From assembly GCA_938010045.1 (NCBI GenBank), contig CALLFZ010000021.1, forward strand, positions 1 through 64,000: DNA of 64,000 nt. The letters run 5' to 3'. The notes beneath the pieces were generated by a model. That model was not told where the DNA came from. It saw nothing but the letters and a program-made list of their open reading frames with translations, and ran no database searches. The translations under genes were made by a program, and so were the position numbers. The stretch is from an uncultured bacterium (lineage in GTDB: Bacteria; Verrucomicrobiota; Kiritimatiellia; PWTM01). Below, in pieces: positions 1 through 64,000 of the stretch. Positions within the stretch are counted from its first letter, which is position 1, and each line of letters starts with the position of its first letter.

Positions 1-1391
1 AGAATGCCCACCTCCGAGGTGGTGCCGCCACTGTAGGTGTTCATGCCGTCGAGCGTCATCCAGCCGGCCCCTCGTTTCAAAAGCCCCCCAGTGCCGCCGA
101 TATTTCCAAACAGCCGCTGTGTCGTGGCGTTGGTGATCACCAGCGCCGCATTGTTATTCAGCGTCATTCCATCGGCGAGGACGCCTTGACCGCGCAGCTC
201 CAGCAACGCGGACGAGACCCCGTCGCCCACGGTCAGCGCCGTGCCATTGGACACAACCAACGAGCCGACTGTGAGCCGACCGCTGTCCAACTGCAACGTC
301 CCGTCCGAATTGGTGACGCTCAGGGTGCCGCTCAGCTCCACCGTTCCGCCGTTGATGACCCACTGGCCCCTCACCAGGCGCGCGTTGCCCAGCAACATTG
401 TGCCGGCGGAATTCGTGACATATCCGACGCCCCATGGGGTGTCGGTGGAGTTGTTGCCGATGACAAAGAGCGCGCCGTTGGTCGCGACGAAGTTGCCCCC
501 AGCCACGTGCAGCGCGCCGGTCGAACTATTGCCGACCACCATGTTGAGGTTGGAAATGTTCTGATATCGGCCGCCGGTGATCGTGAACTGAGCGCGATTC
601 TGGTTCGTCCACACCACATCTCCAACATTGAGTCCGCGCATGTGAATCAGCGTGCCGCTGGCGATGTTCAAGATGCCGGTGGCGTATTCATAGAAGCTGG
701 GCGCTTTCATTCCCACCGTCAAAATCGCCCAGTTGGTCACCGTTCCGCCGTCAATGTTCACCACGCCCGTTTCGCGGGCACCAATCTGCCAGTGCCCACG
801 AATGAGCGTGCTGCCGCCGCGGAAGTTCATCGCCGCCACCGTGCCCGCGACGGCCCCGTCGTATCCAAGCTCGAGGTTCGTTCGATGGTCATACACCCCG
901 CTGGCCTGCGTGAAGGTTGAATTGCGATCGATTCGGCTTTGACCGCTTAAGACCACAAAGACGCCGTTGTTGGTCAGGATGATTGCGGCCGTGTTCGCCA
1001 TGTAGAAACCGGCGTTGGTCACGTAGCCACCCTCAATCACTAGCGTGGCGGCAGACGGATTGTTCAGACTCAGGCCGTGGTCACTATTTCCGCCAACGCC
1101 GCCGGTATTGGTGACAGACAGCCACCGGCCGGCCGGAACGCGGTAGATCACATCGCTACCCTGCAGCCGAATCGTTCCCAGCACGAGCGACGTATTCTGC
1201 GTAACCGCATAGGGTCCGTTCACTGTGAAGAACGCGGCATTGTTGGGAACCAAACTGTTGCTCCAGCTTGCGCTGTCGGTGAAATTGCCGCCGGCAGTGT
1301 TCAACCAGGTGCTCGTCGTCTGCGCTTGCACCGATCCGATTGCGCTTACCGCCAACGCAACCGCCAACCTGACACATCGAATCCTCTTCAT
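1..1391 (-). CDS. Autotransporter-associated beta-strand repeat surface protein (C-terminus beyond window)
   Basis: An open frame of 463 codons runs from the ATG at 1391 off the left edge with no stop. The start has a GGGAG ribosome site about 8 nt upstream and is followed by a clear signal peptide (MKRIRC, then a hydrophobic stretch ending VQA-QTT). The mature part is Gly/Asn/Thr-rich and made of short repeated beta-strand units such as TWLNTAGGNFTDSASW near the N-terminus. The last visible stretch, LKRGAGWMTLDGMNTYSGGT, matches the PATR/TIGR02601 autotransporter-associated repeat signature. Such proteins are predicted secreted or surface-anchored right-handed beta-helices and are abundant in Verrucomicrobia-type genomes, often ending in a PEP-CTERM tail. 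That end is outside the window, so anchoring and any beta-barrel cannot be judged. No ligand or substrate can be assigned. Confidence 0.85.
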   Translation of the reverse strand, partial: MKRIRCVRLAVALAVSAIGSVQAQTTSTWLNTAGGNFTDSASWSNSLVPNNAAFFTVNGPYAVTQNTSLVLGTIRLQGSDVIYRVPAGRWLSVTNTGGVGGNSDHGLSLNNPSAATLVIEGGYVTNAGFYMANTAAIILTNNGVFVVLSGQSRIDRNSTFTQASGVYDHRTNLELGYDGAVAGTVAAMNFRGGSTLIRGHWQIGARETGVVNIDGGTVTNWAILTVGMKAPSFYEYATGILNIASGTLIHMRGLNVGDVVWTNQNRAQFTITGGRYQNISNLNMVVGNSSTGALHVAGGNFVATNGALFVIGNNSTDTPWGVGYVTNSAGTMLLGNARLVRGQWVINGGTVELSGTLSVTNSDGTLQLDSGRLTVGSLVVSNGTALTVGDGVSSALLELRGQGVLADGMTLNNNAALVITNATTQRLFGNIGGTGGLLKRGAGWMTLDGMNTYSGGTTSEVGI

Positions 1392-1480
1392 GAACGATCT
1401 CCCGCAGCTCTCCATTGCGCCTGCCGTATTCTCTCGGTCCACTTCGCCGATCCGATACCGCATCGTTCAACCCTTAGCGC

Positions 1481-1509
1481 AGCATACCCCACCTGTTTTT
1501 CTCAGTCAA
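1481..1509 (-). promoter_or_regulatory. Sigma70-type promoter of the autotransporter-repeat gene
   Basis: Read on the minus strand: -35 TTGACT (1509-1504), a 17-bp spacer, then -10 TATGCT (1486-1481). It matches the consensus at 5/6 and 4/6 positions with ideal spacing and faces the start at 1391, giving a leader of roughly 80 nt. The -35 lies just inside the end of the decayed gene fragment upstream. Confidence 0.6.
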
Positions 1510-1748
1510 AAAGAATCGCCCCCACCGCGCGGCCAGCCAGCCGGACCTCGGGCACGCCAGATTCGCTTTTCGCCCCTCCGCCCGGCAGGCTGACTGTTGT
1601 TCCAGCACGTAGCGTCGGACCAGTTGTCGCCGCTGAGGTTGAGCCATGTGTTGGTCGCGATTTGGGCGAACACGGGACGGGCAATCCCCATGACGCCGGA
1701 GAAAGGGATTACCCTCACACGTCGCCACGAAAGAGATCCAGTCTTCAT
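1506..1748 (-). pseudogene. Decayed N-terminal fragment of a related autotransporter-repeat protein
   Basis: An 80-codon minus-strand frame begins with a basic/hydrophobic leader ending in an AQ junction (GIARPVFAQIA) and continues NTWLNLSGDNWSDATCWNNS. The neighbour that starts at 1391 has the same arrangement: signal peptide, AQ, then STWLNTAGGNFTDSASWSNS. After about 55 residues the frame turns basic and Gly/Arg-rich (GRRGEKRIWRARG) and stops, which suggests a frameshift or truncation soon after the first repeat. I read it as the remnant of a tandem duplicate. A real short secreted peptide is less likely because the second half does not look like protein in this frame. Confidence 0.5.
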
Positions 1749-1759
1749 TGCTCAAATCA

Positions 1760-2169
1760 TGCGGGGATATACCAACGGGACTGCATCACCGTCAAGGGGA
1801 TGCCCGCTTGTTTGGGGGGAGCATTCCGATTGGTCTCCTGTCGAGGCATTGGCTGACAAGATGGGAAAATCATGGGAAAAAGTGAGGACCGAACCGCGGA
1901 CTGGGATGCGATCGAAACGATGGGCGAGTGTGCGGTGCCCGTACGTGGGGTAGTCGGCCGGGTGCAGGTCTGCGGGCGCTGCCGGGCGCGGGGCTGTGGA
2001 GTCGTGGGACAGTCCGGACACACGGATCCGCGACGATGATCCGCGAAGCCCCATGAACGGCCGCGTGCCGAGGGGGCGGGTACGTTCGCGGCTCCGACGG
2101 CGGACCGTGCAGGGAATCGTCGTCCCGACGGTTCGGACACATCTGGCGATTCCGTCGGGGCTGTTCGTA
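1760..2169. other. Intergenic region with no supported gene
   Basis: About 410 bases separate the decayed repeat gene from the lipoprotein gene. I see no signal-peptide start, no hairpin with a T-run and no tRNA. A 55-codon plus-strand frame (1872-2039) encodes a Cys-rich peptide with CGRC and RGCG, but it has no convincing ribosome site or recognised family and is not called. Confidence 0.5.
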
Positions 2170-5100
2170 TCAACCTTCCGGCAGAGCAACTGCGGGCGGT
2201 TGACGCAGGCGGCGGATCAGATTGGTCGGCACTGTCGGCCGATCGGGATCGGGGCGCAGTCCGATCAACTCGAATGGGATGGGTTCCGGACCGAGGCAAC
2301 CCGGCGCCCGCCGGCCCGGTTTGAGGCGGAAATCGCCCTGCTCGGGGGCGACAAATGGTATGTCGGACTCTGAGAAGACCGTGTTGTGAACCCAGAGGAT
2401 GGCGCCCGGGGCCCGCCAGCCGAGCATATCGCAGCGCCAGATAAAGTTCCGCAAAATGAAGTTGCGGTTCGGGTGCTCTGGCAGGTCCGCAAGGGAGGGG
2501 TATCGGCGAAGGAACAGGTCTCGATGAACTTGCGGTCGGTCGAGCGCGCCTGCGATGTACTCGCGCCACCGCGACTCGCTCCAGGGGGAGAAGCTCACTG
2601 CCGCGGGCGCGAGCGCGATGACATTGCCGTCGACCTCGTTATCTTTCCCACCGTGGATTTGGATACTGCCGAATACATTTCGGGCGCCGGCGCCGCAGCG
2701 CAGAAAGATATTGCCGCGGATCAACACACCGGAGATGGCGTCATCGAGGCGAATTCCCGCGCGGCCAACCTCGGCGGTCATTGTCTCGCCGGGATGCCGG
2801 CCGATGTGGTGCCAGAAGTTGTGGAGGAAACGATTGCCGCGGAAGGTGGGGTCGCCCCACATGTCCACGCCGCCCTGGTCATCGGATTCGGTCACGACAT
2901 GACAGATCTCGTTCATTTCGACGAGATGATCATTGCCGGCGACGCGGATGGCGCTGCTGCGGATGTCGTGGGCGAGGCAGTGGGCGATGCGATGGCCGAC
3001 GCCAGCCAGCGAGATCGCGGGGGTGTAGGTTGGGTGGATGCGCGAGAGGTGATGAATGTGGCAATTCAGAATCTGGTGGGCGCCGGGCGTGAGGGTGCGA
3101 CGGTCGCCACCGGTGACGTGGATTCCGCCGCGGCCCATGGAGACGATATCGCAGGATCGGACGATGTTGGAGAGGCCACCGTCGAGGCGGATCGCATCGC
3201 CGGCGAAGTGGCGGATCGTGCAGCCGGCGATCCAGAGGTTCGTGGCGGCGCGGAACTGCAGCGCATCGTGGGCGCCGTATTCCCACATGAGGCCAACGAA
3301 GGCGACATGGGCGAGGTTGTCGGCGCGCACCATGGGTTCCGTGCAGGCGGAGACGACCCATTCGGTGTTCGTGCCGGCGTCGGCGGGGGGCAGCGCGACG
3401 ATGCGGCGAGCGTCGGGCAGCATTGCCCATTCGCCGGGTCGGTCAATTTCGCTGACGGCATTTACGGCCGCCCACAGACCGCCCGGCTTGAACCCATAGC
3501 GGTGCCAGGGTGGCGCAAGTTCGATCCGGTGCGCGTCGGCGCGGATCGCGGCGACATGCTCGTAGGAATCGGCCCAGCGGTGGTGCCAGTAGCCGTGGAG
3601 CAGGAGGGCCGGCTCGTGGGTCCAACGGGCGGGGCGGTCGCCCTCGTAGCCGATGATCCCTTCGGTCATCGCGCCGGTGGGGCGGCCGTGTGCGAGCACC
3701 GGATGGGTGCCATGGGCTGCGGCGAGAGCGGCCCAGGCGTCGTTGGGCCAACGCGAGCGGGGCAACGCCGATCCATTGGCGAAGAGTTCGATCGTTGGAT
3801 GGGTCCGAAATCCGTGGCCCGAGCCGTATCCGCCGAGGATCAGTGGGGGCAGGTTGGTGAGGCCATGTGCGGCCAAGTCGAATTCGACCAGACGGTCGGC
3901 GACAGCTGAATCGGCGAGGCGACGGACATCGCTCGATGGAGAGGAGGGGCGAACCCGAAGGCCGCCATCGAACCGTGGCGGCGAGGTCGGATCGAGCGCG
4001 CGCCAGACGACGGGAGCGCCGGGCGCGCCCGAGTCACGGGCGTCGAGCGTGAGGGTTGTGCGGACGGGATACCGCCCTGGGGCCAACCAGATCGTTGCGC
4101 CGCCGACGGGCCATGCCGCGGAGGCGCGCCGGCGTCGGAGCGCGTCGCGAGCGCCGATGGCGGTGGCGAAGGGGCGTTCGCGCGTGCCGGGATTGGCGTC
4201 GTTGCCATGGGGGGCGACGTAGAGTTCGATCGCCGGTGGGGGCAGTGCGGGCTCGGGAGGGAGCCGGTCGCGGGGCCGGTCCGGTTCCGAATCCGCGAGC
4301 AAACGTTCGGCCTCATCGCGATGGGTGAGCGGGGCGCCGTCCAGCGCGAGCACTGCGCGGAGGTGCTCGCGCATGGTCGCGAGATCGCGGGCTTCGAGCG
4401 CGAGGCGGGCCAGCGAGAGCAGGACAGTGCTGCGAGCGGCGGGAGCGGCCTGCGGGGCGTCGAGAATGGCCTTGGCCACCCTGCGGGCAGCGGCCGCATC
4501 GCCGGATTCGACGAGGACGGAGAGCCGGGCCAGCTCCAGGTTAAGCTGTTCGAGGGGGTCGAGACGCGCCACGGCGGCCAGGCGGTTGAGCAGGTGGGTG
4601 GGCCAGGCGCCGGCCGCCCCGTCGCGGATCATGTGGCGCAGTTCGTCGCGGGCGTGTCGGCTCCATTCGGCGGGCGCGTCCGGGCGTTCGAGCAGGTCGA
4701 GGAACGCATCCGCGGCTCGCGCGGTGAGGCCCGCGCGCACCGCGAAGTCGGCCTCGAGGCGGCGCGCCGCGAGTCGGAACGGCATCGGCGCGATGGTGGC
4801 CGCTGCGCGCAGGTCGTCCAGCCGGGTCAGCGCCTCCGCAGGTGGTTCCCGCCGCGAGGGCACAGACAGCGAATCCCAGAGTTCCACGAAGTCCACGGCG
4901 GGCGTTTCCTCGGGCGCAATGAGGCGCAGGCAGGCCGACGGGGACAGCGCGTGGGTGAACAGATCGGCGCGCTCGAACGCCATGTTCAGTGAGCCGACAC
5001 CTGCGTCGGCGTACCCAATCGCGAGCGTGTTGCGCGAAGGGACGGTGTAGGCGTTCGTCATCGTCCGTTCGGCGACCGGCCATCCGTCAACGTACAGCCG

Positions 5101-5712
5101 CATCCGTTGGCCGTCCCACGTGGCCGCGACATGGAGCCACTGACCGAAGGAGACCGGAGGCGACACAACCGTGACGGCGTGAGGGGCGGTCGGGCGTCCG
5201 ATCGAGAAGGCGAGGGTTCGGCGCGGGGTATCGGCCGTGATTCGAAAACCGTCGGAGTAGCCGTTGCCGACGGCGATGATCGTGCCGTTCGACGCTCCGG
5301 CATTGCCGAGGATGGCGCCTTGTCCGTCAATGCGCACGCGGAGCGCGATGGAAAAACCGCCCGTGAGATTGGCGTCGAGGGGGCCGGTCAGGGAGCCGCG
5401 GTCGAGCCGCAGCGCCCGAAGATGGGGAGAGCTCCCTTGGACGAACTCGGGAGGCGGTGGAGTGGGGCCGCCCGTGCGGTCGGCGCGGTAGACGAGGGCC
5501 GTGCGGCCGGTCAACGGGTGGACGGCAATAGCGCCCGGTGGGGAGTCGCAGGGCACGGCGACGATTGTGAGCGCCGGCGATGGCAGCGGAGGCGCCGGCT
5601 CGGGCGGGACGGCGGGCGGCGGAGGTCGGCACGCAGAAAGGAGGGCCACCGGCGCAAGCACGCCGACGGTGAAGCGCAGGAGGAGGACCCGGTTGACCAC
5701 CGTGAGGTTCAT
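2170..5712 (-). CDS. Large lipoprotein: LamG-like domain, helical repeats and right-handed beta-helix
   Basis: The 1180-residue product starts with a lipoprotein signal (MNLTVVNRVLLLRF, lipobox LSAC), so it is predicted to be lipidated and held at an outer or inner membrane face. A Pro-rich linker leads to a concanavalin-like LamG domain at about residues 105-265 (FSIALRVRIDGQGAILGN, QWLHVAATWDGQRMRLYVDG). An Ala/Leu-rich helical, TPR-like stretch covers roughly 290-475. From about 500 the sequence reads YVAPHGNDANPGTRERPFAT, the usual opening of DUF1565/parallel-beta-helix proteins, followed by long beta-helix repeats (IAGCTIRHFAGDAIRLDGG, NEICHVVTESDDQGGVDMWG). Comparable beta-helix proteins in these bacteria are thought to bind or cleave polysaccharides, but no catalytic residues can be assigned with confidence. 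It stands alone upstream of the Mrp operon with a gap of about 175 bp. Confidence 0.85.
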   Translation of the reverse strand: MNLTVVNRVLLLRFTVGVLAPVALLSACRPPPPAVPPEPAPPLPSPALTIVAVPCDSPPGAIAVHPLTGRTALVYRADRTGGPTPPPPEFVQGSSPHLRALRLDRGSLTGPLDANLTGGFSIALRVRIDGQGAILGNAGASNGTIIAVGNGYSDGFRITADTPRRTLAFSIGRPTAPHAVTVVSPPVSFGQWLHVAATWDGQRMRLYVDGWPVAERTMTNAYTVPSRNTLAIGYADAGVGSLNMAFERADLFTHALSPSACLRLIAPEETPAVDFVELWDSLSVPSRREPPAEALTRLDDLRAAATIAPMPFRLAARRLEADFAVRAGLTARAADAFLDLLERPDAPAEWSRHARDELRHMIRDGAAGAWPTHLLNRLAAVARLDPLEQLNLELARLSVLVESGDAAAARRVAKAILDAPQAAPAARSTVLLSLARLALEARDLATMREHLRAVLALDGAPLTHRDEAERLLADSEPDRPRDRLPPEPALPPPAIELYVAPHGNDANPGTRERPFATAIGARDALRRRRASAAWPVGGATIWLAPGRYPVRTTLTLDARDSGAPGAPVVWRALDPTSPPRFDGGLRVRPSSPSSDVRRLADSAVADRLVEFDLAAHGLTNLPPLILGGYGSGHGFRTHPTIELFANGSALPRSRWPNDAWAALAAAHGTHPVLAHGRPTGAMTEGIIGYEGDRPARWTHEPALLLHGYWHHRWADSYEHVAAIRADAHRIELAPPWHRYGFKPGGLWAAVNAVSEIDRPGEWAMLPDARRIVALPPADAGTNTEWVVSACTEPMVRADNLAHVAFVGLMWEYGAHDALQFRAATNLWIAGCTIRHFAGDAIRLDGGLSNIVRSCDIVSMGRGGIHVTGGDRRTLTPGAHQILNCHIHHLSRIHPTYTPAISLAGVGHRIAHCLAHDIRSSAIRVAGNDHLVEMNEICHVVTESDDQGGVDMWGDPTFRGNRFLHNFWHHIGRHPGETMTAEVGRAGIRLDDAISGVLIRGNIFLRCGAGARNVFGSIQIHGGKDNEVDGNVIALAPAAVSFSPWSESRWREYIAGALDRPQVHRDLFLRRYPSLADLPEHPNRNFILRNFIWRCDMLGWRAPGAILWVHNTVFSESDIPFVAPEQGDFRLKPGRRAPGCLGPEPIPFELIGLRPDPDRPTVPTNLIRRLRQPPAVALPEG

Positions 5713-5888
5713 GCCCGGTCAGTCGGGGGGGGTATTGGGGGAACGCGAGCCGAGGGTTCAGCACTCGATCCTCGCCGCGTCGAGATGTGACAGCCGTGAA
5801 GCATACCTCCTGAGTTCGGTTGGCGCGACATTGGCGCGCGCGAAGATGGCCGACGCCTGTCCGCGGGGCGATCCGCCCTGACGACGCG

Positions 5889-7394
5889 CTATCGCACCTG
5901 AGGCAGGATGACCCAGAGCGCTCCCGTCGTCAACAGGAGAGCGGCGCCCAGCAGCTCGGCGTTGAGGTGAGGGTAAGGGCGCCGGCGCCAGGCCGGGTCC
6001 CACGCCTCGGGCCGGCGGTGGAGAGCTCGACCGATCGCGATCGCGGTTGCGAGCGTAGCCGCATCTGCCGCCCACCGCGCGAGCACATTGGTTCGCATTC
6101 CGAGCCCCATTCCGACGGTGATGGTGAGCGCTAGGGCGAGCGTGGCGCTGGCCGGCAACCAGGGCGGCGGAGCGGGGCCGCCTCGGCGCATGCCGAATTT
6201 CAATAGGCCCGCGAGAGTGAACGTGGTGGCCGCGGCGACGAGGATACCGGCGCCGGGGACTGCGTCGGCCAGAACGATTTTCCACACCCCGATCGGCGTC
6301 GAACACAAGCCGAGCGCAAGTACGGCGCCGATCGCGAACGCGACGGCCGACCGACGCCGCAGCGTGATGAAGCGGCCATCGGTTCGTGTCTCTTCGAGCG
6401 CATGGAACATCAGCGTGTTGCCTGCGGCATGGACCGCGATGGACAGCATCGCTTCCGCCGAATGGCCGCGGCTCATGAGCCATCCGATGAGGCCGGCGGA
6501 AACCACGGCCGACGCGACGACGCAGCGTTTAGGGTCGGCTTCCACGAGCGAAAACAGGGCTGGAATGACGACGGTGGCGGCGGCGAGCATCTCAATCCAA
6601 AGGCGCACATCTTCGAAACCGGCGGCGGCTGCGGGCTCCAGCACTCGATTCTGAAGGCCCCACAGACCGGCCATGACCGTAAACGAGCCGAGCAAACCCG
6701 ACACTGGCGTGGGGGCGGCGGATTGACAGGTGAGTAGCCACGTCCACGCGGGGACGAAGGCACTTTTCAGCAAATAGGCCGACGCCAGCAGCAGCAGCGT
6801 CCAGCGCTGGTGCAGCGGGTCGGCCGCGAGAAACGCGGGCGCGAGCGGATCGCGGAACCCCGCGCCGGTCGCATAGAGCAGCACAATGCCGCCGAGCAAT
6901 ACGACCGAACTCAGGGCGCCGAACAGCATGTACTTGATGGACGCGTAGAACCGCCCCTTCGTGCCGACCAGCACATAGGCCGCCATGACCATGAGCTCGT
7001 AAAAAACGAAGAAATTGAATAAGTCGGCGGTGACGATGAGTCCGCTACACCCGCCCATGTAGAGGAGCAGCAGGAGCCGTTGGGATGGAGTGGCGAATTG
7101 GTCCAGTCGGGCGGCGGCCGCGGTGAGCGGCAACAGGTAGGCGAGCATGAGTGGAACGCGTTCGGGTCCGAACGCGAATTCGATGGCGAGGGGTGTGTCG
7201 CCGAGCACCGCGCGCCCGCCGATGCCGCGGGCGGCGGTGATCGCGAGCCAGAGCCCGGCCACGATTTGGAGGCCGATCGCGGCGATGACTGCGCGTCGGG
7301 AGATGTCCCGCCGCGTGGCGGCGGCCGCGATCGCGAGGATCGCCGCAAAGGGCGGGATCAGCGGAAACCCGGTCAGCAGGCGGGGCTCAATCAT
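5889..7394 (-). CDS. mrpD: Mrp-type antiporter subunit D / NuoN-like proton-translocating subunit
   Basis: This 501-residue, 13-14-helix membrane protein belongs to the NuoL/M/N-MrpA/D family, the ion-translocating core of Na+/H+ antiporters and complex I. The conserved glutamate of helix 5 is present in LFNFFVFYELM, and the helix-7 lysine in SAYLLKSAFVPAWTWLL. The loop that follows reads LLTCQSAAPTPVSGLL, where most family members have LPDAHSAAPSPVSALL, so the DAH triplet is replaced by TCQ. It is the last gene of the operon, starting 8 nt inside mrpC. It is the only large NuoL/M/N-like subunit here, since no MrpA N-terminal core is encoded in the window. The Mrp assignment comes from the neighbouring C, B, E, F and G subunits. 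Confidence 0.88.
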   Translation of the reverse strand: MIEPRLLTGFPLIPPFAAILAIAAAATRRDISRRAVIAAIGLQIVAGLWLAITAARGIGGRAVLGDTPLAIEFAFGPERVPLMLAYLLPLTAAAARLDQFATPSQRLLLLLYMGGCSGLIVTADLFNFFVFYELMVMAAYVLVGTKGRFYASIKYMLFGALSSVVLLGGIVLLYATGAGFRDPLAPAFLAADPLHQRWTLLLLASAYLLKSAFVPAWTWLLTCQSAAPTPVSGLLGSFTVMAGLWGLQNRVLEPAAAAGFEDVRLWIEMLAAATVVIPALFSLVEADPKRCVVASAVVSAGLIGWLMSRGHSAEAMLSIAVHAAGNTLMFHALEETRTDGRFITLRRRSAVAFAIGAVLALGLCSTPIGVWKIVLADAVPGAGILVAAATTFTLAGLLKFGMRRGGPAPPPWLPASATLALALTITVGMGLGMRTNVLARWAADAATLATAIAIGRALHRRPEAWDPAWRRRPYPHLNAELLGAALLLTTGALWVILPQVR

Positions 7395-7698
7395 GGAGCT
7401 CCGAGCCGGACACTGTGCCGCGTTCGCGCGCGATCTGGACGATCAGCGCGAGCGCGAGCGCATTGAAGCAGACGCCGATCACGATCGCCGTGAGCATGAG
7501 GGCCTGTGGCAGGGGGTCCACCATCGCGGTTTCGGCGGCCGGATCGAGGATCGGCGCGCGGCCACGTGTGGCATAGGCGGCGTCGAGGAACGCCAGGATG
7601 ATGGTGCTCTCGATGATCGCGAGGCACATCAACTTGCGGACCAGGTGCTCGGACGCGATGAATCCGAAGGCGGCGATCGCGATGATCAGGACCTTCAT
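7387..7698 (-). CDS. mrpC: Mrp antiporter subunit C (NuoK-like)
   Basis: This 103-residue, three-helix protein of the NuoK/MrpC family is expected to sit beside MrpD in the membrane and form part of the proton path. Typical features are the first helix (VLIIAIAAFGFIASEH), a second helix with a conserved glutamate (LMCLAIIESTIILAFL), and the block DPLPQALMLTAIVIGVCFNALALALI, where DPLPQALxLTAIVI is the MrpC/NuoK hallmark. It overlaps the preceding MbhE-like gene by ATGA and the following mrpD by 8 nt, so translational coupling is likely. Confidence 0.9.
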   Translation of the reverse strand: MKVLIIAIAAFGFIASEHLVRKLMCLAIIESTIILAFLDAAYATRGRAPILDPAAETAMVDPLPQALMLTAIVIGVCFNALALALIVQIARERGTVSGSELHD

Positions 7699-7952
7699 CG
7701 CTGTTCTCCGAGGTGGCGCAGGCCGATCACCGCGAGCGTGACGACCATCACCTCAAGAAACGTGTCGGCGGCGCGGGGACCGAGGTAGATGGCCGTCACG
7801 AGATTGCGAATGTTCCAGCGGCGCGCCAATGGAAGAATGTCGGCGGTCGCGTCTTCGTGCCGCGGGGGGGTGGGCGGCATCGCGCACAGAACCAGCCCGG
7901 CGAGGCCGACGGCCAGCGCGGCCGTGGCGGCACGGGTGCGGGCGCCCTTCAT
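7695..7952 (-). CDS. MbhE-like subunit (equivalent to an MrpA C-terminal domain)
   Basis: This 85-residue protein has two predicted membrane helices. The end of the sequence, IRNLVTAIYLGPRAADTFLEVMVVTLAVIGL, resembles the MbhE segment that in classical MrpA forms the extreme C-terminus (NxVNxILVDFRGxDTLGE). The ATG at 7952 overlaps the stop of mrpB as ATGA, which fixes the start despite further open frame upstream. Finding this segment as a free-standing gene, with MbhD-like also separate, shows that the MrpA C-terminal region is split here, as in Mbh/Mbx-type complexes. Its role is structural or in ion translocation within the antiporter. Confidence 0.75.
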   Translation of the reverse strand: MKGARTRAATAALAVGLAGLVLCAMPPTPPRHEDATADILPLARRWNIRNLVTAIYLGPRAADTFLEVMVVTLAVIGLRHLGEQR

Positions 7953-8368
7953 CGCGGGGGGGGCTCCATCAGCCGGCGCACGAGCAGGACAATCGAGCCG
8001 GCCACCTCGAGAAAGATCCCGAGATTGAGCAGCCACATGAGCACATTGGAGAAGAGAAGGCCGGGACCGATCCAGGCGGCCGGATCCGGGAACGGACGGC
8101 CGGTTTGAATCCAGCCGAGGGCCAGCAGGACGGCCAACAGCCCCAACCCCGCCAGTTCCATGTGTTCGAAGAGTCGGTCGGAATAAACGCGCCGGCGCCA
8201 GACCAGATCGAGCACGACGACGATCGTTCCGAACGCGACGCCCGCCTGGAAGCCGCCGCCGGGGGAGTTCGCGCCGTACGAAAAGAGCTGGAAGCTGAAG
8301 ACGACGATGAAGGGCAGCAGGAGCCGCAGCGTGGCATCGAGGATCGGCGAATCTCGGAGGTCCATCAT
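7949..8368 (-). CDS. mrpB: Mrp antiporter subunit B (MnhB domain)
   Basis: A 139-residue protein with four predicted helices. The MnhB/MrpB signature is visible in LRLLLPFIVVFSFQLF, then YGANSPGGGFQAGVAFGTIV; family members read GHxxPGGGFxGGL. It is a membrane subunit of the multisubunit Na+/H+ antiporter. It follows the PII-like gene with an ATGA overlap and is itself overlapped by the MbhE-like gene, so it lies inside a single coupled operon. Family assignment is firm. Ion specificity cannot be inferred from sequence. Confidence 0.9.
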   Translation of the reverse strand: MMDLRDSPILDATLRLLLPFIVVFSFQLFSYGANSPGGGFQAGVAFGTIVVVLDLVWRRRVYSDRLFEHMELAGLGLLAVLLALGWIQTGRPFPDPAAWIGPGLLFSNVLMWLLNLGIFLEVAGSIVLLVRRLMEPPPR

Positions 8369-8703
8369 GGAGGGGGCTCTCCAGAGACGGGGAACGGCTC
8401 GGCGGGGAGCAGGGCCATGACGGCGATCGAGGGATCGCGCAGGTTCACGCCATCACGTGCGCATAGTTCCACGAACTCCTCGGCTTGGCGACGCTCGGGG
8501 ACGACCACAAGCAGCGTGCGATTGTAGGCGAGGTTGTAACCGAACCAACGGCCGACATCGGCGAAGAGCGGGAGGGTCTGGCTCGCGAGGTTTTCGACCG
8601 CCTCGCCGTCGAGAATGGTGGCGTCGAACAGCCCGACCTCGATGAGGGCGTTCACCGCGGTTTTCAGATGCCGTTCGTCTTTCAGGATGACGAGCAACAG
8701 CAT
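8365..8703 (-). CDS. Small PII-like (GlnB-fold) predicted regulatory protein
   Basis: This soluble 112-residue protein begins MLLLVILKDERHLKTAVNAL, with a beta-strand then helix rhythm like PII/GlnB-fold proteins (strand, helix hooking LIEVG, short strand ATILDGEAV). A second half of the same type follows: LLVVVPERRQAEEFVELCARDG, then PSIAVMALLPAEPF. No uridylylation-loop tyrosine or nucleotide-binding motif can be pointed to with confidence, so binding of adenylyl nucleotides is a guess from fold resemblance. It sits between the EIIA-like gene and mrpB, overlapping mrpB by ATGA, which implies a job tied to the antiporter. Another divergent ferredoxin-like alpha/beta fold is possible. Confidence 0.55.
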   Translation of the reverse strand: MLLLVILKDERHLKTAVNALIEVGLFDATILDGEAVENLASQTLPLFADVGRWFGYNLAYNRTLLVVVPERRQAEEFVELCARDGVNLRDPSIAVMALLPAEPFPVSGEPPP

Positions 8704-8716
8704 GAACAGCCTCGAC

Positions 8717-9139
8717 TTAGGTTGTCAGACCGAGCGTGGCCGCGACGCGTTCCGGTTCGCCGGACCGGAATGCGGCGGCTTGGATCGGATCGGACAGCAG
8801 CCGGCTCAGTCGTGCGAGCAGCGTGAGGTATTCGCGGCTGCAGGATTCGGGAATCAACGCACAGACGAACGCATGGACAGGCACGCCGTGTCGAGCGGCG
8901 AGAGGAGGGGACAGCAGCCCGATCGAGAGTCGGATGCGGTCGAGGTCGTCGCGGCGCGCGTGAACCAGCGTGATGCCTGGTCCGATGGGTTGTTCACGCA
9001 GGTCTGCGGGTCGTGGGCGGGGTGCGGCCGAAGTCGGGCCGTAGGCCGCGGCGATGAGCTGTTCGAGCAGCACGTCTCGCGCGGCGGGCGGTAGGCGCAG
9101 AATCTGCGCAGGCTCCAGATAGGGGTGCCAGTCACTCAT
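8717..9139 (-). CDS. PTS EIIA type-2-like regulatory domain protein
   Basis: A single-domain 140-residue soluble protein. The segment REQPIGPGITLVHARRDDL matches the phosphohistidine block of fructose/mannitol-type EIIA domains (GxAxPHA), with the histidine retained as VHA. The following strands and helices (GVPVHAFVCALIPESCSREYLTLLARLSRLL) match the usual VxxxFxLxAPxxxHLxxLxxLSxLL pattern. No EIIB, EIIC or HPr is encoded nearby, so a role in sugar uptake is unlikely. Stand-alone or fused EIIA-like domains occur with cation antiporters and transporters, where they are presumed regulatory. It overlaps the MbhD-like gene by 8 nt and is followed after 13 nt by the PII-like gene. Confidence 0.72.
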   Translation of the reverse strand: MSDWHPYLEPAQILRLPPAARDVLLEQLIAAAYGPTSAAPRPRPADLREQPIGPGITLVHARRDDLDRIRLSIGLLSPPLAARHGVPVHAFVCALIPESCSREYLTLLARLSRLLSDPIQAAAFRSGEPERVAATLGLTT

Positions 9140-9371
9140 CGGGCGGCTCTCCGACGCGGCGGATGGCGACGAGCATCACGATCGTCGAGAGCCCCGCGCC
9201 GAGCGCGACTTCGGTCATCGCGACGTCCGGGGCGTGAAGCCACATATAGTGGAGGGAGAGGATCGTGCTGAACAGGCTCAGGCCGAGCATCGCATGGACC
9301 AAATCGTTGGCCCATACGACGATCGCGGCCGCCACGGCCATCAGACTGAGCGCAACATGTTCCTCGATCAT
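9132..9371 (-). CDS. MbhD-like subunit (DUF4040; equivalent to an MrpA C-terminal segment)
   Basis: This 79-residue protein has two to three helices. The stretch LHAPDVAMTEVALGAGLSTIVML is the DUF4040/MbhD hallmark (APDVAxTEAxVGAGLST...), which in canonical MrpA lies after the NuoL-like core. Here it is an independent gene, as in Mbh-type modules. Its start overlaps the stop of mrpG as ATGA, and its end overlaps the EIIA-like gene by 8 nt. It is expected to form part of the ion path between MrpA/D-like and small subunits. Confidence 0.85.
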   Translation of the reverse strand: MIEEHVALSLMAVAAAIVVWANDLVHAMLGLSLFSTILSLHYMWLHAPDVAMTEVALGAGLSTIVMLVAIRRVGEPPDE

Positions 9372-9661
9372 GAGGGTGGAGCTCCGGTCGGAGGAGTGTC
9401 ACGGTTCGCGGCGTGGGCCACCGCGATGATGTGGGGAATCATCGGCGCGGTCGCAAAGATGAGCACGACGATGAGAACGAGGCGGGCTGCAGCGTCGAAT
9501 TCGGCGCTGCGGGCGGCGAGGCCGAGCAGCACGGTCGCGGCGCCGGTGACGCCGCACTTCGTTGAGGCATGTAGCCGCAGGTAGAGATCCGGAAGCAAGA
9601 CGGTGCCGAGCGCACCGAAGAACACAAGTGCCAGTCCGATTCCGATGACGAGACCGCTCAT
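9368..9661 (-). CDS. mrpG: Mrp antiporter subunit G
   Basis: The 97-residue product has three helices. MrpG features are GIGLALVFFGALGTVLLPDLYLRLHASTKCGVTGAATVLLG, matching the family pattern LxGxxFxxxGxxGxxRFPDxYxRLHAxTKxxTLG. The ATG at 9661 overlaps the mrpF stop as ATGA, so the longer open frame upstream is not used. It is a small membrane subunit of the antiporter with an undefined individual role. Confidence 0.9.
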   Translation of the reverse strand: MSGLVIGIGLALVFFGALGTVLLPDLYLRLHASTKCGVTGAATVLLGLAARSAEFDAAARLVLIVVLIFATAPMIPHIIAVAHAANRDTPPTGAPPS

Positions 9662-9918
9662 GGCGAGGTCTCCGGGCGAGACTGTCCGCGCAGACGCGCG
9701 TACGCGATGGTCTCGGCAAAGGACAGCACGGCGTATACGGCCGCGACGTCCAAATAAAAGGGGCGGCCGTGTTCGACGGCGTGCAGGCACATCGCGAGCA
9801 CGACCTGGACCGAGACCAGCTGCAGCGAGATGACGCGATCCCAGAGGGTTGGGCCGACGAACAATCGAACGAGACTGAGCATGGCGGAGACGGCGAGGAA
9901 CGGCAGCGTCCAGTTCAT
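9658..9918 (-). CDS. mrpF: Mrp antiporter subunit F
   Basis: An 86-residue, three-helix protein. The segment LVRLFVGPTLWDRVISLQLVSVQVVLAM fits the MrpF pattern RxxxGPtxxDRvvAlnxxxxxxv, and DVAAVYAVLSFAETIAYAR fits the C-terminal helix. It overlaps mrpE upstream and mrpG downstream by ATGA. MrpF has been linked in some species to Na+ and bile-salt efflux, but nothing here shows a substrate. Confidence 0.9.
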   Translation of the reverse strand: MNWTLPFLAVSAMLSLVRLFVGPTLWDRVISLQLVSVQVVLAMCLHAVEHGRPFYLDVAAVYAVLSFAETIAYARLRGQSRPETSP

Positions 9919-10415
9919 CCGACCGTCCGTTCGAGCAGCCGTTCGATCCGGTCCTTGATCAAGCGGCCGGCATGGATCGAGTGGCGGCTGGCGACGTTGA
10001 ACCAGTGGACGTAGAGGCGGCGGTCGCGGGTCCAGAGGGTGATGGTGCCCGGCACAAGGTTGATGGAGTTGGCCAGCAGTGTCTGGCCGAGGCGAGAGCG
10101 GAGGCGAGTGCGAAGCCGCACGATCCCGGGCTCATAGCGGCCCGTGAACATGCGCACGATCAGCTCGACGCCGGCGCCGTAGCCTTCCCAGAGCAGGACC
10201 GCCAGCAGCCATGGAAGCGCGACGATGGCTGGGCGCGGCCGGAGGCCGGCCAGCGGGCTCTCCTCATAGAACACCGGCGCGGCGAACAGCGCGGCGGCCA
10301 GCGACAGCATCGCGGCGCCGGCCAGCGAGGCGGGATGCAGGTCCCGCGTGACCGCGATCCAGCCGGCCATGCACAGGCCCGACAAGATTCCGGTTCGCGT
10401 TGCACTCGCGGTCAT
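9915..10415 (-). CDS. mrpE: Mrp antiporter subunit E
   Basis: The first gene of the operon, 166 residues. Two or more hydrophobic helices are followed by the MrpE cytosolic signature YEPGIVRLRTRLRSRLGQTLLANSINLVPGTITL, then LYVHWFNV (family: PxIVxIxTxLxSxxxxxLLANSITLTPGTxT...LxVHWL). The start at 10415 is chosen from the homology, because the open frame extends 77 codons further without family similarity. A possible promoter lies about 55 bp upstream. MrpE is needed for full complex stability in studied systems. Confidence 0.88.
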   Translation of the reverse strand: MTASATRTGILSGLCMAGWIAVTRDLHPASLAGAAMLSLAAALFAAPVFYEESPLAGLRPRPAIVALPWLLAVLLWEGYGAGVELIVRMFTGRYEPGIVRLRTRLRSRLGQTLLANSINLVPGTITLWTRDRRLYVHWFNVASRHSIHAGRLIKDRIERLLERTVG

Positions 10416-10466
10416 CGGTACGCTCCCGCGGTCACCGCGTTCGCAGGCGGCCACCGCATGCACTTG

Positions 10467-10495
10467 GTTGTAGCCCGGAGCTGGCTGGATGAAAA
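10467..10495 (-). promoter_or_regulatory. Possible promoter of the Mrp operon
   Basis: On the minus strand: TTTTCA (10495-10490), 17 bp, TACAAC (10472-10467). Both hexamers match 4/6 of the sigma70 consensus with ideal spacing, and the element faces mrpE at 10415. It is weaker than the other promoters in this window. Confidence 0.4.
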
Positions 10496-10580
10496 GCGTC
10501 ACGCAACGGGTGGGAGCGTGCCGCGGGGGTGGGCGCGCCGACGGCGACGCCGGCGACGTGCGGGAGAGCCCGGCATTCGG

Positions 10581-10586
10581 TATACT
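10581..10586 (+). promoter_or_regulatory. Probable -10 element (TATACT) upstream of leuS
   Basis: TATACT at 10581-10586 matches 5/6 of the -10 consensus and lies 44 bp before the leuS start. No good -35 is found 16-18 bp upstream (GTGCGG at 17 bp), so the promoter is inferred from the -10 only. Confidence 0.4.
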
Positions 10587-10629
10587 GGAGCTTTCGGGCA
10601 CGGATCGCGGGTCAAGGGATTGGAACCGC

Positions 10630-13137
10630 ATGAACGAGCGATACAACTTTGCGGAGATCGAGGCGCGCTGGCAGGCCTATTGGGAAGAGACCGGAGCGTT
10701 CGCGGTGGATACCTCCGACGCGACGCGCAAGTTTTATTGTCTGGTGATGTTTCCGTATCCCTCCGGCACGCTCCACGTTGGGCATGGCCGCAACTACATC
10801 ATCGGCGATGCGGTGGCGCGGTACCAGATGATGCGTGGGTGGCGGGTGCTGACGCCGATGGGGTGGGACGCGTTTGGGCTGCCGGCGGAGAATGCGGCGA
10901 AAAGCCGCGGGGTGCACCCGCGTGAGTGGACGCTCGCGAACATCGCGCAAATGAAGCGGCAGATCCGAAGCTGGGGAGTGGGCTACGACTGGTCCCGCGA
11001 GATCGCGACGTGTCATCCCGAGTACTACAAGTGGACCCAGTGGATCTTTTTGAAACTCTATGAGCGGGGGTTGGCCTATCGAAAACTCGCGCCGGTGAAC
11101 TGGTGCGAGTTCTGCACGACGCTTGCGAACGAGGAGGTCCGGCCGGACGGCACATGTGACCGCTGCGGGCGTCCGGTCCGCAAGCGCGAGCTCGAACAGT
11201 GGTTTTTCCGGATCACCGAGTATGCGCAGCGGCTGCTCGATGACCTTGCGCTGCTCGATCACTGGCCCGAGCGGGTGCGCGCGATGCAGGCGCACTGGAT
11301 CGGCCGGTCGGAGGGCGCGCGGATCCAATTTCGCGTGGCCGAGACACAGGACCCGTGCCCGATCTTCACGACGCGGCCTGACACGATCTACGGCGTCACG
11401 TTCATGGCGATCGCGCCCGAGCATCCGCTCGTGGCGAGCCTGATGCGGGGGGCGCCACGCGAGGCGGAGGTGATGGGCTTTGTCGAGCGACAGCGGCTGA
11501 TCCCCGCCACGGAGCGCACCGCCGAGAGTGCGCCGAAGGAAGGCGTCTGTACCGGGTTTCATGTGGTCAACCCCTACACGGGCGAGCGCGTGCCGCTGTG
11601 GGTGACGAACTACGTGTTGATGGACTACGGCACGGGCGCGGTGATGGCCGTGCCGGCGCACGATCAGCGCGATTTCGAGTTTGCGCGGCGATACGGTCTG
11701 CCGATCCGCGTTGTGATCCGTCCGCCCGACCGCGAACTCGATCCGGCGGCGATGGAGGCCGCGTACATGGACGACGGCGTGATGATCAATTCCGGTCCGT
11801 TTAATGGCCGGGGCAACCGGGAGGCGATGCCGGACATCATCGCGCTGGCGGTTCGGCAGGGCTTCGGCGAGGCGGCCGTGACCTACCGGATTCGCGACTG
11901 GTTGATCAGCCGCCAGCGGTACTGGGGTGCGCCGATTCCGATCATTCACTGTCCGAGCTGCGGCGCGGTGCCCGTGCCGGAGTCGGATCTGCCGGTACGG
12001 CTGCCCGATGACGTGGACTTCCGGATTGAGCAGGGCAATCCGCTGGCCGCGCACGAGGGGTTTGTGCGCGCCACGTGTCCGAGGTGCGGCGGGCCCGGCC
12101 GGCGCGAGACCGACACGCTGGCCCAGTGGTTGTGTTCGTGTTGGTACTTCTTGCGCTACATCAATCCGCGGTTGCGCGAGAAGCCGTTTGAGCGCGGCGA
12201 CGTGGACCGCTGGCTGCCGGTGGACCAGTACATCGGTGGCGTCGAGCACGCGGTGCTGCACTTGCTGTACTCTCGGTTCATCGTGAAGGTGTTGCACGAC
12301 GCAGGGTATGTGTCGTTTGTTGAGCCGTTCCGCGCCCTCTTCACGCAGGGGATGATTTGCAAACGCAGCGACATCGATGGGCAGCTCCACAAGATGTCCA
12401 AGTCCAAGGGGAACGTGGTGAGTCCCGACGAGTTGATCCGCGAGTACGGCGCGGACACGCTGCGGCTCTACACGTTGTTCATCGGTCCACCCGAGAAGGA
12501 CGCCGAGTGGAACGATGATGCGGTCGAGGGGGCGTTTCGGTTTCTCAACCGCCTGTGGCGCCGTGTGTATGAGACACGCGCGACGCTGGCGGCCTCGCCG
12601 GGGCGGCCGGCCCGGACGGACGAGTTGGATGCGGAGACGCGCGAACTGCGGCGAAAGGTTCACGAAACGATCGCGAAGATCACCCGCGACATGGACGGCG
12701 CGTTCCGGTTCAACACCGCGGTCGCGGCGATCATGGAGCTGTTCAACGCGATCGAACGGTTTGCGGTGGATCCCGGCGCGCGTCCGGGCCGTCGCGCGGT
12801 GTACCGGGAGGCGGTGGAATCGCTCGTGCTGATGCTCTCGCCGTTTGCACCCCACATTGCGGAGGAATTGTGGCGCGAGCTGGGTCACACGGAGAGCGTG
12901 CTGCGCGCGCGCTGGCCCGAGGCGGAGGCGGATGCGATGCGGCGCGAGGAGGTGGAGATCGCCTTGCAGGTCAACGGCCGGGTGCGGGGGCGCATCTGGG
13001 TGAGCGCGGGCACGGACCCGAAGACGATCGAGGCCGAAGCCCTGGCGCACCCGCAGGTCCAGCGGTGGATCGAGGGCGCGGTGGTGCGCAAAGTGGTCGT
13101 GGTGCCCGGCCGGTTGGTCAACATTGCGACCGGCTGA
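10630..13137 (+). CDS. leuS: Leucyl-tRNA synthetase
   Basis: This 835-residue class I aminoacyl-tRNA synthetase charges tRNA-Leu in the cytoplasm. Landmarks in order are: N-terminal [16 protein letters not shown], the HIGH motif as [16 protein letters not shown] (about residue 45), and Zn-binding cysteines in [12 protein letters not shown] and CDRCGRP. The CP1 editing domain carries the threonine-rich motif [15 protein letters not shown], and the catalytic loop is [16 protein letters not shown] near residue 588. An anticodon-binding domain and the C-terminal [11 protein letters not shown] domain complete it. Length is normal for bacterial LeuRS. The ATG at 10630 is where family similarity begins; further open frame upstream is low-complexity. 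Confidence 0.97.
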
Positions 13138-13158
13138 ACGGCCGACGGGTGGCGGGCG

Positions 13159-13365
13159 ATGGCGGCAGCGCGTAGACCCTGGTCCCCGGGCGGTGCCGGG
13201 CTGGACAAACTGCGGCCGTGGTTCACCTTGAATGCGGCGGAGGTTCGATGGCTGTGCGCGATTCTGGCGCTGATTTTGCTCGGCGCGGTGGTGAGGGTGA
13301 TCCGCCAGCGCCGCGCGACGCCGTCACCGGTGGCGCCGCCGGCCCCGCCGGCGCTGGAACGCTGA
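13159..13365 (+). CDS. Small single-pass membrane protein, unknown function
   Basis: The 68-residue product has a basic N-terminus, one strong transmembrane helix (VRWLCAILALILLGAVVRVI) and a Pro/Ala-rich tail. It starts 21 nt after leuS behind a weak purine-rich site. Its 3' part overlaps the start of the agmatine deiminase gene in another frame, which makes one of the two starts doubtful. I do not recognise the family. The tail of a helix followed by RQRR and a Pro-rich end resembles the membrane anchor part of ComEA-like proteins, but no helix-hairpin-helix domain follows. Confidence 0.45.
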   Translation: MAAARRPWSPGGAGLDKLRPWFTLNAAEVRWLCAILALILLGAVVRVIRQRRATPSPVAPPAPPALER

Positions 13366-14444
13366 GCGCCGAGCTGGCGCGAGGGCAGTGCCGCCACCCG
13401 GCGGAGTGGGAGCCCCACGCCGCGACGTGGCTTTGCTGGCCGCACAGCCGGAAGGACTGGCCGGGCAAGCTGGCGGCGGTCCAGTGGGACTTCGGCGAAA
13501 TCGTGCGGCGGCTGACCCCGTCGGAGCCGGTCTGCATCATAGTGGGGTCCGCGCAGCACGAGCGATGGGTACGGCCGGTGCTCGAGGCGGAAGGGGTGCC
13601 ATCGGATCGCGTGATGTTCCACCGCATCCCGAGCGATCGGAGTTGGGCGCGCGACGCGGGACCGATCTTTGTCGAAACCGAAACCGGGTTGGCGGTTGCT
13701 CACTTCGCGTTCAATGGGTGGGCTCGCTACGACGACTGGCAGCGCGATGCCCAAATCCCGCTCCGTGTGGCGGACGCGCTGGGACTGCCCCGCCTCGAGC
13801 CGGTGCACCGCGGCCGCCGCGTCGTGCTCGAAGGCGGCGCATTCGACGTGAACGGGCGCGGCACCGTGCTCACCACCGAACAGTGTCTGCTGGATCCGGC
13901 GGTCCAGGTGCGAAACCCGGGCTTCACGAAAGCGGACTACGAAGAGGTGTTTGCGCGCTGGCTCGGCGCGACCACCACAATCTGGCTCGGCCGCGGCATC
14001 GCCGGGGACGACGACACCCACGGGCATGTGGACGATGTCTGCCGATTTGTGAGTCCTACGACGCTGGTGCTGGCCGTCGAGTCGAACGAGCAGGACGAGA
14101 ACTATCTGCCGCTTCGCGAGAACGTGGAGAGGCTGCAGGACGCGCGACTGGCCGACGGCACCCGACCGACGGTCGTGCCGCTGCCGATGCCGGAACCTCT
14201 CACGTACCAGGGGCGGCGACTACCGGCCAGCTACGTGAACTTTTATATCGCGAACGAGGTGGTGCTGGTTCCAACCTTCAATGACCCGCGGGATCGGATT
14301 GCCCTCGGCATACTGGCCGATCTGTTCCCCGGACGGACCGTCGTGGGCATTCACGCGGTGGACCTGCTGCTGGGGCTTGGCTCGGTCCATTGCCTTACCC
14401 ATGAGCAGCCGGCCGCCGCGGCGCCTCGCTCCGCTGCACAATAA
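13248..14444 (+). CDS. aguA: Agmatine deiminase
   Basis: A peptidyl-arginine-deiminase-type guanidino hydrolase that converts agmatine to N-carbamoylputrescine and ammonia, feeding putrescine synthesis. Family landmarks are HPAEWEPHAATWLCWPHSRKDW at the N-terminus, SWARDAGPIFV, EGGAFDVNGRGTVLTTEQCLL, the catalytic block DDTHGHVDDVCRFV, and the nucleophile cysteine in LGLGSVHCLTHEQPA. The usual GGGNIHCITQQQP is slightly altered here. The homologous region starts only near 13395. I chose the ATG at 13248 because GGAGG precedes it by 4 nt. That start leaves an unusual 45-residue N-terminal extension overlapping the small membrane gene, so a non-ATG start near 13362 is possible. No N-carbamoylputrescine amidase gene is adjacent. 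Confidence 0.88.
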   Translation: MAVRDSGADFARRGGEGDPPAPRDAVTGGAAGPAGAGTLSAELARGQCRHPAEWEPHAATWLCWPHSRKDWPGKLAAVQWDFGEIVRRLTPSEPVCIIVGSAQHERWVRPVLEAEGVPSDRVMFHRIPSDRSWARDAGPIFVETETGLAVAHFAFNGWARYDDWQRDAQIPLRVADALGLPRLEPVHRGRRVVLEGGAFDVNGRGTVLTTEQCLLDPAVQVRNPGFTKADYEEVFARWLGATTTIWLGRGIAGDDDTHGHVDDVCRFVSPTTLVLAVESNEQDENYLPLRENVERLQDARLADGTRPTVVPLPMPEPLTYQGRRLPASYVNFYIANEVVLVPTFNDPRDRIALGILADLFPGRTVVGIHAVDLLLGLGSVHCLTHEQPAAAAPRSAAQ

Positions 14445-14559
14445 ACCTGGGCGCGCCACGTTCTGTGAGATTGAGACAGCGCGCAGGCCGATCCAGCAGT
14501 TCGGACGGTTGTCAATTCGAGACGGCGACTGTGCCTGTCCAGGTAGGAGAATACTGCCG

Positions 14560-14904
14560 ATGACGAAGTGGTATGTGTGGGCTGTGGGTGCCGCGGTTGC
14601 CGCGGCGTGGGCGATGACGGCGTCGGCCGCGCCGGAAGGTCGCAAGGGCGGCCAGGGAGCGGGCGGGGCGGGGTTTGCGAAAATGGACGCCGATGGTGAC
14701 GGCACGATCACGTTCGAAGAATTTTTGAAAGCACGCGCGCCGGCCGACGACGAGGCAAAGAAGAAGGCCGGAGCCGTTTTCAAAAAGATGGACGCGAACA
14801 GCGACGGCAAGGTCACGAAAGAGGAATTCGCGGAGTGGATAAAGAACCGTCCGCAGCCGAAGAAGCCGGATGCGAATGCTCCGGCGGCGGGCGGGAATAA
14901 CTGA
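14560..14904 (+). CDS. Secreted EF-hand calcium-binding protein
   Basis: A 114-residue protein with an N-terminal signal peptide (MTKWYVWAVGAAVAAAWAMTASA-AP) and two complete EF-hand loops, DADGDGTITFEEF and DANSDGKVTKEEF, separated by a charged helix. Both loops keep the acidic residues at positions 1, 3, 5 and 12, or equivalents, so Ca2+ binding is expected. The tail is Pro/Ala/Gly/Asn-rich. A GGAGA ribosome site lies 10 nt before the ATG, and a strong terminator follows the stop. Small secreted EF-hand proteins are common in planctomycete/verrucomicrobial genomes, with unknown function. Nothing ties it functionally to aguA. Confidence 0.85.
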   Translation: MTKWYVWAVGAAVAAAWAMTASAAPEGRKGGQGAGGAGFAKMDADGDGTITFEEFLKARAPADDEAKKKAGAVFKKMDANSDGKVTKEEFAEWIKNRPQPKKPDANAPAAGGNN

Positions 14905-14925
14905 CGTTTCCCCCTCCGACCCGGG

Positions 14926-14967
14926 CGCCCGCGTCGTCGTGTGCGAACGACGCGGGCGTTCTTTTTT
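14926..14967 (+). terminator. Rho-independent terminator after the EF-hand gene
   Basis: A perfect 12-bp GC-rich stem (CGCCCGCGTCGT at 14926-14937 pairing with 14947-14958), a 9-nt loop and a following T-rich run (TTCTTTTTT) form a textbook intrinsic terminator 21 nt after the stop codon. It also separates this unit from the convergent histidine kinase gene. Confidence 0.9.
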
Positions 14968-15104
14968 CGCGACCATCCCCTCCGCACGTTCGATTGTCAG
15001 GATGGCTCGCCAAACGTTCGCCCCGGATTCCATCGGCTTGCGCCGAGGCGCAACGGCGCCGAAGCGGGAGCGACTCTGCCGAGAGAGCGGCGGCGGGCGC
15101 GGGC

Positions 15105-17153
15105 TCAGCTCTCTGGCTGCCCATCCGGAGAAGACGGCCCCGCCTCCCCGGGGGGGCATGCGGTTCGGACCGCATGGATGAGGTCGGCACGGGCGAATGG
15201 CCGGGCGAGACGTATGACTTCGATGTCTGTCGGTATCGAACCGTACGGCTCGCCGACGAGGACGACCGGCGCAATTCGGCGGATCGCACGCAGCTCGTCC
15301 GATGAGGCGACGAGTTCGCCCCCGAGAACGATGCCGTCCACGCGACACTCCGGAGAACGAACGGCGGCGAACGCATCCTCCATGTTGGCAAAGCTGAGGA
15401 TGGAATAATGGGTGGCCTGAAGCATCCGCGTGATGGATTCGCGCAGTCGGTCATCGCGCTCGATCACCCAGAGATGGCGCGTGGGGGGCGGCGTCGCGGG
15501 GTGGGGCGACGGCGGGCTGGCGGCGGGGAAGAGCAGTTGAAACGTGCTGCCGTGGCCCGGACGGCTGTTCACCCGGATGCCGCCGCCGTGGCTACGCACA
15601 ATGCCGAGCACGGCGGGCAGGCCCAGACCACGGCCTTCCATGCGGGTCGAAAAGAAGGGATCGAAGATACGCTCCATCGTATCGGGCGACATGCCGGGGC
15701 CAGTGTCGCTGACGTCGAATCGAACATACAGGCCAGGGGGGAGGGGGGCCGAGCTGCCCGGCCCCGCATCGGCGGGTTGATCGAATCGCTCCGTGGCGGT
15801 GACGATTTGGATGATGCCCGGCGAGTCATCCAAGGCTTCTGCCGCGTTGGTCACTAGGTTCAGAATCGCCTGCATAATGCGAGAGGGGTCACCCCGGATC
15901 GGCGGTAGGGAGGATGCCAGTTTGCAATCCAGATGCACATTTCGAGGTAAGGAGATCGCGATCAAGTGGGCCATATCCTCGATCAGGTCATTGAGGGAAA
16001 ACTCCGAGACGGTCAGCCGGCCGCGCCCCGCGTAGTCCAGCAGTTGGCGGCACAGCTCCGAGCCCCGTCGCGCGGCCTGAATGATCCTGTCGAGATGTTC
16101 GCAGGCCGGATGGTGGGCGGGGAGCTCCGCACGCGCCAGATCGGCGCCCCCCAGCATGGCCATCAGGAGATTGTTGAAATCGTGCGCGATGCCGCCGGCG
16201 AGCCGGCCAAGACTCTCGAGCTTCTGGAGTTGCTGGGCGCGGTCCAGCATCTCGCGTCGCTGCCGTTCCTCTTCGGCTCGCTGGGTGATGTCGGTGACGA
16301 ACATCGCGCAGCGATCGTGCGATACGGAGAACACCCGAACATCAAACCAGCGATCGCGGGTGAACAGGCGGTCCTCGAAGCGCGTGCTTCGATCGTTTCG
16401 CAGAGCCTCGAGGACCCGTTCGAGCCAGGCCAGCGACGAATCCGGCCAGGCGTCCCGGACGAGACGTCCAATGCAGAGCTGCGCGGGGCGACCGGTCATT
16501 CGTTCAAAGGCGGGGTTGAGATCCACGCATCGCAGGTCGTGGGGACGTCCCTCCGGGTCACGGACCACGTCAAACACCGCAAGCCCGTCGGTGGTCTCGC
16601 GGAAGAGCTGCAGATAGGCGAGTTCGGATGCGCGCAGCGAGTCGGCGAGGCGGCGGGATTCGGTCAGGTCGCGTGTGAGCGACACGAGCCGGCATGGCGA
16701 GCCGGCTGCATCGTATAAGAGGGTGCTGCACACCTCCGCCCAGGCGAAGGCGCCATCCGGGCGTGAGTATCGTTGGACGATGCGACTGTGTCGTCGGCCC
16801 GAGGAAAGGAACGCGGTGAACGCCCGCCGTTCCGATTCATGGTCTTCCGCGGCGGTGAACGCGAGAAAAGATCGGCCTTCGATTTCCGAGATCGGCCGGC
16901 CGAGCAGGTTGGCGAAGTGAGTGGTACAACCAACAATGCGTCCGTCGGTATCTGTGACCACCAGGCCCAGACGCGCGACATCAGCGAGATCCAGGAGCAG
17001 TGCGGGCAATTCGCCTTGGACGGGAACGGGATCGCCGGGGCGCGAAACCGCCTCTGGAGGGGCCCGTCCTGCACCGTGTTTGTCGCCACCCAACTGGGGC
17101 TTGTCGTCCACCGTTGGAGGTCTCCACTGGCTCCGTCGGGAGTTGCCAGCCAC
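15105..17153 (-). CDS. PAS-domain hybrid histidine kinase with degenerate receiver
   Basis: This 682-residue soluble kinase has no membrane segment, so it senses a cytoplasmic signal. It has PAS domains at about 55-165 (GLVVTDTDGRIVGCTTHFANLLGR) and 180-295. The HisKA phosphoacceptor is GGIAHDFNNLL (His about 324), and the HATPase domain shows LNLVTNAAEALDD, DTGPGMSPDTMERIFDPFF and GRGLGLPAVLGIVRSHGG. The C-terminal receiver-like domain (HLWVIERDDRLRESITRML) has VDGIVLGGELV where the phosphoaccepting Asp should be, so it probably cannot be phosphorylated. The GTG start at 17153 overlaps the phosphatase stop by one base (TAGTG). No separate response regulator gene is nearby. Confidence 0.9.
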   Translation of the reverse strand: MAGNSRRSQWRPPTVDDKPQLGGDKHGAGRAPPEAVSRPGDPVPVQGELPALLLDLADVARLGLVVTDTDGRIVGCTTHFANLLGRPISEIEGRSFLAFTAAEDHESERRAFTAFLSSGRRHSRIVQRYSRPDGAFAWAEVCSTLLYDAAGSPCRLVSLTRDLTESRRLADSLRASELAYLQLFRETTDGLAVFDVVRDPEGRPHDLRCVDLNPAFERMTGRPAQLCIGRLVRDAWPDSSLAWLERVLEALRNDRSTRFEDRLFTRDRWFDVRVFSVSHDRCAMFVTDITQRAEEERQRREMLDRAQQLQKLESLGRLAGGIAHDFNNLLMAMLGGADLARAELPAHHPACEHLDRIIQAARRGSELCRQLLDYAGRGRLTVSEFSLNDLIEDMAHLIAISLPRNVHLDCKLASSLPPIRGDPSRIMQAILNLVTNAAEALDDSPGIIQIVTATERFDQPADAGPGSSAPLPPGLYVRFDVSDTGPGMSPDTMERIFDPFFSTRMEGRGLGLPAVLGIVRSHGGGIRVNSRPGHGSTFQLLFPAASPPSPHPATPPPTRHLWVIERDDRLRESITRMLQATHYSILSFANMEDAFAAVRSPECRVDGIVLGGELVASSDELRAIRRIAPVVLVGEPYGSIPTDIEVIRLARPFARADLIHAVRTACPPGEAGPSSPDGQPES

Positions 17154-18082
17154 TAATTCGCGCGCCGGTGATTCCCGGGGAGGCGTGCGTCCATCTCGTC
17201 GGCGCGATAGACACCGACGATCGCCATATCGTCGCGATAGTGGCGGCGATGCCGAACGAGTTTGAGCGTGGCGTCAACCAAGATGGTGGCGAGCTCGGGC
17301 CAGTAGTTGAATTCGTCGTCGGGGATCCGAAGGTCAGAATCGGCGAAAAAGCCGGCGAGCCAGGGCTCGAGGTAGGCAATTTGCCGGTCCACGCGAAAGT
17401 TGGCGCCGTCGAGCTGTGCGCGCAGATGCGGCACGTAGACGCCGTCGGTGAGCAGGAGCAGGCAGTCGTTTGGTCCGAGTGGCTCGATGGGCATGGACCG
17501 CGTCAGGAGTTTCCGGTTGTGTTCTTCGGCGCCCAGGCCCAGAAACGCGTCGAGCTGCTTCGTGTGCTCGAGAAACTCCGCGCGAAATAGAGTCAATTCG
17601 CCCTTGGTTTCGATAAGGTGGCCGAGCGCGTTGTGGTCGGTGGTCAAACAGGTGACCTCGAACTTGCGCCGACCGTCTGGGCCGCGCGGTCCGCGGCGCA
17701 GCCGATAGGCGCGGCAGTCGCCGAGCCAGAGCAGGCGGCCTTCGAGACCGAGGAAGAGGGCGGCGGCGATACAGAAGCCGAAGGCGGCCTGATCGTGCGA
17801 TGTGCGGAACGTGAAGATCTGGCGGTCATGCCACAGCAAATGGTCGCGGAACTGCGCCTCGAGCTCAGCGAGCGGCGTTGAATCGGGCAGTTCGAGCACG
17901 CGCGCGGCGTACCGGTTCAACACCCGCATGTAGTTGCGCCAGCGCAGGCCCGCCGGGTGGCCGATCATGTCCGCCACCCCAAACAGCGCGCGGTCGCGAT
18001 GACGGGCGGCGAGACAGAAGTCTGAGGATCGCCACGGGTGTGTAAAGGTGAAGTATTCCAGCGATGGTTCCGTGGCGCTCAT
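17153..18082 (-). CDS. PP2C-like serine/threonine phosphatase domain protein
   Basis: A 309-residue cytoplasmic protein with a PPM/PP2C pattern: ALFGVADMIGH in place of the usual GVADGMGGH, LWLGDCRAYRLR (GDSRxY motif), LLLLTDGVYVP (DG motif), and the C-terminal YRDDMAIVGVYRA (DNxT/DDxT motif). The metal-binding aspartates VAD, TDG and RDD are kept, although the first motif lacks its usual glycine-rich loop. The ATG at 18082 overlaps the SDR stop (TGATG), and its own stop overlaps the kinase start. Its place just before a histidine kinase suggests a partner-switch or phosphosignalling pair, but no anti-sigma factor or STAS protein is visible. Substrate unknown. Confidence 0.75.
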   Translation of the reverse strand: MSATEPSLEYFTFTHPWRSSDFCLAARHRDRALFGVADMIGHPAGLRWRNYMRVLNRYAARVLELPDSTPLAELEAQFRDHLLWHDRQIFTFRTSHDQAAFGFCIAAALFLGLEGRLLWLGDCRAYRLRRGPRGPDGRRKFEVTCLTTDHNALGHLIETKGELTLFRAEFLEHTKQLDAFLGLGAEEHNRKLLTRSMPIEPLGPNDCLLLLTDGVYVPHLRAQLDGANFRVDRQIAYLEPWLAGFFADSDLRIPDDEFNYWPELATILVDATLKLVRHRRHYRDDMAIVGVYRADEMDARLPGNHRRAN

Positions 18083-18897
18083 CAGCGCATTTCCTGGCCG
18101 CCGGTGACGTTGATGGCCTGACCGGTCATGTACGAGGCGGCGTCGGATGCGAGAAAGACGAGCACGTTGCAGACATCGTCGTAGGTGCAACCACGTCCCA
18201 AGGGGACCTGAGCGATGTAGGCCCGCCGGACATCTTCGATCGTCCGAGCGCCGGGGACCTTACCAGCCCGCAGATACTGGACGAAGAGGCCGCGTTCGGG
18301 GTCGGTCCACAGCGGTGAGTCGAGGAGGTTGCCGGGGCAGATCGCATTGACGCGGATCCCGTGGGGTGCGAGTTCGAGCGCGACGCTCTGGACCAATCCG
18401 ATGCCGCCGAACTTGCTGGCGGCGTAGGCGGAATTGGCGGCGCTGCCTTTTTTGCCGGACTTCGAATTGATCTGGATGATGCAGCCCCGCCGGCGCGGAA
18501 GCATCGCGCGGGCGGCATGTTTGAACGTGAGAAAGTTTCCGAATAGGTTCACGTTCATGACGGCCCGCCAGTGGTCCGCATCGGCTTCGGCGATGGGCTC
18601 CGCGATCAGGATCGCGGCGTTCGCGACGGCGATGTCCACGCGGCCGAACTCCGCCAGCGCGCGATCGAAGAGCGCGGAGACGTCGGCCTCCGAGGTCACA
18701 TCGGTGCGCACCGCGATCGCGCGGCGACCGCTCTCGGCGGCAATCGCACGGGCGGCGGCGTCGGCGGTGTCGGCGCGAACATCGGCGATCACGACGTCGC
18801 AGCCTTCCCGCGCGAGCCGCCGGCCGATGGCTTCTCCAAGGCCCTGGGCGCCGCCGGTCACGACCGCGATCTGACCATCAAGTGTAGGATGCGTCAT
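18082..18897 (-). CDS. Short-chain dehydrogenase, sorbitol-6-phosphate 2-dehydrogenase-like
   Basis: A classical SDR of 271 residues. The NAD(P)-binding motif is VVTGGAQGLGEAIGRRLA, followed by an acidic VIADVRAD (Asp after beta-2, favouring NAD+). NAAI replaces the NNAG motif. The catalytic residues are Ser in IIQINSKSGKKG and Tyr-Lys in YAASKFG, and the C-terminus is TGQAINVTGGQEM. The KSGKKGSAANSAYAASKFG region with LDSPLW near 200 is typical of sorbitol-6-phosphate dehydrogenase (SrlD/GutD-like) proteins. It starts 2 nt after the stop of a zinc-type dehydrogenase, and the two probably act on related polyols or sugar phosphates. No transporter or kinase for a polyol is nearby, so the substrate is an inference. 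Confidence 0.85.
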   Translation of the reverse strand: MTHPTLDGQIAVVTGGAQGLGEAIGRRLAREGCDVVIADVRADTADAAARAIAAESGRRAIAVRTDVTSEADVSALFDRALAEFGRVDIAVANAAILIAEPIAEADADHWRAVMNVNLFGNFLTFKHAARAMLPRRRGCIIQINSKSGKKGSAANSAYAASKFGGIGLVQSVALELAPHGIRVNAICPGNLLDSPLWTDPERGLFVQYLRAGKVPGARTIEDVRRAYIAQVPLGRGCTYDDVCNVLVFLASDAASYMTGQAINVTGGQEMR

Positions 18898-18899
18898 CC

Positions 18900-20621
18900 T
18901 CACGAGCCTCCAGGCATAGGGGAATCGGATCCACGCGACGGCGCAAATGCCGCGAACAGCGCCTCTTCGGCTTCGCGCGTCCATACGCCGTCCGCGAGCC
19001 GTTCCGCGGCGGCGGGACACCGCTCGGGCAGTTCTTCGAGGCGCGTGAGGGGTAGCCCGCGGCAGTGCGGGTAGACGATGATTTTGCCGGCGATGGTCTG
19101 GGTTTCGACGGCGCGGATGCCATCGATGGCGCCGTCGAGACCGGACACCGCGGCGACGGAGACGTTGGTGTCGAGGGCGCCGGATTCGACTTTCGCGAGG
19201 ACCGCGCGCATGTCATCCATCACGGAGCCGCTGGTCCCGAGCAGGTACACCTGCCGTTCGACCAGCGTATCGAGGTCGATTGGGCCGCTGTGGTCCGCGG
19301 GGATGCCGGCGAAGATGTTGACGATCGCACGGGGCGCGGACGATGCGACGGCGGCGGCGACGAGCGAAGGGGAGGGGACCATGACGACCGAGTAGTCGAA
19401 GGGGCCGGGCCGCAGGCCGCGGCTGGAGTTGTAGGACTCGTACACGGCGCCGTGCTGTTTGGCCCGCGGGCGGGCGATGCGATCCAACGCCGCGAGCCGT
19501 GCGGCGCTCAGGTCGCAGGCGACCATCGTGAGGCCGACGACGCCTTCGCAGATATCCCGCACGACGTGCATGACGCCCATCGGGCCGCCGGCGCCGATCA
19601 CGTGCACACGGTTGTTCGGGCGCAGCTCGCCGCTCTCCGGAATCGCCTGCATGGCATCGGCGGGGTCGTGCGAGCGCGTGCCGGTGAGCCGTAGACCGCG
19701 ATAGTGGATCGCGCCGAGCGCCACGTTCACGGGGCGGCCGAACCGCGAACCGCCGAGGACGATCAGCAGCAGGCCGCCGTTGGCCATGCGCCCGAAGACC
19801 CGCTCGACCATCTCGGGATCGTGGCCGAAGTACATCACGTCGTCGTAGGGCCCCCCTTGCGTTTCGGCGAGGCTGTTGGCGCGCTCGGCGGGGATCGGCC
19901 AGCGGGCCGGGACGGAGAGTCGGGAGGACACCCACGTCATGCGCGCCGGCCGCGGCCCGGCGAGCAACAGGCGACGGAGCTTTTCGATGTCCGGCGTGGA
20001 GTCCGCGATCACGAGCAGGCGGCCGTTCTCCCGCAGGGTGCGGCGTTCCCGGGTGCGATAGGACTGTTCGACGCACGCCCATGGTTCCACCAACGCGTAG
20101 GCCGAAGCGGACCGGGCGCCTTCCGGGGCGCGCAGCAGCATGCTCTCGCCTTCGGGCGAGGTGATCAGTCGTTCGTCGAGCAGCACGTACTCCTGCAGGG
20201 CGCCCTCGAAGTTGTAGCCGAAGGCGCCGTTCGACGCCTCGGTGCGCAGCCAGCGCCAATCGGCCTGAATGAAAAAGCGTTCGCCGACCTTGTAGCGATG
20301 CACGCCTGGCCCGACGGCGACGATGCGCACGACCGGCTCGTGACCCGGCACGGTGGGCTGGTCGGCGGGGACGTAGCCGGGGAACGCGGCGAGCACGGCC
20401 GGATCCACGCCCGATATCACGGGTCCTTTTCGGACGTGCGAAGAAAACTGTTTCAGAAGTTTCTGATCGGAATAGCACAGCCCGACCGCGACGACCTCGG
20501 CGAGAAACTGGTGGGGACCCGGCGTGGGAACCGGCTTCGACTCGTTGAGCACGAGCTCGTCCGGGCCGACGAGTTGAACCGCCCGCTGCGCCGTCGGGAT
20601 GCCTCGAGAGTGTTTCCTCAT
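18900..20621 (-). CDS. Zinc-type medium-chain dehydrogenase with two Rossmann-like regions
   Basis: This 573-residue protein of the alcohol dehydrogenase (MDR) superfamily resembles L-sorbose-1-phosphate reductase/polyol dehydrogenases but is much longer than the usual 340-420. The GroES-like domain carries the catalytic zinc ligands in VGLCYSDQK and PTVPGHEPVVRI. The four-cysteine structural zinc loop is absent. After about residue 245 come two nucleotide-binding-like segments: a first one (ENGRLLVIADSTPDIEKLRRLLLAG ... GGLLLIVLGGSRFGRP) and then the canonical HVIGAGGPMGVMHVVRDIC. The first appears to be an insertion. The ATG at 20621 overlaps the coaBC stop (ATGA). Pairing with the downstream SDR suggests sequential oxidation/reduction of a sugar phosphate, but this is inference. 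Confidence 0.78.
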   Translation of the reverse strand: MRKHSRGIPTAQRAVQLVGPDELVLNESKPVPTPGPHQFLAEVVAVGLCYSDQKLLKQFSSHVRKGPVISGVDPAVLAAFPGYVPADQPTVPGHEPVVRIVAVGPGVHRYKVGERFFIQADWRWLRTEASNGAFGYNFEGALQEYVLLDERLITSPEGESMLLRAPEGARSASAYALVEPWACVEQSYRTRERRTLRENGRLLVIADSTPDIEKLRRLLLAGPRPARMTWVSSRLSVPARWPIPAERANSLAETQGGPYDDVMYFGHDPEMVERVFGRMANGGLLLIVLGGSRFGRPVNVALGAIHYRGLRLTGTRSHDPADAMQAIPESGELRPNNRVHVIGAGGPMGVMHVVRDICEGVVGLTMVACDLSAARLAALDRIARPRAKQHGAVYESYNSSRGLRPGPFDYSVVMVPSPSLVAAAVASSAPRAIVNIFAGIPADHSGPIDLDTLVERQVYLLGTSGSVMDDMRAVLAKVESGALDTNVSVAAVSGLDGAIDGIRAVETQTIAGKIIVYPHCRGLPLTRLEELPERCPAAAERLADGVWTREAEEALFAAFAPSRGSDSPMPGGS

Positions 20622-21853
20622 GGTGTCTCCGTCGCGGTTCGGCCGCCGCCGAGGCGGCGGGCCGCCCAGTCCACAATATGGCGGGCGCACTCGAGCTTCG
20701 TGATGCGCCCCCATTCGGTCCATTGCAGCTTCGGACCGGCCTCGGCGCAGGCGAACCACGCGGCGTCGGCGCCGATGCTCTCCGGTCCGTTCAGCACGAT
20801 CAAATCGAAGTGTTTTGCGGCCAGCTTGCGCGCGGCGCGCGCGCGGCCGTCGCCGGATTCGAGCGCGAACCCAATGCGGTATTCGCCGGGACGCGGCGGC
20901 AGGGAGGCGGCGATGTCGGGGGTGGGGATGAGGCGGAGCACGCGGCCCAGCCGATCCCGCGAAAGCTTGCCGCGCGCCGGCCGGGCCGGCGCCGCGTCCG
21001 CCACGGCGGCGGCGAACACGATCACGTCGGACGGCGGTGCGGCGCGCGCGGCTGCGAGCATCTCACGCGCGGTGGTGACGGAATGGAGTTCGATCGCGGG
21101 ATGCCTGGGAAGCAGAGCGGGCTCGACGGGGCCGCTGATGAGGAGCACGCGCGCGCCGCGCCGTGCCGCTTCGAGCGCGATCTCGCGCCCCATGCGGCCG
21201 CTACTGGCGTTGCTCAGGTACCGAACCGCGTCGACTGGTTCCCGCGTGGGCCCTGAGAGAATCACGAACCGTCGGCCGGCGAGGTCGAAGCATCCGGCGA
21301 GCACGTCGGCGATGATGCGGTCCGGCTCGGCCATCCGGCCCTCACCCTCCGCGCCACAGGCCATCGCGCCGGATTCGGGCCCGATTCGGCGCCATCCGGC
21401 GGTTTCCAGTCGTTCGACGTTGGCGCGGACGACGGGGCTGGACCACATCGCCGGATGCATCGCCGGCGCCAACCACCGCGAGCAATGGCAGGGCAGCGCC
21501 AGGGCGGAGGCGGTGACGGCGTCGTCCGCGATTCCGGCGGCCAGCTTCGCGATCGCGTCGGCCGTGGCGGGACACACCAGAAACACATCGGCGCGAGTGG
21601 CGGGCTCCAGGTGGGGGTAGAGGTCCAGGCCCTCTGTCGAGGTGCCCTCCGGCAGCAGATCGAGGCGCACGCGACGGCCCGTGAGCGCGGCGAAAGTCAG
21701 CGGCGCGACGAACCGGGCGGCGGCCGGTGTCATGGCCACCGAGACCTCCGCGCCGGCACGGACCAACCCGCGCACGACCTCGGCCGCCTTGTAGGCGGCA
21801 ATGCCGCCCGTGACGCCGACGAGCACACGAAGCGAGTATGTGGAGGAGCTCAC
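20618..21853 (-). CDS. coaBC: Phosphopantothenoylcysteine decarboxylase / phosphopantothenate-cysteine ligase
   Basis: A bifunctional flavoprotein of coenzyme A synthesis with about 411 residues. The N-terminal CoaC half shows the FMN-binding start LRVLVGVTGGIAAYKAAEVVR, VFLVCPATADAIAKLAAGIADD, and the catalytic region LAPAMHPAMW. The C-terminal CoaB half shows VILSGPTREPVDAVRYLSNASSGRMG and DVIVFAAAVADAAPA. The start is uncertain. GTG at 21853 lies just before the conserved region and next to a -10-like GATACT, so a nearly leaderless message is possible. An ATG at 21895 would add 14 residues. It heads a five-gene run in which every junction is 2 nt or overlapping, coupling CoA synthesis to the dehydrogenases and signalling genes. 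Confidence 0.93.
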   Translation of the reverse strand: MSSSTYSLRVLVGVTGGIAAYKAAEVVRGLVRAGAEVSVAMTPAAARFVAPLTFAALTGRRVRLDLLPEGTSTEGLDLYPHLEPATRADVFLVCPATADAIAKLAAGIADDAVTASALALPCHCSRWLAPAMHPAMWSSPVVRANVERLETAGWRRIGPESGAMACGAEGEGRMAEPDRIIADVLAGCFDLAGRRFVILSGPTREPVDAVRYLSNASSGRMGREIALEAARRGARVLLISGPVEPALLPRHPAIELHSVTTAREMLAAARAAPPSDVIVFAAAVADAAPARPARGKLSRDRLGRVLRLIPTPDIAASLPPRPGEYRIGFALESGDGRARAARKLAAKHFDLIVLNGPESIGADAAWFACAEAGPKLQWTEWGRITKLECARHIVDWAARRLGGGRTATETP

Positions 21854-22046
21854 GCCGCACAGTATCCTAGGAAGTCCGCCACCCAACTTCAACATGCGGG
21901 GTGACGGGACCTCCGTTGGATGGACCGGATGAGCGCGGTCCACTCCGTGCGGGGCGCGCCGGGGCCACCGGCGGTGTCGGACCCGTTCTGATCCGGCCGC
22001 CGCGGTTCGCGCGTGAATCGACCTCGGCCGCCGCGGGCGGGGCCGC

Positions 22047-22475
22047 TCAAATACCGTACACCTGCCGGAGCTGCTCCTCGGTGGGCATGGAAGGATAGTA
22101 TTCGCCTCGCGGTCCGATATACTGGCCGCCTTCGGTCATCCGCAGTGTCACCGGCGTGCGAGAGCCGTTTGAGTTCTGGATCCAGACGGTGGTGTAGAAT
22201 TGCTGCTGTTGGAGATGGTCGACCCGCCGCTGGAGCTCCGCGTGCTGCGCATGCTGGCGGGCGAGTGCGCCGCCGACCAATGCGCCGGCGGCGGCGCCCA
22301 GGGCGCGGTCATGGCCGCTGCCACCGAAATTGTGGCCGAGAATCGCGCCGAGTCCAGCGCCGATGCCGGCACCGAGGGCGGTGGCCTGGGTCGTGGAGTC
22401 CGGTTGCGTTGTGACGCAGCCCGCGGCCAGAGTCGCGGCGGCGATGGGAGTGAGCCATTGGGCCATTCGTTTCAT
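22047..22475 (-). CDS. Glycine-zipper lipoprotein
   Basis: A 142-residue protein with a lipoprotein signal (MKRMAQWLTPIAAATLAAGC, lipobox LAAGC) followed by a glycine-zipper segment rich in small residues (ALGAGIGAGLGAILGHNFGG ... ALGAAAGALVGGALA). This is a pattern for membrane-embedded or oligomeric outer-membrane lipoproteins such as the SlyB/PcP family. A charged His/Gln-rich helix follows (QHAELQRRVDHLQQQQ), then a small beta-rich end. The start is fixed by the signal peptide. It lies between coaBC and the divergent rsmE as a single gene. Function beyond an envelope role is unknown. Confidence 0.82.
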   Translation of the reverse strand: MKRMAQWLTPIAAATLAAGCVTTQPDSTTQATALGAGIGAGLGAILGHNFGGSGHDRALGAAAGALVGGALARQHAQHAELQRRVDHLQQQQFYTTVWIQNSNGSRTPVTLRMTEGGQYIGPRGEYYPSMPTEEQLRQVYGI

Positions 22476-22604
22476 CACGGATCCCTTTCCATGCGGCCGG
22501 GTGTCCGCGTTGGGGTCCGGCCATCCGCTTGAAACTGACGCGGCGGCCGCCCCAGTATTCAAACCCGGCGGGCGCGGCATGTGTGTGGGGGGAGCTTGCA
22601 CGGA

Positions 22605-23330
22605 ATGAACTGGTTGATTTTAGAGGCGAATGAGTTGGAGGCGGACGGTCGCGCCCGATTGACGGATGAACGCGCAGACCATGTGCGGCGCGTGTGGACG
22701 ATACGGAAGGTGACGCAGGTTCGTGCGGGGCTGGTTGGGGGCGGGCGGGGCTGGGCGCACGTGGAAGAGGTCGGGGCCGCGGGGGTGGTCCTCCGCTGTG
22801 AATTTCCGGAGCCGCCGCTACCTCGCTCGGGTGTTTCGCTGCTGTTGGCGATGCCGCGCCCGAAGGCGGCGAAGCGTCTCTGGGCACAACTTGCGGAGCT
22901 CGGCGTCGAACGGGTGTGGGTGACGTTGGCGGAGGGAGTCGAGGCGTCGTACCTTGACAGCCACGCGCTCGACCCCGGCGTGATCCGCCGGCGTCTGCGC
23001 GAGGGGATGGCGCAGTGTGGGGAGACGCGCCCGCCGGTCATCGAGGTGATTCGGCGATTCGAAGAGGCGGTGCGCCGAGTGGGGGAGGAGCGACCGGAAG
23101 CGGAGAAGTTGGTTGTGGACCCAACGTTTAACGAGCTGTTGCGCGAGGGCAAGGGCCAGCCGAGGGTATTGGCGATTGGTCCCGAGCGGGGGTGGTCGGT
23201 GGAGGAGCTGGCTCGCTTGCGGGCGGAACGATTTTGCGGGGTGCATCTGGGGCCGCGGATTCTCCGCGCCGAAACGGCGTGTTTGGTCGCGCTGGGCCGG
23301 TGCGTCGGTGCGGGACGACCGTCGGCATGA
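22605..23330 (+). CDS. rsmE: 16S rRNA (uracil-1498-N3)-methyltransferase
   Basis: A 241-residue SPOUT-class methyltransferase that methylates U1498 of 16S rRNA with SAM. Family features are the N-terminal PUA-like part (LTDERADHVRRVWTIRKV), VSLLLAMPRPKAAKRLWAQLAELGVERVWV, RRRLREGMAQCGETRPPVI (family pattern E..eQ..R...P), and the knotted SAM site VLAIGPERGWSVEELARL with HLGPRILRAETACLVAL. The start at 22605 precedes MNWLILEA. It is the first gene of the plus-strand run leading to secA. Confidence 0.92.
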   Translation: MNWLILEANELEADGRARLTDERADHVRRVWTIRKVTQVRAGLVGGGRGWAHVEEVGAAGVVLRCEFPEPPLPRSGVSLLLAMPRPKAAKRLWAQLAELGVERVWVTLAEGVEASYLDSHALDPGVIRRRLREGMAQCGETRPPVIEVIRRFEEAVRRVGEERPEAEKLVVDPTFNELLREGKGQPRVLAIGPERGWSVEELARLRAERFCGVHLGPRILRAETACLVALGRCVGAGRPSA

Positions 23331-23436
23331 GCGGCCGGAGGTCGTGCCGCAGGCGCGACGATCGGGCGGGTGAGCTGCGGCCAGCCGCCCGCGCTCGATT
23401 TGCGCGTTGCGACCGAGGCGCTCGCGTCCGCGGGGC

Positions 23437-23465
23437 GTGACTTCGAGCGAGAAACGGACTATACA
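23437..23465 (+). promoter_or_regulatory. Promoter upstream of secA
   Basis: GTGACT (23437-23442), a 17-bp spacer, TATACA (23460-23465). Each hexamer matches 4/6 of the consensus. The expected transcript start is near 23472, about 27 nt before the secA ATG, which has a GGGAG ribosome site. Confidence 0.55.
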
Positions 23466-23498
23466 GAACTGTTCCGCCGTGACGGCGGGAGCACACGT

Positions 23499-26561
<3,063 letters not shown>

Positions 26562-26578
26562 ACGGCGGACGGTGGCCC

Positions 26579-28213
26579 ATGGGCCTGGCGGACACCGCAG
26601 GGGGGCGGTTCGAGCGACTGCGCGCCGCGATCCTGAGGGGTGGGGCGGTCGCGGGTTCGGGCTTGCTGTTGTGGGCCGCGTTTCCTCCGTTGGAGTGGGC
26701 ATGGGCGGCCTGGGTGGCGCCGGCGCTGCTCGGAGCGGCGGTGGCCGGGCTCACGCGCCGGCGTGCCGCATGGCTCGGTGTGTTCGCCGGGCTCGTCGCG
26801 TGGGTACCCATGCTCACGTGGATCCGCTGTGTCACCACCGCGGGCTGGCTAGCGCTGGCCGCCTATTGCGCGCTCTATCTGATGCCCCCCGCCGTCGTCA
26901 TGGCTCGGCTCGCTTCGCCGGGCGCCTTGGAGCGACCGTTCGGGGCGCTGGCGTTGTGCTGGGGACTGGCAGTGTCGTGGGCGGGCTGGGAGGTTATCCG
27001 CGGCGAACTGTGGACGGGCTTCCCGTGGAATTTCATCGGCGTGAGCCAGTTTGCCAACACGGCGCTCATTCAGCATGCGGAATGGGGCGGCGTACCGGCC
27101 GTCTCGTTCCTCGTACTGTGGGGGAACGGCCTGTGGCTGGCCATCGCGCGCTCCCTCGTCCGACGCCGGCGCGCGCCGACAGCCCGCATGGAGTGGGCAC
27201 TCGCGGGCATCGTGTTGGCCGCCGCCTACGTTCACGGTAGTTCGCTGGCCGCCCGCGTCCAGCCGTCCGATCGGGAGCTGCGCGTGGCGCTGATCCAACC
27301 GGCCGTACCGCAGAACGAAAAATGGACCGCCGAGAGTTTCGATCGGATGTATGCGCGGCTGGCGGAGCTCAGCCGAGCCGCACTCCACGGCGCGCCGCAC
27401 CTCATTGTGTGGCCAGAGACCGCTCTGCCCGAGGTCTACCACGCCTCGGGTCCGGCGCAACGACTGGTCGCGTCCGTCGTCACCCACGGAATCCCTTTGC
27501 TGGTCGGCGCCCTCGACAGCGAGACCGCGGCCAACGGGGAACTCCGTCATTACAACGCCAGCCTTTTGGTGGGGCCGGAGGGCCGCTGTCGCCGTCTGTA
27601 CCGCAAGCAGCATCTGGTGCTGTTTGGCGAATACGTTCCGTTCCGCCGCTATCTGCCCTGGCTGGGGCGGCTGGTTCCGATGGAGTACGACCTCCATCCG
27701 GGCGAGGATCCGGTGGTCTTTGAGCTGGACGATCCGCCGGTCAGGTTTTCTGTGCTGATCTGTTTCGAGGACACGATCTCGCGGCTCGCGGCCCGGGCCG
27801 TGCGGCTCGGGGCCAGAATGCTGTTGGTGCAGACGAACGACGCCTGGTTCGACGGCACGAGCGGTCCGCGGCAGCACTTGATCCAAAGCATCTTCCGAGC
27901 GGTGGAAACCCGCGTGCCGCTGGTGCGCTGCGGCAACTCGGGCGTGACCGGCTGGGTGGATGCGCTCGGGCGCATTGGCGGCGCAGCGGGGGAGGCAGCC
28001 GGCACGCTGCCGGTGACGGGGCCGGATGGTCGGCCGCTCGAGGGATTTTTGATCGCGACAGTTCCGTACCGAGCGGCGGGGGACGGCGAGACGTTGTTCA
28101 TGAGGCGCGGACCGGTGGTGGCAGGGGCGCTGGCCGTGGCCGCGCTGATGATGAGCGTGGCCGATTTGGCCCGGGTGGTCGCTCGCCACCGTGCAGGCCA
28201 GCGGCGCGCCTAA
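26579..28213 (+). CDS. lnt: Apolipoprotein N-acyltransferase
   Basis: An inner-membrane enzyme adding the third acyl chain to lipoproteins, 544 residues. The N-terminal half has about six membrane helices (GSGLLLWAAFPPLEWAWAAWVAP...). The C-terminal nitrilase domain has the catalytic triad: Glu in LIVWPETALPE, Lys in RLYRKQHLVLFGEYVPFR, and Cys in SVLICFEDTISRLA. A final membrane helix ends the protein. The start 17 nt after secA is set by family length. Consistent with the gene, several lipoproteins with good lipoboxes occur in this window. Confidence 0.95.
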   Translation: MGLADTAGGRFERLRAAILRGGAVAGSGLLLWAAFPPLEWAWAAWVAPALLGAAVAGLTRRRAAWLGVFAGLVAWVPMLTWIRCVTTAGWLALAAYCALYLMPPAVVMARLASPGALERPFGALALCWGLAVSWAGWEVIRGELWTGFPWNFIGVSQFANTALIQHAEWGGVPAVSFLVLWGNGLWLAIARSLVRRRRAPTARMEWALAGIVLAAAYVHGSSLAARVQPSDRELRVALIQPAVPQNEKWTAESFDRMYARLAELSRAALHGAPHLIVWPETALPEVYHASGPAQRLVASVVTHGIPLLVGALDSETAANGELRHYNASLLVGPEGRCRRLYRKQHLVLFGEYVPFRRYLPWLGRLVPMEYDLHPGEDPVVFELDDPPVRFSVLICFEDTISRLAARAVRLGARMLLVQTNDAWFDGTSGPRQHLIQSIFRAVETRVPLVRCGNSGVTGWVDALGRIGGAAGEAAGTLPVTGPDGRPLEGFLIATVPYRAAGDGETLFMRRGPVVAGALAVAALMMSVADLARVVARHRAGQRRA

Positions 28214-28399
28214 CGCCCCCGGCCAGGGAGGGGGGGCGACACGCCGCGGCGTCCTTCTCGTCCAATCATGGGAGGGACGGCGGCGGGAATCGTCCCAACA
28301 TTGGATCGGGTGCTCCGCGAGCCCCGATTGGGTGAGGCGGACCGCTGGCGAGGGTTGTCGCGGCGAACGCGCCGACGCGGTTGGCGGGGGACGCTGGGT

Positions 28400-28428
28400 T
28401 TGACCGGATCGCGTAGCGGCGATAGACT
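28400..28428 (+). promoter_or_regulatory. Promoter of the rpmH-rnpA-yidD-yidC-khpB cluster
   Basis: TTGACC (28400-28405), 17-bp spacer, TAGACT (28423-28428). The -35 matches 5/6 and the -10 4/6. It lies about 25 bp before rpmH and after a roughly 185-bp gap that holds no gene. It fits the strong expression expected for a ribosomal protein operon. Confidence 0.65.
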
Positions 28429-28453
28429 TTGAATTTCGCGCCCGGGAGATGGA

Positions 28454-28594
28454 ATGACGATGAAACGTACGTATCAACCGCATCGGAAGAAGCGGCAGCG
28501 TAAACACGGGTTCCGGAAGCGAATGGCGACGCGGGATGGCCGAACGGTGCTCGCGCGTCGGCGCGCGAAGGGGCGGGTCCGCCTCGCGATCTGA
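28454..28594 (+). CDS. rpmH: 50S ribosomal protein L34
   Basis: A 46-residue, very basic protein with the diagnostic L34 sequence [20 protein letters not shown] followed by [19 protein letters not shown]. Two in-frame ATG codons exist (28454 and 28460). The GGGAG site is better placed for the first, while family members usually start at the second. It is followed by rnpA after 19 nt, the nearly universal bacterial order. Confidence 0.96.
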
Positions 28595-28613
28595 GCATGC
28601 CGGAGAGCGCGGG

Positions 28614-29009
28614 ATGGACGCAAGCGCGGCGTCGGGTACGGCGGCGTCGCCCGACCGGCGTCTGCCGCGCGCGCGGCGTCTGCGGCGGGCGCGCGAGTTC
28701 GACGACGCCTACCGCGGGCGCAAGGTCGTGGGGAGACACATGGTGATGTTCGTCCGGCAGGCGGCCGATGCTGCGTTGAGGCTCGGCGTGGTCACCGGCC
28801 GGCGGATCGGCGGCTCGGTGCAGCGCAACCGCTGGCGGCGGCGCCTGCGCGAAGTGTTCCGCTTGGAGCGGCACCGACTGCACGGCACCGCGGACATCGT
28901 GCTCGTCGCTCGCGCCGGCGTGCGCGAGCCGCCGTTCGAGGAGTTGCGGCGGGAATTCCTCGACCTCGCTCGGCGGGCGGGTTTGTTGGGCTCGGAGACA
29001 CCGGGATGA
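28614..29009 (+). CDS. rnpA: Ribonuclease P protein component
   Basis: The protein subunit of RNase P, which helps the catalytic RNA process tRNA 5' ends; 131 residues. Family features are the start [59 protein letters not shown] containing the RNR motif, and DIVLVARAG. The N-terminal about 15 residues before the conserved region are Ala/Ser-rich, so the exact start is uncertain. Its stop overlaps yidD (ATGA). Confidence 0.93.
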
Positions 29010-29248
29010 GGGCCGTGTTCATCGCGTTAATCCGGCTGTATCAGTGGACCGTGTCGCCATGGCTCGGGCCGGCCTGCCGGTTCGAGCCTTCGTGCTCGAA
29101 CTACGCGGTCGAGGCGATGTACCGTCACGGCGTGGCGCGCGGGCTCTGGTTGGCCACGCGAAGGCTGCTGCGATGTCATCCGTGGCATGAGGGCGGATGG
29201 GATCCGGTGCCGGGGGCCGAGGGGGCCGGCGGACACGAACGGACATGA
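29006..29248 (+). CDS. yidD: Membrane protein insertion efficiency factor YidD
   Basis: An 80-residue membrane-associated protein with the characteristic [33 protein letters not shown], and [16 protein letters not shown]. Three conserved cysteines are present. YidD aids YidC-dependent insertion. It overlaps rnpA and yidC by ATGA-type junctions. Confidence 0.95.
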
Positions 29249-30993
29249 CGAAAAAGGACCTCCCCATTTTTTTGTTGCTGTTGGCGCTGATCCTGCTCTT
29301 GCCGGTCATTGACCGACGGTTCATCGCGCCGTGGTTCACGAAGCGGGCGCCCGCAACGGCCACCACGCCCGAGCCGGAGTCGGAGCGGGGGCGGACCGAG
29401 GCGCGCGTGGCGGGACCGCCATCCGCCGACGCCCCACGGATGGCCGCCACCGAGGTGGAGGAGACACCCGAAGGGCCCGCGATCGAGAGGACAATTTCGA
29501 ACTCAGTGCTCGCGCTGGTCTTTCAGAACCGCGGCGCAGCGCTGGTGGAGGCGCGACTTCCGCGTTATCGGATGACGCTGGACCCGCAGAGCGGTCCCGT
29601 GCGCTTGGACTTTCGATCGGCGCCCGCCATGGTGTACGAGGGGCTTCGAGGGCTGGGCGAAACGGCCACCATGGAGGTTCGTTCCTGGACGGAACGGGGG
29701 ACCGTCGGGCTGGTTTTCGAGCGAGTCACGCCGCAGGGATTCCGGTTTCGGCGCACGGTGGAGCTGCCGTCGGATGGCTACCGCGTGCGGATTGTGGACT
29801 CCTTTACGAACGAAGGGGCGGCGGCGGTGTCGCTCGACAACGTATGGGTGCGGCTGGGGGAAATGGGCTATTTGCCCGGCGAATCGCGCACAGCGGGGCT
29901 CGAGTATCTCGGGGTGGATTCTCTTTCGCCGGGCGAGCCGGTCACGTATTGGGGTCGCCGGCTGCCCGGGTTGTTCTCGATGGCGCCGGACGGGCGGGTG
30001 CCGGCGACGATTGCGGCGCCGTTGTTGGCGGAGAACCGGCCGGCCGAATGGGTCGCGGTGAAGAACAAGTATTTCGCACAGATTCTCCAACCCGAGGAGC
30101 GGTTCGAGAAGCTGCAGGCGCGGCTGCGGCGCGAGGTGGCCCCGGATGAGGGGCGAAAGCCGAAAGTGCGGCTGGTTTCGGTGGCGGCGGCCGCGAAGTG
30201 TCCCTCGCGCACGCTCGAGCCGGGCGAGTCGTGGTCGCTGAGCTACGATTTCTTCGTCGGCCCCAAGAAGTACGACGTGCTGCGAGAGCTCGATGCGAAG
30301 CGGGTGGATGTGCTCGAGTTCGGGCGATTCGGCGGAATCGCGAAACTGTTGTTGAGGGCGTTGAACGGTTTGTACAGGCTGATCCCCAACTACGGGGTGG
30401 CGATCCTGCTGCTCACGGTGCTGATTCGAGTGCTCTTCTGGCCGCTCACACACAAGAGCACCGAGAGCATGAAGCGGATGCAGGCGCTGGCGCCGCACAT
30501 CAAGGAGCTGCAGGCCAAGTATAAGGACAATCCGCAGCGCCTGAACCGCGAGACGCTCGAACTCTACCGCCGGCACAAGGTCAATCCGCTCAGCGGGTGC
30601 CTGCCCGTTCTGGTTCAGCTTCCGGTTTTGTTCGCGCTGTTCGTTGTGCTGCGCGGCGCGATTGAATTGCGGTTCGCCTCGTTCCTCTGGATCCGCGACC
30701 TGAGCGAGCCCGAAAACCTGCTGCGGGGGATGTTGCCATTCGGTCTTTCGCTGAACCCTCTGCCGCTGGTGATGACCGCCCTTCAAGTGTGGCAGACGAA
30801 GCTGACGCCATCGGCCGGCGATCCGGCGCAACAAAAGATGTTTCTCTACATGCCGGTGCTGATGCTCTTTTTCTTCTACTCGTTCCCCTCGGGCTTGGTG
30901 TTGTACTGGACGGTGAATCAGGCACTGATGATTGGGCAGCTTGTGCGTCGGCGCGCGCAGGTGGCACCGGCTTCGGGAGGTTCCTCGTCATGA
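29245..30993 (+). CDS. yidC: Membrane protein insertase YidC
   Basis: The 582-residue Gram-negative-type insertase folds proteins into the inner membrane, with or without SecYEG. It has an N-terminal signal-anchor helix ([17 protein letters not shown]), a large periplasmic beta-domain (about 60-350; [14 protein letters not shown]...) and the conserved 60KD_IMP core. That core shows [24 protein letters not shown] with the hydrophilic-groove arginine, then [44 protein letters not shown] and [18 protein letters not shown]-like helices. The periplasmic domain confirms a Gram-negative cell plan. Junctions with yidD and khpB overlap. Confidence 0.96.
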
Positions 30994-31520
30994 GTGCGGA
31001 CGGAACGGCCAGGGAGGTTGAGCAGATCCGCGAACTGTTGGCGGGGCTGTTGACGGCGATGGGCTTTGCGGCGAGCGTCGACGCGCGGCCGCAGGGCGAG
31101 TGCGGTGTGCACTTGACGGTGCGTTCGGAGGAGGTCGGAGCGCTCGTCGGTCCTGATGGGCAGACCCTCGATGCGCTGCAGTATCTCATGAATCGTATGG
31201 TGCGCCGGCGGGTGGGGGATCCGTGGTTCTGCATTGTGGACGCGGGCGGTTTTCGCGAACAGCGGCAGCACGCGATGGCTTGCGAGGCGCGGGACATCGC
31301 GGAACGCGTGCGAAGCACCGGCCGTCCGTTCACGTTCCCGCCGCTGAGTCCGGCCGACCGGCGCACGATCCACCGTGCGCTCGTGGACGATCCGGAGATT
31401 GAGACGGTGTCGCTCGAGCCCGCGGTGAACGGGATGAAGCGGCTGATGGTGCGCCGTCGCGCCGCGCCGAGCCCCCAGGGAGCGGGCGGCGGCTCGTCCG
31501 AACCGGCGCCGGCCGGTTGA
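30990..31520 (+). CDS. khpB: Jag/KhpB-type KH-R3H RNA-binding protein
   Basis: A 176-residue protein with a KH domain (VGALVGPDGQTLDALQYLMNRMVRRR) and an R3H domain (FPPLSPADRRTIHRALVDDPEIETVSLE ending in KRLMVRRR). It is called Jag or SpoIIIJ-associated protein and binds RNA, with links to cell-wall growth control in Firmicutes. The usual N-terminal Jag domain is short or missing. ATG at 30990 overlaps the yidC stop. The tail is Gly/Ser/Pro-rich. Confidence 0.9.
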   Translation: MSADGTAREVEQIRELLAGLLTAMGFAASVDARPQGECGVHLTVRSEEVGALVGPDGQTLDALQYLMNRMVRRRVGDPWFCIVDAGGFREQRQHAMACEARDIAERVRSTGRPFTFPPLSPADRRTIHRALVDDPEIETVSLEPAVNGMKRLMVRRRAAPSPQGAGGGSSEPAPAG

Positions 31521-31575
31521 GGCCTTCGCGCTCGAGTCCTCGAACGCGATCAGCACTCTGGCAGGAGTCTCCCGC

Positions 31576-34245
31576 ATGAGTCGAGTGTCCCGTTGGAAGT
31601 CGGTCGGCGCGCCCGCGGAGAGCAGGGCGGTGTGCGTGGATCTGGGCGCGTTTGAAGAGATCACCGGTACGCCGATCTCCGCCGTGCCGCGATGTGTGAG
31701 GCCTCTGATTGAAGGGGTTCTGCGGCGGTGGAGCGAGGTGGAGCGCGCACCGGATGTGCTAGCGGTACTGGCGGGGCGTTCCTCGGGGGACGTCGAGGTG
31801 GAGGTGCCGTTCTGGCCCTCGCGGGTGCTGTTGCAGGACTTCACCGGAGTGCCGTGCGTTGCCGATCTTGCCGCGCTGCGTTCCGAGGTCGTGCGGCGAG
31901 GCGGGACGGCGCGTCGTGTGGAGCCCGTGATCCCGGTGGATCTGGTGATCGATCACTCGGTTCAGATCGACGTGGCCGGATCACCCGAGGCGCTGGCCGA
32001 AAACGTGCGCATCGAGTTTGACCGCAATCGCGAGCGATACGAATTTCTGCGCTGGGGTCAGTCCGCCTTCGGGCGTCTGCGCGTGTTTCCGCCGGGTCTC
32101 GGGATTTGCCATCAAGTCAACATGGAACATCTCGCCGAGGTGATCCGGCTGGAGCCGCGGCCGGACGGCCGGCGGGAGCTGGTGCCGGACACGGTCGTCG
32201 GAACTGACTCGCACACGACAATGATCAACAGTCTCGGCGTGTTGGGGTGGGGGGTCGGCGGAATCGAGGCCGAAGCCGCAATGCTCGGCCAGCCCATTCC
32301 GTTGGCGCCGCCGCGGGTGGTGGGGGTGCGGCTGATCGGGCGGCTGGCGCCCGGCGCGACGGCGACCGACGCGGCGCTGATGCTGACGCAGCGGCTGCGC
32401 GCGCACGGCGTGGTGGATCGCATGGTGGAGTTTTTCGGTCCGGGCCTCGATTCGCTATCGGTGGAAGACCGCGCGCCGCTGGCGAACATGGCGCCGGAGT
32501 ATGGTGCGACGACCGGCTGGTTTCCGGTGGATGCCGCGACGCTGGCGTATCTGCGGCGGACTGGCCGTACGGAGGACCTCGTCGCGCGTGTGGAGGCAGG
32601 AGCGCGCGCGCTTGGTCTGTGGCGCGAAGCGGGCGCAGAAGAGACTGCGCGGTACGAATCGGTGGTGGAGTTCGATCTCGGTGCGGTCGAACCGAGCCTG
32701 GCGGGACCGCGTCGGCCGCACGAGCGGCTGACGCTGGACGAGGTCGGGCGCAGTTTCGAGGCGATGGTGGCCTCGGCCCAGCCGGCGGGCGTGTCCGCCG
32801 CGGGGCGCGCCTCGGGGCTCGACCACGGCGCGATCGTAATCGCCTCGATCACCTCCTGTACGAACACCTCGAATCCGGCGTTGCTGGTGGCGGCGGGCCT
32901 CGTGGCGCGGCGGGCGGTCGAGCGTGGCCTGCGCGTGCCGCCGTGGGTGAAGACCTCCTTTGCGCCGGGGTCGCGAGCCGCGGCGGCGTTTCTCCGCCGG
33001 GCGGGCCTGCTCGGGTATCTCGAACGGCTCGGGTTTCACATCGCGGCGTACGGGTGCGCGACGTGCATCGGGAACAGCGGGCCGCTGCGGTCGGAGATCG
33101 AAGAAGAGATCCGTCGGCGCCAGCTCGTGGTCGCGGCGGTCCTGAGCGGTAACCGAAATTTCGAGGGGCGGATTCACCCGCTGACGCGCGCGAACTATCT
33201 CGCCTCGCCGCCCATGGTGGTGATCGCGGCACTGCGCGGGACAGTGCGCGGCGACTGGCGGCGTGACCCGGTGGGGTTCGACGCGACGGGCCGGCCGGTG
33301 GCGTGGGCGGACCTGTGGCCGTCGGCGGAGGAGATCGCCGAGATCGTCGGCGCCTGCGTTCGGCCGGAGGACTTTGTCGAGGCGTATCAATCGTCCGCTG
33401 CGATGCCATCGGAATGGACCATCGGTGCAACTGCAACCGCGGACGTGTATGAATGGCGCCCGCGCTCGACCTATCTGCGCGAGCCGCCCTTCGTGGTGGG
33501 GGTTCCGGCGGTCCCGCCGCCGGTACGCGACATTGAACGCGCGGCGATTCTCGTGGTGCTGGGCGATTTCGTGACCACCGACCACATTTCGCCAGCCGGC
33601 AGCATTTCGGCCGACAGTCCCGCCGGCCGCTACCTGATCGAGCACGGCGTCGCCCCGCGGGATTTCAACAGTTATGGTTCGCGCCGCGGCAACCACGAGG
33701 TGATGATGCGCGGGACGTTCGCGAACGTGCGGCTGCGCAACCGGATGGTGGACCGCGAGGGCGGATGGACGGTGCACGTGCCCAGCGGCGAGGTGGTTCC
33801 TGTGTTCGAGGCGGCGGAGCGGTACCGCGCGGAGGGGGTGCCGTTGGTCGTGATCGCCGGGCAGATGTACGGCGCCGGGTCGTCGCGCGACTGGGCCGCG
33901 AAGGGACCGGCGCTGCTCGGCGTGCGCGCGGTGCTCGCGCAGAGTTTCGAGCGGATTCATCGCAGCAATCTCGTGGAAATGGGCGTTTTGCCCCTCAGTT
34001 TCCCGGACGGCATGAACGCGGAGACGCTCGCGCTCACCGGCCGCGAACGGGTGACGATCCGCGGCGTCGGAGATCTTCGCCCCAACGGACCGGTGCGCGT
34101 GGTGGTGGAGCGGCCGGAGGCAGGGCGCGCGGAGTTCGATGCGGTGGCCCGGCTGAACAGCCGTCAAGAAATCGAGTACCTGCGGCACGGCGGCATTCTG
34201 CCCTACGTGCTCCGAACGCAGCTGCTGGTCGCATCGCCGGCGTGA
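31576..34245 (+). CDS. acnA: Aconitate hydratase
   Basis: A TCA-cycle enzyme interconverting citrate and isocitrate, 889 residues, AcnA/IRP type. Features are PSRVLLQDFTGVPCVADLAALR, DLVIDHSVQIDVAGS, FGRLRVFPPGLGICHQVNMEHL, and the [4Fe-4S] cysteines in ITSCTNTSNPALL (about 425) and YGCATCIGNSGPLR (about 492). The C-terminal swivel domain shows GDFVTTDHISPAGSI and GAGSSRDWAAKGPALLGVRAVLAQSFERIHRSNLVEMGVLPL. The start at 31576 follows GCAGGAG and lies 55 nt after khpB. Confidence 0.97.
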   Translation: MSRVSRWKSVGAPAESRAVCVDLGAFEEITGTPISAVPRCVRPLIEGVLRRWSEVERAPDVLAVLAGRSSGDVEVEVPFWPSRVLLQDFTGVPCVADLAALRSEVVRRGGTARRVEPVIPVDLVIDHSVQIDVAGSPEALAENVRIEFDRNRERYEFLRWGQSAFGRLRVFPPGLGICHQVNMEHLAEVIRLEPRPDGRRELVPDTVVGTDSHTTMINSLGVLGWGVGGIEAEAAMLGQPIPLAPPRVVGVRLIGRLAPGATATDAALMLTQRLRAHGVVDRMVEFFGPGLDSLSVEDRAPLANMAPEYGATTGWFPVDAATLAYLRRTGRTEDLVARVEAGARALGLWREAGAEETARYESVVEFDLGAVEPSLAGPRRPHERLTLDEVGRSFEAMVASAQPAGVSAAGRASGLDHGAIVIASITSCTNTSNPALLVAAGLVARRAVERGLRVPPWVKTSFAPGSRAAAAFLRRAGLLGYLERLGFHIAAYGCATCIGNSGPLRSEIEEEIRRRQLVVAAVLSGNRNFEGRIHPLTRANYLASPPMVVIAALRGTVRGDWRRDPVGFDATGRPVAWADLWPSAEEIAEIVGACVRPEDFVEAYQSSAAMPSEWTIGATATADVYEWRPRSTYLREPPFVVGVPAVPPPVRDIERAAILVVLGDFVTTDHISPAGSISADSPAGRYLIEHGVAPRDFNSYGSRRGNHEVMMRGTFANVRLRNRMVDREGGWTVHVPSGEVVPVFEAAERYRAEGVPLVVIAGQMYGAGSSRDWAAKGPALLGVRAVLAQSFERIHRSNLVEMGVLPLSFPDGMNAETLALTGRERVTIRGVGDLRPNGPVRVVVERPEAGRAEFDAVARLNSRQEIEYLRHGGILPYVLRTQLLVASPA

Positions 34246-34401
34246 GGGCGAGGGGACCGGCGCGGCGGCGCCGCGCGATCTGGACGTCCTCACGCGACCC
34301 GCGATGAGCGATCGGCCCACCTTCGCTTCGGCGAGCGGGGCGCCGTGTTGTGGTGAGCGGTCGCGCCCGCCCCCGGGGATCGAACTGCGGCGGGGGTTGC
34401 G

Positions 34402-35658
34402 TTAGCCGTCAGGCACAATCGCGCGGGACTGGGCGTCATAGCGGGTGCGTCGGCCGATCTCGTAGGATTCCACCGCCATGATACTGGCGACCGCGTGTTG
34501 GTAGCCGGCGTCGATCGGCGCGTTCGGTGTGCCGCCGGTGCGCAGGCATTGCAGCCAGTCGAGGAAGTGGTCAGGGCGCTCCACCGGCTCGACTTTGTTT
34601 TCCCCCCGGATTGAGCCATCCCGTCGAATGCCTCCCTCGGCGGTGTAGATCGGCGCATCGCCCCGATCGAGCTTCAACACGCCGCGGTCGGTCAGAATAC
34701 GGGTCGTATTCCCAAAGCCATTTCCGAAGTTGGTGGTGTAGCTCACCATGACGCCTTCGGGGTAGTGCCAAAGTGCGTGGACCTGATCGGGCACGTCGAA
34801 CTGCGGCACGTCGGTCCACGTGTAGAGGCCGCCGAGGCACACACAGGTTTCGGGCAGGCCAAGGTCGAGGATATAGTGGATCGTATCGAGGAAATGAACA
34901 CCCCACTGCGGCACCGGTCCCTGGCTGAACTTGTAGATGCCGTACCAGGCCGAGTAGACCACCGCATCGAAGTCCACCCCTGTCACACCCATGAGAAACT
35001 GTTCCCAGTCCACGTCCTCGCGGCGCACCTCTTTTTTTAGGTAATTGAACCAATAGGGGCGCTCGCCGTTGCGGATCTGTTCGGCGCGTGAGGGCTGGCC
35101 GAGCTTGCCGCTGCGCATGAGCGCGCGGGCGCCGGTCGCGCCGGGCATGCTGCGCAGTTGTGTGCCGCACTGCACAATGATTCCGGCTTCGCGAACCGCA
35201 TCCACGGCGCGCAGCAGCTCGGGCATTCGGTTCGCGATCGGTTTTTCGACGTAGGCGTGCTTTCGCGCGCGCGCGGCGGCCTCCAGTTGCGTGGCGTGAG
35301 CGTGGTCGGGCGAGGCGATCATCACGGCGTCGATGTCGTCGGCGTTGATCAGTTCCTGCCAGTGGCGGTGGACCCGCGCCGCGGCGCCGAACCACTCCTT
35401 TGCCTGTGCGGCGGCCGTTTCGGCCGCGACGCGCCACGGATCACTCACCGCCACCACCGCGGCATTTGCGGCGTGCGCATGATCGCGGATGGCCTTCATG
35501 TGAGCGCCGACACCGCGGCCGCCGCATCCGAGCAGCCCGATGCGAATGCGATCGTTCGCGCCCACCGCGCGAGCGCGCTCCGCCGCCGTCAGGCGCGTTG
35601 AAAGACCCGCCGCCACCGCTGTGACGCCGGTGCGCAAAAACGTCCGTCGCGTGTTCAT
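34402..35658 (-). CDS. Tat-exported Gfo/Idh/MocA family oxidoreductase
   Basis: A 418-residue NAD(P)-dependent oxidoreductase with a twin-arginine signal (MNTRRTFLRTGVTAVAAGLS). The Rossmann motif IRIGLLGCGGRGVGAH follows, then AVMIASPDHAHATQLEAAARARKHAYVEKPIANR containing the family EKP motif. The C-terminal half is the usual open beta-sheet domain. Many such proteins in PVC bacteria act on periplasmic sugars or inositols, some as glycosidases. Nothing here identifies the substrate. It lies 25 nt after a second, unexported family member and is probably transcribed with it from the promoter at 36771-36799. Confidence 0.9.
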   Translation of the reverse strand: MNTRRTFLRTGVTAVAAGLSTRLTAAERARAVGANDRIRIGLLGCGGRGVGAHMKAIRDHAHAANAAVVAVSDPWRVAAETAAAQAKEWFGAAARVHRHWQELINADDIDAVMIASPDHAHATQLEAAARARKHAYVEKPIANRMPELLRAVDAVREAGIIVQCGTQLRSMPGATGARALMRSGKLGQPSRAEQIRNGERPYWFNYLKKEVRREDVDWEQFLMGVTGVDFDAVVYSAWYGIYKFSQGPVPQWGVHFLDTIHYILDLGLPETCVCLGGLYTWTDVPQFDVPDQVHALWHYPEGVMVSYTTNFGNGFGNTTRILTDRGVLKLDRGDAPIYTAEGGIRRDGSIRGENKVEPVERPDHFLDWLQCLRTGGTPNAPIDAGYQHAVASIMAVESYEIGRRTRYDAQSRAIVPDG

Positions 35659-35683
35659 TCGGCGAGCCTCCTTCGGAGTGTGC

Positions 35684-36736
35684 TCAATTCATTCGCAGCG
35701 CCGGCGTCGCTTCGCCACCGCGGCGGACCGAGACCTCCTCGGCCTCGCAAATGGCCACCGCATGCGCAGCCTCTCGCGCGGTAACGATGGAGGGACGGAC
35801 ACCCGCGCGCACGCACTCCGTCGCATACTCTAGCTCCGCTCGGTAGCCATCCGGCCCGGAGACCGCGATCGTCTGCGGTGGGCGCCCCGGCTCCAACAGG
35901 CGCAGCGCTTCCGCGCCGCGACGGCAGTCGTACTCCGCCGTGGCGCGCTCCCAGACAACTTGCCAAGACATCACAAAGCCGCAGCCGGGCGTCATCACCC
36001 AGCCGCCCTCGGCCGAGACGGCCGCGCCACTGCGCACGCGAAACACCGCGGCGACGTGATCTACCGCTCCGCTACGAACCACACGCCCGACCGCCGAGAC
36101 GGCCACCGGCGGACCGAAGCAGTGCTGGATGAAGTCCACGTCGTGGATGTGCAGATCGAGCAGCGCGCCGCCCGATCGGGCGCCGTCCATGAAGTCAGGA
36201 CTCCAAGCCGGTGGTTCGGCGAGGCGGGTGAATCGGGCGGCAATGACGTCGCCGAAGCGGCGGTCGGCGATCGCGGCCTTCAACCAGCGGTACTCCGGCC
36301 AGAACCGGATGACCATCGCGGGCAACAGAATGCCGCGTGACTGTTCCGCTGCCGCGGCCATGTCGTAGGCGTCGGCCGCCGTTCGCGCGAGCGGCTTCTC
36401 GCACACGACGTGTTTGCCGGCCTTCAGCGCGGCCAGCACCAGAGGTTTGTGGGCCACCGTGGGCACGCAGATGTCCACGATTTCTGTGGCCGGGTCGGCC
36501 AGAAGGTCGTCGAAGTTCGGCGTGAGACGAACGCGGACCGGATCCACTTTGAGCGGCGGACCGCCGCCAATGTTGCCCCCAATCGCAGAGAAATCGCCAT
36601 CGGTGGGCAGGCGTTTGGCGTCGCACAGCATCGTCACACGCACGCCGGGCATCGCGAGCCAGTTGCGCAAGTGCGTGACGCCCATGAACCCCAATCCGAC
36701 AATCCCAACGCCGATCGTCCGTGGAGAGTCCGCCAT
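35684..36736 (-). CDS. Gfo/Idh/MocA family oxidoreductase (cytoplasmic)
   Basis: A 350-residue member without export signal. The NAD-binding motif GVGIVGLGFMGVTHLRNW is followed by EIVDICVPTVAHKPLVLAALKAGKHVVCEKPLARTAADA with the EKPLAR motif. The catalytic-domain histidine region is GGALLDLHIHDVDFIQHCFG. The ATG at 36736 has AAGGA 8 nt upstream and lies just downstream of a good promoter. Likely role: dehydrogenation or epimerisation of a sugar or cyclitol, substrate unknown. Confidence 0.9.
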   Translation of the reverse strand: MADSPRTIGVGIVGLGFMGVTHLRNWLAMPGVRVTMLCDAKRLPTDGDFSAIGGNIGGGPPLKVDPVRVRLTPNFDDLLADPATEIVDICVPTVAHKPLVLAALKAGKHVVCEKPLARTAADAYDMAAAAEQSRGILLPAMVIRFWPEYRWLKAAIADRRFGDVIAARFTRLAEPPAWSPDFMDGARSGGALLDLHIHDVDFIQHCFGPPVAVSAVGRVVRSGAVDHVAAVFRVRSGAAVSAEGGWVMTPGCGFVMSWQVVWERATAEYDCRRGAEALRLLEPGRPPQTIAVSGPDGYRAELEYATECVRAGVRPSIVTAREAAHAVAICEAEEVSVRRGGEATPALRMN

Positions 36737-36770
36737 GAGCCAGTCCTTTCCGATTCTCACGCTGCAATCC

Positions 36771-36799
36771 AGTATCAAGCGGAATGTAGATCCCGTCAA
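36771..36799 (-). promoter_or_regulatory. Promoter of the Gfo/Idh/MocA pair
   Basis: On the minus strand: TTGACG (36799-36794), 17-bp spacer, GATACT (36776-36771). Matches are 5/6 and 4/6. The leader to the ATG at 36736 would be about 27 nt. Confidence 0.65.
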
Positions 36800-37031
36800 C
36801 GTTTGTCGAATACGGAGCCGGTCGGCAATGCAACCGCAGAAGGCAGAGCGCTCGGCGCTCGGCTGACGCGGGAGCGGTGCGCCAGAGGGACCGGCCTATG
36901 TCGGATTATGGCGGCGGGGGCGTGGGCGGTGGGCACGATGTCACGGCTGACCAGTCCGCGTGAAGTTGATTGCGCTGCAGACTGTTTTGAGGGGTGAGAG
37001 GAGGCGTTAGGATGCGGCTCAGAGTGCGCTG

Positions 37032-37458
37032 GTGCCTCTCCCCACCCCAATCGAAGACCGCGACAGGCACGAAGACCCCCAAACAGGTACTAAAGAGGCC
37101 CCGCCCGACAGTCTCCACTCCACGGTTGTAGGCCACCTTGTTTCGTATGACGAAAAAAGGCGGCGCGGATGGGAGGCAGCAAGGATTGAGGGTTCGTCCT
37201 TCTGGGTTTGCTGGCCTGGCGGCTCCAAATGGGGACAGGCACGTGGCGACGCTTTCGGTTTCCTAGGCCCGCTGCGTTCGGAGAGGTGCCTGTCCCCATA
37301 CCGGTCCCCATAACGACTCCATGGGGTTGACGTGAGGCGACCGGCCTACAGTGCCCGTGCCCGATCGTGACGATGTGCCCCAAACGAGGTGCCTGTCCCC
37401 TGTGCCTCCTGTGCCTCGACGTGCCTGTCCCCAAGGGCCGTCCCAGGTGCCTATCCCT
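37032..37458. repeat. Dispersed-repeat island 1 (GTGCCTGTCCCC family)
   Basis: The 12-mer GTGCCTGTCCCC or its reverse complement occurs at 37231-37242 (as GGGGACAGGCAC), 37286-37297, 37389-37400 and 37421-37432. Degenerate copies lie at 37032-37043, 37062-37070 (part) and 37447-37458. Copies point in both directions and are often flanked by GTGGC or AGAG. The same family forms a second island at 52870-53315. The bipolar, spaced copies look like REP/RAYT-type dispersed elements, but no transposase gene is present in the window. Confidence 0.8.
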
Positions 37459-38148
37459 TGGGATCTCGCCGGGTTTACGGGCCTGTGGGCCCGAATCAGC
37501 CCGGCCTGCACTGACTGTGAACGGAGATGGGAGCTGCCCCGCTGGCTTTCCCTACCGTCGCGTTAGCCTTCGAATCACGGTCTCGGGATCTGCATCATCC
37601 CCACTCGATCGCCGTTGTGCGAGTTCCAGACTCTGCCTAACCGGCTGAGAGCTCGTGTGAGCTGCGATATTCGCGTCTGTCCCTGCCATCATTTGGACTG
37701 TGGCCCTCTCTCTCCGCCAGTAACTTGGCAGTCCGATGTGCACGCGCCTCACCCAGCCCACGCGCTCATGGAGCGCCGCCCCACCACCGACGTTCCCGCC
37801 ATCCACGCCGCAGGCCACGTTCAGCCGCGCCGCAACACGCCGAAGAGCGTGTCGAGCAGCCGGGTCTGGATGAAGCGTCGGGGGGGGTGAGGAGGTCGGC
37901 AGAGTCGTCGAGGCGATCTCCACCGAAGAGCGAGGGGGTGAAGTCGAACTTCATGCGGGCCTTATCCACCGCGTCTCCTACCCGCGTCCGGAGTTGGATA
38001 GTCGAAACATTCATGTTGTTTGGGCAGCGGCGAGAACCACCGGCGAATGGCGCGGTATCGTTGGGGTAAACGATCTTCGCCTTCCGCCCGCGGCACCTCG
38101 TTGGGCTGCCGAGTCCGCGCCGTGCAAGCGGCGCCTTCTGCGTGCGGT
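37459..38148. other. Gene-poor region with a segment shared with repeat island 2
   Basis: About 690 bases without a supportable gene. Short frames exist on both strands but are broken and match nothing I recognise. Positions 38001-38076 resemble 53370-53449 beyond the repeat, sharing GGCGAATGGCGCGG and a following TCGTTGGG. In one plus frame both copies translate to a GEWRG-V/I-VG core. This suggests both islands carry decayed remnants of the same element or gene. Confidence 0.55.
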
Positions 38149-38178
38149 TTGATTTTCGGCACGCTGACGTCATCATAT
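38149..38178 (+). promoter_or_regulatory. Possible promoter of tRNA-His
   Basis: TTGATT (38149-38154), 18-bp spacer, TCATAT (38173-38178), ending 14 bp before the tRNA. The -35 is reasonable (4/6) and the -10 weak (3/6). The position is right for a tRNA promoter. Confidence 0.35.
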
Positions 38179-38192
38179 CGAAGCTCGACGGC

Positions 38193-38269
38193 GGTGGATG
38201 TAGCTCAGCTGGCAGAGCGCCAGGTTGTGGCCCTGGGTGTCGCGGGTTCGAATCCCGTCATCCACCCCA
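38193..38269 (+). tRNA. tRNA-His (anticodon GTG)
   Basis: A full cloverleaf can be folded. The acceptor stem is GTGGATG (38194-38200) with CATCCAC (38259-38265), and the D stem begins GCTC. The anticodon arm CCAGG-TTGTGGC-CCTGG gives anticodon GTG. The T arm is GCGGG-TTCGAAT-CCCGT. The histidine identity elements are encoded: the extra G at -1 (38193) and C73 (38266), followed by genomic CCA (38267-38269). The HIT gene starts 43 nt downstream. Confidence 0.97.
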
Positions 38270-38312
38270 CGCCATCCGGGCGCGTTGCCGTCGGGCGGGG
38301 CTTGGAAGCGAC

Positions 38313-38747
38313 ATGAGCGGATCGGAGAGCAGTCGGTCCTGTGTGTTCTGTCGGATCATTGCGGGAGAATTGCCGTCGAATCGTCTCTTTGAGGACGACT
38401 CGGTCATTGCATTTTTAGACATTGCGCCCATTGTGAAGGGCCATGCGCTGGTGGTGCCGCGCACACATGTCGAACTGTTCACGGAGGTACCCGCCGATGT
38501 GCTGCGACCGCTGATGGAGGGGGCTCAGCGCGTGGCGCGGGCGATGGTGCGTGGCCTGGCGGCGGATGGGGTGAACGTGTTTGTGGCGAACGGCGCGTCG
38601 GCGGGGCAGGTGGTGCCGCACGTTCATGTGCACGTGATTCCGCGGTTTCGCGACGACGGCCACCGCTGGAATTGGGCGGCCGGCCGGTATGGAGACGCCG
38701 CCGAGGCGAAGGCGCTGTGTGAGCGGATTGCGGCGGCGCTGCAATGA
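38313..38747 (+). CDS. HIT family protein
   Basis: A 144-residue histidine-triad nucleotide-binding protein, a small cytoplasmic nucleotide hydrolase or transferase. Features are CVFCRIIAGELPSNRLFEDDSVIAFLDIAPIVKGHALVVPR, HVELFTEVP, and the active site VPHVHVHVIPRF (HxHxH triad), with N-terminal CxxC cysteines. The true substrate (for example AMP-lysine or dinucleoside polyphosphates) cannot be told from sequence. The start is set at MSGSESS, 43 nt after the tRNA. Confidence 0.93.
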   Translation: MSGSESSRSCVFCRIIAGELPSNRLFEDDSVIAFLDIAPIVKGHALVVPRTHVELFTEVPADVLRPLMEGAQRVARAMVRGLAADGVNVFVANGASAGQVVPHVHVHVIPRFRDDGHRWNWAAGRYGDAAEAKALCERIAAALQ

Positions 38748-38791
38748 CGGCGTGGGCGGCGTGGGCGGGACGTGCGGGTTGAGGCGACACG

Positions 38792-39256
38792 ATGGGGCCC
38801 GTGGTGGATTTTGACGAGGCCGTGGCGAGGATCCGCGCGCGCGATCCGCGCTACGATGAGGCCGCATATCAGTTCCTTCGTGAGGCGCTCGACTATGCGG
38901 TGCAGGCTCGTGGTCTGCCCGTGGGCGGCCGTCCGACCCATCTGACCGGCCAGCAGGTGTGCCACGCGGTGCGCCAATTGGCTCTGGACCAGTTCGGCCC
39001 CATGGCGCGGCGCGTGCTGGCGCACTGGGGCATCGAGTCCACCGAGGATATTGGCGAACTCGTGTTTCATCTGGTCCGCGAGCGTGTGTTGCTGGCCTCG
39101 CCGGACGACAAGCCTGAGGATTTCGTATCCGTGTACGACTTTGACGAGGCATTCCGCTTCCCGTTTCTGCCCCCGGTCGAACCGCCGCCGCGGCGGCGGC
39201 CTCGCCGGCGGCGCGGGTCCCGGACAACCGATCGGAGGCCGTCCCATGAATCGTGA
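38792..39256 (+). CDS. Minf_1886 family conserved protein (Planctomycetes/Verrucomicrobia)
   Basis: A 154-residue soluble protein of unknown function, found as far as I know mainly in planctomycetes, verrucomicrobia and relatives. Recognisable blocks are RIRARDPRYDEAAYQFLREALDYAV, LTGQQVCHAVRQLALDQFGPMARRVLAHWGI, TEDIGELVFHLV and a C-terminal YDFDEAFRFPF. A basic Arg/Pro-rich tail follows. It overlaps the DUF1844 gene by 11 nt. It is useful as a lineage marker. No activity is known. Confidence 0.88.
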   Translation: MGPVVDFDEAVARIRARDPRYDEAAYQFLREALDYAVQARGLPVGGRPTHLTGQQVCHAVRQLALDQFGPMARRVLAHWGIESTEDIGELVFHLVRERVLLASPDDKPEDFVSVYDFDEAFRFPFLPPVEPPPRRRPRRRRGSRTTDRRPSHES

Positions 39257-39689
39257 ACCCGAGCCGGAGCCGACGCCGTTTCTCAGTCTGCTGCAGCTCC
39301 TAGCGACGCACGCGATGGCGGCGCTGGGCGCGGGTGGGCCAAATGAACGCAACGAAGTGTATCTCGACCTGGATTTTGCCGCCCACGTCATCGACATTCT
39401 CCACGATCTCGATGAGAAGACCAAAGGGCGGCGGACGGCGGACGAGGACACCGCGCTCGCGGAGACGGTTTCAGCGTTGCAGTTGAGCTTTGTGCGGATG
39501 TCCGATCTCGCGATGCGGGCTGCCCGCGCCGGCGGTACGGCGTCAACGCCGGCGGGCGAGGGGGCCGCGGCGGGTCTCTCTGGGACACAACCGGCCGGCG
39601 AAGTGACGTCGGCCGGTGCGGGCGAGGTGGCACAGCCGTCCGAGCCTGAGTCGGAGCGGCAGCCCCGCTTTCACAAGAAATACGACTAG
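39246..39689 (+). CDS. DUF1844 domain protein
   Basis: A 147-residue protein with the DUF1844 core PFLSLLQLLATHAMAALG, LDLDFAAHVIDILHDLDEKTKG and ETVSALQLSFVRM (residues about 12-85). A low-complexity Ala/Gly/Pro-rich tail ends in a basic RFHKKYD. It has no signal peptide. It often accompanies Minf_1886 in PVC genomes, and the 11-nt overlap here implies coupled expression. Function unknown. Its stop overlaps the convergent surE stop. Confidence 0.85.
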   Translation: MNREPEPEPTPFLSLLQLLATHAMAALGAGGPNERNEVYLDLDFAAHVIDILHDLDEKTKGRRTADEDTALAETVSALQLSFVRMSDLAMRAARAGGTASTPAGEGAAAGLSGTQPAGEVTSAGAGEVAQPSEPESERQPRFHKKYD

Positions 39690-40516
39690 GGCCGCCGGCG
39701 CGGCGTGGGGGGCGGCGCGATGGGACGGCTCAAGCGGCCGCACCATTTGTGCAAGGAGGTCAGTGCGCGGTGGTGGGTCAGGTCGAAATGCACCGGCGTC
39801 AGCGTGATCCACCCCTCCGCGAGCAGTTTGAGGTCGGTGTCGGCGCTGGGTTCGTCGGTCTCGAGATAACCGTCCATCCAGAAGTACACGTTACCGCGCG
39901 GGTCGCGCCGACGGTGGAAGATTTCGATGAACCGCGATCGGGCCATGCGCGCCGGCACATAGCCACGAATGCGATCCCACGGCAGGTTCGGCACGTTGAC
40001 GTTGAGGAGCACTCCGCGGGGGAGCGGCCGGCGGAGAAGCTGGCCGGCGAGCTCGGCGGCGGCGCGGGTGGCGCTGGTCCACTCCGGATTCTCGAAGGTG
40101 TTCAGGGAGATGGCCATGCTGGGAATGTCCAACAGGGTGCCTTCTGTCGCCGCGGAGACGGTGCCGGAGTACAGCACCGCAATGCCGGCGTTCGGTCCGA
40201 GGTTGATGCCGCTCACGATCAGGTCCGGACGGCGCCGCAGCAGCGCACACACGGCGAGCTTCACGGAGTCCGCCGGCGTGCCGCCGACGGCGTAGCCGAC
40301 GAGGCGGCCGTCGTCGCGCACCGCGCGCATTTTAATCGGATCGGATAGCGTGATGGCGTGCCCGACCGCGCTGCGTTCGGTGTCGGGTGCGACCACCGTG
40401 ACCCGTCCCAACGGCCGTAGGGCGCGAGCCAGTTCGCGGATGCCGGGCGCATGGATTCCATCGTCGTTGGTGACGAGGATGCGGGGCGGCGCGGCATGGA
40501 ACGGGCGGGGGCTCAT
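39686..40516 (-). CDS. surE: 5'/3'-nucleotidase SurE
   Basis: A 276-residue stationary-phase phosphatase acting on nucleoside monophosphates. Family motifs are ILVTNDDGIHAPGI (metal-binding Asp-Asp), VVAPDTERSAVGHAITL, VGGTPADSVKLAV, and DLIVSGINLGPNAGIAVLYSGTVSAATEG. Last gene of the eight-gene minus-strand operon. The ATG overlaps the lptF/G stop (TGATG). The end is 4 nt into the convergent DUF1844 gene. Confidence 0.95.
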   Translation of the reverse strand: MSPRPFHAAPPRILVTNDDGIHAPGIRELARALRPLGRVTVVAPDTERSAVGHAITLSDPIKMRAVRDDGRLVGYAVGGTPADSVKLAVCALLRRRPDLIVSGINLGPNAGIAVLYSGTVSAATEGTLLDIPSMAISLNTFENPEWTSATRAAAELAGQLLRRPLPRGVLLNVNVPNLPWDRIRGYVPARMARSRFIEIFHRRRDPRGNVYFWMDGYLETDEPSADTDLKLLAEGWITLTPVHFDLTHHRALTSLHKWCGRLSRPIAPPPTPRRRP

Positions 40517-41643
40517 CAGTTCGCCCGTTCGATCAGCCAAATGCCCGCCGCCTCGGCGACGATGACGGGGATCCACGCCCACAGTTCCGGCCAAAGTTCG
40601 GGCCGGCCAGCCATGGACCGTCCCATCATGAGAAAGAAGTAGAAGGCGAACACCACCGCGAGGCTCACGATCACGCCCACGGAGGACTCTCGCCGCCGCG
40701 ATTTGAGTCCGAGCGGGATGCCCACCAGCACCATCGCGCAACAGGAGAAGGACATCGCGAGCCGGCCGTTCATTTCGATCAGCAGGCGGGAGTAGTGATC
40801 GCGCTGCGCGACGTCGGGCATCGTAGGGTCGGGATCGGCCCCCATGATCATGGCCAGCAGTTCCGGGCCTGTAAAATCGGAAATTTTCTTCTTCACGGTT
40901 GTCTTCCGCATCAACTGGCCGAGGTCCACGTTCTGCCGGTTGTGTTCGGCCACCAACACGCGCGTTTTCAACGGGTTGGCCGGGTCGCGACGATCGGGTT
41001 CCTCCATCCGCACCTGGTAGAGGTCGAGAATGAGCCGTGGCGGAGGCTCTGGAGCGATCTGCACGACGCCCTTCCGCGCGCGGATTGTGCTGCGCACGGC
41101 GTTTCGGGCCGGATCCACTTGATGGATGACAATGTCGCTGAGATGGGTCCCGCTGCGCGCCCCGACGTACACGAGCAGACCCGGAAAGTCGCGGATCCAG
41201 CGGCCGGACTCGATGAGCTGCAGCGGGTCCTCCCCGGCGAGCTCAGTCAGCAGCATTCGTTGCGCCAGCCGGCTTCGCGGCGAGATCCACTGGGTGACCA
41301 CGAACGCGGTGGCCGACGCCATCGTCGCAATGAGCAGCACGGGTGCGGCGATTTGCCAGAGGCTCAGGCCGCAGGCCTTCATCGCCGTGATCTCGCCGTC
41401 GAGCGAGAGGCGCGTGAATTGCAAAAGGGTCGCGGTCATCACGCTCATCGGCAGCGTGTACTGCAAAATGTACGGCACGTTCAGTGCCATGTAGCGTGCC
41501 AGCAGCGAGGCCGAGGCCCCACGGGCGACCAGGTCAATGGCCTGGATGACCGATCCGATCGCCATCACGACCGAGAACACCACGAGCGCGCCGAACAGAT
41601 GCAGCAGATGGCCAGCGCCGATGTAGCGGTTCAGGATGCTCAT
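40516..41643 (-). CDS. LptF/LptG family lipopolysaccharide export permease
   Basis: A 375-residue inner-membrane permease of the LPS transport ABC system. It has six predicted helices, three at each end (LLHLFGALVVFSVVMAIGSVI..., SVGVIVSLAVVFAFYFFLMMG), around a periplasmic beta-jellyroll (about 100-280). Typical are PYILQYTLPMSVMTATLLQFTRLSLDGEITAMKACGLSLW and IPLGLKSRRRESSVG. F and G cannot be told apart with certainty. A second permease and LptB are not in the window. It confirms an LPS-bearing outer membrane. Confidence 0.92.
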   Translation of the reverse strand: MSILNRYIGAGHLLHLFGALVVFSVVMAIGSVIQAIDLVARGASASLLARYMALNVPYILQYTLPMSVMTATLLQFTRLSLDGEITAMKACGLSLWQIAAPVLLIATMASATAFVVTQWISPRSRLAQRMLLTELAGEDPLQLIESGRWIRDFPGLLVYVGARSGTHLSDIVIHQVDPARNAVRSTIRARKGVVQIAPEPPPRLILDLYQVRMEEPDRRDPANPLKTRVLVAEHNRQNVDLGQLMRKTTVKKKISDFTGPELLAMIMGADPDPTMPDVAQRDHYSRLLIEMNGRLAMSFSCCAMVLVGIPLGLKSRRRESSVGVIVSLAVVFAFYFFLMMGRSMAGRPELWPELWAWIPVIVAEAAGIWLIERAN

Positions 41644-42530
41644 CGCGCGGCGCCGCCGCGCCACTCCGCCGCGGCAACGGTGTTGGCCAGCAGCATGGCG
41701 ATCGTCATCGGTCCCACGCCGCCGGGGACGGGCGTGATCGCCGCGGCACGCGAGGCGACCGACTCGAAGTCCGCATCGCCCACAAGACGATAGCCGCACG
41801 GGCGTGCGGGATCCGGCACGCGGTTGACGCCCACGTCCACGACCACCGCGCCATCGCGAATCATATCGCCACGAAGTGTGCCGGGTCGGCCGGCGGCGGC
41901 GACGACAATGTCGGCGAGGCGCGTGTGCGCGGCCAACTCGCGTGTGCGCGTGTGGCAGAGCGTTACGGTCGCATCGGCGTCGGGTCCCTTACGGCTGAGC
42001 AGGTGCGCCAGCGGCCGGCCGACGATCTGGCTGCGCCCGACGATGACGACATGGGCGCCGACAGTGGAAATGCCCGAGCGGCGGAGCAACTGGACAATGC
42101 CGTGGGGTGTGCACGGTAGAAACGCGGGAAGGCCAAGCATCATGCGGCCGACGTTGACGGGGTGAAAACCGTCGACGTCTTTCTCGGGGCGGATCACCTC
42201 GATCACGTCCGGTTCGATCGAGGAATCCGGCAGCGGAAGCTGAACGAGGATGCCGTCCACCGAGGGATCTTCGTTGAGCCGTTCGACCGTTGCGAGAATC
42301 TCAGCGCGGCTGGCGGAGGCCGGCAGATGCCACTCGCTCGAGATGATGCCGAGCTCCGCGCAGGCGCGGCGTTTCGCCGTCACGTAGGACAGAGACGCGG
42401 GATCGTCGCCGACGCGCACCACGGCGAGCCCCGGAGGACGGCCGGTGGCGGCGAGGGCGGCGACGCGTGGGCGAAGCTCCTCGCGAATTTGGGCGGCGAC
42501 AGCGCGGCCGTCGAGCAGGCGGGCGGTCAT
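41640..42530 (-). CDS. folD: Methylenetetrahydrofolate dehydrogenase / cyclohydrolase
   Basis: A bifunctional one-carbon enzyme of 296 residues interconverting methylene-, methenyl- and formyl-THF. Motifs are SLSYVTAKRRACAELGI with the catalytic Lys, VDGILVQLPLP, RPEKDVDGFHPVNVGRM, FLPCTPHGIVQLLR, VVIVGRSQIVGRPLAHLLSRKG, and ITPVPGGVGPMTIAMLLANT. It overlaps ruvC upstream and lptF/G downstream by ATGA. Confidence 0.97.
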   Translation of the reverse strand: MTARLLDGRAVAAQIREELRPRVAALAATGRPPGLAVVRVGDDPASLSYVTAKRRACAELGIISSEWHLPASASRAEILATVERLNEDPSVDGILVQLPLPDSSIEPDVIEVIRPEKDVDGFHPVNVGRMMLGLPAFLPCTPHGIVQLLRRSGISTVGAHVVIVGRSQIVGRPLAHLLSRKGPDADATVTLCHTRTRELAAHTRLADIVVAAAGRPGTLRGDMIRDGAVVVDVGVNRVPDPARPCGYRLVGDADFESVASRAAAITPVPGGVGPMTIAMLLANTVAAAEWRGGAAR

Positions 42531-43075
42531 GGCGGGGGATCTCCATCGGAGGGGGCGTCCAGCCGCCGCGCGAGGCCCAGCGCGCGCGCGGGGCTTGCGT
42601 GCGCGTGGCATAAGGCGATCGCTATCGCGTCGGCGGCATCGGAGGGCGGCGGTACGGGAAGGCCGAGGATGGCTTGAACCATCCGGGCCACCTGCGATTT
42701 GTCCGCCTGGCCCCGTCCGGTGACGCCCCGTTTGACCGCGCGGGGCGAATACTCGTAGACGGGCACGCCGGCGGCCGCGCAGGCCACGAGCACCGCACCG
42801 CGCGCCTGCCCGAGGGCCAGCGCGGTCCGGGCGTTGCGCGCATAGAAGACACCTTCGATGGCCACGGCGGCTGGCGCATGGCGGCGCAGTAACTCGGCGA
42901 CCGCCTCGTGGAGGTGGAGCAGCGCCGCGGCGATGGGGCGGGCGGCCGGGTTGCGGATCCGGCCCAGATCGTCCACCGCCCAGCCGCGGTGGGTTTGCCG
43001 GATCACCGCGTAGCCGCTGCACCGCAGCGCGGTGTCCAGCCCGAGGATGCGGGCGGAATCGGCGCAGAGCGGCAC
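42527..43075 (-). CDS. ruvC: Crossover junction endodeoxyribonuclease RuvC
   Basis: The Holliday-junction resolvase, about 182 residues. Catalytic acids are visible: Asp in ILGLDTALRCSGYAV, Glu in VAIEGVFYARNARTALALGQARG, and the C-terminal DAADAIAIALCHAH. KRGVTGRGQADKSQVARMV matches the DNA-contacting block. No ATG is available near the conserved start, so GTG at 43075 (8 nt after yebC) is chosen. ruvA and ruvB are not in the window. Confidence 0.93.
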   Translation of the reverse strand: MPLCADSARILGLDTALRCSGYAVIRQTHRGWAVDDLGRIRNPAARPIAAALLHLHEAVAELLRRHAPAAVAIEGVFYARNARTALALGQARGAVLVACAAAGVPVYEYSPRAVKRGVTGRGQADKSQVARMVQAILGLPVPPPSDAADAIAIALCHAHASPARALGLARRLDAPSDGDPPP

Positions 43076-43083
43076 GGCGTGCG

Positions 43084-43836
43084 TCAACCGATCTCGCCGA
43101 GCAGGGCCTCGTCCACATCGAGGTTGGTGTAGACGTTCTGCACGTCGTCCAGGTCCTCCAGCGCCTCGACGAGTTTGACGATTTCGCGGGCGACGGCCGG
43201 ATCGGTCACCGTGACCCATAAGTCGGGCTGGAGGGTGACCTCAGATTGTTCAACTGGGAGGCCGGCCGCCGTGATGGCTTCGGTGACCCGCGCCAGAGCC
43301 GCGGGCTCGGTGGTAACGACGAACTGGCCATCGTCGCGCTCCATGTCGTCGGCGCCGGCCTCGAGGGCAATCTCCATGAGGCGATCCTCGGCCACTTTGT
43401 CAGCGGGCACGCGAATCACGCCGCGGCGGCGGAATCCGCGCGCGACGCTGCCCTGCGCGCCGAGGCTGATGTTGTGGCGTGAGAACAGGTGCCGTACCTC
43501 GGCGGCCGACCGATTGCGGTTGTCAGTGAGCACCTGAACGATGATGCCGACACCACCGGGTCCGAAGGCCTCGTAGATGACCTCCTCGAATGACTGGCCA
43601 GCGTCGAGCTCGCCGGTGCCCTTTTTGATTGCGCGCTCGACGTTCTCCGCCGGCATATTGACGCTTTTCGCTTTCTGGATCAGCGACCGCAACGTGATGT
43701 TCACGGACGGATCTCCGCCGCCCTGGCGCGCGGCGACCATGATTTCCCGCGCGAGCTTGCTGAAGATCTTGCCGCGCTTCGCGTCGGTCGCGGCCTTCTT
43801 GTGTTTGATCGTCGCCCACTTGCTGTGCCCGCTCAT
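43084..43836 (-). CDS. yebC: YebC/PmpR family DNA-binding protein / translation factor
   Basis: A 250-residue member starting with the invariant MSGHSKWATIKHKKAATDAKRGKIFSKLAREI. Further blocks are MPAENVERAIKKGTGE, YEAFGPGGVGIIVQVLTDNRNRSAAEVRH, and VNLVEALEDLDDVQNVYTNLD-type C-terminus. YebC proteins are described as transcriptional regulators and more recently as factors easing translation of proline stretches. Here it lies beside ruvC, its common partner. Confidence 0.96.
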   Translation of the reverse strand: MSGHSKWATIKHKKAATDAKRGKIFSKLAREIMVAARQGGGDPSVNITLRSLIQKAKSVNMPAENVERAIKKGTGELDAGQSFEEVIYEAFGPGGVGIIVQVLTDNRNRSAAEVRHLFSRHNISLGAQGSVARGFRRRGVIRVPADKVAEDRLMEIALEAGADDMERDDGQFVVTTEPAALARVTEAITAAGLPVEQSEVTLQPDLWVTVTDPAVAREIVKLVEALEDLDDVQNVYTNLDVDEALLGEIG

Positions 43837-43879
43837 GCTGACGCTCCTTTCCGATCCGACGCCGGCGCCCCGGCCGGGG

Positions 43880-45898
43880 TCATTCCTCCTCTGGCTGGCG
43901 CGCCTTCTGCGCCTCGGCGATCACGCGTTGCGCAATGTTCGAGGGCACGATTTCGAAGCGGGAGAATTCCATTTCGAACGTGCCGCGTCCGCCCGTCATG
44001 CTGCGAAGCTGCGACGAGTACTGGAAGAGCTCGGCTTGCGGAACCTCGGCGGTCACCACCTGCATGCCGTCCTCGGTGTCCATGCCGAGGATGCGTCCCC
44101 GGCGCTGGTTGAGGTCTCCGGTGACGTCGCCCATGCACTGTTCCGGCACGATCACGCGCAGTTTCATGATCGGCTCCAGCAGCACCGGCTTGCTATTCAT
44201 CATAGCCTCTTTCAATGCGCGCGCCGAGGCGATTTTGAACGCGATTTCGGAGGAGTCCACCTCGTGGTAGGAGCCGTCGTAGACCGTGACTTTCACATTG
44301 ACGACCGGCGCCCCGGCGAGCGGGCCGGCGCTCATGGCCTCGGCCAGCCCCTTTTGCACGGCCGGGATGAAGTTGCCTGGGATCGCGCCGCCGACGATCG
44401 CGTCGACGAACCACTCCGGATCGCCGGGCGGTAGGGGCTGCAGGCGCAGATAGACCTCCGCGTACTGCCCGCGGCCGCCGGTCTGCTTCTTGTGTTTGTA
44501 GTGACCTTCGCCGCGGCCGGTGACCGTTTCGCGGTAGGCGATTTTCGGCGGGGAGAGCACGACTTCGAGCCGATTGTGCCGGCGCATCTTCTCCACCGCG
44601 ACGTTGATCTGGGTGTCGCCCATCCCGGACAGAATGAGCTGGTGCGTGTCGGGGTTCCGTTCGAGGCGCAGCGTGGGGTCTTCCTCCGCCACACGCTGGA
44701 GGCCGGCCATGAGCTTATCGTCGTCGCCCTGCGTCTTCGGCGCCACCGCGTACGCCATCACGGGATTCGGAACGGTGATGGGAGGCAGGGGCGGTTGGGT
44801 TGGCGCAGCCGCGAGGGTGTCGTTGAAGCGGGTGGACTTGAGCTTCGCGAGTGCGACGATGTCGCCGGCGTGCGCTTCGGCGGCCTGGTCCTGCTTGCGG
44901 CCGTTGAGCACCAGCAGTGTGCCGATGCGTTCCTTTGTTCCTTGGGTGACATTGGCGACCTCGCCCTCGGCGCGCAACGTTCCGCCGAAGACTCGGCACA
45001 GCGAGAGCTGGCCGGCGAACGGATCAGAGATCGTGCGCCACACGTGGCCGACAAACGGCGCGCTCGGTGCGGGGTCCACCGGTGTGCCGTCCGCCGCCGT
45101 ACGCGGCCGGTCCAGGGGCGTCGGGAAATAGCGCACGAGGCCGTCGAGCAGCTCCGGGAGTCCCGCGTCCGTGCGGGCGCAAACGGCAAACACGGGCACG
45201 AACGAGCCCGAGAGCATCGCCCGCCGCAGGCCGGCGGCGATGTCGTCCTCGCTCAGCGACTCGCCGCCGAGATACTTTTCAAGCAGCGCATCATCGGTCT
45301 CGGCGGCGGTTTCGATGAGCCGCGCGCGCGCGGCGTCGGCCTCGCCCGACGCCGCCGCGCTGTCGGCGCGGATCACTGCCGCTGCATCCGCGCCCGGCAG
45401 GGTGACCGGTACGCAACGCGCGCCCCAGGTTGATTGGATGGCCGCGAGCACGGCCGCAGGGTTCGCGTTGTCGCGATCCAGCCCCGTGATCAGGATGCCG
45501 CGGGGCAGTTTGAGCTGCTCACACAACCGCCACGCTCGCACCGTGCCCACTTGCATCCCGGCGACCGCGTCCACCGCCACCAGCGCCGCATCCGCGATGG
45601 CCGCCGCGCAGATCATCTGGCCCACGAAGTCCGCATAACCCGGGGTGTCGAGTACCACGAATCGTTCGACGCCGGCCGATCCGTTGCGACGCAGTTCGAA
45701 CGGCTTGGACCAGACGGTCATCTTCCGGTCTTTTTCCTCCTCGGTCCAATCAGCGGCACTCGTTCCGTTGTCCGGCTGTCCCTTTCGATCGTTTCCACCG
45801 AGCCGGAACAGCAGGGCGTCGAGCAGGCTGGTCTTGCCGCTGCCGGAGTGACCGAGCAGCACGATGTTGCGTACGTTGTCGACCGGTATGTTTTTCAT
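43880..45898 (-). CDS. Elongation factor G paralogue (EF-G2/FusA2-like)
   Basis: A 672-residue translational GTPase homologue, shorter than canonical EF-G (about 700). Domain I has the P-loop GHSGSGKTSLLDALL and DTPGYADFVG (G3). The G2/switch I region reads RKMTVWSKPFEL rather than RGITI, and the NKxD specificity motif (G4) is replaced by ITGLDRDNAN. Domains II-V follow (PFVGHVWRTISDPFAGQLSLCRVFGG; HYKHKKQTGGRGQYAEVYLRL; MKLRVIVPEQCMGDVTGDLNQRRGRILGMD). Such EF-G2-type paralogues have reduced or uncertain translocase activity. It probably has a specialised or ribosome-associated role. Confidence 0.88.
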   Translation of the reverse strand: MKNIPVDNVRNIVLLGHSGSGKTSLLDALLFRLGGNDRKGQPDNGTSAADWTEEEKDRKMTVWSKPFELRRNGSAGVERFVVLDTPGYADFVGQMICAAAIADAALVAVDAVAGMQVGTVRAWRLCEQLKLPRGILITGLDRDNANPAAVLAAIQSTWGARCVPVTLPGADAAAVIRADSAAASGEADAARARLIETAAETDDALLEKYLGGESLSEDDIAAGLRRAMLSGSFVPVFAVCARTDAGLPELLDGLVRYFPTPLDRPRTAADGTPVDPAPSAPFVGHVWRTISDPFAGQLSLCRVFGGTLRAEGEVANVTQGTKERIGTLLVLNGRKQDQAAEAHAGDIVALAKLKSTRFNDTLAAAPTQPPLPPITVPNPVMAYAVAPKTQGDDDKLMAGLQRVAEEDPTLRLERNPDTHQLILSGMGDTQINVAVEKMRRHNRLEVVLSPPKIAYRETVTGRGEGHYKHKKQTGGRGQYAEVYLRLQPLPPGDPEWFVDAIVGGAIPGNFIPAVQKGLAEAMSAGPLAGAPVVNVKVTVYDGSYHEVDSSEIAFKIASARALKEAMMNSKPVLLEPIMKLRVIVPEQCMGDVTGDLNQRRGRILGMDTEDGMQVVTAEVPQAELFQYSSQLRSMTGGRGTFEMEFSRFEIVPSNIAQRVIAEAQKARQPEEE

Positions 45899-46575
45899 TC
45901 CATCGCTCCCGGGGTTTCGTCTCCGCAACGCCCACGCCGGACCGCCGCGGGCTGCCGGACAAGGGTGGGAGAGCATATCGGGGCGGCCGGAGCTTCGCAA
46001 TCCGGTTCGGAGTCGGGCCGCAACAGCAGCCATTGAGATTCCCCGACGATGCGCACGCGCTCCAGACTCCATGGCGCCGGCACCGGTGGCGGCATGCGGG
46101 CGGACAACTCGAGCACCATCCGTCCGTGCGCATGCAGCGCGCGAGCGGCGGCCAACGCGCGGATGAGCTCCTCAGTCCAGCCGGGTTGGGCGGCGAGCGC
46201 GTACGGGGGGTCGGCGAAGATCAGGTCGAACGGGCCGGCGTGCAGATACCGCGCGGGCTGCGTCGCGTCCGCGCGGATCACGGTCCATCCAACCGGCCAC
46301 TGACCGGACGGCGCGAGGGTCCTCAGGTTCGCGCGAAGTGTCGCGCAGGCGCCGCGGTCGTTCTCTACCCAACAGGCCGTCGCCGCGCCGCGGCTCAGTG
46401 CTTCGATGCCGTACGCGCCACTGCCGGCGAAGAGGTCGAGAATGCGGGCCCCGACCACGGCCTCGCCGAGCGAGGAAAAGACCCCTTGGCGCAGGAGGTC
46501 GGACGTCGGTCGTGTGCCACGGGGCGGCACGCGGAGCCGGAGTCCCCGCCAACGGCCGCCGGTGATGCGGATCAT
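45895..46575 (-). CDS. rsmD: 16S rRNA (guanine-966-N2)-methyltransferase
   Basis: A 226-residue SAM-dependent methyltransferase. Features are IRITGGRWRGLRLRVPPRGTRPTSDLLRQGVFSSL, the SAM motif ARILDLFAGSGAYGIEALSRGA, and the catalytic DLIFADPPYAL (DPPY). A C-terminal extension of about 40 residues (PICSPTLVRQPAAVRRG) is unusual. The ATG at 46575 overlaps the GGDEF stop (ATGA). MGMIR at 46581 is an alternative start. Confidence 0.93.
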   Translation of the reverse strand: MIRITGGRWRGLRLRVPPRGTRPTSDLLRQGVFSSLGEAVVGARILDLFAGSGAYGIEALSRGAATACWVENDRGACATLRANLRTLAPSGQWPVGWTVIRADATQPARYLHAGPFDLIFADPPYALAAQPGWTEELIRALAAARALHAHGRMVLELSARMPPPVPAPWSLERVRIVGESQWLLLRPDSEPDCEAPAAPICSPTLVRQPAAVRRGRCGDETPGAME

Positions 46576-47099
46576 GCCCATCTCGTTCGCACGCAGCGGC
46601 CGCCCGCCTGTTTCGCGCGCCGCAACGCGAGATACGCGCGGTCGATGAGCGTGCCCCAGTCCGGTCTGCGGGTCGCGCGGGTCAGCGCGATGCCGGCGGA
46701 CGCGGAGAGCCGGCGCCGGCGCAATTCCGGCTCCGCCGCGACCGCGGCGAGCGCCGCCCGCGCGATCCGCGCGGCGGTCCGCGCCTCTCCGACCCGCACG
46801 AGCACGAGAAACTCGTCGCCCCCGAGCCGGACGATGTCGGTCGCTTCGCCGACCGCGCGCACGAGCGCGCGTCCCAGGGCGACGAGGCACACGTCACCCG
46901 CGCGATACCCGTGAACGTCGTTCACGCGTGAAAGCGCATCGGCATCAAACAGCATGATCGCGAGGTAGCGACCGCCGCTTCGGCCCCAGGCTCGCGGAGC
47001 GCATCGGGCGAGCCACCGCCGGTTCCAGAGGCCCGTGAGCGGGTCGGTCCAGGATGCGCGGCGGGGGTGGGGCGCGCGGTCTTGGCGATGGGTAGCCAT
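46572..47099 (-). CDS. Stand-alone GGDEF domain diguanylate cyclase
   Basis: A 175-residue protein made almost only of a GGDEF domain: DPLTGLWNRRWLAR, IMLFDADALSRVNDVHGYRAGD, and the active site IVRLGGDEFLVLV. It should make cyclic-di-GMP from GTP. The GGDEF signature is intact, and I see no canonical RxxD inhibitory site in front of it. No sensor domain or membrane anchor is attached, so activity must be set by expression or partners. First gene of the minus-strand operon, divergent from the exopolysaccharide-like module, a setting in which c-di-GMP control would make sense (inference). Confidence 0.9.
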   Translation of the reverse strand: MATHRQDRAPHPRRASWTDPLTGLWNRRWLARCAPRAWGRSGGRYLAIMLFDADALSRVNDVHGYRAGDVCLVALGRALVRAVGEATDIVRLGGDEFLVLVRVGEARTAARIARAALAAVAAEPELRRRRLSASAGIALTRATRRPDWGTLIDRAYLALRRAKQAGGRCVRTRWA

Positions 47100-47108
47100 G
47101 CCGGGGCT

Positions 47109-47158
47109 AGGTTAGCGGTTGCGCAGATCGTGACAACACCGCTGCGGGCGGCTATTGT
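47109..47158. promoter_or_regulatory. Divergent promoter region between the GGDEF and the TPR/deacetylase genes
   Basis: Plus strand: GTGACA (47130-47135), 17-bp spacer, TATTGT (47153-47158), 5/6 and 4/6 matches, leading to a leader of about 80 nt. Minus strand: TTGTCA (47136-47131), 16-bp spacer, TAACCT (47114-47109), a weaker match placed about 10 bp before the GGDEF ATG. The two -35 elements overlap, so transcription of the two directions may be mutually exclusive. Confidence 0.5.
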
Positions 47159-47245
47159 GGCGCCATGAACGCGCGGTGGGCAACGACCTGACAACGGGCC
47201 CGGCATGCGAAGGTTCATGGCGAGGACGGGCATCGGGAGGGTGGT

Positions 47246-50200
47246 GTGAACAACGGCGGCAGGTGGATCGGGTGGCGGCGAGTCGGTTGGGCTTGGCTGG
47301 CGGTGGCGCTCTGCATGGGAGTGGCTGCCGATGATCTGACCATCCGGCGCGAGCGGACTCGCCCGGCGGGTGGCGCGCCGACGGATCCCGAACTCCGCCG
47401 GCGCGAGCCGGCGCGACCTCTTGCGGGTGGTATGATCACGAACCTTGTGTCGCCGGCCGAGCGCCTGCCGCCGTTGATTCCGGTCTTGACGGCGGCGCCG
47501 CCGCCCGTGGCGACGGCGTCCACATCGGCCGCGGTGCCGGTGGCGGCCGCGACGACGTCGGAGACGTCCACCGCATCCGGCGCGACCCCTACGCCGGCGT
47601 CGCCGGATTCACCGGCCAGTCGGGCCGGCGGGTTTTTCTTCGAGCTGTTTCGGGATTCAACGGTTTCGACCTCGTCGCGGCCCTCGGCGTCGGTGGCTGA
47701 GCCACCTGCGTTTCGGAAGATGGAGGCTCCGGCGACAGAACCGACCGCGCGCACGATCGTGGTCCGCCTCGAGGAGGCGATTGCGCTGGCGCGGGAGCAG
47801 CAGCATGAACAGGCGGTGCCGCTGCTGGAAGAGATCATTCGGGAGGACCCGGGGGTCACGGCGGCGTGGGAGCAGCTCGGATGGAGCTACTGGGCGTTGG
47901 GACGCCGGTCGGACGCGCTCGCGTTGTGGCGTCGCCTGCTGTCGCTTGATCCGCGCAACGCCGCCGCCTGGAACTGGCTCGCGCGCGCCGCTGTGGCCGA
48001 AAACGACCTCGAGCGTGCGATCGAGTACAACCGCAAGAGTCTTGAACTGGCGCCGGAGAACCCCTCCGCGCGATACGATCTGGCCCGCGTGTTGCTGTGG
48101 AAGGGCGTTTCGGACGAGGCGATTCCGATGCTGGAGTCGTTGCTCGCGGCGGATCCCAACCGGCTCGATGTGTTGCTCGACTACGCGAAGGCGCTGACGT
48201 TCGCCTGGCAGTTCGAGCGGGCGCTGCCGCTGTGGCAGCGCTTGCGCGAGGCGGCGCCGGATGAAATCTCCTACATGGGGTTCGAGGCGCTGTGCCGCCT
48301 TCACACGAACGACGCCGAGGGCGCCCGTGAACTGGCGCGGCGCGTGCTCGAGGCGGCGCCGGACGACCTGATGGCGCTCGACGTGATGGCCTCGCTCGCG
48401 GAGTTCGGCGATACGCCGGCCGATGCGTTGCCGTACCTGCGACGGATGATGGCGGCGGTGGCGACGCCGTTCGAGAAAGAGCGGAATCGGGCGAGGCTGA
48501 TCCGGCTGCTGGTCCGGCTTCACAAGGCCGAGCCGCGCGTGTACGGGTTGCGCGAGGCGATTGATCTGAGCCGCGAGCGGGTGGCCGACCATCCGACCTC
48601 CGTGGACGCGCGGTTGCTGCTCGGCGAGCTCCTGCTGATGGACATGATGCTGCCCGACGCCGAGCGCGAGTTCATCGCGGTGCTCCGCGATCGCAATCCC
48701 TACAACATCCGAGCGCGCAAGGGGCTCATGGAGACGTACCTCGCGGCGAAGGAATACGATCGCGCGCGGGAACAGCTCGCCGCGCTGAGCCGGTTCAACC
48801 CGCAGGACCCGTACCTGTTGTACCACCTGGCGCGGATCGAATCGGCGCGCGGCGATTTCTTCAAGGCCCATGAGGCGCTGCGCCAGCTCGAGGCGATCGG
48901 GCAGCAGGGCGCGGTGGCCGTGTTGCTCTACCACGGCCTGCTGCCCAGCCGGTATTTTCCCGAGGCGATGCCGGTGGACCGGTTTCGCGAGCACATGATC
49001 GCGCTTCAAAAGGCGCGGGTCCGCTTCGTGCGGTGCAGCGAGCTGCCCACCGTGCTCGGCGGGCGCGCCGGGACCAACACCGTGGCCTCCGTGCGGCCGG
49101 TCCTTCGCGGCAGCGGGTTTGCGCGGCCTGCGGGCGGCGCCCTGCCGTTGACCGTCGCGGTGAGCTTCGACGATGCGCGGCGCGACTCGATGCAGTACGG
49201 CACGCAGGTCGGCCGGGAGCTGGGGCTGCTCTTCTCGATGCACGTGCCAGTCGGCTACATCCTTCGCAACCATCCGTTCATCTGCACCTGGGACATGCTC
49301 CGGCAGTACCAGACAGAAGGCGCCTGGGAGTTCGGCGGTCACATGCTGGATGGCGCAATCCTCACGCCGGTGGACGCCAGCGGGCGCGAATGGCACGCGC
49401 TGCCCAACTTGATCTGGCGGGCCGAGCTCGGCCGCATGGAGACGCCAGCCGAATATGATCAGCGACTGGCCCGCGAGTTCCGCGAGAGCCGTGACATCTT
49501 GCAGCGGGAACTCGGTGGTCCGGTGAATTTCGTGGCCTACCCCTTCGGCGACATCGGGCAGGAGGACGAAACGAACGTAGAGGATCCGACCGGACGCATC
49601 CTCTACCACGCTCGCCGCAACTTCGAGGTGGGGTTCATCCAGAGCGTGTTTGGCTATGCGATCGCGGGCGACGATCCGCTGCTGTACCAACGCTACGAGC
49701 CGGCGCGATGGATGAACGGCCAGGACCTGCTGGACTATCTCTACGCGCATCATCCCGTGTTTCTCGCGCGGAGATTGCGCGCAGAGTACTGTGCGCTGGA
49801 GGGCAAGCTCTACGCCGCGCGCGACGCGATCCGCTCGTTGGAGGAAGCCGGCTATCCGGACCGTCCTTTGGAACGCGTCCGCACGTACGTGGAGGAACGA
49901 CTCGCGGGCACATTCCGCGCACCGACGGGCGAACGGCCGGGGACCATCACGAAGTCGCCGTGGACCTTGGAACCGCGCAAACCCTATGCCGGTGTCGAAG
50001 GCGAGGCTTTCCGCGACAACCAGGATCGGGCGCATGGGCGGCTCTTCGGGCTCGCCGGCCTGAACATCACACCCAACTTGGTCCTCGAGGGACGCGCCGG
50101 CATCGGGCATCTGCAGCAGGACGTGACGGATTCGATCACAAATTCGATCGTTCGCCGCGTCGGGCGCCGACAAATTCCAACCATCGAGCTGAGCGCGAGC

Positions 50201-50980
50201 CGTCGCCGGCTCGACCTTGACGAGCGTGATGTTGGCGGTCGCGCGATGTTCACCTTCCCGAACGGCGTTTACGTGGCCGGCGACCTGCTTCAACGATCGT
50301 TTTCGGGGAATGTGAACCGGGACGTGCTCGCGGGCTCGCTCGAGAGTCAGATCCGTCCGGTGCCGCCGCTGGATCTGTTACTGCGGTATGAGCACGACAT
50401 CGCGCCGTCCGCCCTCGCGGTCGCCGAGGACACCCAGTACGATATGTGGATGGGCGTCGCGAACATCCGGCTTCAGGATCCATGGACGCTGCTATTGTCG
50501 GCGATCCGGTACGATTTCACGGACGACAACGTCCGCGATCACCTCGCGGTGTCGACGTCGTGGACGCTGCACGAGCGGACCGGCTTCCGGCTCGGGCTGC
50601 GCGTGTCGTGGGACAGCGCCGATCACGAAAGTCGCGCGTACTGGACGCCGTATCATCTGCAGCGGTACGCGATCGAAGCCGGCTTCCGGGGCAATTACCT
50701 CCGCACGTACTACAATCTGCGTCTCCGTCTCGGTATCGGCCGCGAGGATGTGCGCCCAGAGGCGGAGGAGCGCTACCGGGCGACGGTGGTCCGCGCGCGC
50801 GAGTTGCAGTTCGATCCCGGCCCGCCTCCCGAGGAGGACTGGGAGCCGATCCTTGGCCTCGCCGCCTCGGTTCGCAAACCGATTGGCGACCACTGGGTGC
50901 TGAACGGCGAAGTGTCATACAACCGCAACCCGAACTACAACGAGATCTCGCTGCTCGGCGGGGTGCGATACAAGTTCTGA
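47246..50980 (+). CDS. TPR / PgaB-like polysaccharide deacetylase / outer-membrane beta-barrel fusion
   Basis: A 1244-residue envelope protein. A signal peptide (RVGWAWLAVALCMGVAADD) and a Pro/Thr/Ala-rich linker precede TPR repeats at about 170-540 (AAWEQLGWSYWALGRRSDALALW, ARYDLARVLLWKGVSDEAIPML). A PgaB-like NodB deacetylase spans about 555-780: AVLLYHGLLPSRYF, VSFDDARRDS, GGHMLDGAILT, ELGRMETPAEYDQRLAREF, VAYPFGDIG. From about 920 the sequence alternates amphipathic strands and ends VRYKF, a typical outer-membrane barrel C-terminus. PgaA has TPR plus barrel and PgaB the deacetylase, so this looks like both in one chain, without PgaB's glycosidase domain. The second metal His of the SHTxxxH motif is Ala here. 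GTG start, with GGGAGG 5 nt upstream. Confidence 0.82.
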   Translation: MNNGGRWIGWRRVGWAWLAVALCMGVAADDLTIRRERTRPAGGAPTDPELRRREPARPLAGGMITNLVSPAERLPPLIPVLTAAPPPVATASTSAAVPVAAATTSETSTASGATPTPASPDSPASRAGGFFFELFRDSTVSTSSRPSASVAEPPAFRKMEAPATEPTARTIVVRLEEAIALAREQQHEQAVPLLEEIIREDPGVTAAWEQLGWSYWALGRRSDALALWRRLLSLDPRNAAAWNWLARAAVAENDLERAIEYNRKSLELAPENPSARYDLARVLLWKGVSDEAIPMLESLLAADPNRLDVLLDYAKALTFAWQFERALPLWQRLREAAPDEISYMGFEALCRLHTNDAEGARELARRVLEAAPDDLMALDVMASLAEFGDTPADALPYLRRMMAAVATPFEKERNRARLIRLLVRLHKAEPRVYGLREAIDLSRERVADHPTSVDARLLLGELLLMDMMLPDAEREFIAVLRDRNPYNIRARKGLMETYLAAKEYDRAREQLAALSRFNPQDPYLLYHLARIESARGDFFKAHEALRQLEAIGQQGAVAVLLYHGLLPSRYFPEAMPVDRFREHMIALQKARVRFVRCSELPTVLGGRAGTNTVASVRPVLRGSGFARPAGGALPLTVAVSFDDARRDSMQYGTQVGRELGLLFSMHVPVGYILRNHPFICTWDMLRQYQTEGAWEFGGHMLDGAILTPVDASGREWHALPNLIWRAELGRMETPAEYDQRLAREFRESRDILQRELGGPVNFVAYPFGDIGQEDETNVEDPTGRILYHARRNFEVGFIQSVFGYAIAGDDPLLYQRYEPARWMNGQDLLDYLYAHHPVFLARRLRAEYCALEGKLYAARDAIRSLEEAGYPDRPLERVRTYVEERLAGTFRAPTGERPGTITKSPWTLEPRKPYAGVEGEAFRDNQDRAHGRLFGLAGLNITPNLVLEGRAGIGHLQQDVTDSITNSIVRRVGRRQIPTIELSASRRRLDLDERDVGGRAMFTFPNGVYVAGDLLQRSFSGNVNRDVLAGSLESQIRPVPPLDLLLRYEHDIAPSALAVAEDTQYDMWMGVANIRLQDPWTLLLSAIRYDFTDDNVRDHLAVSTSWTLHERTGFRLGLRVSWDSADHESRAYWTPYHLQRYAIEAGFRGNYLRTYYNLRLRLGIGREDVRPEAEERYRATVVRARELQFDPGPPPEEDWEPILGLAASVRKPIGDHWVLNGEVSYNRNPNYNEISLLGGVRYKF

Positions 50981-50996
50981 CCCGCGCGCGCTCCCC

Positions 50997-52421
50997 ATGC
51001 TGTTTCCGACGCTCACGTTCGCGGTGTTTTTTGCCGTGGTGTTCGCGGTGCAGTGGGCCCTGGCGGGCCGGCCGCGCGGCCGTAAGTGGTTCCTGCTGCT
51101 GGCCAGCTATGTGTTCTATGGCTGGTGGAACTGGCGGTTTCTCGGTCTGATCGCCGGGTCATCCCTGATCAACCATGCGATCGCGAGGGCCCTCGCGCGT
51201 TCGGAGTCGCCGCGCCGGCGGCGTGCATGGATCGCCCTCGCGACGGTCCTGAATCTCGGCGCGCTCGGCTTCTTCAAGTACTACGGCTTCTTCGTCGTCA
51301 ATGCGTATGCGCTGTGTTCGTGGCTCGGCGTGCGCTGCGCTCTTCCGTTGCTCGACGTCGTGCTGCCGGTCGGCATTTCGTTCTTCACCTTCCAGGCGAT
51401 GAGCTACGTGTTTGACGTGGGGGCCCGCCGCATCCCGCCCGCGGCTTCGCTGCTCGATTTTGCGCTGTACCTCGCGTTGTTTCCGCAGCTCGTGGCGGGG
51501 CCGATCGTGCGCGCGCGCGATCTGCTGCCCCAAATCGAAACGCCGCCGACCCCGGCGCGGCTCGACGTGGGCGGCGCCGCCGTGCTCATCCTCGGCGGGC
51601 TGTTGAAGAAAGTCGTCATCGCGAACTGGCTCGGCGTGCGGCTCGTGGACCCGGTGTACGACCATCCCGAGGCATTCGGCCGATGGGACGCGCTTGCGGC
51701 GGTCTACGGATACGCGGTGCAGCTCTACTGCGACTTCTCGGCCTACTCGGATATCGCGATCGGTGTCGCGCGGCTGCTCGGCTTTCAATTCCCCGGCAAC
51801 TTCGACGCCCCCTACGGGGCTTCGTCGGTGCAGGAATTCTGGCGCCGCTGGCATATTTCGCTGTCCACCTGGTTGCGCGATTACCTCTACGTGCCGCTCG
51901 GGGGCTCGCGCGGCGGATTCGCGCGCACGGCCTTCTGCCTGATGGCCACCTTCCTGCTCGGCGGGCTCTGGCATGGCGCGGGCTGGAACTTCGTGCTCTG
52001 GGGCGCGCTGCACGGCACGTACCTCATCATCGAGCGGGCGATTTGGGCCCGGTACGGCGGCGCCGCGAAGGCGGTGGCACGGCTGCCCCGGTGGACGCGC
52101 TTCGCGCTGACGCTGCTGACGTTTCACCTCGTCGGGCTCACCTACGTGTTTTTCCGCGCGCGCGCCTTGGCCGACGCCCTGGAGTTGCTGAGCGCATTCT
52201 CGCGCGCGGGCGCGCCCACCCGGATCACCGCACCCCTCGTGGGCCTCCTCGTGATCGGATGGGCGATGCAGGGGTTGGACGGCCATCGCGCGGACGGTCT
52301 CGCGCGTCGCGTCGCCGCGATGCCGCCGGTGCTCGTGGGCGCGCTCGCCGCCCTCGCCGTCGCGGTGATCTTCGGACTCGGACCGCGCGGCGTCGCTCCG
52401 TTCATCTACTTCCAGTTCTAG
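50997..52421 (+). CDS. MBOAT family O-acyltransferase (AlgI-like)
   Basis: A 474-residue polytopic membrane enzyme that by family moves acyl groups across the membrane for polysaccharide O-acetylation (AlgI, PatA, DltB). Features are LFFPTLTF-type start, YVFYGWWNWRFLGLI, LGFFKYYGFFV, PVGISFFTFQAMSYVFDV, FPQLVAGPIVRARDLLPQ, VQEFWRRWHISLSTWLRDYLYVPLGGSR, and the catalytic His in LGGLWHGAGWNFVLWGALHG (about 325). It starts 16 nt after the deacetylase-barrel gene, so both belong to one transcript. A partner SGNH hydrolase lies 1.3 kb downstream. Confidence 0.94.
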   Translation: MLFPTLTFAVFFAVVFAVQWALAGRPRGRKWFLLLASYVFYGWWNWRFLGLIAGSSLINHAIARALARSESPRRRRAWIALATVLNLGALGFFKYYGFFVVNAYALCSWLGVRCALPLLDVVLPVGISFFTFQAMSYVFDVGARRIPPAASLLDFALYLALFPQLVAGPIVRARDLLPQIETPPTPARLDVGGAAVLILGGLLKKVVIANWLGVRLVDPVYDHPEAFGRWDALAAVYGYAVQLYCDFSAYSDIAIGVARLLGFQFPGNFDAPYGASSVQEFWRRWHISLSTWLRDYLYVPLGGSRGGFARTAFCLMATFLLGGLWHGAGWNFVLWGALHGTYLIIERAIWARYGGAAKAVARLPRWTRFALTLLTFHLVGLTYVFFRARALADALELLSAFSRAGAPTRITAPLVGLLVIGWAMQGLDGHRADGLARRVAAMPPVLVGALAALAVAVIFGLGPRGVAPFIYFQF

Positions 52422-52431
52422 GGGGAATCGT

Positions 52432-52734
52432 ATGGGCTCAGAAGGGTCAGCGGGTTCGGTGGACGCCGCCGGACGGACGCGGCGCGACGCGGCGCGGACG
52501 GTGGCGGTGTTCTACCTCGCGGCCGCGCTGCTGAACGGCCCGGCCATCCTTCGCACCGCGGAGAGGCTCGAGCACGGGGGTGTCGCACAACAGTTTCTCG
52601 TCGCACTTGCGGGGCCGCTCGCACGGATCTCGCGCGGGTTGGGAGTGGACCGGCTCCGCGCGGCGGCCGAGCGGCTCGCGGACCGCTGGTTCGCGGAATG
52701 CCCCCCCGCGCCCTCCGCCGGATCGGCGCACTGA
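52432..52734 (+). CDS. Small membrane protein resembling the N-terminus of DUF459-type SGNH proteins
   Basis: A 100-residue protein: basic N-terminus, one hydrophobic helix (TVAVFYLAAALLNGPAILRTAE), then LARISRGLGVDRLRAAAERLADRWF. In related MBOAT operons, as I recall, SGNH/DUF459 hydrolases begin with this kind of anchor and GLDRLRAA segment before their catalytic domain. Here the frame stops and the catalytic domain appears about 970 bp later as a separate secreted protein. It starts 10 nt after the MBOAT gene. It may be a stand-alone accessory, or the front half of a gene interrupted by the repeat island. Confidence 0.65.
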   Translation: MGSEGSAGSVDAAGRTRRDAARTVAVFYLAAALLNGPAILRTAERLEHGGVAQQFLVALAGPLARISRGLGVDRLRAAAERLADRWFAECPPAPSAGSAH

Positions 52735-52869
52735 CCGAGCCGATGGCGTTGTAGATGATCGGGAGACTGGGAACAGATCTGGCCCCACGGGCCCAATCGC
52801 AAGCCCGAGGGGGATCAGCATCTGGCAACCCTTTCGGTTCCCTGCGCCCACCTGCGGCCTTGCAAAATG

Positions 52870-53315
52870 GTGCCTGTCCCCATGACACCCCATGACACCT
52901 AGGCAGGTGCGACCGCCGCGGTTGGCTTCCCGCCCATGGGGACAGGCACGTGGGGACAGGCACGTGGCAAATGGGGACAGGCACGTGGCAACCCGATAGC
53001 CTTTGAGCTCATGCGACCGGTGATGTGCCTGTCCCCGACCTGCGCCCAGAGAGGCGAAGAGGTGCCTGTCCCCATGACGCCATGACGCCATGACGGCTCC
53101 ATGAGGATTCCGCGTCGGGTGAGGCGAAGCGACTATGGCCGGGCACCCGGCCGACACGCCGTGCCTGCCCCCATCGCCTGCCCCCATCGCCTGTCCCCAT
53201 CGCGCTCCCCATCGCCGGGGCACCAGAACCCGGGAGGTGCCTGGCCCCAACTGCAATCCCAGGTTGTGTGCCCCCGGGGAGGCATCAAAGCTGGCAGTCA
53301 AAGCTGCCTGTCCCC
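52870..53315. repeat. Dispersed-repeat island 2 (GTGCCTGTCCCC family)
   Basis: Exact copies of GTGCCTGTCCCC occur at 52870-52881, 53025-53036 and 53062-53073. Reverse copies GGGGACAGGCAC lie at 52938-52949, 52952-52963 and 52973-52984, each followed by GTGG. Degenerate copies are at 53161-53172, 53188-53198, 53237-53248 and 53304-53315. The triplet at 52938-52984 is a short tandem. The stretch after 53062 (repeat, then GACTCC/GGCTCCATG and GTGAGGCGA) also resembles the stretch after 37286 in island 1. Confidence 0.82.
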
Positions 53316-53692
53316 TGGGAGGCGCAGAACGCGTGTAGCCGTCCCGCAACGCGCTCGGGAGCTTCTCGGCCGGCAGGGTCAAGCATTTGCGTGTTTTGCG
53401 GAAGAGTGGAAAACACTGGCGAATGGCGCGGAGTCGTTGGGTGAGCGATGCTTCGATCACTTCGCCGAGGCCTCGATTGGCCTTTCATTCCCCAACAGCC
53501 CAATCGGCTCGCCGTTGACCGCATCGCCCTTCCAATGGAACTGCAGTGGAATGAAGATGCAGAGATTCTCGTGCGGTCGGATGTGGGCACTCACTCGGTC
53601 GAGGGGAGCGCGCGACGGTCGTCCGATCTCCAACACCATTCGCTTCAGCGGCTTGCCCGCTGTGCCCGTCTCCCGCAAACTGGATCCGTTCG
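53316..53692. other. Gene-poor region with a segment shared with repeat island 1
   Basis: About 375 bases between the repeats and the SGNH gene. Positions 53370-53449 resemble 38001-38076. A 73-codon minus-strand frame (53457-53678, ending HWKGDAVNGEPIGLLGNE) and an 84-codon plus frame overlap each other, and neither has a convincing start or a known family. I read this as decayed sequence carried with the repeats. Confidence 0.5.
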
Positions 53693-53705
53693 GAGGTGTT
53701 GAACG

Positions 53706-54401
53706 ATGCGACGATGGATGATGGCGGTGATCGGCGCGGTGGCGTGTGCGACGTCAGCCGGCGCGCAGGGCGCTGCGCGCGAGGTGCTCGTGTGCGGCGA
53801 CTCGCTCATGCAGACGGTCTCGCGTTCGATCGTGCGACAGCTCTCCTCGAACCCGTCCGTGAAGATCACGCCGATCGTCTCCATCGGCACCGGCCTCGCT
53901 CGGCCGGACGTCTTCGACTGGCCCGCGAAGCTGCGCGAGGCGGCCGCCAGCCGGCCCGCCGCTGCGGTGATCCTGCTCGGCGCGAATGACGGCCAAAATC
54001 TGCGCACCGCGTCCGGTGCGGTCGCGGCGAACGGAACGCCGGAGTGGGAGCGCGAATACGCCGGCCGCGTGGCGTCGGTGCTGCAGGCGCTGAAGCAGGC
54101 CGGCGTGGGGCACATCCTATGGGTCGGACTACCGGACATGCGGGACTCGAAGCTCCACGACGACGCACAGCGGATCAATCGTCTCGTCCGGTCGGAATGC
54201 GGGCGGGTACCGGGCGCCGAGTTCTTCGACATTGTTCCGCTGTTCAGTCCGAAGCCCGGCACCTTCAGCTCCTACATCATCCGGTCTGGCGGCAAGGTCG
54301 TGCAGGTCCGCGCCAGCGATGGCATCCACTTCAACGCGGAGGGGGCGGATATTCTCGCGCAGGCGATTCGCGAACAGCTCGAAGCGAAATTGCTGAAGTA
54401 A
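53706..54401 (+). CDS. Secreted SGNH/GDSL hydrolase (DUF459-like)
   Basis: A 231-residue protein with a signal peptide (MRRWMMAVIGAVACATSAGAQG) and an SGNH esterase/acyltransferase domain: block I REVLVCGDSLMQTVSR (Ser nucleophile in GDSL), block III ILLGANDGQN (GxND), and block V SDGIHFNAEGADILAQAI (DxxH). In polysaccharide acetylation systems such periplasmic enzymes accept acyl groups exported by an MBOAT protein, so pairing with the MBOAT gene upstream is likely. GGAGG lies 8 nt before the ATG. The signal peptide of its own argues against a simple broken-gene explanation for the distance to the small upstream membrane protein. Confidence 0.88.
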   Translation: MRRWMMAVIGAVACATSAGAQGAAREVLVCGDSLMQTVSRSIVRQLSSNPSVKITPIVSIGTGLARPDVFDWPAKLREAAASRPAAAVILLGANDGQNLRTASGAVAANGTPEWEREYAGRVASVLQALKQAGVGHILWVGLPDMRDSKLHDDAQRINRLVRSECGRVPGAEFFDIVPLFSPKPGTFSSYIIRSGGKVVQVRASDGIHFNAEGADILAQAIREQLEAKLLK

Positions 54402-54608
54402 GTCTTCCTGGGCCGGCCGGCGTCGCCTGCGCCTGCCGCGCCGCCGTCAAATCGTCGCCTCCAAGGATTGGATGGCTCGGCCCGACGGCGTTCCAAGCCT
54501 TGGGCGCCGGTTGCGATCGCGGGGCGGCGTGCGATGGCGCCCGACTGCGCGTATACTCCGCGCACGCGCCGCGGCAGGCGGACTTCGCCCTGGAGCGTGG
54601 GGTGGCCG

Positions 54609-55979
54609 ATGCTTCTCTCCGAACTGTTGAAGGTTGACATCGTCGAGATGGTCGAGGCCGGCGAGTGGAACGAGCTCCGCCAGTTCCTCGCCGGTCAACC
54701 CGCGCCGGAAATCGCGGAATTGCTGAGCACCCTTGACCGCCGCACCGCATTGGTGGTCTTCCGGCTGCTGCCGCGGGCGCAAGCGGCCGCCGTGTTCTCT
54801 CTGCTCGACACCGATGTCCAGAACCGGATGATCGAGCATCTCGCCTCCGAAGACGTCCGCGAGGTGCTCACGCGACTGACCCCGGACGACCGCACCGCGC
54901 TGTTCGAAGAGCTGCCCGCCGCCGTGACGCAACGGTTGCTCGACCTGCTGCCCGAATCGCAGCGGCGTGAGTCTCTCACGCTGCTCAGCTATCCCGAGGG
55001 CAGCGTCGGCCGACTGATGACGACCGCCTGGGTCCGGGTACGGCCCGAGTGGACCGCGGCGGAGACGATCGAGCATTTGCGATTGCACGGCCGCGACAGC
55101 GAGACGATGGCCGTGCTGTACGTCACGGACGATCAAGGCCGCCTCACCGCCTCGATCCCGCTGCGGCGGGTCGTGCTCGCGCCTCCGTCGACGCTGCTGC
55201 GGGACCTGATGGACGCGGGTCCCGGGCCGGTGCTGCGCTCCATGCAGTCTGAAGAAGAGGCCGTCGCGATTTTTAAGAAGTATGACGCCCACGCGCTGCC
55301 CGTGGTGGACGACGACGGTGTGCTGCTGGGGATCGTCACGTCGGACGACATCCTCGCCGTCGCGCAGGCGGCCACGACGGAGGACTTCCACAAGATCGCG
55401 AAGGTGTCGCCGCTGGAGGGCAGTCTGCGGCGTGCGCGTCTCTGGGACCTGTACCGCCGCCGCATCGGATGGCTGCTCACCTTGATTGGCGTCAACATGT
55501 TCTCAACGGCAGCGCTCGCGCACTTTCAATCGGACTACGACCGCGACGAGCTTCGGTCGCTGCTCGTGGTGTTGGTGTCGTTTCTGCCCCTGATCATCGA
55601 TAGCGGCGGCAACGCCGGATCGCAGACCGCGACACTTGCGATCCGTTCGATGGCGCTTGGGGAAATCCGCCGAGGCATGATCCTGCCACTGGTCGTTCGG
55701 GAGCTGCGCGTGAGCGTCGTGCTGGGGCTCATCCTCGCCGCGGGCGTGTTTGTGTTGGGGCTGACGCGCGGAACCGCATGGGTGGCCCAAGTGGTGGCGA
55801 TCAGCATGTTGGTGGTCATTGTGTTCGGAAGCTCCATCGGCCTCTTGCTGCCGCTGGCCCTCCGTCGGCTCGGACTGGACCCGGCGGCGGCCGGCGCGCC
55901 GCTGATCACATCGCTGGCGGACATCGGCGGCATCGTCATCTATTTTTCGATCGCGCGCGTGGTGTTGCTGAGAGGATAG
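54609..55979 (+). CDS. mgtE: Magnesium transporter MgtE (copy 1)
   Basis: A 456-residue Mg2+ channel/transporter. The cytoplasmic N-domain (LAGQPAPEIAELLSTLDRRTALVVFRLLP) is followed by two CBS domains (SEEEAVAIFKKYDAHALPVVDDDGVLLGIVTSDDIL). The five-helix pore has the signature LIIDSGGNAGSQTATLAIRSMALGEI and a C-terminal DIGGIVIYFSIARV. The N and CBS domains sense intracellular Mg2+ and close the channel. A TATACT -10-like element lies at 54552-54557. It is followed after 2 nt by a second copy. Confidence 0.95.
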   Translation: MLLSELLKVDIVEMVEAGEWNELRQFLAGQPAPEIAELLSTLDRRTALVVFRLLPRAQAAAVFSLLDTDVQNRMIEHLASEDVREVLTRLTPDDRTALFEELPAAVTQRLLDLLPESQRRESLTLLSYPEGSVGRLMTTAWVRVRPEWTAAETIEHLRLHGRDSETMAVLYVTDDQGRLTASIPLRRVVLAPPSTLLRDLMDAGPGPVLRSMQSEEEAVAIFKKYDAHALPVVDDDGVLLGIVTSDDILAVAQAATTEDFHKIAKVSPLEGSLRRARLWDLYRRRIGWLLTLIGVNMFSTAALAHFQSDYDRDELRSLLVVLVSFLPLIIDSGGNAGSQTATLAIRSMALGEIRRGMILPLVVRELRVSVVLGLILAAGVFVLGLTRGTAWVAQVVAISMLVVIVFGSSIGLLLPLALRRLGLDPAAAGAPLITSLADIGGIVIYFSIARVVLLRG

Positions 55980-55981
55980 GG

Positions 55982-57337
55982 ATGCCGCCGGTGGTTCCAT
56001 TGCTGAAGCCCGATATTCTCGACCTGATTGAGGCCGGGCAGTGGAGCGACCTGCGAGAGTTTCTCGCTCGTCAACCCGCGCCGGAGATCGCGGAGCTGCT
56101 CGCCTCGGTCGAGCATCCGAAGGACCGCCTGATCCTTTTCCGACTGCTGCCCCAACAACTGGCCGACGACGTCTTCGCGAACCTCTCGGCGGACTTGCAG
56201 ACGGCGCTCATCGAGCACATGGCCAACGACGAGGTGCGCGGCGTGTTGTTGCGCCTTTCGCCGGACGACCGCACCGCGCTCTTCGAGGACATGCCGGCCC
56301 GCGTGACGCGGCGTCTGCTCGCCCTGCTGCCCGATTCCGCGCGTCAGGCCGCGATGGAACTGCTCAACTATCCCGAGGGCAGCGTCGGGCGGCTCATGAC
56401 CACCGCCTATGTGCGGATCCGCCCCGAGTGGACGCGCGAGCAGGTGCTCGATCACATCCGCCAGTGGGGACGCGACAGCGAAACGCTGGCGATGCTCTAT
56501 GTGACCGATGAGCGCGGCCGGTTGCTGGACGACATCCCGCTGCGTCGCGTCATTCTCGCGGAGCCGGGCACGCTCGTCGTGGACATGATGGATCATCGGT
56601 TCGTCGCGTTGACCGCCCATCAAGAGCGCGCGCAGGCGGTGCAGATGTTTCGCAAATACGGTCTATTTGCGATGCCCGTGGTGGACCGGGAGGGGATGTT
56701 GCTGGGCATCGTCACGCTCGACGACATCCTCGACGTCGAGGAAATGGAGTCGACGGGCGACTTTCACCGCATCGCGACGGTCCGCCCGCTCGAGACCAGC
56801 TTCACGGAGGCGAGCGTCGGATTGCTCGTCCGGCGGCGGGTTGGGTGGCTGATGGCGCTGCTCGGCATCAACGTGTTCTCGGGCTCGGGCATCGTCGCGT
56901 TCGAGGACGTGATTTCCGCGAACATGGCGCTGGTGTTTTTCCTGCCGCTGCTGATCGACAGCGGCGGCAATGCGGCCTCGCAGAGCGCGACGCTCGTGAT
57001 CCGCGCGCTGGCGATCGGCGACATCCGATTGCGAGACTGGCTGCGGATGGCGGGCCGCGAGTTTGCGCAAGCTTCATGGATCGGGCTGACGATGGCCGCG
57101 GGCGTGTTCGCGCTTGGGGTCTGGCGCAGCGGATTCGCGATCGGAGTGGTTGTGGCGCTGGCGATGTTTTCGGTCGTTCTGCTCAACTGTTTGATCGGTG
57201 TTCTGCTGCCGTTCGGGCTCGCCCGTGCGCGGCTGGATCCCGCCGCGGCGAGTGTGCCGCTCATCACGTCGATCGCGGATGTCACGGGTGTGTTTGTCTA
57301 CTTTTTGATCGCGCGCGCATGGTTGGCGAGGATGTGA
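55982..57337 (+). CDS. mgtE: Magnesium transporter MgtE (copy 2)
   Basis: A 451-residue paralogue with the same order: N-domain (LARQPAPEIAELLASVEHPKDRLILFRLLP), CBS pair (QMFRKYGLFAMPVVDREGMLLGIVTLDDIL) and pore (LIDSGGNAASQSATLVIRALAIGDI, ADVTGVFVYFLIARAW). The pore signature has GNAASQ in place of GNAGSQ. The copies clearly arose by tandem duplication but have diverged throughout. MgtE forms homodimers, so a heterodimeric channel from these adjacent, co-translated genes is possible. Divalent specificity may differ. Confidence 0.94.
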   Translation: MPPVVPLLKPDILDLIEAGQWSDLREFLARQPAPEIAELLASVEHPKDRLILFRLLPQQLADDVFANLSADLQTALIEHMANDEVRGVLLRLSPDDRTALFEDMPARVTRRLLALLPDSARQAAMELLNYPEGSVGRLMTTAYVRIRPEWTREQVLDHIRQWGRDSETLAMLYVTDERGRLLDDIPLRRVILAEPGTLVVDMMDHRFVALTAHQERAQAVQMFRKYGLFAMPVVDREGMLLGIVTLDDILDVEEMESTGDFHRIATVRPLETSFTEASVGLLVRRRVGWLMALLGINVFSGSGIVAFEDVISANMALVFFLPLLIDSGGNAASQSATLVIRALAIGDIRLRDWLRMAGREFAQASWIGLTMAAGVFALGVWRSGFAIGVVVALAMFSVVLLNCLIGVLLPFGLARARLDPAAASVPLITSIADVTGVFVYFLIARAWLARM

Positions 57338-57378
57338 GGTGTCTCGTCGGCGCGCGCGACCCACACGGAGGTACAGCG

Positions 57379-59982
57379 ATGACGCACGCATGGCTCAGCG
57401 GGGCGGGGACGGTCCTGATCGGAATCGCGGTCGCGGCGGAAGACCTCGTGCCGTTTGCACCGCCCTGGGATGACGCGGCCGAGGGGCCGCTCGACTTGCG
57501 GCCGGTGTTCCAGCAGTCGGCCGACTCGATCCGACCGATCCGCGTGCGGGACGGCCATCTCGTCGCCGGCGGCGAGCGCGTGCGCCTGTTCGGCGTGAAC
57601 TTCACGGCCGCCGCGAACTTTCCCGCGCCGGAGGACGCGCCGAAGATCGCGGCCCGGCTGGCGAGCCACGGCGTCAACGCGGTGCGTTTCCACTTCCTCG
57701 ACGCGGTGTGGGGCGAGCCGCGCCTGATCCGATATGAGAGTGGATCCTGGACGAACTGGAACGAGGATGCTCTGCGCCAGCTGGACGTGTTTTTGCACGA
57801 GCTGAAACGACAGGGCATCTACTGGAACATCAATCTGCTGGTGGGGCGACGGTTTGGCGTCGGCGATGGGGTGGACCCATTGATTCAGCAGCTCGACTGG
57901 AAAGCCGCCCACGCCGTTGGATGTTTTCACCGGCCGCATCTGGAGGCGCAAAAAGCCTACGCGCGCCGGCTGCTCGACCGCACCAATACGGTGAGCCGCG
58001 TGCGCATTGCGGATGACCCCGCGCTGGCGGTGGTCGAGATCAACAACGAAAACGGTCTGATCCACACCTGGATGGGGGGCCAGTTCGACGAACTGCCGGA
58101 GGTATTCGCGACCGATCTGCAGGCGCAATGGAACCGATGGCTCGCGGCGAGATATTCCGCGGCCGCGGCCATGGCGGCGGCGTGGGGGGCACGCAGCGAA
58201 CCACTCGGGCCGGAGCTGCTCACGAACGCCGATTTCCGGGCGGGCGCATCCGGCTGGGTGCTCGAACGGCACCGCGGCGCGCGGGCGCGTGTCGAGGCCT
58301 CCCATGGCGTTGCGACCGTACAGATTGAAGACGCGGCCGACGGCGGTTCGGCGGTGCAGTTCAACCAACCCGGGTTTGCGGTGCGGCGCGGAGCGCTCTA
58401 TACGGTCCGCTTCCGTGTGGCGGCTGACCGTCCGCGCCGCCTCTCGGCCAACGTCATGCAGGCGCACGCCCCGTGGGAGGCCGTTGGGTGGAGCGCCCGG
58501 ATCGAGGCGAAACCCGAGTGGACCTCGTATGAGTTCGTGTTCGAGGCCGACCGCGATGATTCCCGGGTTCGGTTCGGATTCGCGGACCTCGCGCAAGCGG
58601 GAGCGACCTTTCGGTTTGCGGATCTATCGGTGCGGCCGGGCGGGCGGATCGGGCCGGCGGAGGACGAGTGTCCGGCGCGTGGTACGGTGCGCTGGCCGAG
58701 GCGGAATGAACGGCGTGTCGTGAGCGAAGGACAGCGGCGAGACTGGATCCGATTTCTGTGGGAGACCGAGCGGGCGTACTGGAACGAGATGCGCCGGTAT
58801 TTAATCGACGAGCTCCACGTTCGCGCCCCGGTGGTGGGCACGACGGTGATGACCTCAACGCCGCGGCTGATGGGAGAGTTCGAGCTGGTGGACACCCACA
58901 GCTACTGGCAGCACCCACGTTGGCCCGGCCGACCTTGGGACCCCGACCACTGGATCGTCGATCCGCGCTCGATGGTGGACTCTCCTCGCGAGGCGACCGT
59001 CCGCGGTCTTTCGTGGCAGCGGGTCAAGGGGCGGCCGCACATGGTCAGCGAATACAACCATCCCGCGCCGAATCCACATGCGGGCGAGGGGCCGCTGATG
59101 CTCGCGATCTGGGGCTGCCTCCAGGACTGGGACGCGATTTTCCTCTACACGTGGGCGCACGGCCACGATACGCTGAAGCCGGGTCGAATTCCCGGCTACT
59201 TCGATATTGGCCAGCACCCGACGATTCTGGCCAACCTGCGCCCCGCGGCGATCGCGTTCCGTCGATGCGATCTGGCGCCGGGTCGGGAGCTGGTCACCGC
59301 GCCATGGTCGAAAGACCGGGAACTCGCCGCCATTACGGAGCGCGGCCGTGCGTGGGATGTGGCGGGCCTGGGGCACTCAGGGCTGCCGCTGGACGCGGCG
59401 CTCGAACGGCGCGTCGCTCTCGATCTCGATGCGGTGGACACGAACGCCGCGCCGGCCGCCCCCGAGTCGGACCGCCGCGAATGGCGCGCTGACACCGGGC
59501 AGATCGAATGGCGGCTGCTGGAGCCGGGTCGTGGGCGACTCGTGGTGCGCGCGCCCCGCTTCCGGGCCGCGCTGGGACGCATCGCGGACGCAGTCGTGGA
59601 TCTGGGCGACGGCATGAGCGTTCGTGTCGGCGCGACGCGACTCGGCTCAGCGACCTTTGCGGTCACGGTGATCGAGGGTGAGTCGGTCGTTCGCGGACCG
59701 ATGCGGGCCATTGTCGCCGCCACGGCGTACACGGAAAACACCGACATGCGCTGGACGTCGCCCGAGATGCGGTCCGTTGGCCGGAACTGGGGTCGGGCGC
59801 CGAGTCGAATCGAACCCGTTCGCTTCGAGTTGCGCGTGCCCGGCGCCCGCGGCGCGCTGCAGCCGCTCGACGAGCGCGGACGTCCGGCCGGTCCGCCGCT
59901 CGCGATGCGCGACGGCGTCGTCAACATCGAGCAGACGGGCACGCTCTGGTATGAGTTGCGACTTGAGTCGCCGTCTCCTTGA
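57379..59982 (+). CDS. Secreted clan-A (GH5-like) glycoside hydrolase with inserted carbohydrate-binding module
   Basis: An 867-residue protein with a signal peptide (WLSGAGTVLIGIAVAAED). The TIM-barrel part begins LVAGGERVRLFGVNFTAA and continues HGVNAVRFHFLDAVW. The acid/base candidate is Glu in VVEINNENG (about 220) and the nucleophile candidate Glu in MVSEYNHPAPN (about 555). Between them lies a CBM4/9-like jelly-roll, about 277-430 (LLTNADFRAGASGWVLERHR ... FRFADLSVRPGG), so the binding module interrupts the barrel. A beta-rich C-terminal domain follows. The specific GH family and substrate cannot be fixed by eye. GGAGG lies 7 nt before the ATG, 41 nt after mgtE copy 2. Confidence 0.85.
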   Translation: MTHAWLSGAGTVLIGIAVAAEDLVPFAPPWDDAAEGPLDLRPVFQQSADSIRPIRVRDGHLVAGGERVRLFGVNFTAAANFPAPEDAPKIAARLASHGVNAVRFHFLDAVWGEPRLIRYESGSWTNWNEDALRQLDVFLHELKRQGIYWNINLLVGRRFGVGDGVDPLIQQLDWKAAHAVGCFHRPHLEAQKAYARRLLDRTNTVSRVRIADDPALAVVEINNENGLIHTWMGGQFDELPEVFATDLQAQWNRWLAARYSAAAAMAAAWGARSEPLGPELLTNADFRAGASGWVLERHRGARARVEASHGVATVQIEDAADGGSAVQFNQPGFAVRRGALYTVRFRVAADRPRRLSANVMQAHAPWEAVGWSARIEAKPEWTSYEFVFEADRDDSRVRFGFADLAQAGATFRFADLSVRPGGRIGPAEDECPARGTVRWPRRNERRVVSEGQRRDWIRFLWETERAYWNEMRRYLIDELHVRAPVVGTTVMTSTPRLMGEFELVDTHSYWQHPRWPGRPWDPDHWIVDPRSMVDSPREATVRGLSWQRVKGRPHMVSEYNHPAPNPHAGEGPLMLAIWGCLQDWDAIFLYTWAHGHDTLKPGRIPGYFDIGQHPTILANLRPAAIAFRRCDLAPGRELVTAPWSKDRELAAITERGRAWDVAGLGHSGLPLDAALERRVALDLDAVDTNAAPAAPESDRREWRADTGQIEWRLLEPGRGRLVVRAPRFRAALGRIADAVVDLGDGMSVRVGATRLGSATFAVTVIEGESVVRGPMRAIVAATAYTENTDMRWTSPEMRSVGRNWGRAPSRIEPVRFELRVPGARGALQPLDERGRPAGPPLAMRDGVVNIEQTGTLWYELRLESPSP

Positions 59983-59997
59983 GCGTTCGCGGTTGTG

Positions 59998-60059
59998 TCA
60001 TTTTGTGCAAAAAAAAGATCATTTTGTGCAACGACAGTAACCGGCCGCGGTCCTATTGT
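59998..60059 (+). promoter_or_regulatory. Paired operator-like direct repeats abutting a promoter
   Basis: TCATTTTGTGCAA occurs twice as perfect direct repeats, at 59998-60010 and 60019-60031, 21 bp (two helical turns) apart. The second copy ends at the first base of a possible -35, ACGACA (60031-60036), which is followed by a 17-bp spacer and TATTGT (60054-60059). AT-rich repeats are very rare in this GC-rich window. The layout resembles binding sites of an activator touching RNA polymerase, as in AraC-type control. No regulator gene lies next to it. Confidence 0.6.
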
Positions 60060-60148
60060 GCTGTCGCTCGTACGACGGCGCACCGGTTGGAGGTGTCCGA
60101 CGAGCCCGGGCGCCCGGCGTGTGGCGAGCGAGCGGAACGGGTTGCGGC

Positions 60149-60526
60149 ATGACGGCGAATGAGCGCATCCGTGCGGCGCTGGAGCGCCGGCCGGTGGATC
60201 GAATACCGGTGGATCTCTGGTGCACACCGGAGATCGGCGCCGTGCTTCGCTCGTACTGTGGGGTGACGACCGACCTGGACCTGTTCCGGGCGCTCGGGCT
60301 CGACAACATCGTCTGGGTGTTCGTGGACGACCGTTCGCGGGAAGGCGAACGGGCGGGCGCCCAGTCGGGCGGGGGGGCGGAGTCCGGCGGGTCGCGCACG
60401 ATGTGGGGCGTGCCGCTCCGCGACGTGCAGGCCGGACCCGCCCACTACGCCGAATTCGGTAATCCGCCTCGCGATGATCGAAAGCGCGTGGGAGGGGCGG
60501 CCATGAGTGGGGGAGTCGTTGGATGA
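60149..60526 (+). pseudogene. Truncated uroporphyrinogen-decarboxylase-family gene
   Basis: The first about 105 codons read like the N-terminus of a UroD-family methyltransferase/decarboxylase protein: MTANERIRAALERRPVDRIP, VDLWCTPEIGAVLR, then WGVPLRDVQAGPAHYAEFGNPP. Full-length members are about 330-380 residues. Here the frame turns into RDDRKRVGGAAMSGGVVG and stops after 125 residues, with the next gene starting at the stop (ATGA). The C-terminal two thirds, including the rest of the barrel, are missing, so it is most likely a deletion remnant. PVC UroD-like proteins are often encoded in sugar-degradation clusters and are not haem enzymes. Confidence 0.7.
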
Positions 60527-61368
60527 TGATCGGTCGCGACCGCCGTAGTGGGCGCCTGGGGGCCCTTGCGGCCGGCGTCGGCGCGCTCCTCGTGACACTG
60601 TCCGTTTCTGCCCAGACTCCGGCGGCGCGGCGCGAGGTGGTGTGGCGGGCACCGCACTACATCGTGACCTGGGGAGACGGCGATCTATGGGTGCAGTTGT
60701 TACATGAGGGCGTAGCGGACGGCCCTCCATTTCGGGCGTTCTACGCGGGTTTCTGGGCTCGCGAAGCGGGGTATGCCGTCCGGCGCCAGCTCGCGAGCGC
60801 AACGATCGAAACCGCGAAGCCGCCCATCCGCGCCGCCTCCTCGGAGGTTCGGCTCCGAATCCGACTGGAGGACGAGCGCAAATCGCGGGTGGAGGCCGAT
60901 GCGCGGTTTCTCTCGAACTCGGTGGTGATCGAGGCGCGGTACCGCATGTCCGCGCGGGAATCCGTCGGCATCGGCCGCGCATCGGTCTACTTCGGACGCC
61001 CTCCGCACGTCCCCGCGCGTCCGGTCTCGACCATCGCGAACCTTGCGGAGCTCTGCCGGGACTTGGCCGTGGATCTCGTGCTGGAGGACGGATCGCGGAT
61101 CACTCTGCCCTTCGCGGACGACGTGGCGAATCAGATTCGCTGCACGCAGTGGACCGTGCGAGGTCTGTGGACGAACTGGGTCGTGCGGGGGACCACGGAC
61201 CGGCGCGACGCATGGTTTCGGTACTGGCAATACAGCGGCACGAAGCCAGTGGAGGGGTTCGGGTTTCTCTACCTCCGGGAAGGCGCGAACGCCGAGGGGC
61301 GGGCGACGATCGAGTGGCTCCCAGCGGTGAGTTCAAGTGTGGGCGTTGCGCCGTCGTCGCGCCAGTGA
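60523..61368 (+). CDS. Secreted protein of unknown function, tandem paralogue A
   Basis: A 281-residue protein with a signal peptide (LGALAAGVGALLVTLSVSAQ-TP) and a beta-rich body. It is clearly related to the next gene. Shared blocks, in order, are GPPFR-AFYAGFWA-EAGY, IETAKPPIRA, RIRLEDERKSRVE, VIEARYRMS, QWTVRGLWTNWVVRG, and FRYWQYSGTKPVEGFGFLYL. No catalytic motif is recognised. A conserved Lys/Arg-rich ERKSR block and several Trp residues suggest a carbohydrate-facing beta-sandwich, but this is a guess. GGGGGAG lies about 8 nt before the ATG, which overlaps the stop of the UroD fragment. Confidence 0.75.
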   Translation: MMIGRDRRSGRLGALAAGVGALLVTLSVSAQTPAARREVVWRAPHYIVTWGDGDLWVQLLHEGVADGPPFRAFYAGFWAREAGYAVRRQLASATIETAKPPIRAASSEVRLRIRLEDERKSRVEADARFLSNSVVIEARYRMSARESVGIGRASVYFGRPPHVPARPVSTIANLAELCRDLAVDLVLEDGSRITLPFADDVANQIRCTQWTVRGLWTNWVVRGTTDRRDAWFRYWQYSGTKPVEGFGFLYLREGANAEGRATIEWLPAVSSSVGVAPSSRQ

Positions 61369-61438
61369 GTCAGAAGGAGTTTCGGCCCGCCGGAAGCCGC
61401 GAACACGGCTGCCGTGGCCAACCAAGGAGGTGCGAAAT

Positions 61439-62350
61439 ATGTGGTCCGGATCTTGTTGGACGGGTCGGCAGCAAGGCGGCGGCGTCGCGATCCGATGGGC
61501 TGCCGTGGCACTGCCCCTCCTGCTACGGGCGGCTGCAGGCCGCCCCGAGGAGGAGGCCGAGGTCGGGACCAGCGCCGACCTCGTGGCTCGCGGAACCCTG
61601 GTGGACGAAAGTCAGAGCCACCAAGCGTGGTGGGCAGACCACTCGCTGTTCATCCAGCTTCGCCGCGACGGAGCTGCCGAGGGGCCTCCATTCCGGATCT
61701 CCGGCGGCAATTTCTGGGCCACCGAGCGCGGATACCGACTGCGCCGTGGGATTACCAGCTCGGCCATCGAGACCGCCAAGCCCCCGGCGCGCGCCACCCC
61801 CGGCGGGGGCCGTCGAATTCAGATCCGCCTCGAGAATGAAAGAAAATCTCGCATGGAGTTCGAGTTACAGATGAGCCCCACCGGCTCCGTGATCGAGGCG
61901 CGCTATCGTCCTTCGCCGAACGACAGCGGCGCCACCGGCCGTGCCGGTCTACGGTTTCCCGCCGTCCGCGGCGTACCACGTGCCCGCCGCGAAGGGACGC
62001 AACCCAACTGGAGCGAGTTGTGCGCCGGTTTGGAGCTGGACATTGTCACCGAGTCCGGCGAGCGCCGCGTGTACGCCTTTGGCGACGAGGTCGAGCAGAT
62101 GCCGCCGTTCGTGGAATGGACGGTTCGTGGCCTGTGGAGTGTCTGGGAAGTTCGCGGGCGGATGGACACACGAGGCGAGGCGTTCCGCTACTGGCAGTAC
62201 TCGGGGACGCGTCCCGCCGAAGGCTTCGGTATCAGTTACTTGCATGATCGCCAGGCCGCGAACCGTCGTGTGTCGGTCGAGTGGGTGCGGCGCGGGGCGG
62301 TGTCAGGCGACGGCGCGGCAACGCCGGCATCCGGAGGACCCGCGCGATGA
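61439..62350 (+). CDS. Secreted protein of unknown function, tandem paralogue B
   Basis: A 303-residue paralogue of the preceding gene. It has a hydrophobic leader (VAIRWAAVALPLLLRAAAG) then the same blocks: GPPFR-ISGGNFWATERGY, IETAKPPARA, QIRLENERKSRME, VIEARYRPS, EWTVRGLWSVWEVRG, and FRYWQYSGTRPAEGFGISYL. The start at 61439 is set by a perfect AAGGAGG 8 nt upstream. Its stop overlaps the GH106-like gene (ATGA), so it is co-translated with a rhamnosidase-type enzyme, hinting at a role in the same polysaccharide breakdown. No known fold or activity. Confidence 0.75.
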   Translation: MWSGSCWTGRQQGGGVAIRWAAVALPLLLRAAAGRPEEEAEVGTSADLVARGTLVDESQSHQAWWADHSLFIQLRRDGAAEGPPFRISGGNFWATERGYRLRRGITSSAIETAKPPARATPGGGRRIQIRLENERKSRMEFELQMSPTGSVIEARYRPSPNDSGATGRAGLRFPAVRGVPRARREGTQPNWSELCAGLELDIVTESGERRVYAFGDEVEQMPPFVEWTVRGLWSVWEVRGRMDTRGEAFRYWQYSGTRPAEGFGISYLHDRQAANRRVSVEWVRRGAVSGDGAATPASGGPAR

Positions 62351-64000
62351 TACGGAGGAGCATACGAGGGCGCGAAATGAGGACGATGGTCTTGCTCTTG
62401 CTTCTGGTGGCCTACTGCGCCCAGGCTGCGGGGCGCCGGCCAACGCCGGAGACGGAATTCCGCTCGCCACCGGATGCGGCGCGGCCGCTGACGTGGTGGC
62501 ACTGGCTGAACGGCAACATCACGCGCGAGGGCATTCGCAAGGATCTCGAAGCGATGGCTCGGATCGGCCTTGGCGGCTGCTACCTGTTCAGTTGCGGCGG
62601 CCTTTGGCCGACCGGCGAGGTTCGGTTCTTGCAGCCGGAATGGCTCGATATGGTCCGCCACACGATCGCGGAGGCAGAGCGTCTCGGTCTGAAGTTCGGC
62701 GTGCATAATTGTGACGGCTTCTCGCAGGCGGGCGGTCCGTGGATCACGCCCGAGACTTCAATGAAGATCCTCGTGTGGACGGCGTCCGACGTCGTTGGAC
62801 CGGGCGAGCGGCAGATCGAATTGCCGCGCCCCGACATGCGCGAAGGGTTCTATCGCGACATCGCGGTCGTCGCATTTCCTCGTCCCGAGGGTTCCGATCT
62901 CAGCGGGGAACTCGGGGGAACCCTGCCAGCCGACGAGCTGACCGCGCTGGCCGATCGAGATCCCGCGACCCAGGCGGCATTTCCGGCGAGCGGCCGCGGG
63001 CATCGTATCGAATGGCGGTTTCCAACGCCGCGAGTGATCCGCTCGCTGCAGGCGTGGAACTGCGCGCCGCAGGTGTGGGAGTCGGACACACCCATCGTGC
63101 TGGAGGTTTCGACGGACGGCACGACCTTCCGGCCCGCGGGTGTCTTCACGTTCAACTGGGACTTCGGCTCGCCGCGCGAGCCGATCACCGTGGCGTTCGA
63201 TTGCGCGACCGCGGTCGTGGCCCGGCTCTCGTTCACCAATGAACGGCCGCTGCGGGTGGGCGAGCTCGTTCTCAGTGATGCCGCGCGTGTGCAGTTCGCC
63301 GAGGCAAAGGCGGCGCGATTGCAAAGCCGCGGGCATGGCGCCGAATCCCGACATTATCGCGCTTATCCCGGGCCCGATCCGACCCGCCCGCTGCCGGCCA
63401 CCCACGTTGTAAGTCCCGACGAAGTTGTGGAGCTGACGAATCGGATGTCGGCCGACGGCCGGCTGGTCTGGTCGCCCCCGGATGGCCGACGCTGGCGGGT
63501 GCTGCGGATCGGCTTTACCAGCAACGGCCACTATGTCTCACCGGCGACCCCCGAAGGCCGGGGACTGGAATGCGACAAACTGAACGGCGACATCGTCAGA
63601 TTTCACCTCGAACAGTACGTCGGACGGCTTCTGCGGCTGGCCGGTCCGGCCGCGGGACGCACGTTCATCGCTTTGGAGACGGACAGCTGGGAGTGCGGCA
63701 TACAGAACTGGACCGATGACCTTGACCGTCGCTTTCGTGCGGCGTGCGGCTATGACCTGACGAGCTTCTGGCCCGCGCTGCTCGAGGGCTGGGTCGTGGG
63801 GTCGGCCGACGAAACCGATCGCATGCTTTGGGACTGGCGGAGGTTTCTCGCCGATGAGCTCGACCGTAACTTTTTCGCGGTGGTATCGAAGTTCGCGACC
63901 GACCACGGTCTCACGTATGTCGCGGAGAGCACTGGCCGCCAACAATTCCTCTACAACGTGGGCTGGCACCGGCACAGCCACGTCCCGATGGGGGAATTCT
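62347..64000 (+). CDS. GH106-like alpha-L-rhamnosidase family glycosidase (C-terminus beyond window)
   Basis: 551 codons are visible; the gene runs off the right edge. A signal peptide (MRTMVLLLLLVAYCAQAAG) precedes the family opening FRSPPDAARPLTWWHWLNGNITREGIRKDLEAMARIGLGG, typical of GH106 and related enzymes that remove alpha-L-rhamnose from pectin-like or gellan-like glycans. Later blocks include LKFGVHNCDGFSQAGGPWI, a beta-sandwich insert, and FIALETDSWECGIQNWTDDLDRRFRAACGYDLTSFWPALLEG with acidic residues suited to catalysis. ATG 62347 has GGAGGA 8 nt upstream and overlaps the preceding stop. ATG 62377 is an alternative with a tighter signal peptide. Confidence 0.85.
   Translation, partial: MIRRSIRGREMRTMVLLLLLVAYCAQAAGRRPTPETEFRSPPDAARPLTWWHWLNGNITREGIRKDLEAMARIGLGGCYLFSCGGLWPTGEVRFLQPEWLDMVRHTIAEAERLGLKFGVHNCDGFSQAGGPWITPETSMKILVWTASDVVGPGERQIELPRPDMREGFYRDIAVVAFPRPEGSDLSGELGGTLPADELTALADRDPATQAAFPASGRGHRIEWRFPTPRVIRSLQAWNCAPQVWESDTPIVLEVSTDGTTFRPAGVFTFNWDFGSPREPITVAFDCATAVVARLSFTNERPLRVGELVLSDAARVQFAEAKAARLQSRGHGAESRHYRAYPGPDPTRPLPATHVVSPDEVVELTNRMSADGRLVWSPPDGRRWRVLRIGFTSNGHYVSPATPEGRGLECDKLNGDIVRFHLEQYVGRLLRLAGPAAGRTFIALETDSWECGIQNWTDDLDRRFRAACGYDLTSFWPALLEGWVVGSADETDRMLWDWRRFLADELDRNFFAVVSKFATDHGLTYVAESTGRQQFLYNVGWHRHSHVPMGEF

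Follow-up and report, generated by a model that had tools for sequence, protein, structure and literature searches.

A 12-bp word clustered in islands of a Kiritimatiellia genome: the probable trace of a widespread miniature mobile element

The flagged island and its surroundings

Copies of the 12-mer GTGCCTGTCCCC occupy both strands of positions 37032 to 37458 (motif matches) of the window, by which we mean the whole 64-kb stretch of DNA that was analyzed. Four copies are exact (37231 on the minus strand; 37286, 37389, and 37421 on the plus strand) and four are degenerate (37032, plus strand, one mismatch; 37059, minus strand, and 37351 and 37447, plus strand, two mismatches each), in agreement with a first-pass annotation that had reported at least four exact and three degenerate copies in both orientations. 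The first two exact copies bound a 67-bp inverted-pair unit of family B (37231 to 37297), in which GGGGACAGGCAC and GTGCCTGTCCCC enclose 43 bp and for which a single-stranded DNA fold of -19.9 kcal/mol (z, -3.9) was predicted. Next to it, positions 37310 to 37341 on the plus strand weakly match a fragment of a repeated module, module D (ATGACGACTCCATGGCGGC...; E = 0.004), and positions 37010 to 37317, read on the minus strand, are homologous to islands elsewhere in the genome of the composite type seen at locus L084 (E = 1.3e-61). The open reading frames (ORFs) that overlap the island are all chance-like.

Beyond the island lie module T, a degraded piece common to many other islands (37774 to 38109), and a tRNA-His gene (GTG; 38194 to 38269, plus strand) that begins about 740 bp from the island. 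The first-pass annotation had placed the island between a promoter and a tRNA gene; the tRNA is there, and the “promoter” amounts to one 9/12 match on the minus strand.

A second island spans positions 52870 to 53315, with exact copies at 52870 (+), 52938 (-), 52952 (-), 52973 (-), 53025 (+), and 53062 (+), one-mismatch copies at 53161, 53237, and 53304, and a two-mismatch copy at 53187. It is the sole other cluster in the window, as had been claimed, and the five matches outside both islands are all two-mismatch singles. Altogether the window holds 23 matches at up to two mismatches, compared with a mean of 8.8 in 100 shuffled versions (largest value, 19).

Copy number in the genome and its relatives

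The genome to which the window belongs (G000; 3.2 Mb, 49 contigs, 98% complete) contains 460 exact copies of GTGCCTGTCCCC, 232 forward and 228 reverse, whereas the reversed word, used as a control, occurs 0 and 0 times. The 12-mer is therefore more frequent genome-wide than base composition would produce, and the contrary outcome, which the first-pass annotation had named as fatal to its reading, can be set aside. Among the first 100 of the 460 places listed, copies form clusters, making islands of roughly 100 to 900 bp. Island anatomy was read from 27 loci picked among those 100 places, together with the window. Copies lying no more than 300 bp from an exact one number 116 without a mismatch, 41 with one, and 30 with two in these stretches (0, 0, and 3, respectively, for the reversed word); up to 3 of the 116 are counted twice through an identical 141-bp sequence common to loci L077 and L082. 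These 141 bases stand at two contig ends, the end of contig C3 (L077) and the start of contig C5 (L082), inside a 12-mer island, which indicates that the assembly breaks at islands.

Exact copies were counted in 58 genomes: one congener, G002, has 30 exact copies, while the congeners G001 and G003 have one and none, and the other 54 (5 of the same family and 49 of the same class) have 0 to 3 each. Among 387 genomes of the phylum, more than four copies were found in just G000, G002, G304 (29 copies), G388 (14 copies), and G394 (10 copies). In G001, the neighbors of the flagged locus are kept in the same order (76.5% identity over 716 and 75.2% over 456 aligned bases), and the distance between these syntenic blocks is 318 bp, versus 1,432 bp in G000. 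The 12-mer core is absent from this syntenic interval of G001, which fits a gain in G000 or a loss in G001 alike.

Anatomy of the islands

The consensus extends to GTGCCTGTCCCCA, the added A being present in 81% of 112 copies, and the flanks are otherwise variable. Copies with up to one mismatch form 115 neighbor pairs at distances of up to 150 bp, two of which are double-counted through the overlap of L077 and L082: 30 are oriented (-,+), 20 (+,-), 34 (+,+), and 31 (-,-), so direct pairs number 65 of 115 and inverted pairs 50. The inverted pairs prefer inner spacings of 42 to 54 bp (11 of 30) and 23 to 26 bp (9 of 20), a partial likeness in G000 to REPINs with their inverted ends at a preferred spacing. 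By itself the 12-mer is not palindromic and forms no hairpin (0 kcal/mol). For five hand-picked inverted units, single-stranded folds were predicted in which the 12-mers form the stem (z, -3.0 to -6.4), the hairpin potential expected of a REPIN pair.

Mismatch rates, which carry an ascertainment bias in both families compared, do not clearly show much stronger conservation of the 12-mers than of the sequence around them: in family A, 46 of 288 positions mismatched at the ends (16.0%) versus 109 of 599 in the interior (18.2%), and in family B, 12 of 144 (8.3%) versus 34 of 232 (14.7%). Exact ends numbered 11 of 24 in family A and 7 of 12 in family B.

Beyond the pairs, islands are mosaics of diverged shared modules (A to E and T) with roughly 60 to 80% identity and 12-mers at module edges. 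Local duplication is also supported, if by small numbers. Where direct neighbors stood 6 to 40 bp apart, the edge of the spacer was repeated outside the pair in 8 of 34 cases in G000 (0.8 expected), 5 of 7 in G304 (2.1 expected), 7 of 12 in G388 (2.7 expected), and 2 of 4 in G394 (0.9 expected). Short tandem 12-mer arrays with units of about 24 to 35 bp were seen at L133 (G304), L137 (G388), and L140 (G394), with spacers that differ between the genomes.

Module T, which recurs in the window at 53324 to 53490 and at loci L150 to L179 and has a coding look on the minus strand, is probably one end of an insertion sequence. It gave no Pfam or NCBIfam match. Searches with it found 65 matches in G000 and 54 in G005, several of the latter lying where contigs end; G008 gave 7 and G002 a single weak one, and 8 other genomes gave none. 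The gene ahead of it at one G005 locus (L150) we take to be an IS66-type transposase.

Broken Y1 genes in the genome and genus

A Pfam Y1_Tnp search of G000 returned nothing. The first-pass annotation had likewise found no transposase, which holds for the window as far as it was examined; for G000 as a whole, this negative was overturned by broken genes detected with other profiles. A profile of 12 RAYTs, built with no G000 sequence, revealed two, on contigs C4 and C1. The first, itself inside a 12-mer island (G000:C4:93313-93546; E = 1.3e-12), is an amino-terminal Y1 remnant that has lost the HUH motif. It groups with the Y1 genes of L051, L056, and L059 (100/99), an unsure placement for so short a remnant. 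The ends of these relatives are GGGGTCGCATC in L051 and L056 and GGGGTCAGGTC in L059, and their difference from the 12-mer weakens the candidacy of the C4 gene as the cognate enzyme. The second (G000:C1:3609-4030; E = 1.3e-9 and 7e-5) consists of open pieces that best match a divergent clade, A2, described below. Its candidacy is weakened by the lack of a 12-mer close by, the 3.2 kb examined holding no exact copy and one with two mismatches.

Y1 fragments or broken pieces were also found in G002 and in G005, the latter with an additional, stronger A2 match; G001 gave none by the 12-RAYT profile or A2, and G003 none by the 12-RAYT profile. The Y1 machinery seen in the genus is thus broken. Because contigs break at islands, an intact RAYT may lie in the gaps of the G000 assembly. 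On contig C62 of G002 (L323, L327, and L330), Y1 remnants related to the Y1 proteins of L051 and L056 lie between inverted GGGGTCACGTCTCC... ends; this is another GGGGWSAS element, broken.

The same pair in other bacteria

Named genomes were searched for the pattern GGGGACAGGCACN{42,72}GTGCCTGTCCCC, i.e., an inverted pair with a 42- to 72-bp spacer, pairing being thus a criterion of the search. At least 91 stretches matched, where uniform random DNA would yield about 0.03, and by record title they are spread over about 11 phyla. These are Proteobacteria (alpha, beta, and gamma), Bacillota, Actinomycetota, Acidobacteriota, Verrucomicrobiota, Planctomycetota, “Deltaproteobacteria” (with Geomonas and Desulfonatronospira), Campylobacterota, Omnitrophota, Hydrogenedentota, and Kaiserbacteria.

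All 35 of these genomes that were taken for closer study contain the 12-mer, in 2 to 549 copies, and 33 have a Y1_Tnp match, the two without one being G405 (17 copies) and G413 (5 copies). When one best Y1 locus was examined in each of 30 genomes, the flanks held an exact 12-mer in 6 and a copy with up to one mismatch in 10; 20 further Y1 loci, 18 with a recognized ORF, added 3 with an exact copy within 700 bp. With locus L252 included, 9 of the 35 genomes have an exact 12-mer within 700 bp of a Y1 (RAYT) gene, Y1 transposases being the only neighbors searched for. Five genomes combine a single Y1 gene with more than 50 copies (G395, G398, G401, G403, and G410), and in all five that gene is flanked by the 12-mer. 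Four single-Y1 genomes have fewer copies: the gene is unflanked in G406, G414, and G423, and the G419 locus was left out. Two genomes rich in copies had no near copy at the Y1 loci seen, other Y1 genes being outside the sample: Desulfonatronospira G421, with the most copies of all (549; two loci), and Desulfoscipio G415 (153 copies; six loci). The Caulobacter sp. RYN_460 RAYT (contig JAQGIN010000125.1, L230) has a 69-bp unit on one side and a 67-bp unit on the other (one arm carrying a mismatch). The RAYT of Lachnospiraceae UBA4381 (L308) is bracketed by a 30-bp inverted repeat that includes the 12-mer and is identical at either side.

In a tree of 75 Y1 proteins, 12-mer-flanked rows fall in several places, with 4 label changes for 9 rows. 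The starred branches force at least 3 of the 4 changes, and 46 of 500 label shuffles gave values as low; a single origin of 12-mer-flanked RAYTs is thus unsupported by the tree.

RAYT clade A2 of the phylum

Within the phylum, the Y1 loci found with Pfam lacked the exact 12-mer in 30 of 30 cases among relatives (L039 to L068) and in 11 of 11 in G304, G388, and G394, where the sole near copy (L124) has one mismatch and lies more than 1 kb from the gene. Pfam Y1_Tnp detects one divergent RAYT clade poorly: its G388 and G394 genes were unlisted and its G033 gene scored 6e-6. From these three genes the alignment A2 was built; exact 12-mers lie within 500 bp of the G033 and G388 genes, and one-mismatch copies accompany that of G394. 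When 387 genomes were searched with A2, the best match outside these three was a gene in G304, left out of the profile, with four exact 12-mers beside it.

The 12-mer is absent from many A2-clade genomes, whose members often have related ends, e.g., GGGGACAGAGACGC or AGGGACAGGTGAAT. The motif [AG]GGGACAG, picked after the ends of A2 loci had been inspected, occurred within 500 bp in 21 of 30 A2 loci (three of them the A2 rows themselves), versus 6 of 30 when the motif was reversed; among other Y1 ORFs of the phylum, it occurred near 5 of 41. More broadly, GGGGTCAG or GGGGACAG stands on both sides of a good part of the Y1 genes of relatives, continuing differently from gene to gene, and some of these ends are locally duplicated.

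Comparison with known elements

Read from the outside in, the 12-mer is GGGGACAG-GCAC and fits GGGGWSAS at its outer end. This consensus is shared by many of the inverted repeats flanking the RAYT-like genes termed TIRYTs in PMC3733652. According to PMC6006769, 20 of 26 TIRYTs fall in Y1 subclass 2.1, a subclass that also takes in RAYT group 1 of Bertels 2017, and automatic and manual searches there gave no REP-like sequences beside subclasses 2.1 and 2.3. REPINs are described in PMC3116915 as REP doublets that form hairpins.

The kind to which the 12-mer would belong, that of the GGGGWSAS ends of TIRYTs and of REPIN-like pairs, is already known. The 12-mer resembles TIRYT terminal repeats (PMC3733652) in its consensus, its inverted ends beside RAYT-like genes, and its occurrence in dimers or clusters. 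Inverted copies flank Y1 RAYT-like genes in other genomes (L230/L294, L308, and L299); the broken Y1 genes of G000 have no such flanking copies. Unlike the described TIRYT repeats, one exact 12-mer is here common to several Y1 lineages and about 11 phyla, and it reaches 460 copies without an intact gene. Moreover, whereas TIRYTs are mostly of subclass 2.1, the 12-mer clade of this phylum, A2, has a long HUH-to-tyrosine distance in its predicted proteins that recalls subclass 2.3.

With REPINs (PMC3116915), the units share short conserved inverted ends, a variable spacer, hairpin potential, clusters and tandem arrays, and, in other genomes, a RAYT nearby. They differ in that the end word is no REP palindrome and many copies are direct neighbors or singles; the gapped assembly of G000 shows broken Y1 genes only in place of a cognate RAYT. 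Like the GTAG REPs that form REPtrons with RAYTs (PMC3733652), copies cluster in both orientations, and GTAG-type palindromes occur in some of the same islands. The 12-mer, however, has neither a GTAG or CGTC tag at one end nor a 20- to 40-bp imperfect palindrome with an internal hairpin, and, being nonpalindromic and untagged, is not a classical REP. The first-pass annotation's comparison with REP elements mobilized by RAYTs therefore survives in part: the 12-mer flanks RAYT-type Y1 genes elsewhere and inverted pairs can fold, but the lone word has no hairpin or tag and fits GGGGWSAS instead.

A search of the main text of journal papers outside subscription titles found no description of this exact word as a high-copy, paired unit in different phyla or of its tie to several RAYT lineages. 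The word may be among the individual TIRs drawn in Figure 9 of PMC3733652. The exact word or its complement turned up in a paper on transgenic pigs, judging by title, and shorter strings in papers that, among those listed, were unrelated by title.

Interpretation and alternatives

These observations make it probable, in our judgment, that the 12-mer marks the ends of REPIN-like miniature elements that a RAYT/TIRYT, since broken or lost, formerly moved in trans and that were enlarged by tandem duplication and are decaying. Two inverted copies with GGGG outermost, around roughly 40 to 55 bp of variable DNA, would form a hairpin when single-stranded. A single-strand transposase of the RAYT/TIRYT-type Y1 (HUH) kind would recognize the hairpin ends, cut there, and move or copy the unit in trans. 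Local tandem duplication would then enlarge the islands, and, once the responsible enzyme was lost or broken, mutation would erode the copies, giving a series like that observed (116 exact, 41 with one mismatch, and 30 with two). This recognition and movement by an enzyme, the breakage or loss of the lineage's cognate enzyme, and the duplication and later erosion of islands are inferred.

The modular islands invite another explanation, in which an older composite mobile element (modules A to E and T) multiplied as a whole and the 12-mer, one part of its interior, became frequent along with it. Islands do consist of diverged copies of shared modules, at roughly 60 to 80% identity, with 12-mers at the edges. 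We nevertheless consider this unlikely: amplification of the identical 12-mer is seen amid unrelated surroundings in G002, G304, G388, G394, and many named genomes, and G005 has 54 module T matches and just one exact 12-mer, so that the word is separable from the module.

A short word that stays exactly the same while its surroundings vary, and that is present in distant genomes, could also be expected of a protein-binding or DNA uptake site kept by selection or biased uptake. DNA uptake sequences are dispersed, mostly as single copies and often inside genes, whereas the copies here are clustered, in islands among the first 100 of the 460 places listed; counts within one genus run from 30 (G002) to one (G001) and none (G003), and elsewhere the word repeatedly stands beside Y1 transposase genes. 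Such a site is very improbable. It is also very improbable that the units are MITEs derived from a DDE insertion sequence whose terminal repeats measure 12 bp, even with inverted 12-bp ends around short interiors and a degraded, insertion-sequence-like module T beside many islands. No consistent target duplication is evident by eye in the printed copies of families A and B, and the neighbors of the 12-mer elsewhere are Y1 transposases, the only kind searched for.

We therefore regard the 12-mer as the probable trace of a miniature mobile element that is widespread and has a broken engine in G000. A more speculative extension, which we hold to be possible but doubtful, is that the one 12-bp word GGGGACAGGCAC is a recognition site common to several distant RAYT/TIRYT lineages across bacteria, the poorly Pfam-detected clade among them, the units spreading, outliving their enzyme, and being open to remobilization by a newly acquired RAYT of another clade. 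If true, GGGGACAGGCAC would be a trans-phylum currency of mobile DNA, and the rule of a separate REP for each RAYT would not apply. For enzymes of Y1 subclasses 2.1 and 2.3, beside which PMC6006769 reports no REP-like sequences, a high-copy 12-mer of constant sequence, paired into hairpin units next to RAYT genes, would offer a concrete substrate for testing; movement could be measured in genomes that combine one RAYT with many units. G000 represents the opposite case, with hundreds of units and just broken Y1 genes seen, useful for tracking decay after loss.

Other motifs in the islands

GTAG-type palindromes (GTAGCTCCGGCGCTCCGCCGCCGGAGC) recur in 12-mer islands, as at L074:2717-2746, L075:2690-2720, L078, L084, L095, and others. 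Of 28 stretches, 11 contain their 12-mer core, CGCCGGAGCTAC, with 20 occurrences in all, indicating that a second REP family shares the islands. In several G002 copies (L097 to L108), a CATGATGAAT-like palindromic motif was seen by eye roughly 20 to 30 bp inside the 12-mer, possibly a subterminal hairpin.

Follow-up and report, generated by a model that had tools for sequence, protein, structure and literature searches.

The gene at positions 47246 to 50980 of the window, a stretch of 64,000 nucleotides from an uncultured bacterium, probably encodes the exporter of a synthase-dependent polysaccharide system of the Kiritimatiellota with a built-in PgaB-type domain, a reading to which we assign a probability of about 0.78. 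The kind of exporter is known from synthase-dependent systems; the built-in PgaB-type domain, with its often partly lost metal site, is the new feature. The fusion of TPRs, a PgaB-type domain, and a barrel-type domain in one chain is real and conserved, and the proteins with this layout form a class-wide family and not a one-genome oddity.

Domain architecture of the probable exporter

The gene is an uninterrupted plus-strand frame of 1,244 codons that starts with GTG at 47246 and is preceded by a GGAGG-like ribosome-binding stretch. Its product begins with a putative signal peptide, followed by some 11 TPR hairpins and a PgaB-type NodB domain; a helical hairpin then leads to a barrel-type domain that has Phe as the last residue of the chain (Table 1).

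Table 1. Features of the exporter gene and its neighbors in the window
Feature	Position	Strand	Basis
TPR/PgaB-like/beta-barrel protein, predicted exporter, 1,244 aa	47246..50980	+	Frame, Pfam, homologues, HMM-HMM match
Putative Sec-type signal peptide, residues 1-28	47246..47329	+	Sequence read by eye
TPR solenoid, residues ~166-553, 22 helices	47741..48904	+	Pfam, AlphaFold2, VIA match to TPR superhelices
PgaB-type NodB domain, residues ~557-824	48914..49717	+	hhalign with E. coli PgaB; PDB profile search
His563, equivalent of PgaB H55 (LLYHG)	48932..48934	+	Alignment
Asp642-Asp643, equivalents of PgaB D114 and D115	49169..49174	+	Alignment
His699, equivalent of PgaB metal ligand H184	49340..49342	+	Alignment
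Ala704, where PgaB has metal ligand H189 (ligand lost)	49355..49357	+	Alignment
Helical, TPR-like hairpin at the junction of deacetylase domain and barrel, residues 825-886	49718..49903	+	Conserved HPVFLARR...GYP block; helices in low-confidence part of model
Predicted C-terminal beta-barrel domain, residues ~905-1244, Phe end	49958..50977	+	Sequence signatures only
MBOAT O-acyltransferase (AlgI/DltB/PatA-like), 16 bases past the exporter	50997..52421	+	Pfam PF03062; conserved neighbor; WHG motif
SGNH/DUF459 O-acetyltransferase (PatB-like)	53706..54401	+	Pfam PF04311; PatB structures; GDS + DxxH; conserved neighbor
GGDEF diguanylate-cyclase domain protein, divergent from the exporter	46572..47099	-	NCBIfam TIGR00254; RLGGDEF-type motif

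The TPR repeats proposed in an earlier sequence-only reading are borne out by many Pfam TPR families well above cut-off and by AlphaFold2, which was run on residues 161 to 1244 with three homologues and on the barrel alone (three or four sequences per run). The model contains 22 helices, with pLDDT values mostly between 70 and 92, across residues 166 to 553, and thus covers the stretch from 170 to 540 in which that reading had placed a TPR fold. It matches TPR superhelices with VIA Z scores of up to 17.7; because the TPR part dominates the model, the VIA list consists of TPR proteins only, and the absence of barrels or NodB folds from that list carries no meaning.

The domain that follows gives a weak Pfam match to Polysacc_deac_1 (residues 636 to 771). 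An HMM-HMM alignment (hhalign) of E. coli PgaB with the exporter family reaches a probability of 98.8% (E = 5e-17), and the best solved-structure matches of the family profile are PgaB and IcaB (4u10, 3vus, 4f9d, 5bu6, and 4wcj). The motif blocks quoted in the earlier reading line up with PgaB ISWHN and ARYETAAEYRERI. Judged by these alignments, the middle domain is homologous to PgaB; AlphaFold2 rendered it poorly and at low confidence. Like PgaB and IcaB (CE4, NodB2 fold), it displays the MT5-first arrangement (YHG), FDD, the RxET block, and YPxG; unlike them, it is fused to an exporter, has lost the second MT2 histidine, and shows no lipoprotein signal. Further, the Pfam scan returned no glycoside hydrolase match in the protein, in agreement with the earlier claim that the glycosidase domain of PgaB is absent, and the barrel-type domain stands in its place.

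Several signatures point to a barrel at the C terminus. Phe is the last residue in 51 of 59 homologues, with a last strand typical of outer membrane proteins, e.g., DHSFLAYLRLRF or SLLGGVRYKF. The family-averaged ratio of amphipathic beta to alpha periodicity is 1.37, against 0.98 +/- 0.10 in shuffled sequences (the barrel of E. coli PgaA gives 1.13 as a single sequence), and the family average shows 19 strand-like peaks against 9.3 +/- 2.4 in shuffles. The weak Pfam matches obtained when 39 members were scanned singly are mainly to outer-membrane barrels: OMP_b-brl in 6, BCSC_C in 4, MipA in 3, PgaA_barrel (PF21197) in only 2, and an autotransporter barrel in 1. When the barrel part alone is set against the E. 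coli PgaA barrel in an HMM-HMM comparison, the probability is 14%, too weak to count as evidence, and the barrel profile found no match among PDB sequences up to an E value of 5. As AlphaFold2, with three or four sequences as input, left the barrel region unusable even when it was run alone, it is from the sequence that we infer the C-terminal third to be an outer-membrane beta-barrel. LptF/G is likewise encoded in the window, in keeping with the presence of an outer membrane.

Taken with the Pfam and HMM-HMM results, these signatures uphold the proposed PgaA-like architecture in which a PgaB-type domain lies between the TPRs and a predicted barrel. The protein resembles PgaA (HmsH) in its N-terminal TPR solenoid, in the sequence signatures of a C-terminal barrel with a Phe end (a barrel that has 16 strands in PgaA), and in its genetic link to a GT2 and a PgaB-type domain. 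It differs from PgaA in bearing the PgaB-type domain internally and in having a barrel that is not recognizably homologous in HMM-HMM comparison; the PgaA model TIGR03939 scores 49.7 bits, over the TPR part only, against a cut-off of 366.65. The full-length PgaB model TIGR03938 scores 28.5 bits against 321.9. With neither curated model reaching its cut-off, the protein is a PgaB relative joined to a PgaA-like exporter; the earlier identification is right as to the PgaA-like layout and the kinship with PgaB, and too strict in equating the chain with PgaA plus PgaB.

Metal site of the built-in PgaB-type domain

Residues D114, D115, H184, and H189 of PgaB correspond in the alignment to Asp642, Asp643, His699, and Ala704. 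The window protein hence keeps the equivalents of the first three, along with that of H55 and the catalytic Arg; of the metal site proper (D115, H184, and H189), Asp and His are retained and the third ligand is replaced by Ala, so that the complete PgaB site is absent. H189 is a ligand in the nickel pocket of PgaB (PMC7112194), and the D115A substitution abolishes deacetylation (PMC9384988). Among the 59 barrel-bearing homologues in which all four positions could be read, the site is intact in 15, lacks only the H189 equivalent in 26, and lacks more in 18, making 44 incomplete sites in all. The sequence-only reading called this domain a deacetylase: the homology on which that name rests holds, and the activity that it assumes is in doubt, since H189 is Ala and most homologues are likewise incomplete. 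On these alignments, we lean, with some reserve, toward a non-catalytic domain in the window protein.

Barrel-less paralogues with the same TPR-deacetylase arrangement have a different record. In those with a closed 3' end, the site is intact in 10 of 10, versus incomplete in 44 of the 59 barrel-bearing members (Fisher p = 1e-5); these paralogues form nearly one clade, and therefore 10 independent events do not lie behind that value. A short-search tree built from the TPR-deacetylase part requires at least 12 changes between intact and broken sites. One barrel-less paralogue with an intact site is encoded on contig C5 of the window genome (L036:8519-11173), and in three genomes (G149, G187, and G438) barrel-less copies directly adjoin the barrel-bearing gene.

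That many members without H189 have kept D-D-H speaks for some remaining function of the site, and the 15 complete sites together with the 26 that keep D-D-H suggest, at the level of sequence, that it is still used in some way. It is possible, and we entertain it tentatively, that the protein is an active fusion of PgaA and PgaB, i.e., an N-deacetylase that functions with a modified metal site (Asp643 and His699 plus a third ligand from elsewhere, such as His717) and acts as the polymer leaves. The retained residues of the window protein, the homologues short of H189 alone, and the complete site in a quarter of the barrel-bearing members (15 of 59) would fit such an enzyme, as would the occurrence of His717 both in the clade of the window protein and in a second clade without H189. 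The role of H189 as a metal ligand in PgaB, the loss of further residues in 18 barrel-bearing members, and the low confidence of the modeled domain weigh against it. His717 was considered as a replacement ligand and rejected, as its association with H189 loss finds no support in independent pairs, i.e., once kinship is counted.

Gene cluster and the putative exported polymer

In the window genome, the exporter, MBOAT, and SGNH genes lie together, and a GT2 synthase (L003:7892-9421) and an inner-membrane PgaB-like protein are found on another contig, C34 (L003:7892-13374). In a genome of the same family (G006, L021), the exporter, MBOAT, and SGNH genes on one strand are followed by convergent genes for the inner-membrane PgaB-like protein and the GT2; in G051 (L035), all five are contiguous on one strand, and at four other loci (L025, L029, L033, and L034), four or five of these parts occur together. 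The inner-membrane PgaB-like protein occurs in 53 of 240 genomes of the class, and 51 of these have a member of the exporter family as well (Fisher p = 1e-38, uncorrected for kinship). In this inner-membrane protein, D115, H184, and H189 are all lost in 23 of 23 members. The exporter family thus belongs to a synthase-dependent exopolysaccharide system, having a GT2, a TPR scaffold, and linked periplasmic polymer-modifying domains along with the predicted barrel.

The GT2 bears QxxRW, reaches 151 bits against the NodC model and 107 bits against that of PgaC (TIGR03937), both far below the curated cut-offs, and matches solved hyaluronan synthases. Given these scores and matches, the product could be PNAG or a polymer of chitin-like or glycosaminoglycan-like type. 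A GT2 synthase of the sort sought after the earlier reading is present in the genome and in the clusters of its relatives, and it stands no nearer to PgaC than to NodC and the hyaluronan synthases; with O-acetylation genes also linked to the exporter, a PNAG product is not to be assumed. The MBOAT protein is closest to DltB and has the WHG motif with the active-site His; the SGNH protein finds its nearest match in PatB, including the PatB structures, and has GDS and DxxH (Ser and Asp-His).

The GGDEF gene upstream of the exporter is divergent from it and keeps the RLGGDEF-type motif there in four species of the genus; in E. coli, dgcT similarly adjoins pgaA. As for the c-di-GMP receptor that the sequence-only reading had associated with such a system, a search of the window genome for the PilZ type found none, which leaves room for receptors of other types; E. 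coli PgaC/PgaD is not known to have a PilZ domain either. The lack of a PilZ match was counted against the exporter reading, as were the weak comparison with the PgaA barrel, the location of the GT2 on another contig, and the PatA/PatB-like pair.

That the locus is simply a diverged pga operon with a strictly PNAG product appears unlikely to us. Two PgaB-type proteins, a GT2 with some likeness to PgaC, and a GGDEF gene placed as dgcT is in E. coli would be in keeping with it, but the GT2 favors NodC, the full-length PgaA and PgaB models stay far below their cut-offs, O-acetylation genes have been added, and the PgaB-like domains lack metal ligands. Much more doubtful is a locus for O-acetylation of peptidoglycan or another envelope component, in which the TPR/PgaB-like/barrel protein would modify the envelope instead of exporting a free polysaccharide. 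The closeness of the SGNH protein to PatB and of the MBOAT protein to DltB recalls such loci, but MBOAT and SGNH pairs also serve in the acetylation of alginate and cellulose, where they work alongside a TPR-type exporter. Moreover, a processive GT2 and the inner-membrane PgaB-like protein accompany the exporter both in linkage and in co-occurrence, and TPRs followed by a barrel are the layout of a polysaccharide exporter. The MBOAT and SGNH pair resembles AlgI/AlgJ/AlgX, WssFGHI, and PatA/PatB, and differs from them in being joined here with PgaB-type domains.

Under the preferred reading, that of an exporter with a built-in PgaB-type domain, we propose that the processive GT2 synthesizes a polymer of amino-sugar type at the inner membrane, where the metal-less, membrane-anchored PgaB-like/TPR protein would sit beside it, as its sequence and linkage suggest. 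By analogy with the PgaA/PgaB complex of E. coli, the polymer would then cross the periplasm along the TPR solenoid, pass the PgaB-type domain where the solenoid nears the outer membrane, and exit via the C-terminal barrel. MBOAT and SGNH are likely, from their families, intact motifs, and linkage, to O-acetylate it. The built-in PgaB-type domain might mainly bind and guide the polymer, and N-deacetylation, if any, might be left to the intact barrel-less paralogue on contig C5. More speculatively, the PgaB folds of Kiritimatiellota could have become structural parts of secretion, a metal-less copy going with the synthase and a degrading copy in the exporter gripping or gating the polymer, with catalysis performed by the barrel-less paralogue or replaced by O-acetylation.

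Distribution, precedents, and significance

Of the 240 genomes sampled from the class Kiritimatiellia, about 62 match a deacetylase-plus-barrel profile strongly (E below 1e-50); outside the class, in a broad sampling of Verrucomicrobiota (388 genomes of the phylum), the matches are weak and confined to the deacetylase part. The same domain order, free of internal stops, recurs within the genus (67 to 80% identity), elsewhere in the family, and in many further families of this class, so that homologues of the kind that the earlier reading proposed to look for exist in many genera. A frameshift or assembly artefact joining neighboring genes is refuted by uninterrupted frames with this order in dozens of independent genomes at 30 to 80% identity.

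The closest precedent for a periplasmic enzyme joined to a TPR-barrel exporter is the BcsZ-BcsC fusion of Zymomonas (excerpt of PMC7112194). There, the enzyme is a hydrolase, whereas here it is a deacetylase fold; the Zymomonas fusion is not class-wide, and the excerpt reports no incomplete active site for it, in contrast to the domain described here. PgaB domains with an N-terminal glycosyltransferase, without PgaA and without the hydrolase, are also on record in that excerpt; they too are rearranged PgaB domains lacking the hydrolase, and the partner is a glycosyltransferase instead of a predicted outer-membrane exporter. No report of a PgaA-PgaB fusion or of a NodB domain within an exporter was found in the literature searched, outside which most subscription papers lay. 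In E. coli, PgaA and PgaB form a 1:1 complex in which the deacetylase domain alone binds PgaA residues 221 to 515, the membrane-proximal stretch of the TPRs; the deacetylase activity of PgaB rises 2.7-fold with PgaA (PMC9384988). The fusion mirrors this complex, with its PgaB-type domain at the same, membrane-proximal end of the solenoid.

The E. coli complex forms upon co-expression or co-purification and not on mixing of the separately purified proteins (PMC9384988), and it is partly for this reason that the hand-over of polymer from enzyme to exporter in PNAG-type systems is poorly understood. A natural single-chain version fixes both stoichiometry and geometry and lends itself readily to structure determination. 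Exporters that have repeatedly lost the metal site, found beside intact barrel-less paralogues, would allow guiding by the PgaB fold to be separated from its chemistry. Cultured Kiritimatiellae (Pontiella) make sulfated glycosaminoglycan-like exopolymers (PMC7356697). The genes described here provide a concrete set for the export of exopolysaccharide in a phylum of which very few members have been cultured.

Exporter copies and PgaB-like paralogues

Where the exporter gene is present in three tandem copies in related genomes, the metal site has decayed unequally among the copies, as illustrated by the residues at PgaB positions D114, D115, H184 and H189 (examples from L030 and L066: DDHG, QGFD, DGLH; DDHH, DDRQ, DDHH). 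The barrel-less paralogue in the window genome retains a complete PgaB-type metal site, possesses a proline-rich tail and is adjoined by groEL/dnaK-type genes. The inner-membrane PgaB-like protein combines a TM helix, a PgaB-like domain that keeps zero metal ligands, middle domains, TPRs and a further C-terminal domain; one of the middle domains, judged by eye, is perhaps a degenerate GH-like barrel.

Features in the window and at related loci
Feature	Location	Strand	Remarks
Exporter gene, three tandem copies	L030:10454-19900; L066:1240-12627		
TPR-deacetylase paralogue without barrel	L036:8519-11173 (window genome, contig C5)		
Inner-membrane PgaB-like protein, 1,336 aa	L003:9364-13374 (window genome, contig C34)		Immediately after GT2 synthase gene
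Intergenic element GTGCCTGTCCCC	Window 37231-37432; 52870-53073	Both	Exact copies
Two overlapping ORFs	Window 54468-55979; 55778-57337		MgtE Mg2+ transporter domain matches in both
GHL10-type glycosyl hydrolase	L033:7530-9833; L030:2-2245		Adjoins exporter cluster, two genomes

Intergenic repeat and mgtE genes

GTGCCTGTCCCC has 10 exact copies in the window (0.01 expected), lying in two clusters and on both strands, and it resembles a repeat of the dispersed REP type. Comparable translated repeats are present in L036, at about 11207-11740, on the upstream side of the C5 paralogue. Downstream of the exporter cluster (window 54468-57337) there seem to be two mgtE genes in tandem, because both overlapping ORFs match MgtE domains.

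Neighbors of the exporter cluster in related genomes

A gene pair encoding a KaiC/RecA-like ATPase and an ExeA-like AAA ATPase repeatedly adjoins the exporter cluster (L033:10809-12709, L034, L031, L030 and L035).

The window genome encodes two GHL10 proteins, both elsewhere than in the exporter cluster. The cluster-adjoining GHL10-type hydrolase of L033 and L030 perhaps substitutes for the absent PgaB hydrolase domain.

Follow-up and report, generated by a model that had tools for sequence, protein, structure and literature searches.

The window analyzed here, the whole 64,000-bp stretch of contig CALLFZ010000021.1, ends in a promoter region followed by a run of same-strand genes (table 1); what is reported here on where its features lie, how unique and conserved they are, their spacing and −10 phase, the gene context and the clade membership was obtained by computation. 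The sequence-only reading of the window had described a 13-bp word appearing twice, 21 bp apart, and there are indeed two exact copies of TCATTTTGTGCAA with a start-to-start spacing of 21 bp, which are the only exact copies in the 3,215,806-bp genome (a reversed control pattern gave zero matches in the same genome). The second copy had been said to end at the −35 of an ACGACA-N17-TATTGT promoter; the positions are right, as ACGACA overlaps copy 2 by one base and 17 bp separate it from TATTGT, but the ACGACA hexamer itself is not conserved. So weak a −35 is consistent with an activator-dependent promoter.

Table 1. Features of the putative operator, promoter, leader and downstream genes, in window coordinates.
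Feature	Position	Strand	Remarks
Putative operator half-site 1, TCATTTTGTGCAA	59998..60010	+	Constrained part TCA-N4-GTGCAA; kept in four genus species and G014
A-rich spacer AAAAAAGA between half-sites	60011..60018	.	Genus-conserved; single-base change in G002 and in G014
Putative operator half-site 2, TCATTTTGTGCAA, promoter-proximal	60019..60031	+	
Nominal −35 hexamer ACGACA, weak, abuts half-site 2	60031..60036	+	Not conserved (G001: ATGATT)
−10 hexamer TATTGT	60054..60059	+	35 bp from half-site 2 start; −10-like hexamer at same offset in relatives
Conserved leader CGGCGCACCGGTTGGAGG...GCGCCCGG, promoter to first gene	60075..60120	+	
URO-D/MtaA-like gene, N-terminal remnant (~125 codons)	60149..60526	+	Usual first gene after the site
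Secreted-protein-like gene 1, likely operon member	60523..61368	+	No Pfam match
Secreted-protein-like gene 2, paralogue of gene 1, likely operon member	61439..62350	+	No Pfam match
GH106 alpha-L-rhamnosidase gene, predicted main operator target	62281..64000	+	Runs ~2.4 kb beyond window end

The CGGCGCACCGGTTGGAGG and GCGCCCGG blocks of the leader are kept, with small indels, in the window genome (G000) and in two other members of its genus, G001 and G003, and because of these indels the leader is not obviously coding. An Rfam search for a regulatory RNA in the leader gave nothing above chance. G001 and G003 have an intact URO-D/MtaA-like gene; that of the window genome has suffered a ~700-bp deletion, and that of G002 is spread over several frames (contig C94, ~8.3–9.5 kb); the operator and the GH106 gene persist in both genomes in which it has decayed. 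Where the window has two tandem secreted-protein paralogues before GH106 (60523–62350), G001 apparently has a single gene.

The earlier judgment that such a repeat is very unlikely to arise by chance was overstated. A Markov-1 model with the composition of the window predicts ~0.2 exact 13-bp repeats 14–40 bp apart per 64 kb, and the much lower expectation for this AT-rich word (0.007 per genome) applies to a word that was picked post hoc. The bare repeat is mildly unlikely by chance; the evidence against chance is conservation, and it is because of conservation, not because of bare repeat statistics, that we take the repeat as real. Each of the four species of the genus has a single copy of the site, placed ahead of the orthologous operon. 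In G001 the 34-bp element is identical and syntenic, within an alignment of ~76% identity in which the noncoding flanks are lower (36-base blocks of 44–81%). The profile search described below also recovered near-copies from the genus's other two genomes, aligned as GTCAAAAAGTGCAAAAAAAAGATCATTTTGTGCAA in G003 and GACAGAATGTGCAAAAAAAATATCAATTTGTGCAA in G002; that of G003 precedes a URO-D/GH106-type operon on a contig that stops before any GH106 gene. The middle T-run of copy 1 reads AAAA in G003 and GAAT in G002, TCA and GTGCAA being kept (G002 differs at the outermost base of TCA and reads GACA). Within the genus, constraint falls on (T)CA-N4-GTGCAA in both copies, on the A-rich spacer and on the 21-bp period, and not on the T-run; judged from these alignments, the perfect identity of the two copies is partly accidental. 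The bipartite (T)CA-N4-GTGCAA is the pattern that would be expected of an AraC-type subunit with two helix-turn-helix motifs.

Poor conservation in relatives and random occurrence of the motif in coding DNA, either of which the sequence-only reading would have counted against a regulatory role, were both looked for, and neither was found. Besides the four species of the genus, G014, which belongs to another family, keeps the element with one mismatch, immediately before a GH106 gene. A class-wide scan of 345 genomes, allowing up to 3 mismatches, additionally recovered looser copies: one in G208 that has a divergent araC gene on one side and a URO-D-like gene on the other, one in G118 before URO-D-like, GH78 and GH106 genes and one in G223 before a GH106-like gene; the reversed-pattern control gave zero in all 345 genomes.

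We then used a sequence-only profile (R1) trained on 12 sites that adjoin araC genes in other genomes; neither the window genus nor G014 contributed to it. Its single match in the window genome is the site described here (E = 1.9e-5), a recovery that is not fully independent given that the training sites were selected by likeness to the window motif; the sites of G001, G003, G002 and G014 were recovered as well. Additional R1 sites were chosen without use of gene context, and same-strand downstream URO-D, GH106, GH78 or aldolase genes follow 21 of the 30 strong nontraining sites versus 2 of the 19 weak-hit controls (p = 4e-5). Strong matches that lack same-strand downstream GH106, URO-D or rha genes (G118 C5:405541–405603 and G044 C155:18207) are possible further targets. 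Within the window genome, the profile search gave no further operator sites up to E 10, and a loose scan with one-mismatch 10-mers showed no excess over its reversed control. A search for the motif near other carbohydrate genes, as had been suggested, yields no good site elsewhere in this genome, and sites in relatives precede rha, GH106 and GH78 genes. The URO-D/MtaA-like gene is a conserved member of these operons across the class, frequently in first place, and its association with the site is well supported. The proposal that the site would control the tandem secreted-protein genes and GH106 is likewise supported.

The protein most directly implicated is of the AraC family. With the AraC protein of G208 as query, 71 genomes were matched, and 13 of the 30 best loci have in their divergent araC promoter two tandem half-sites, spaced by 21 bp, that agree at 18 or more of 24 positions. 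In most sites next to araC genes the first half-site has TGTGCA and the second TGTCCA, where the genus has TGTGCA twice, a difference that counts against the reading favored here. A −10-like hexamer is in phase with these sites: at +35 from half-site 2 the mean agreement is 3.29/6, compared with a maximum of 2.62 at the other offsets tested, and 12 of 21 sites have at least 4 of 6 −10 matches there, compared with no more than 5 at any other offset. The features of a class II, tandem AraC operator are thus found together, namely direct half-sites separated by roughly two turns of the helix (21 bp), a second half-site that abuts or overlaps the −35 at a fixed distance from the −10 and, in relatives, an AraC-family gene linked to the site. 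The direct repeat and the fixed −10 spacing agree with the geometry first proposed for the locus, in which an activator would bind as a dimer or in tandem beside RNA polymerase. Among site-bearing nontraining genomes, 8 of 12 encode an AraC protein of this clade, the background figure being 16 of 334 (p = 2e-9, from related and hence nonindependent genomes and from counts taken by hand from tables), and pairs of clade AraC and rhaA genes with the site also exist outside the class.

L-rhamnose is a plant and algal sugar. As would be expected of a rhamnose regulon, the site lies upstream of L-rhamnose catabolism genes in relatives: it precedes RhaT, URO-D-like, arabinose-isomerase-like, RhaD-like aldolase, RhaA and RhaB genes in G063, RhaA, RhaT and aldolase genes (with araC divergent) in G093 and RhaA in G049, and the RhaA and RhaT assignments at these three sites pass NCBIfam cut-offs. 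Outside the class it is flanked by clade AraC and RhaA genes in G371 and G460 (RhaA read from sequence). The window genome has RhaA, and at its rhaA and rha cluster (C6) no good site was found, which departs from what a rhamnose regulon would show; G002 has an exact half-site 138 bp upstream of rhaA. Because rha operons and GH106/GH78 rhamnosidase genes follow the site, L-rhamnose is consistent as the signal.

Five AraC-type proteins are encoded in the window genome, and only that at C20:73091–74005 falls in the clade (branch support 88/86 in the tree). It carries an AraC ligand-binding domain and the first recognition-helix signature of the clade, SY[ST]-x-x-R-x-x-F, which the other four proteins (C6, A20b, C14 and C7) are without. 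Its gene is divergent from a class II aldolase gene most like RhaD-aldolase/dehydrogenase fusions, and its other neighbors encode an SSF symporter and a galactokinase-like GHMP kinase. The best NCBIfam match of the C20 protein is AraC (71 bits versus an equivalog cut-off of 208), and its 37–58 bits against RhaS and RhaR, whose cut-offs are 288–525, do not make it an ortholog of the Escherichia coli proteins. A search for an AraC/LacI-type regulator with linked sites had been suggested; AraC genes adjoin such sites in relatives, and the candidate of the window genome lies not beside the site but on another contig. We hold firmly that the predicted regulator of the site is of AraC type. That it is the C20 protein in particular seems likely, and we hold this less firmly because the 93%-complete genome of G014 encodes no clade AraC (the two AraC-type proteins that it does encode belong to different types) and because the C20 araC gene has only a degenerate site in its own promoter (E 1.4 in 42 kb).

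We hypothesize that the element is a tandem operator at which an L-rhamnose-responsive AraC-type activator drives the rhamnosidase operon from 60149, and we consider this reading probable. Two AraC-type subunits would sit on the two direct half-sites, on one helix face and two turns apart, each contacting TCA and GTGCAA via the pair of helix-turn-helix motifs in its AraC DNA-binding domain. The proximal subunit, abutting a poor −35, would aid RNA polymerase at TATTGT as AraC does at E. coli araI1-I2, and would switch on the URO-D-like remnant, the two secreted proteins, GH106 and probably downstream sulfatases; the likely regulator, the C20 protein, would most likely sense L-rhamnose. Five elements of this scheme are inferred: that a regulator binds the site, that it activates transcription, that rhamnose is the inducer, which protein of the window genome the regulator is, and how far the operon extends.

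A different AraC paralogue of the window genome could bind the site instead (for instance A20b, a neighbor of the C20 protein, or the C6 protein, which lies near the rha cluster), in which case the clade assignment would be wrong for the genus. This would account for G014, which has the site and no clade AraC, and it draws on a C6-type AraC ~3.5 kb upstream of a site in G118 (best NCBIfam match RhaS) and on the ~12 kb that separate the C6 protein from rhaA in the window genome. We nevertheless regard it as unlikely, as sites track clade AraC genes across genomes (the 8 of 12 versus 16 of 334 given above, relatedness included), many clade araC promoters themselves bear the site and the helix signature is confined to the C20 protein among the five. 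Far less probable still is that the binding protein belongs to another family, for example a LacI-type repressor or a response regulator. A small dyad, TTTTG-N2-CAAAA, contained in copy 1 together with its A-rich spacer lends itself to such a reading, but copy 2 has no such dyad, G003 and G002 have lost it and kept the CA and GTGCAA positions, the 21-bp direct repeat contains no 10–11-bp subrepeat, and AraC genes adjoin homologous sites. A LacI-family operator, for which a ~20-bp palindrome conserved in relatives would be expected, was rejected, since the copy-1 dyad is not conserved. The earlier suggestion of an AraC/LacI-type regulator accordingly survives in its AraC half, which is favored by the divergent promoters of the clade, the −10 spacing and the rhamnose genes downstream, and not in its LacI half. 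A chance repeat or a mobile or repeat element with no regulatory role, for which the ~0.2 repeats expected per 64 kb might speak, is hardly credible and is already refuted by conservation: there is one syntenic copy per genome, kept in four species and beyond, the reversed control is zero in 345 genomes and the downstream genes are nonrandom.

The AraC-type operator proposed here has a close geometrical counterpart in E. coli. At pBAD the direct half-sites araI1-I2 are 21 bp apart, the proximal half lies beside the −35, and the −10 is 37 bp from the I2 start. The spacing at our site is the same and the −10 lies at 35 bp, with the half-site counted ~2–3 bp further in, whereas the half-site sequence, the sugar genes and the regulator all differ. 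The RhaS and RhaR proteins of E. coli are likewise AraC-family activators of rhamnose genes, but they bind inverted repeats of 17-bp half-sites (PMC3870299) in place of the direct repeats found here. Closer in kind are the AraC-family rhamnose regulators named RhaR in Bacteroides, Bacillales and Enterococcus, whose motifs are direct repeats with a period of 21 bp (Rodionova et al. 2013, PMC3870299). The likeness is one of family and spacing; the motif sequences are described there as unique to each group, and rha regulators also govern rhamnoside-utilization genes in several of the lineages studied (PMC3870299). Verrucomicrobia and the PVC group are not mentioned in the text of that study. The predicted switch is of the same kind as those RhaR systems, now in a PVC-group class absent from that text, and differs from them in a regulon that recurrently includes a URO-D/MtaA-like gene; this conserved member, and its decay in the window genome and G002, are the new details.

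Gene switches of the predicted kind are ordinary in bacteria; this one is well supported and belongs to a group that has been little studied. For a lineage from which few accounts of the regulation of rhamnoside use seem to exist, it offers a concrete operator and promoter with a candidate regulator, connects L-rhamnose with a URO-D/MtaA-like gene and with secreted proteins that lack annotation, and illustrates that comparative genomics can resolve a short repeat spotted by eye into a regulon. A role for the URO-D/MtaA-like protein, which is of cobamide-methyltransferase type, in demethylating O-methylated rhamnose of plant or algal glycans is a guess at function and a rather improbable one; if true, the regulon would be one for methyl-rhamnosides.

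A scan of 84,980 genomes from all phyla found exact ATTTTGTGCA pairs most commonly at spacing 21 (38 of 72), followed by 22 (15), 20 (13), 19 (5) and 23 (1). Some of the pairs at spacing 21 come from tandem arrays, and an AraC gene lies near 4 of 32 loci at spacing 21 versus 3 of 31 at other spacings. Because AraC neighbors are few and tandem arrays contribute, the spacing of ATTTTGTGCA pairs outside the phylum is no proof of AraC binding.

Two other repeats were noted in the window genome. Three near-tandem TGGGGACAGGCACG(TGGCA) copies lie at 52936–52991 of the window with spacings of 14 and 21 bp and are possibly a transposon end or repeat element, and at G000 C9:25561–25586 an inverted pair, TTTTGGGCAA and TTTTGTGCAA, lies inside a longer inverted repeat, GATTGCCCAAAAT...ATTGGGCAATC.
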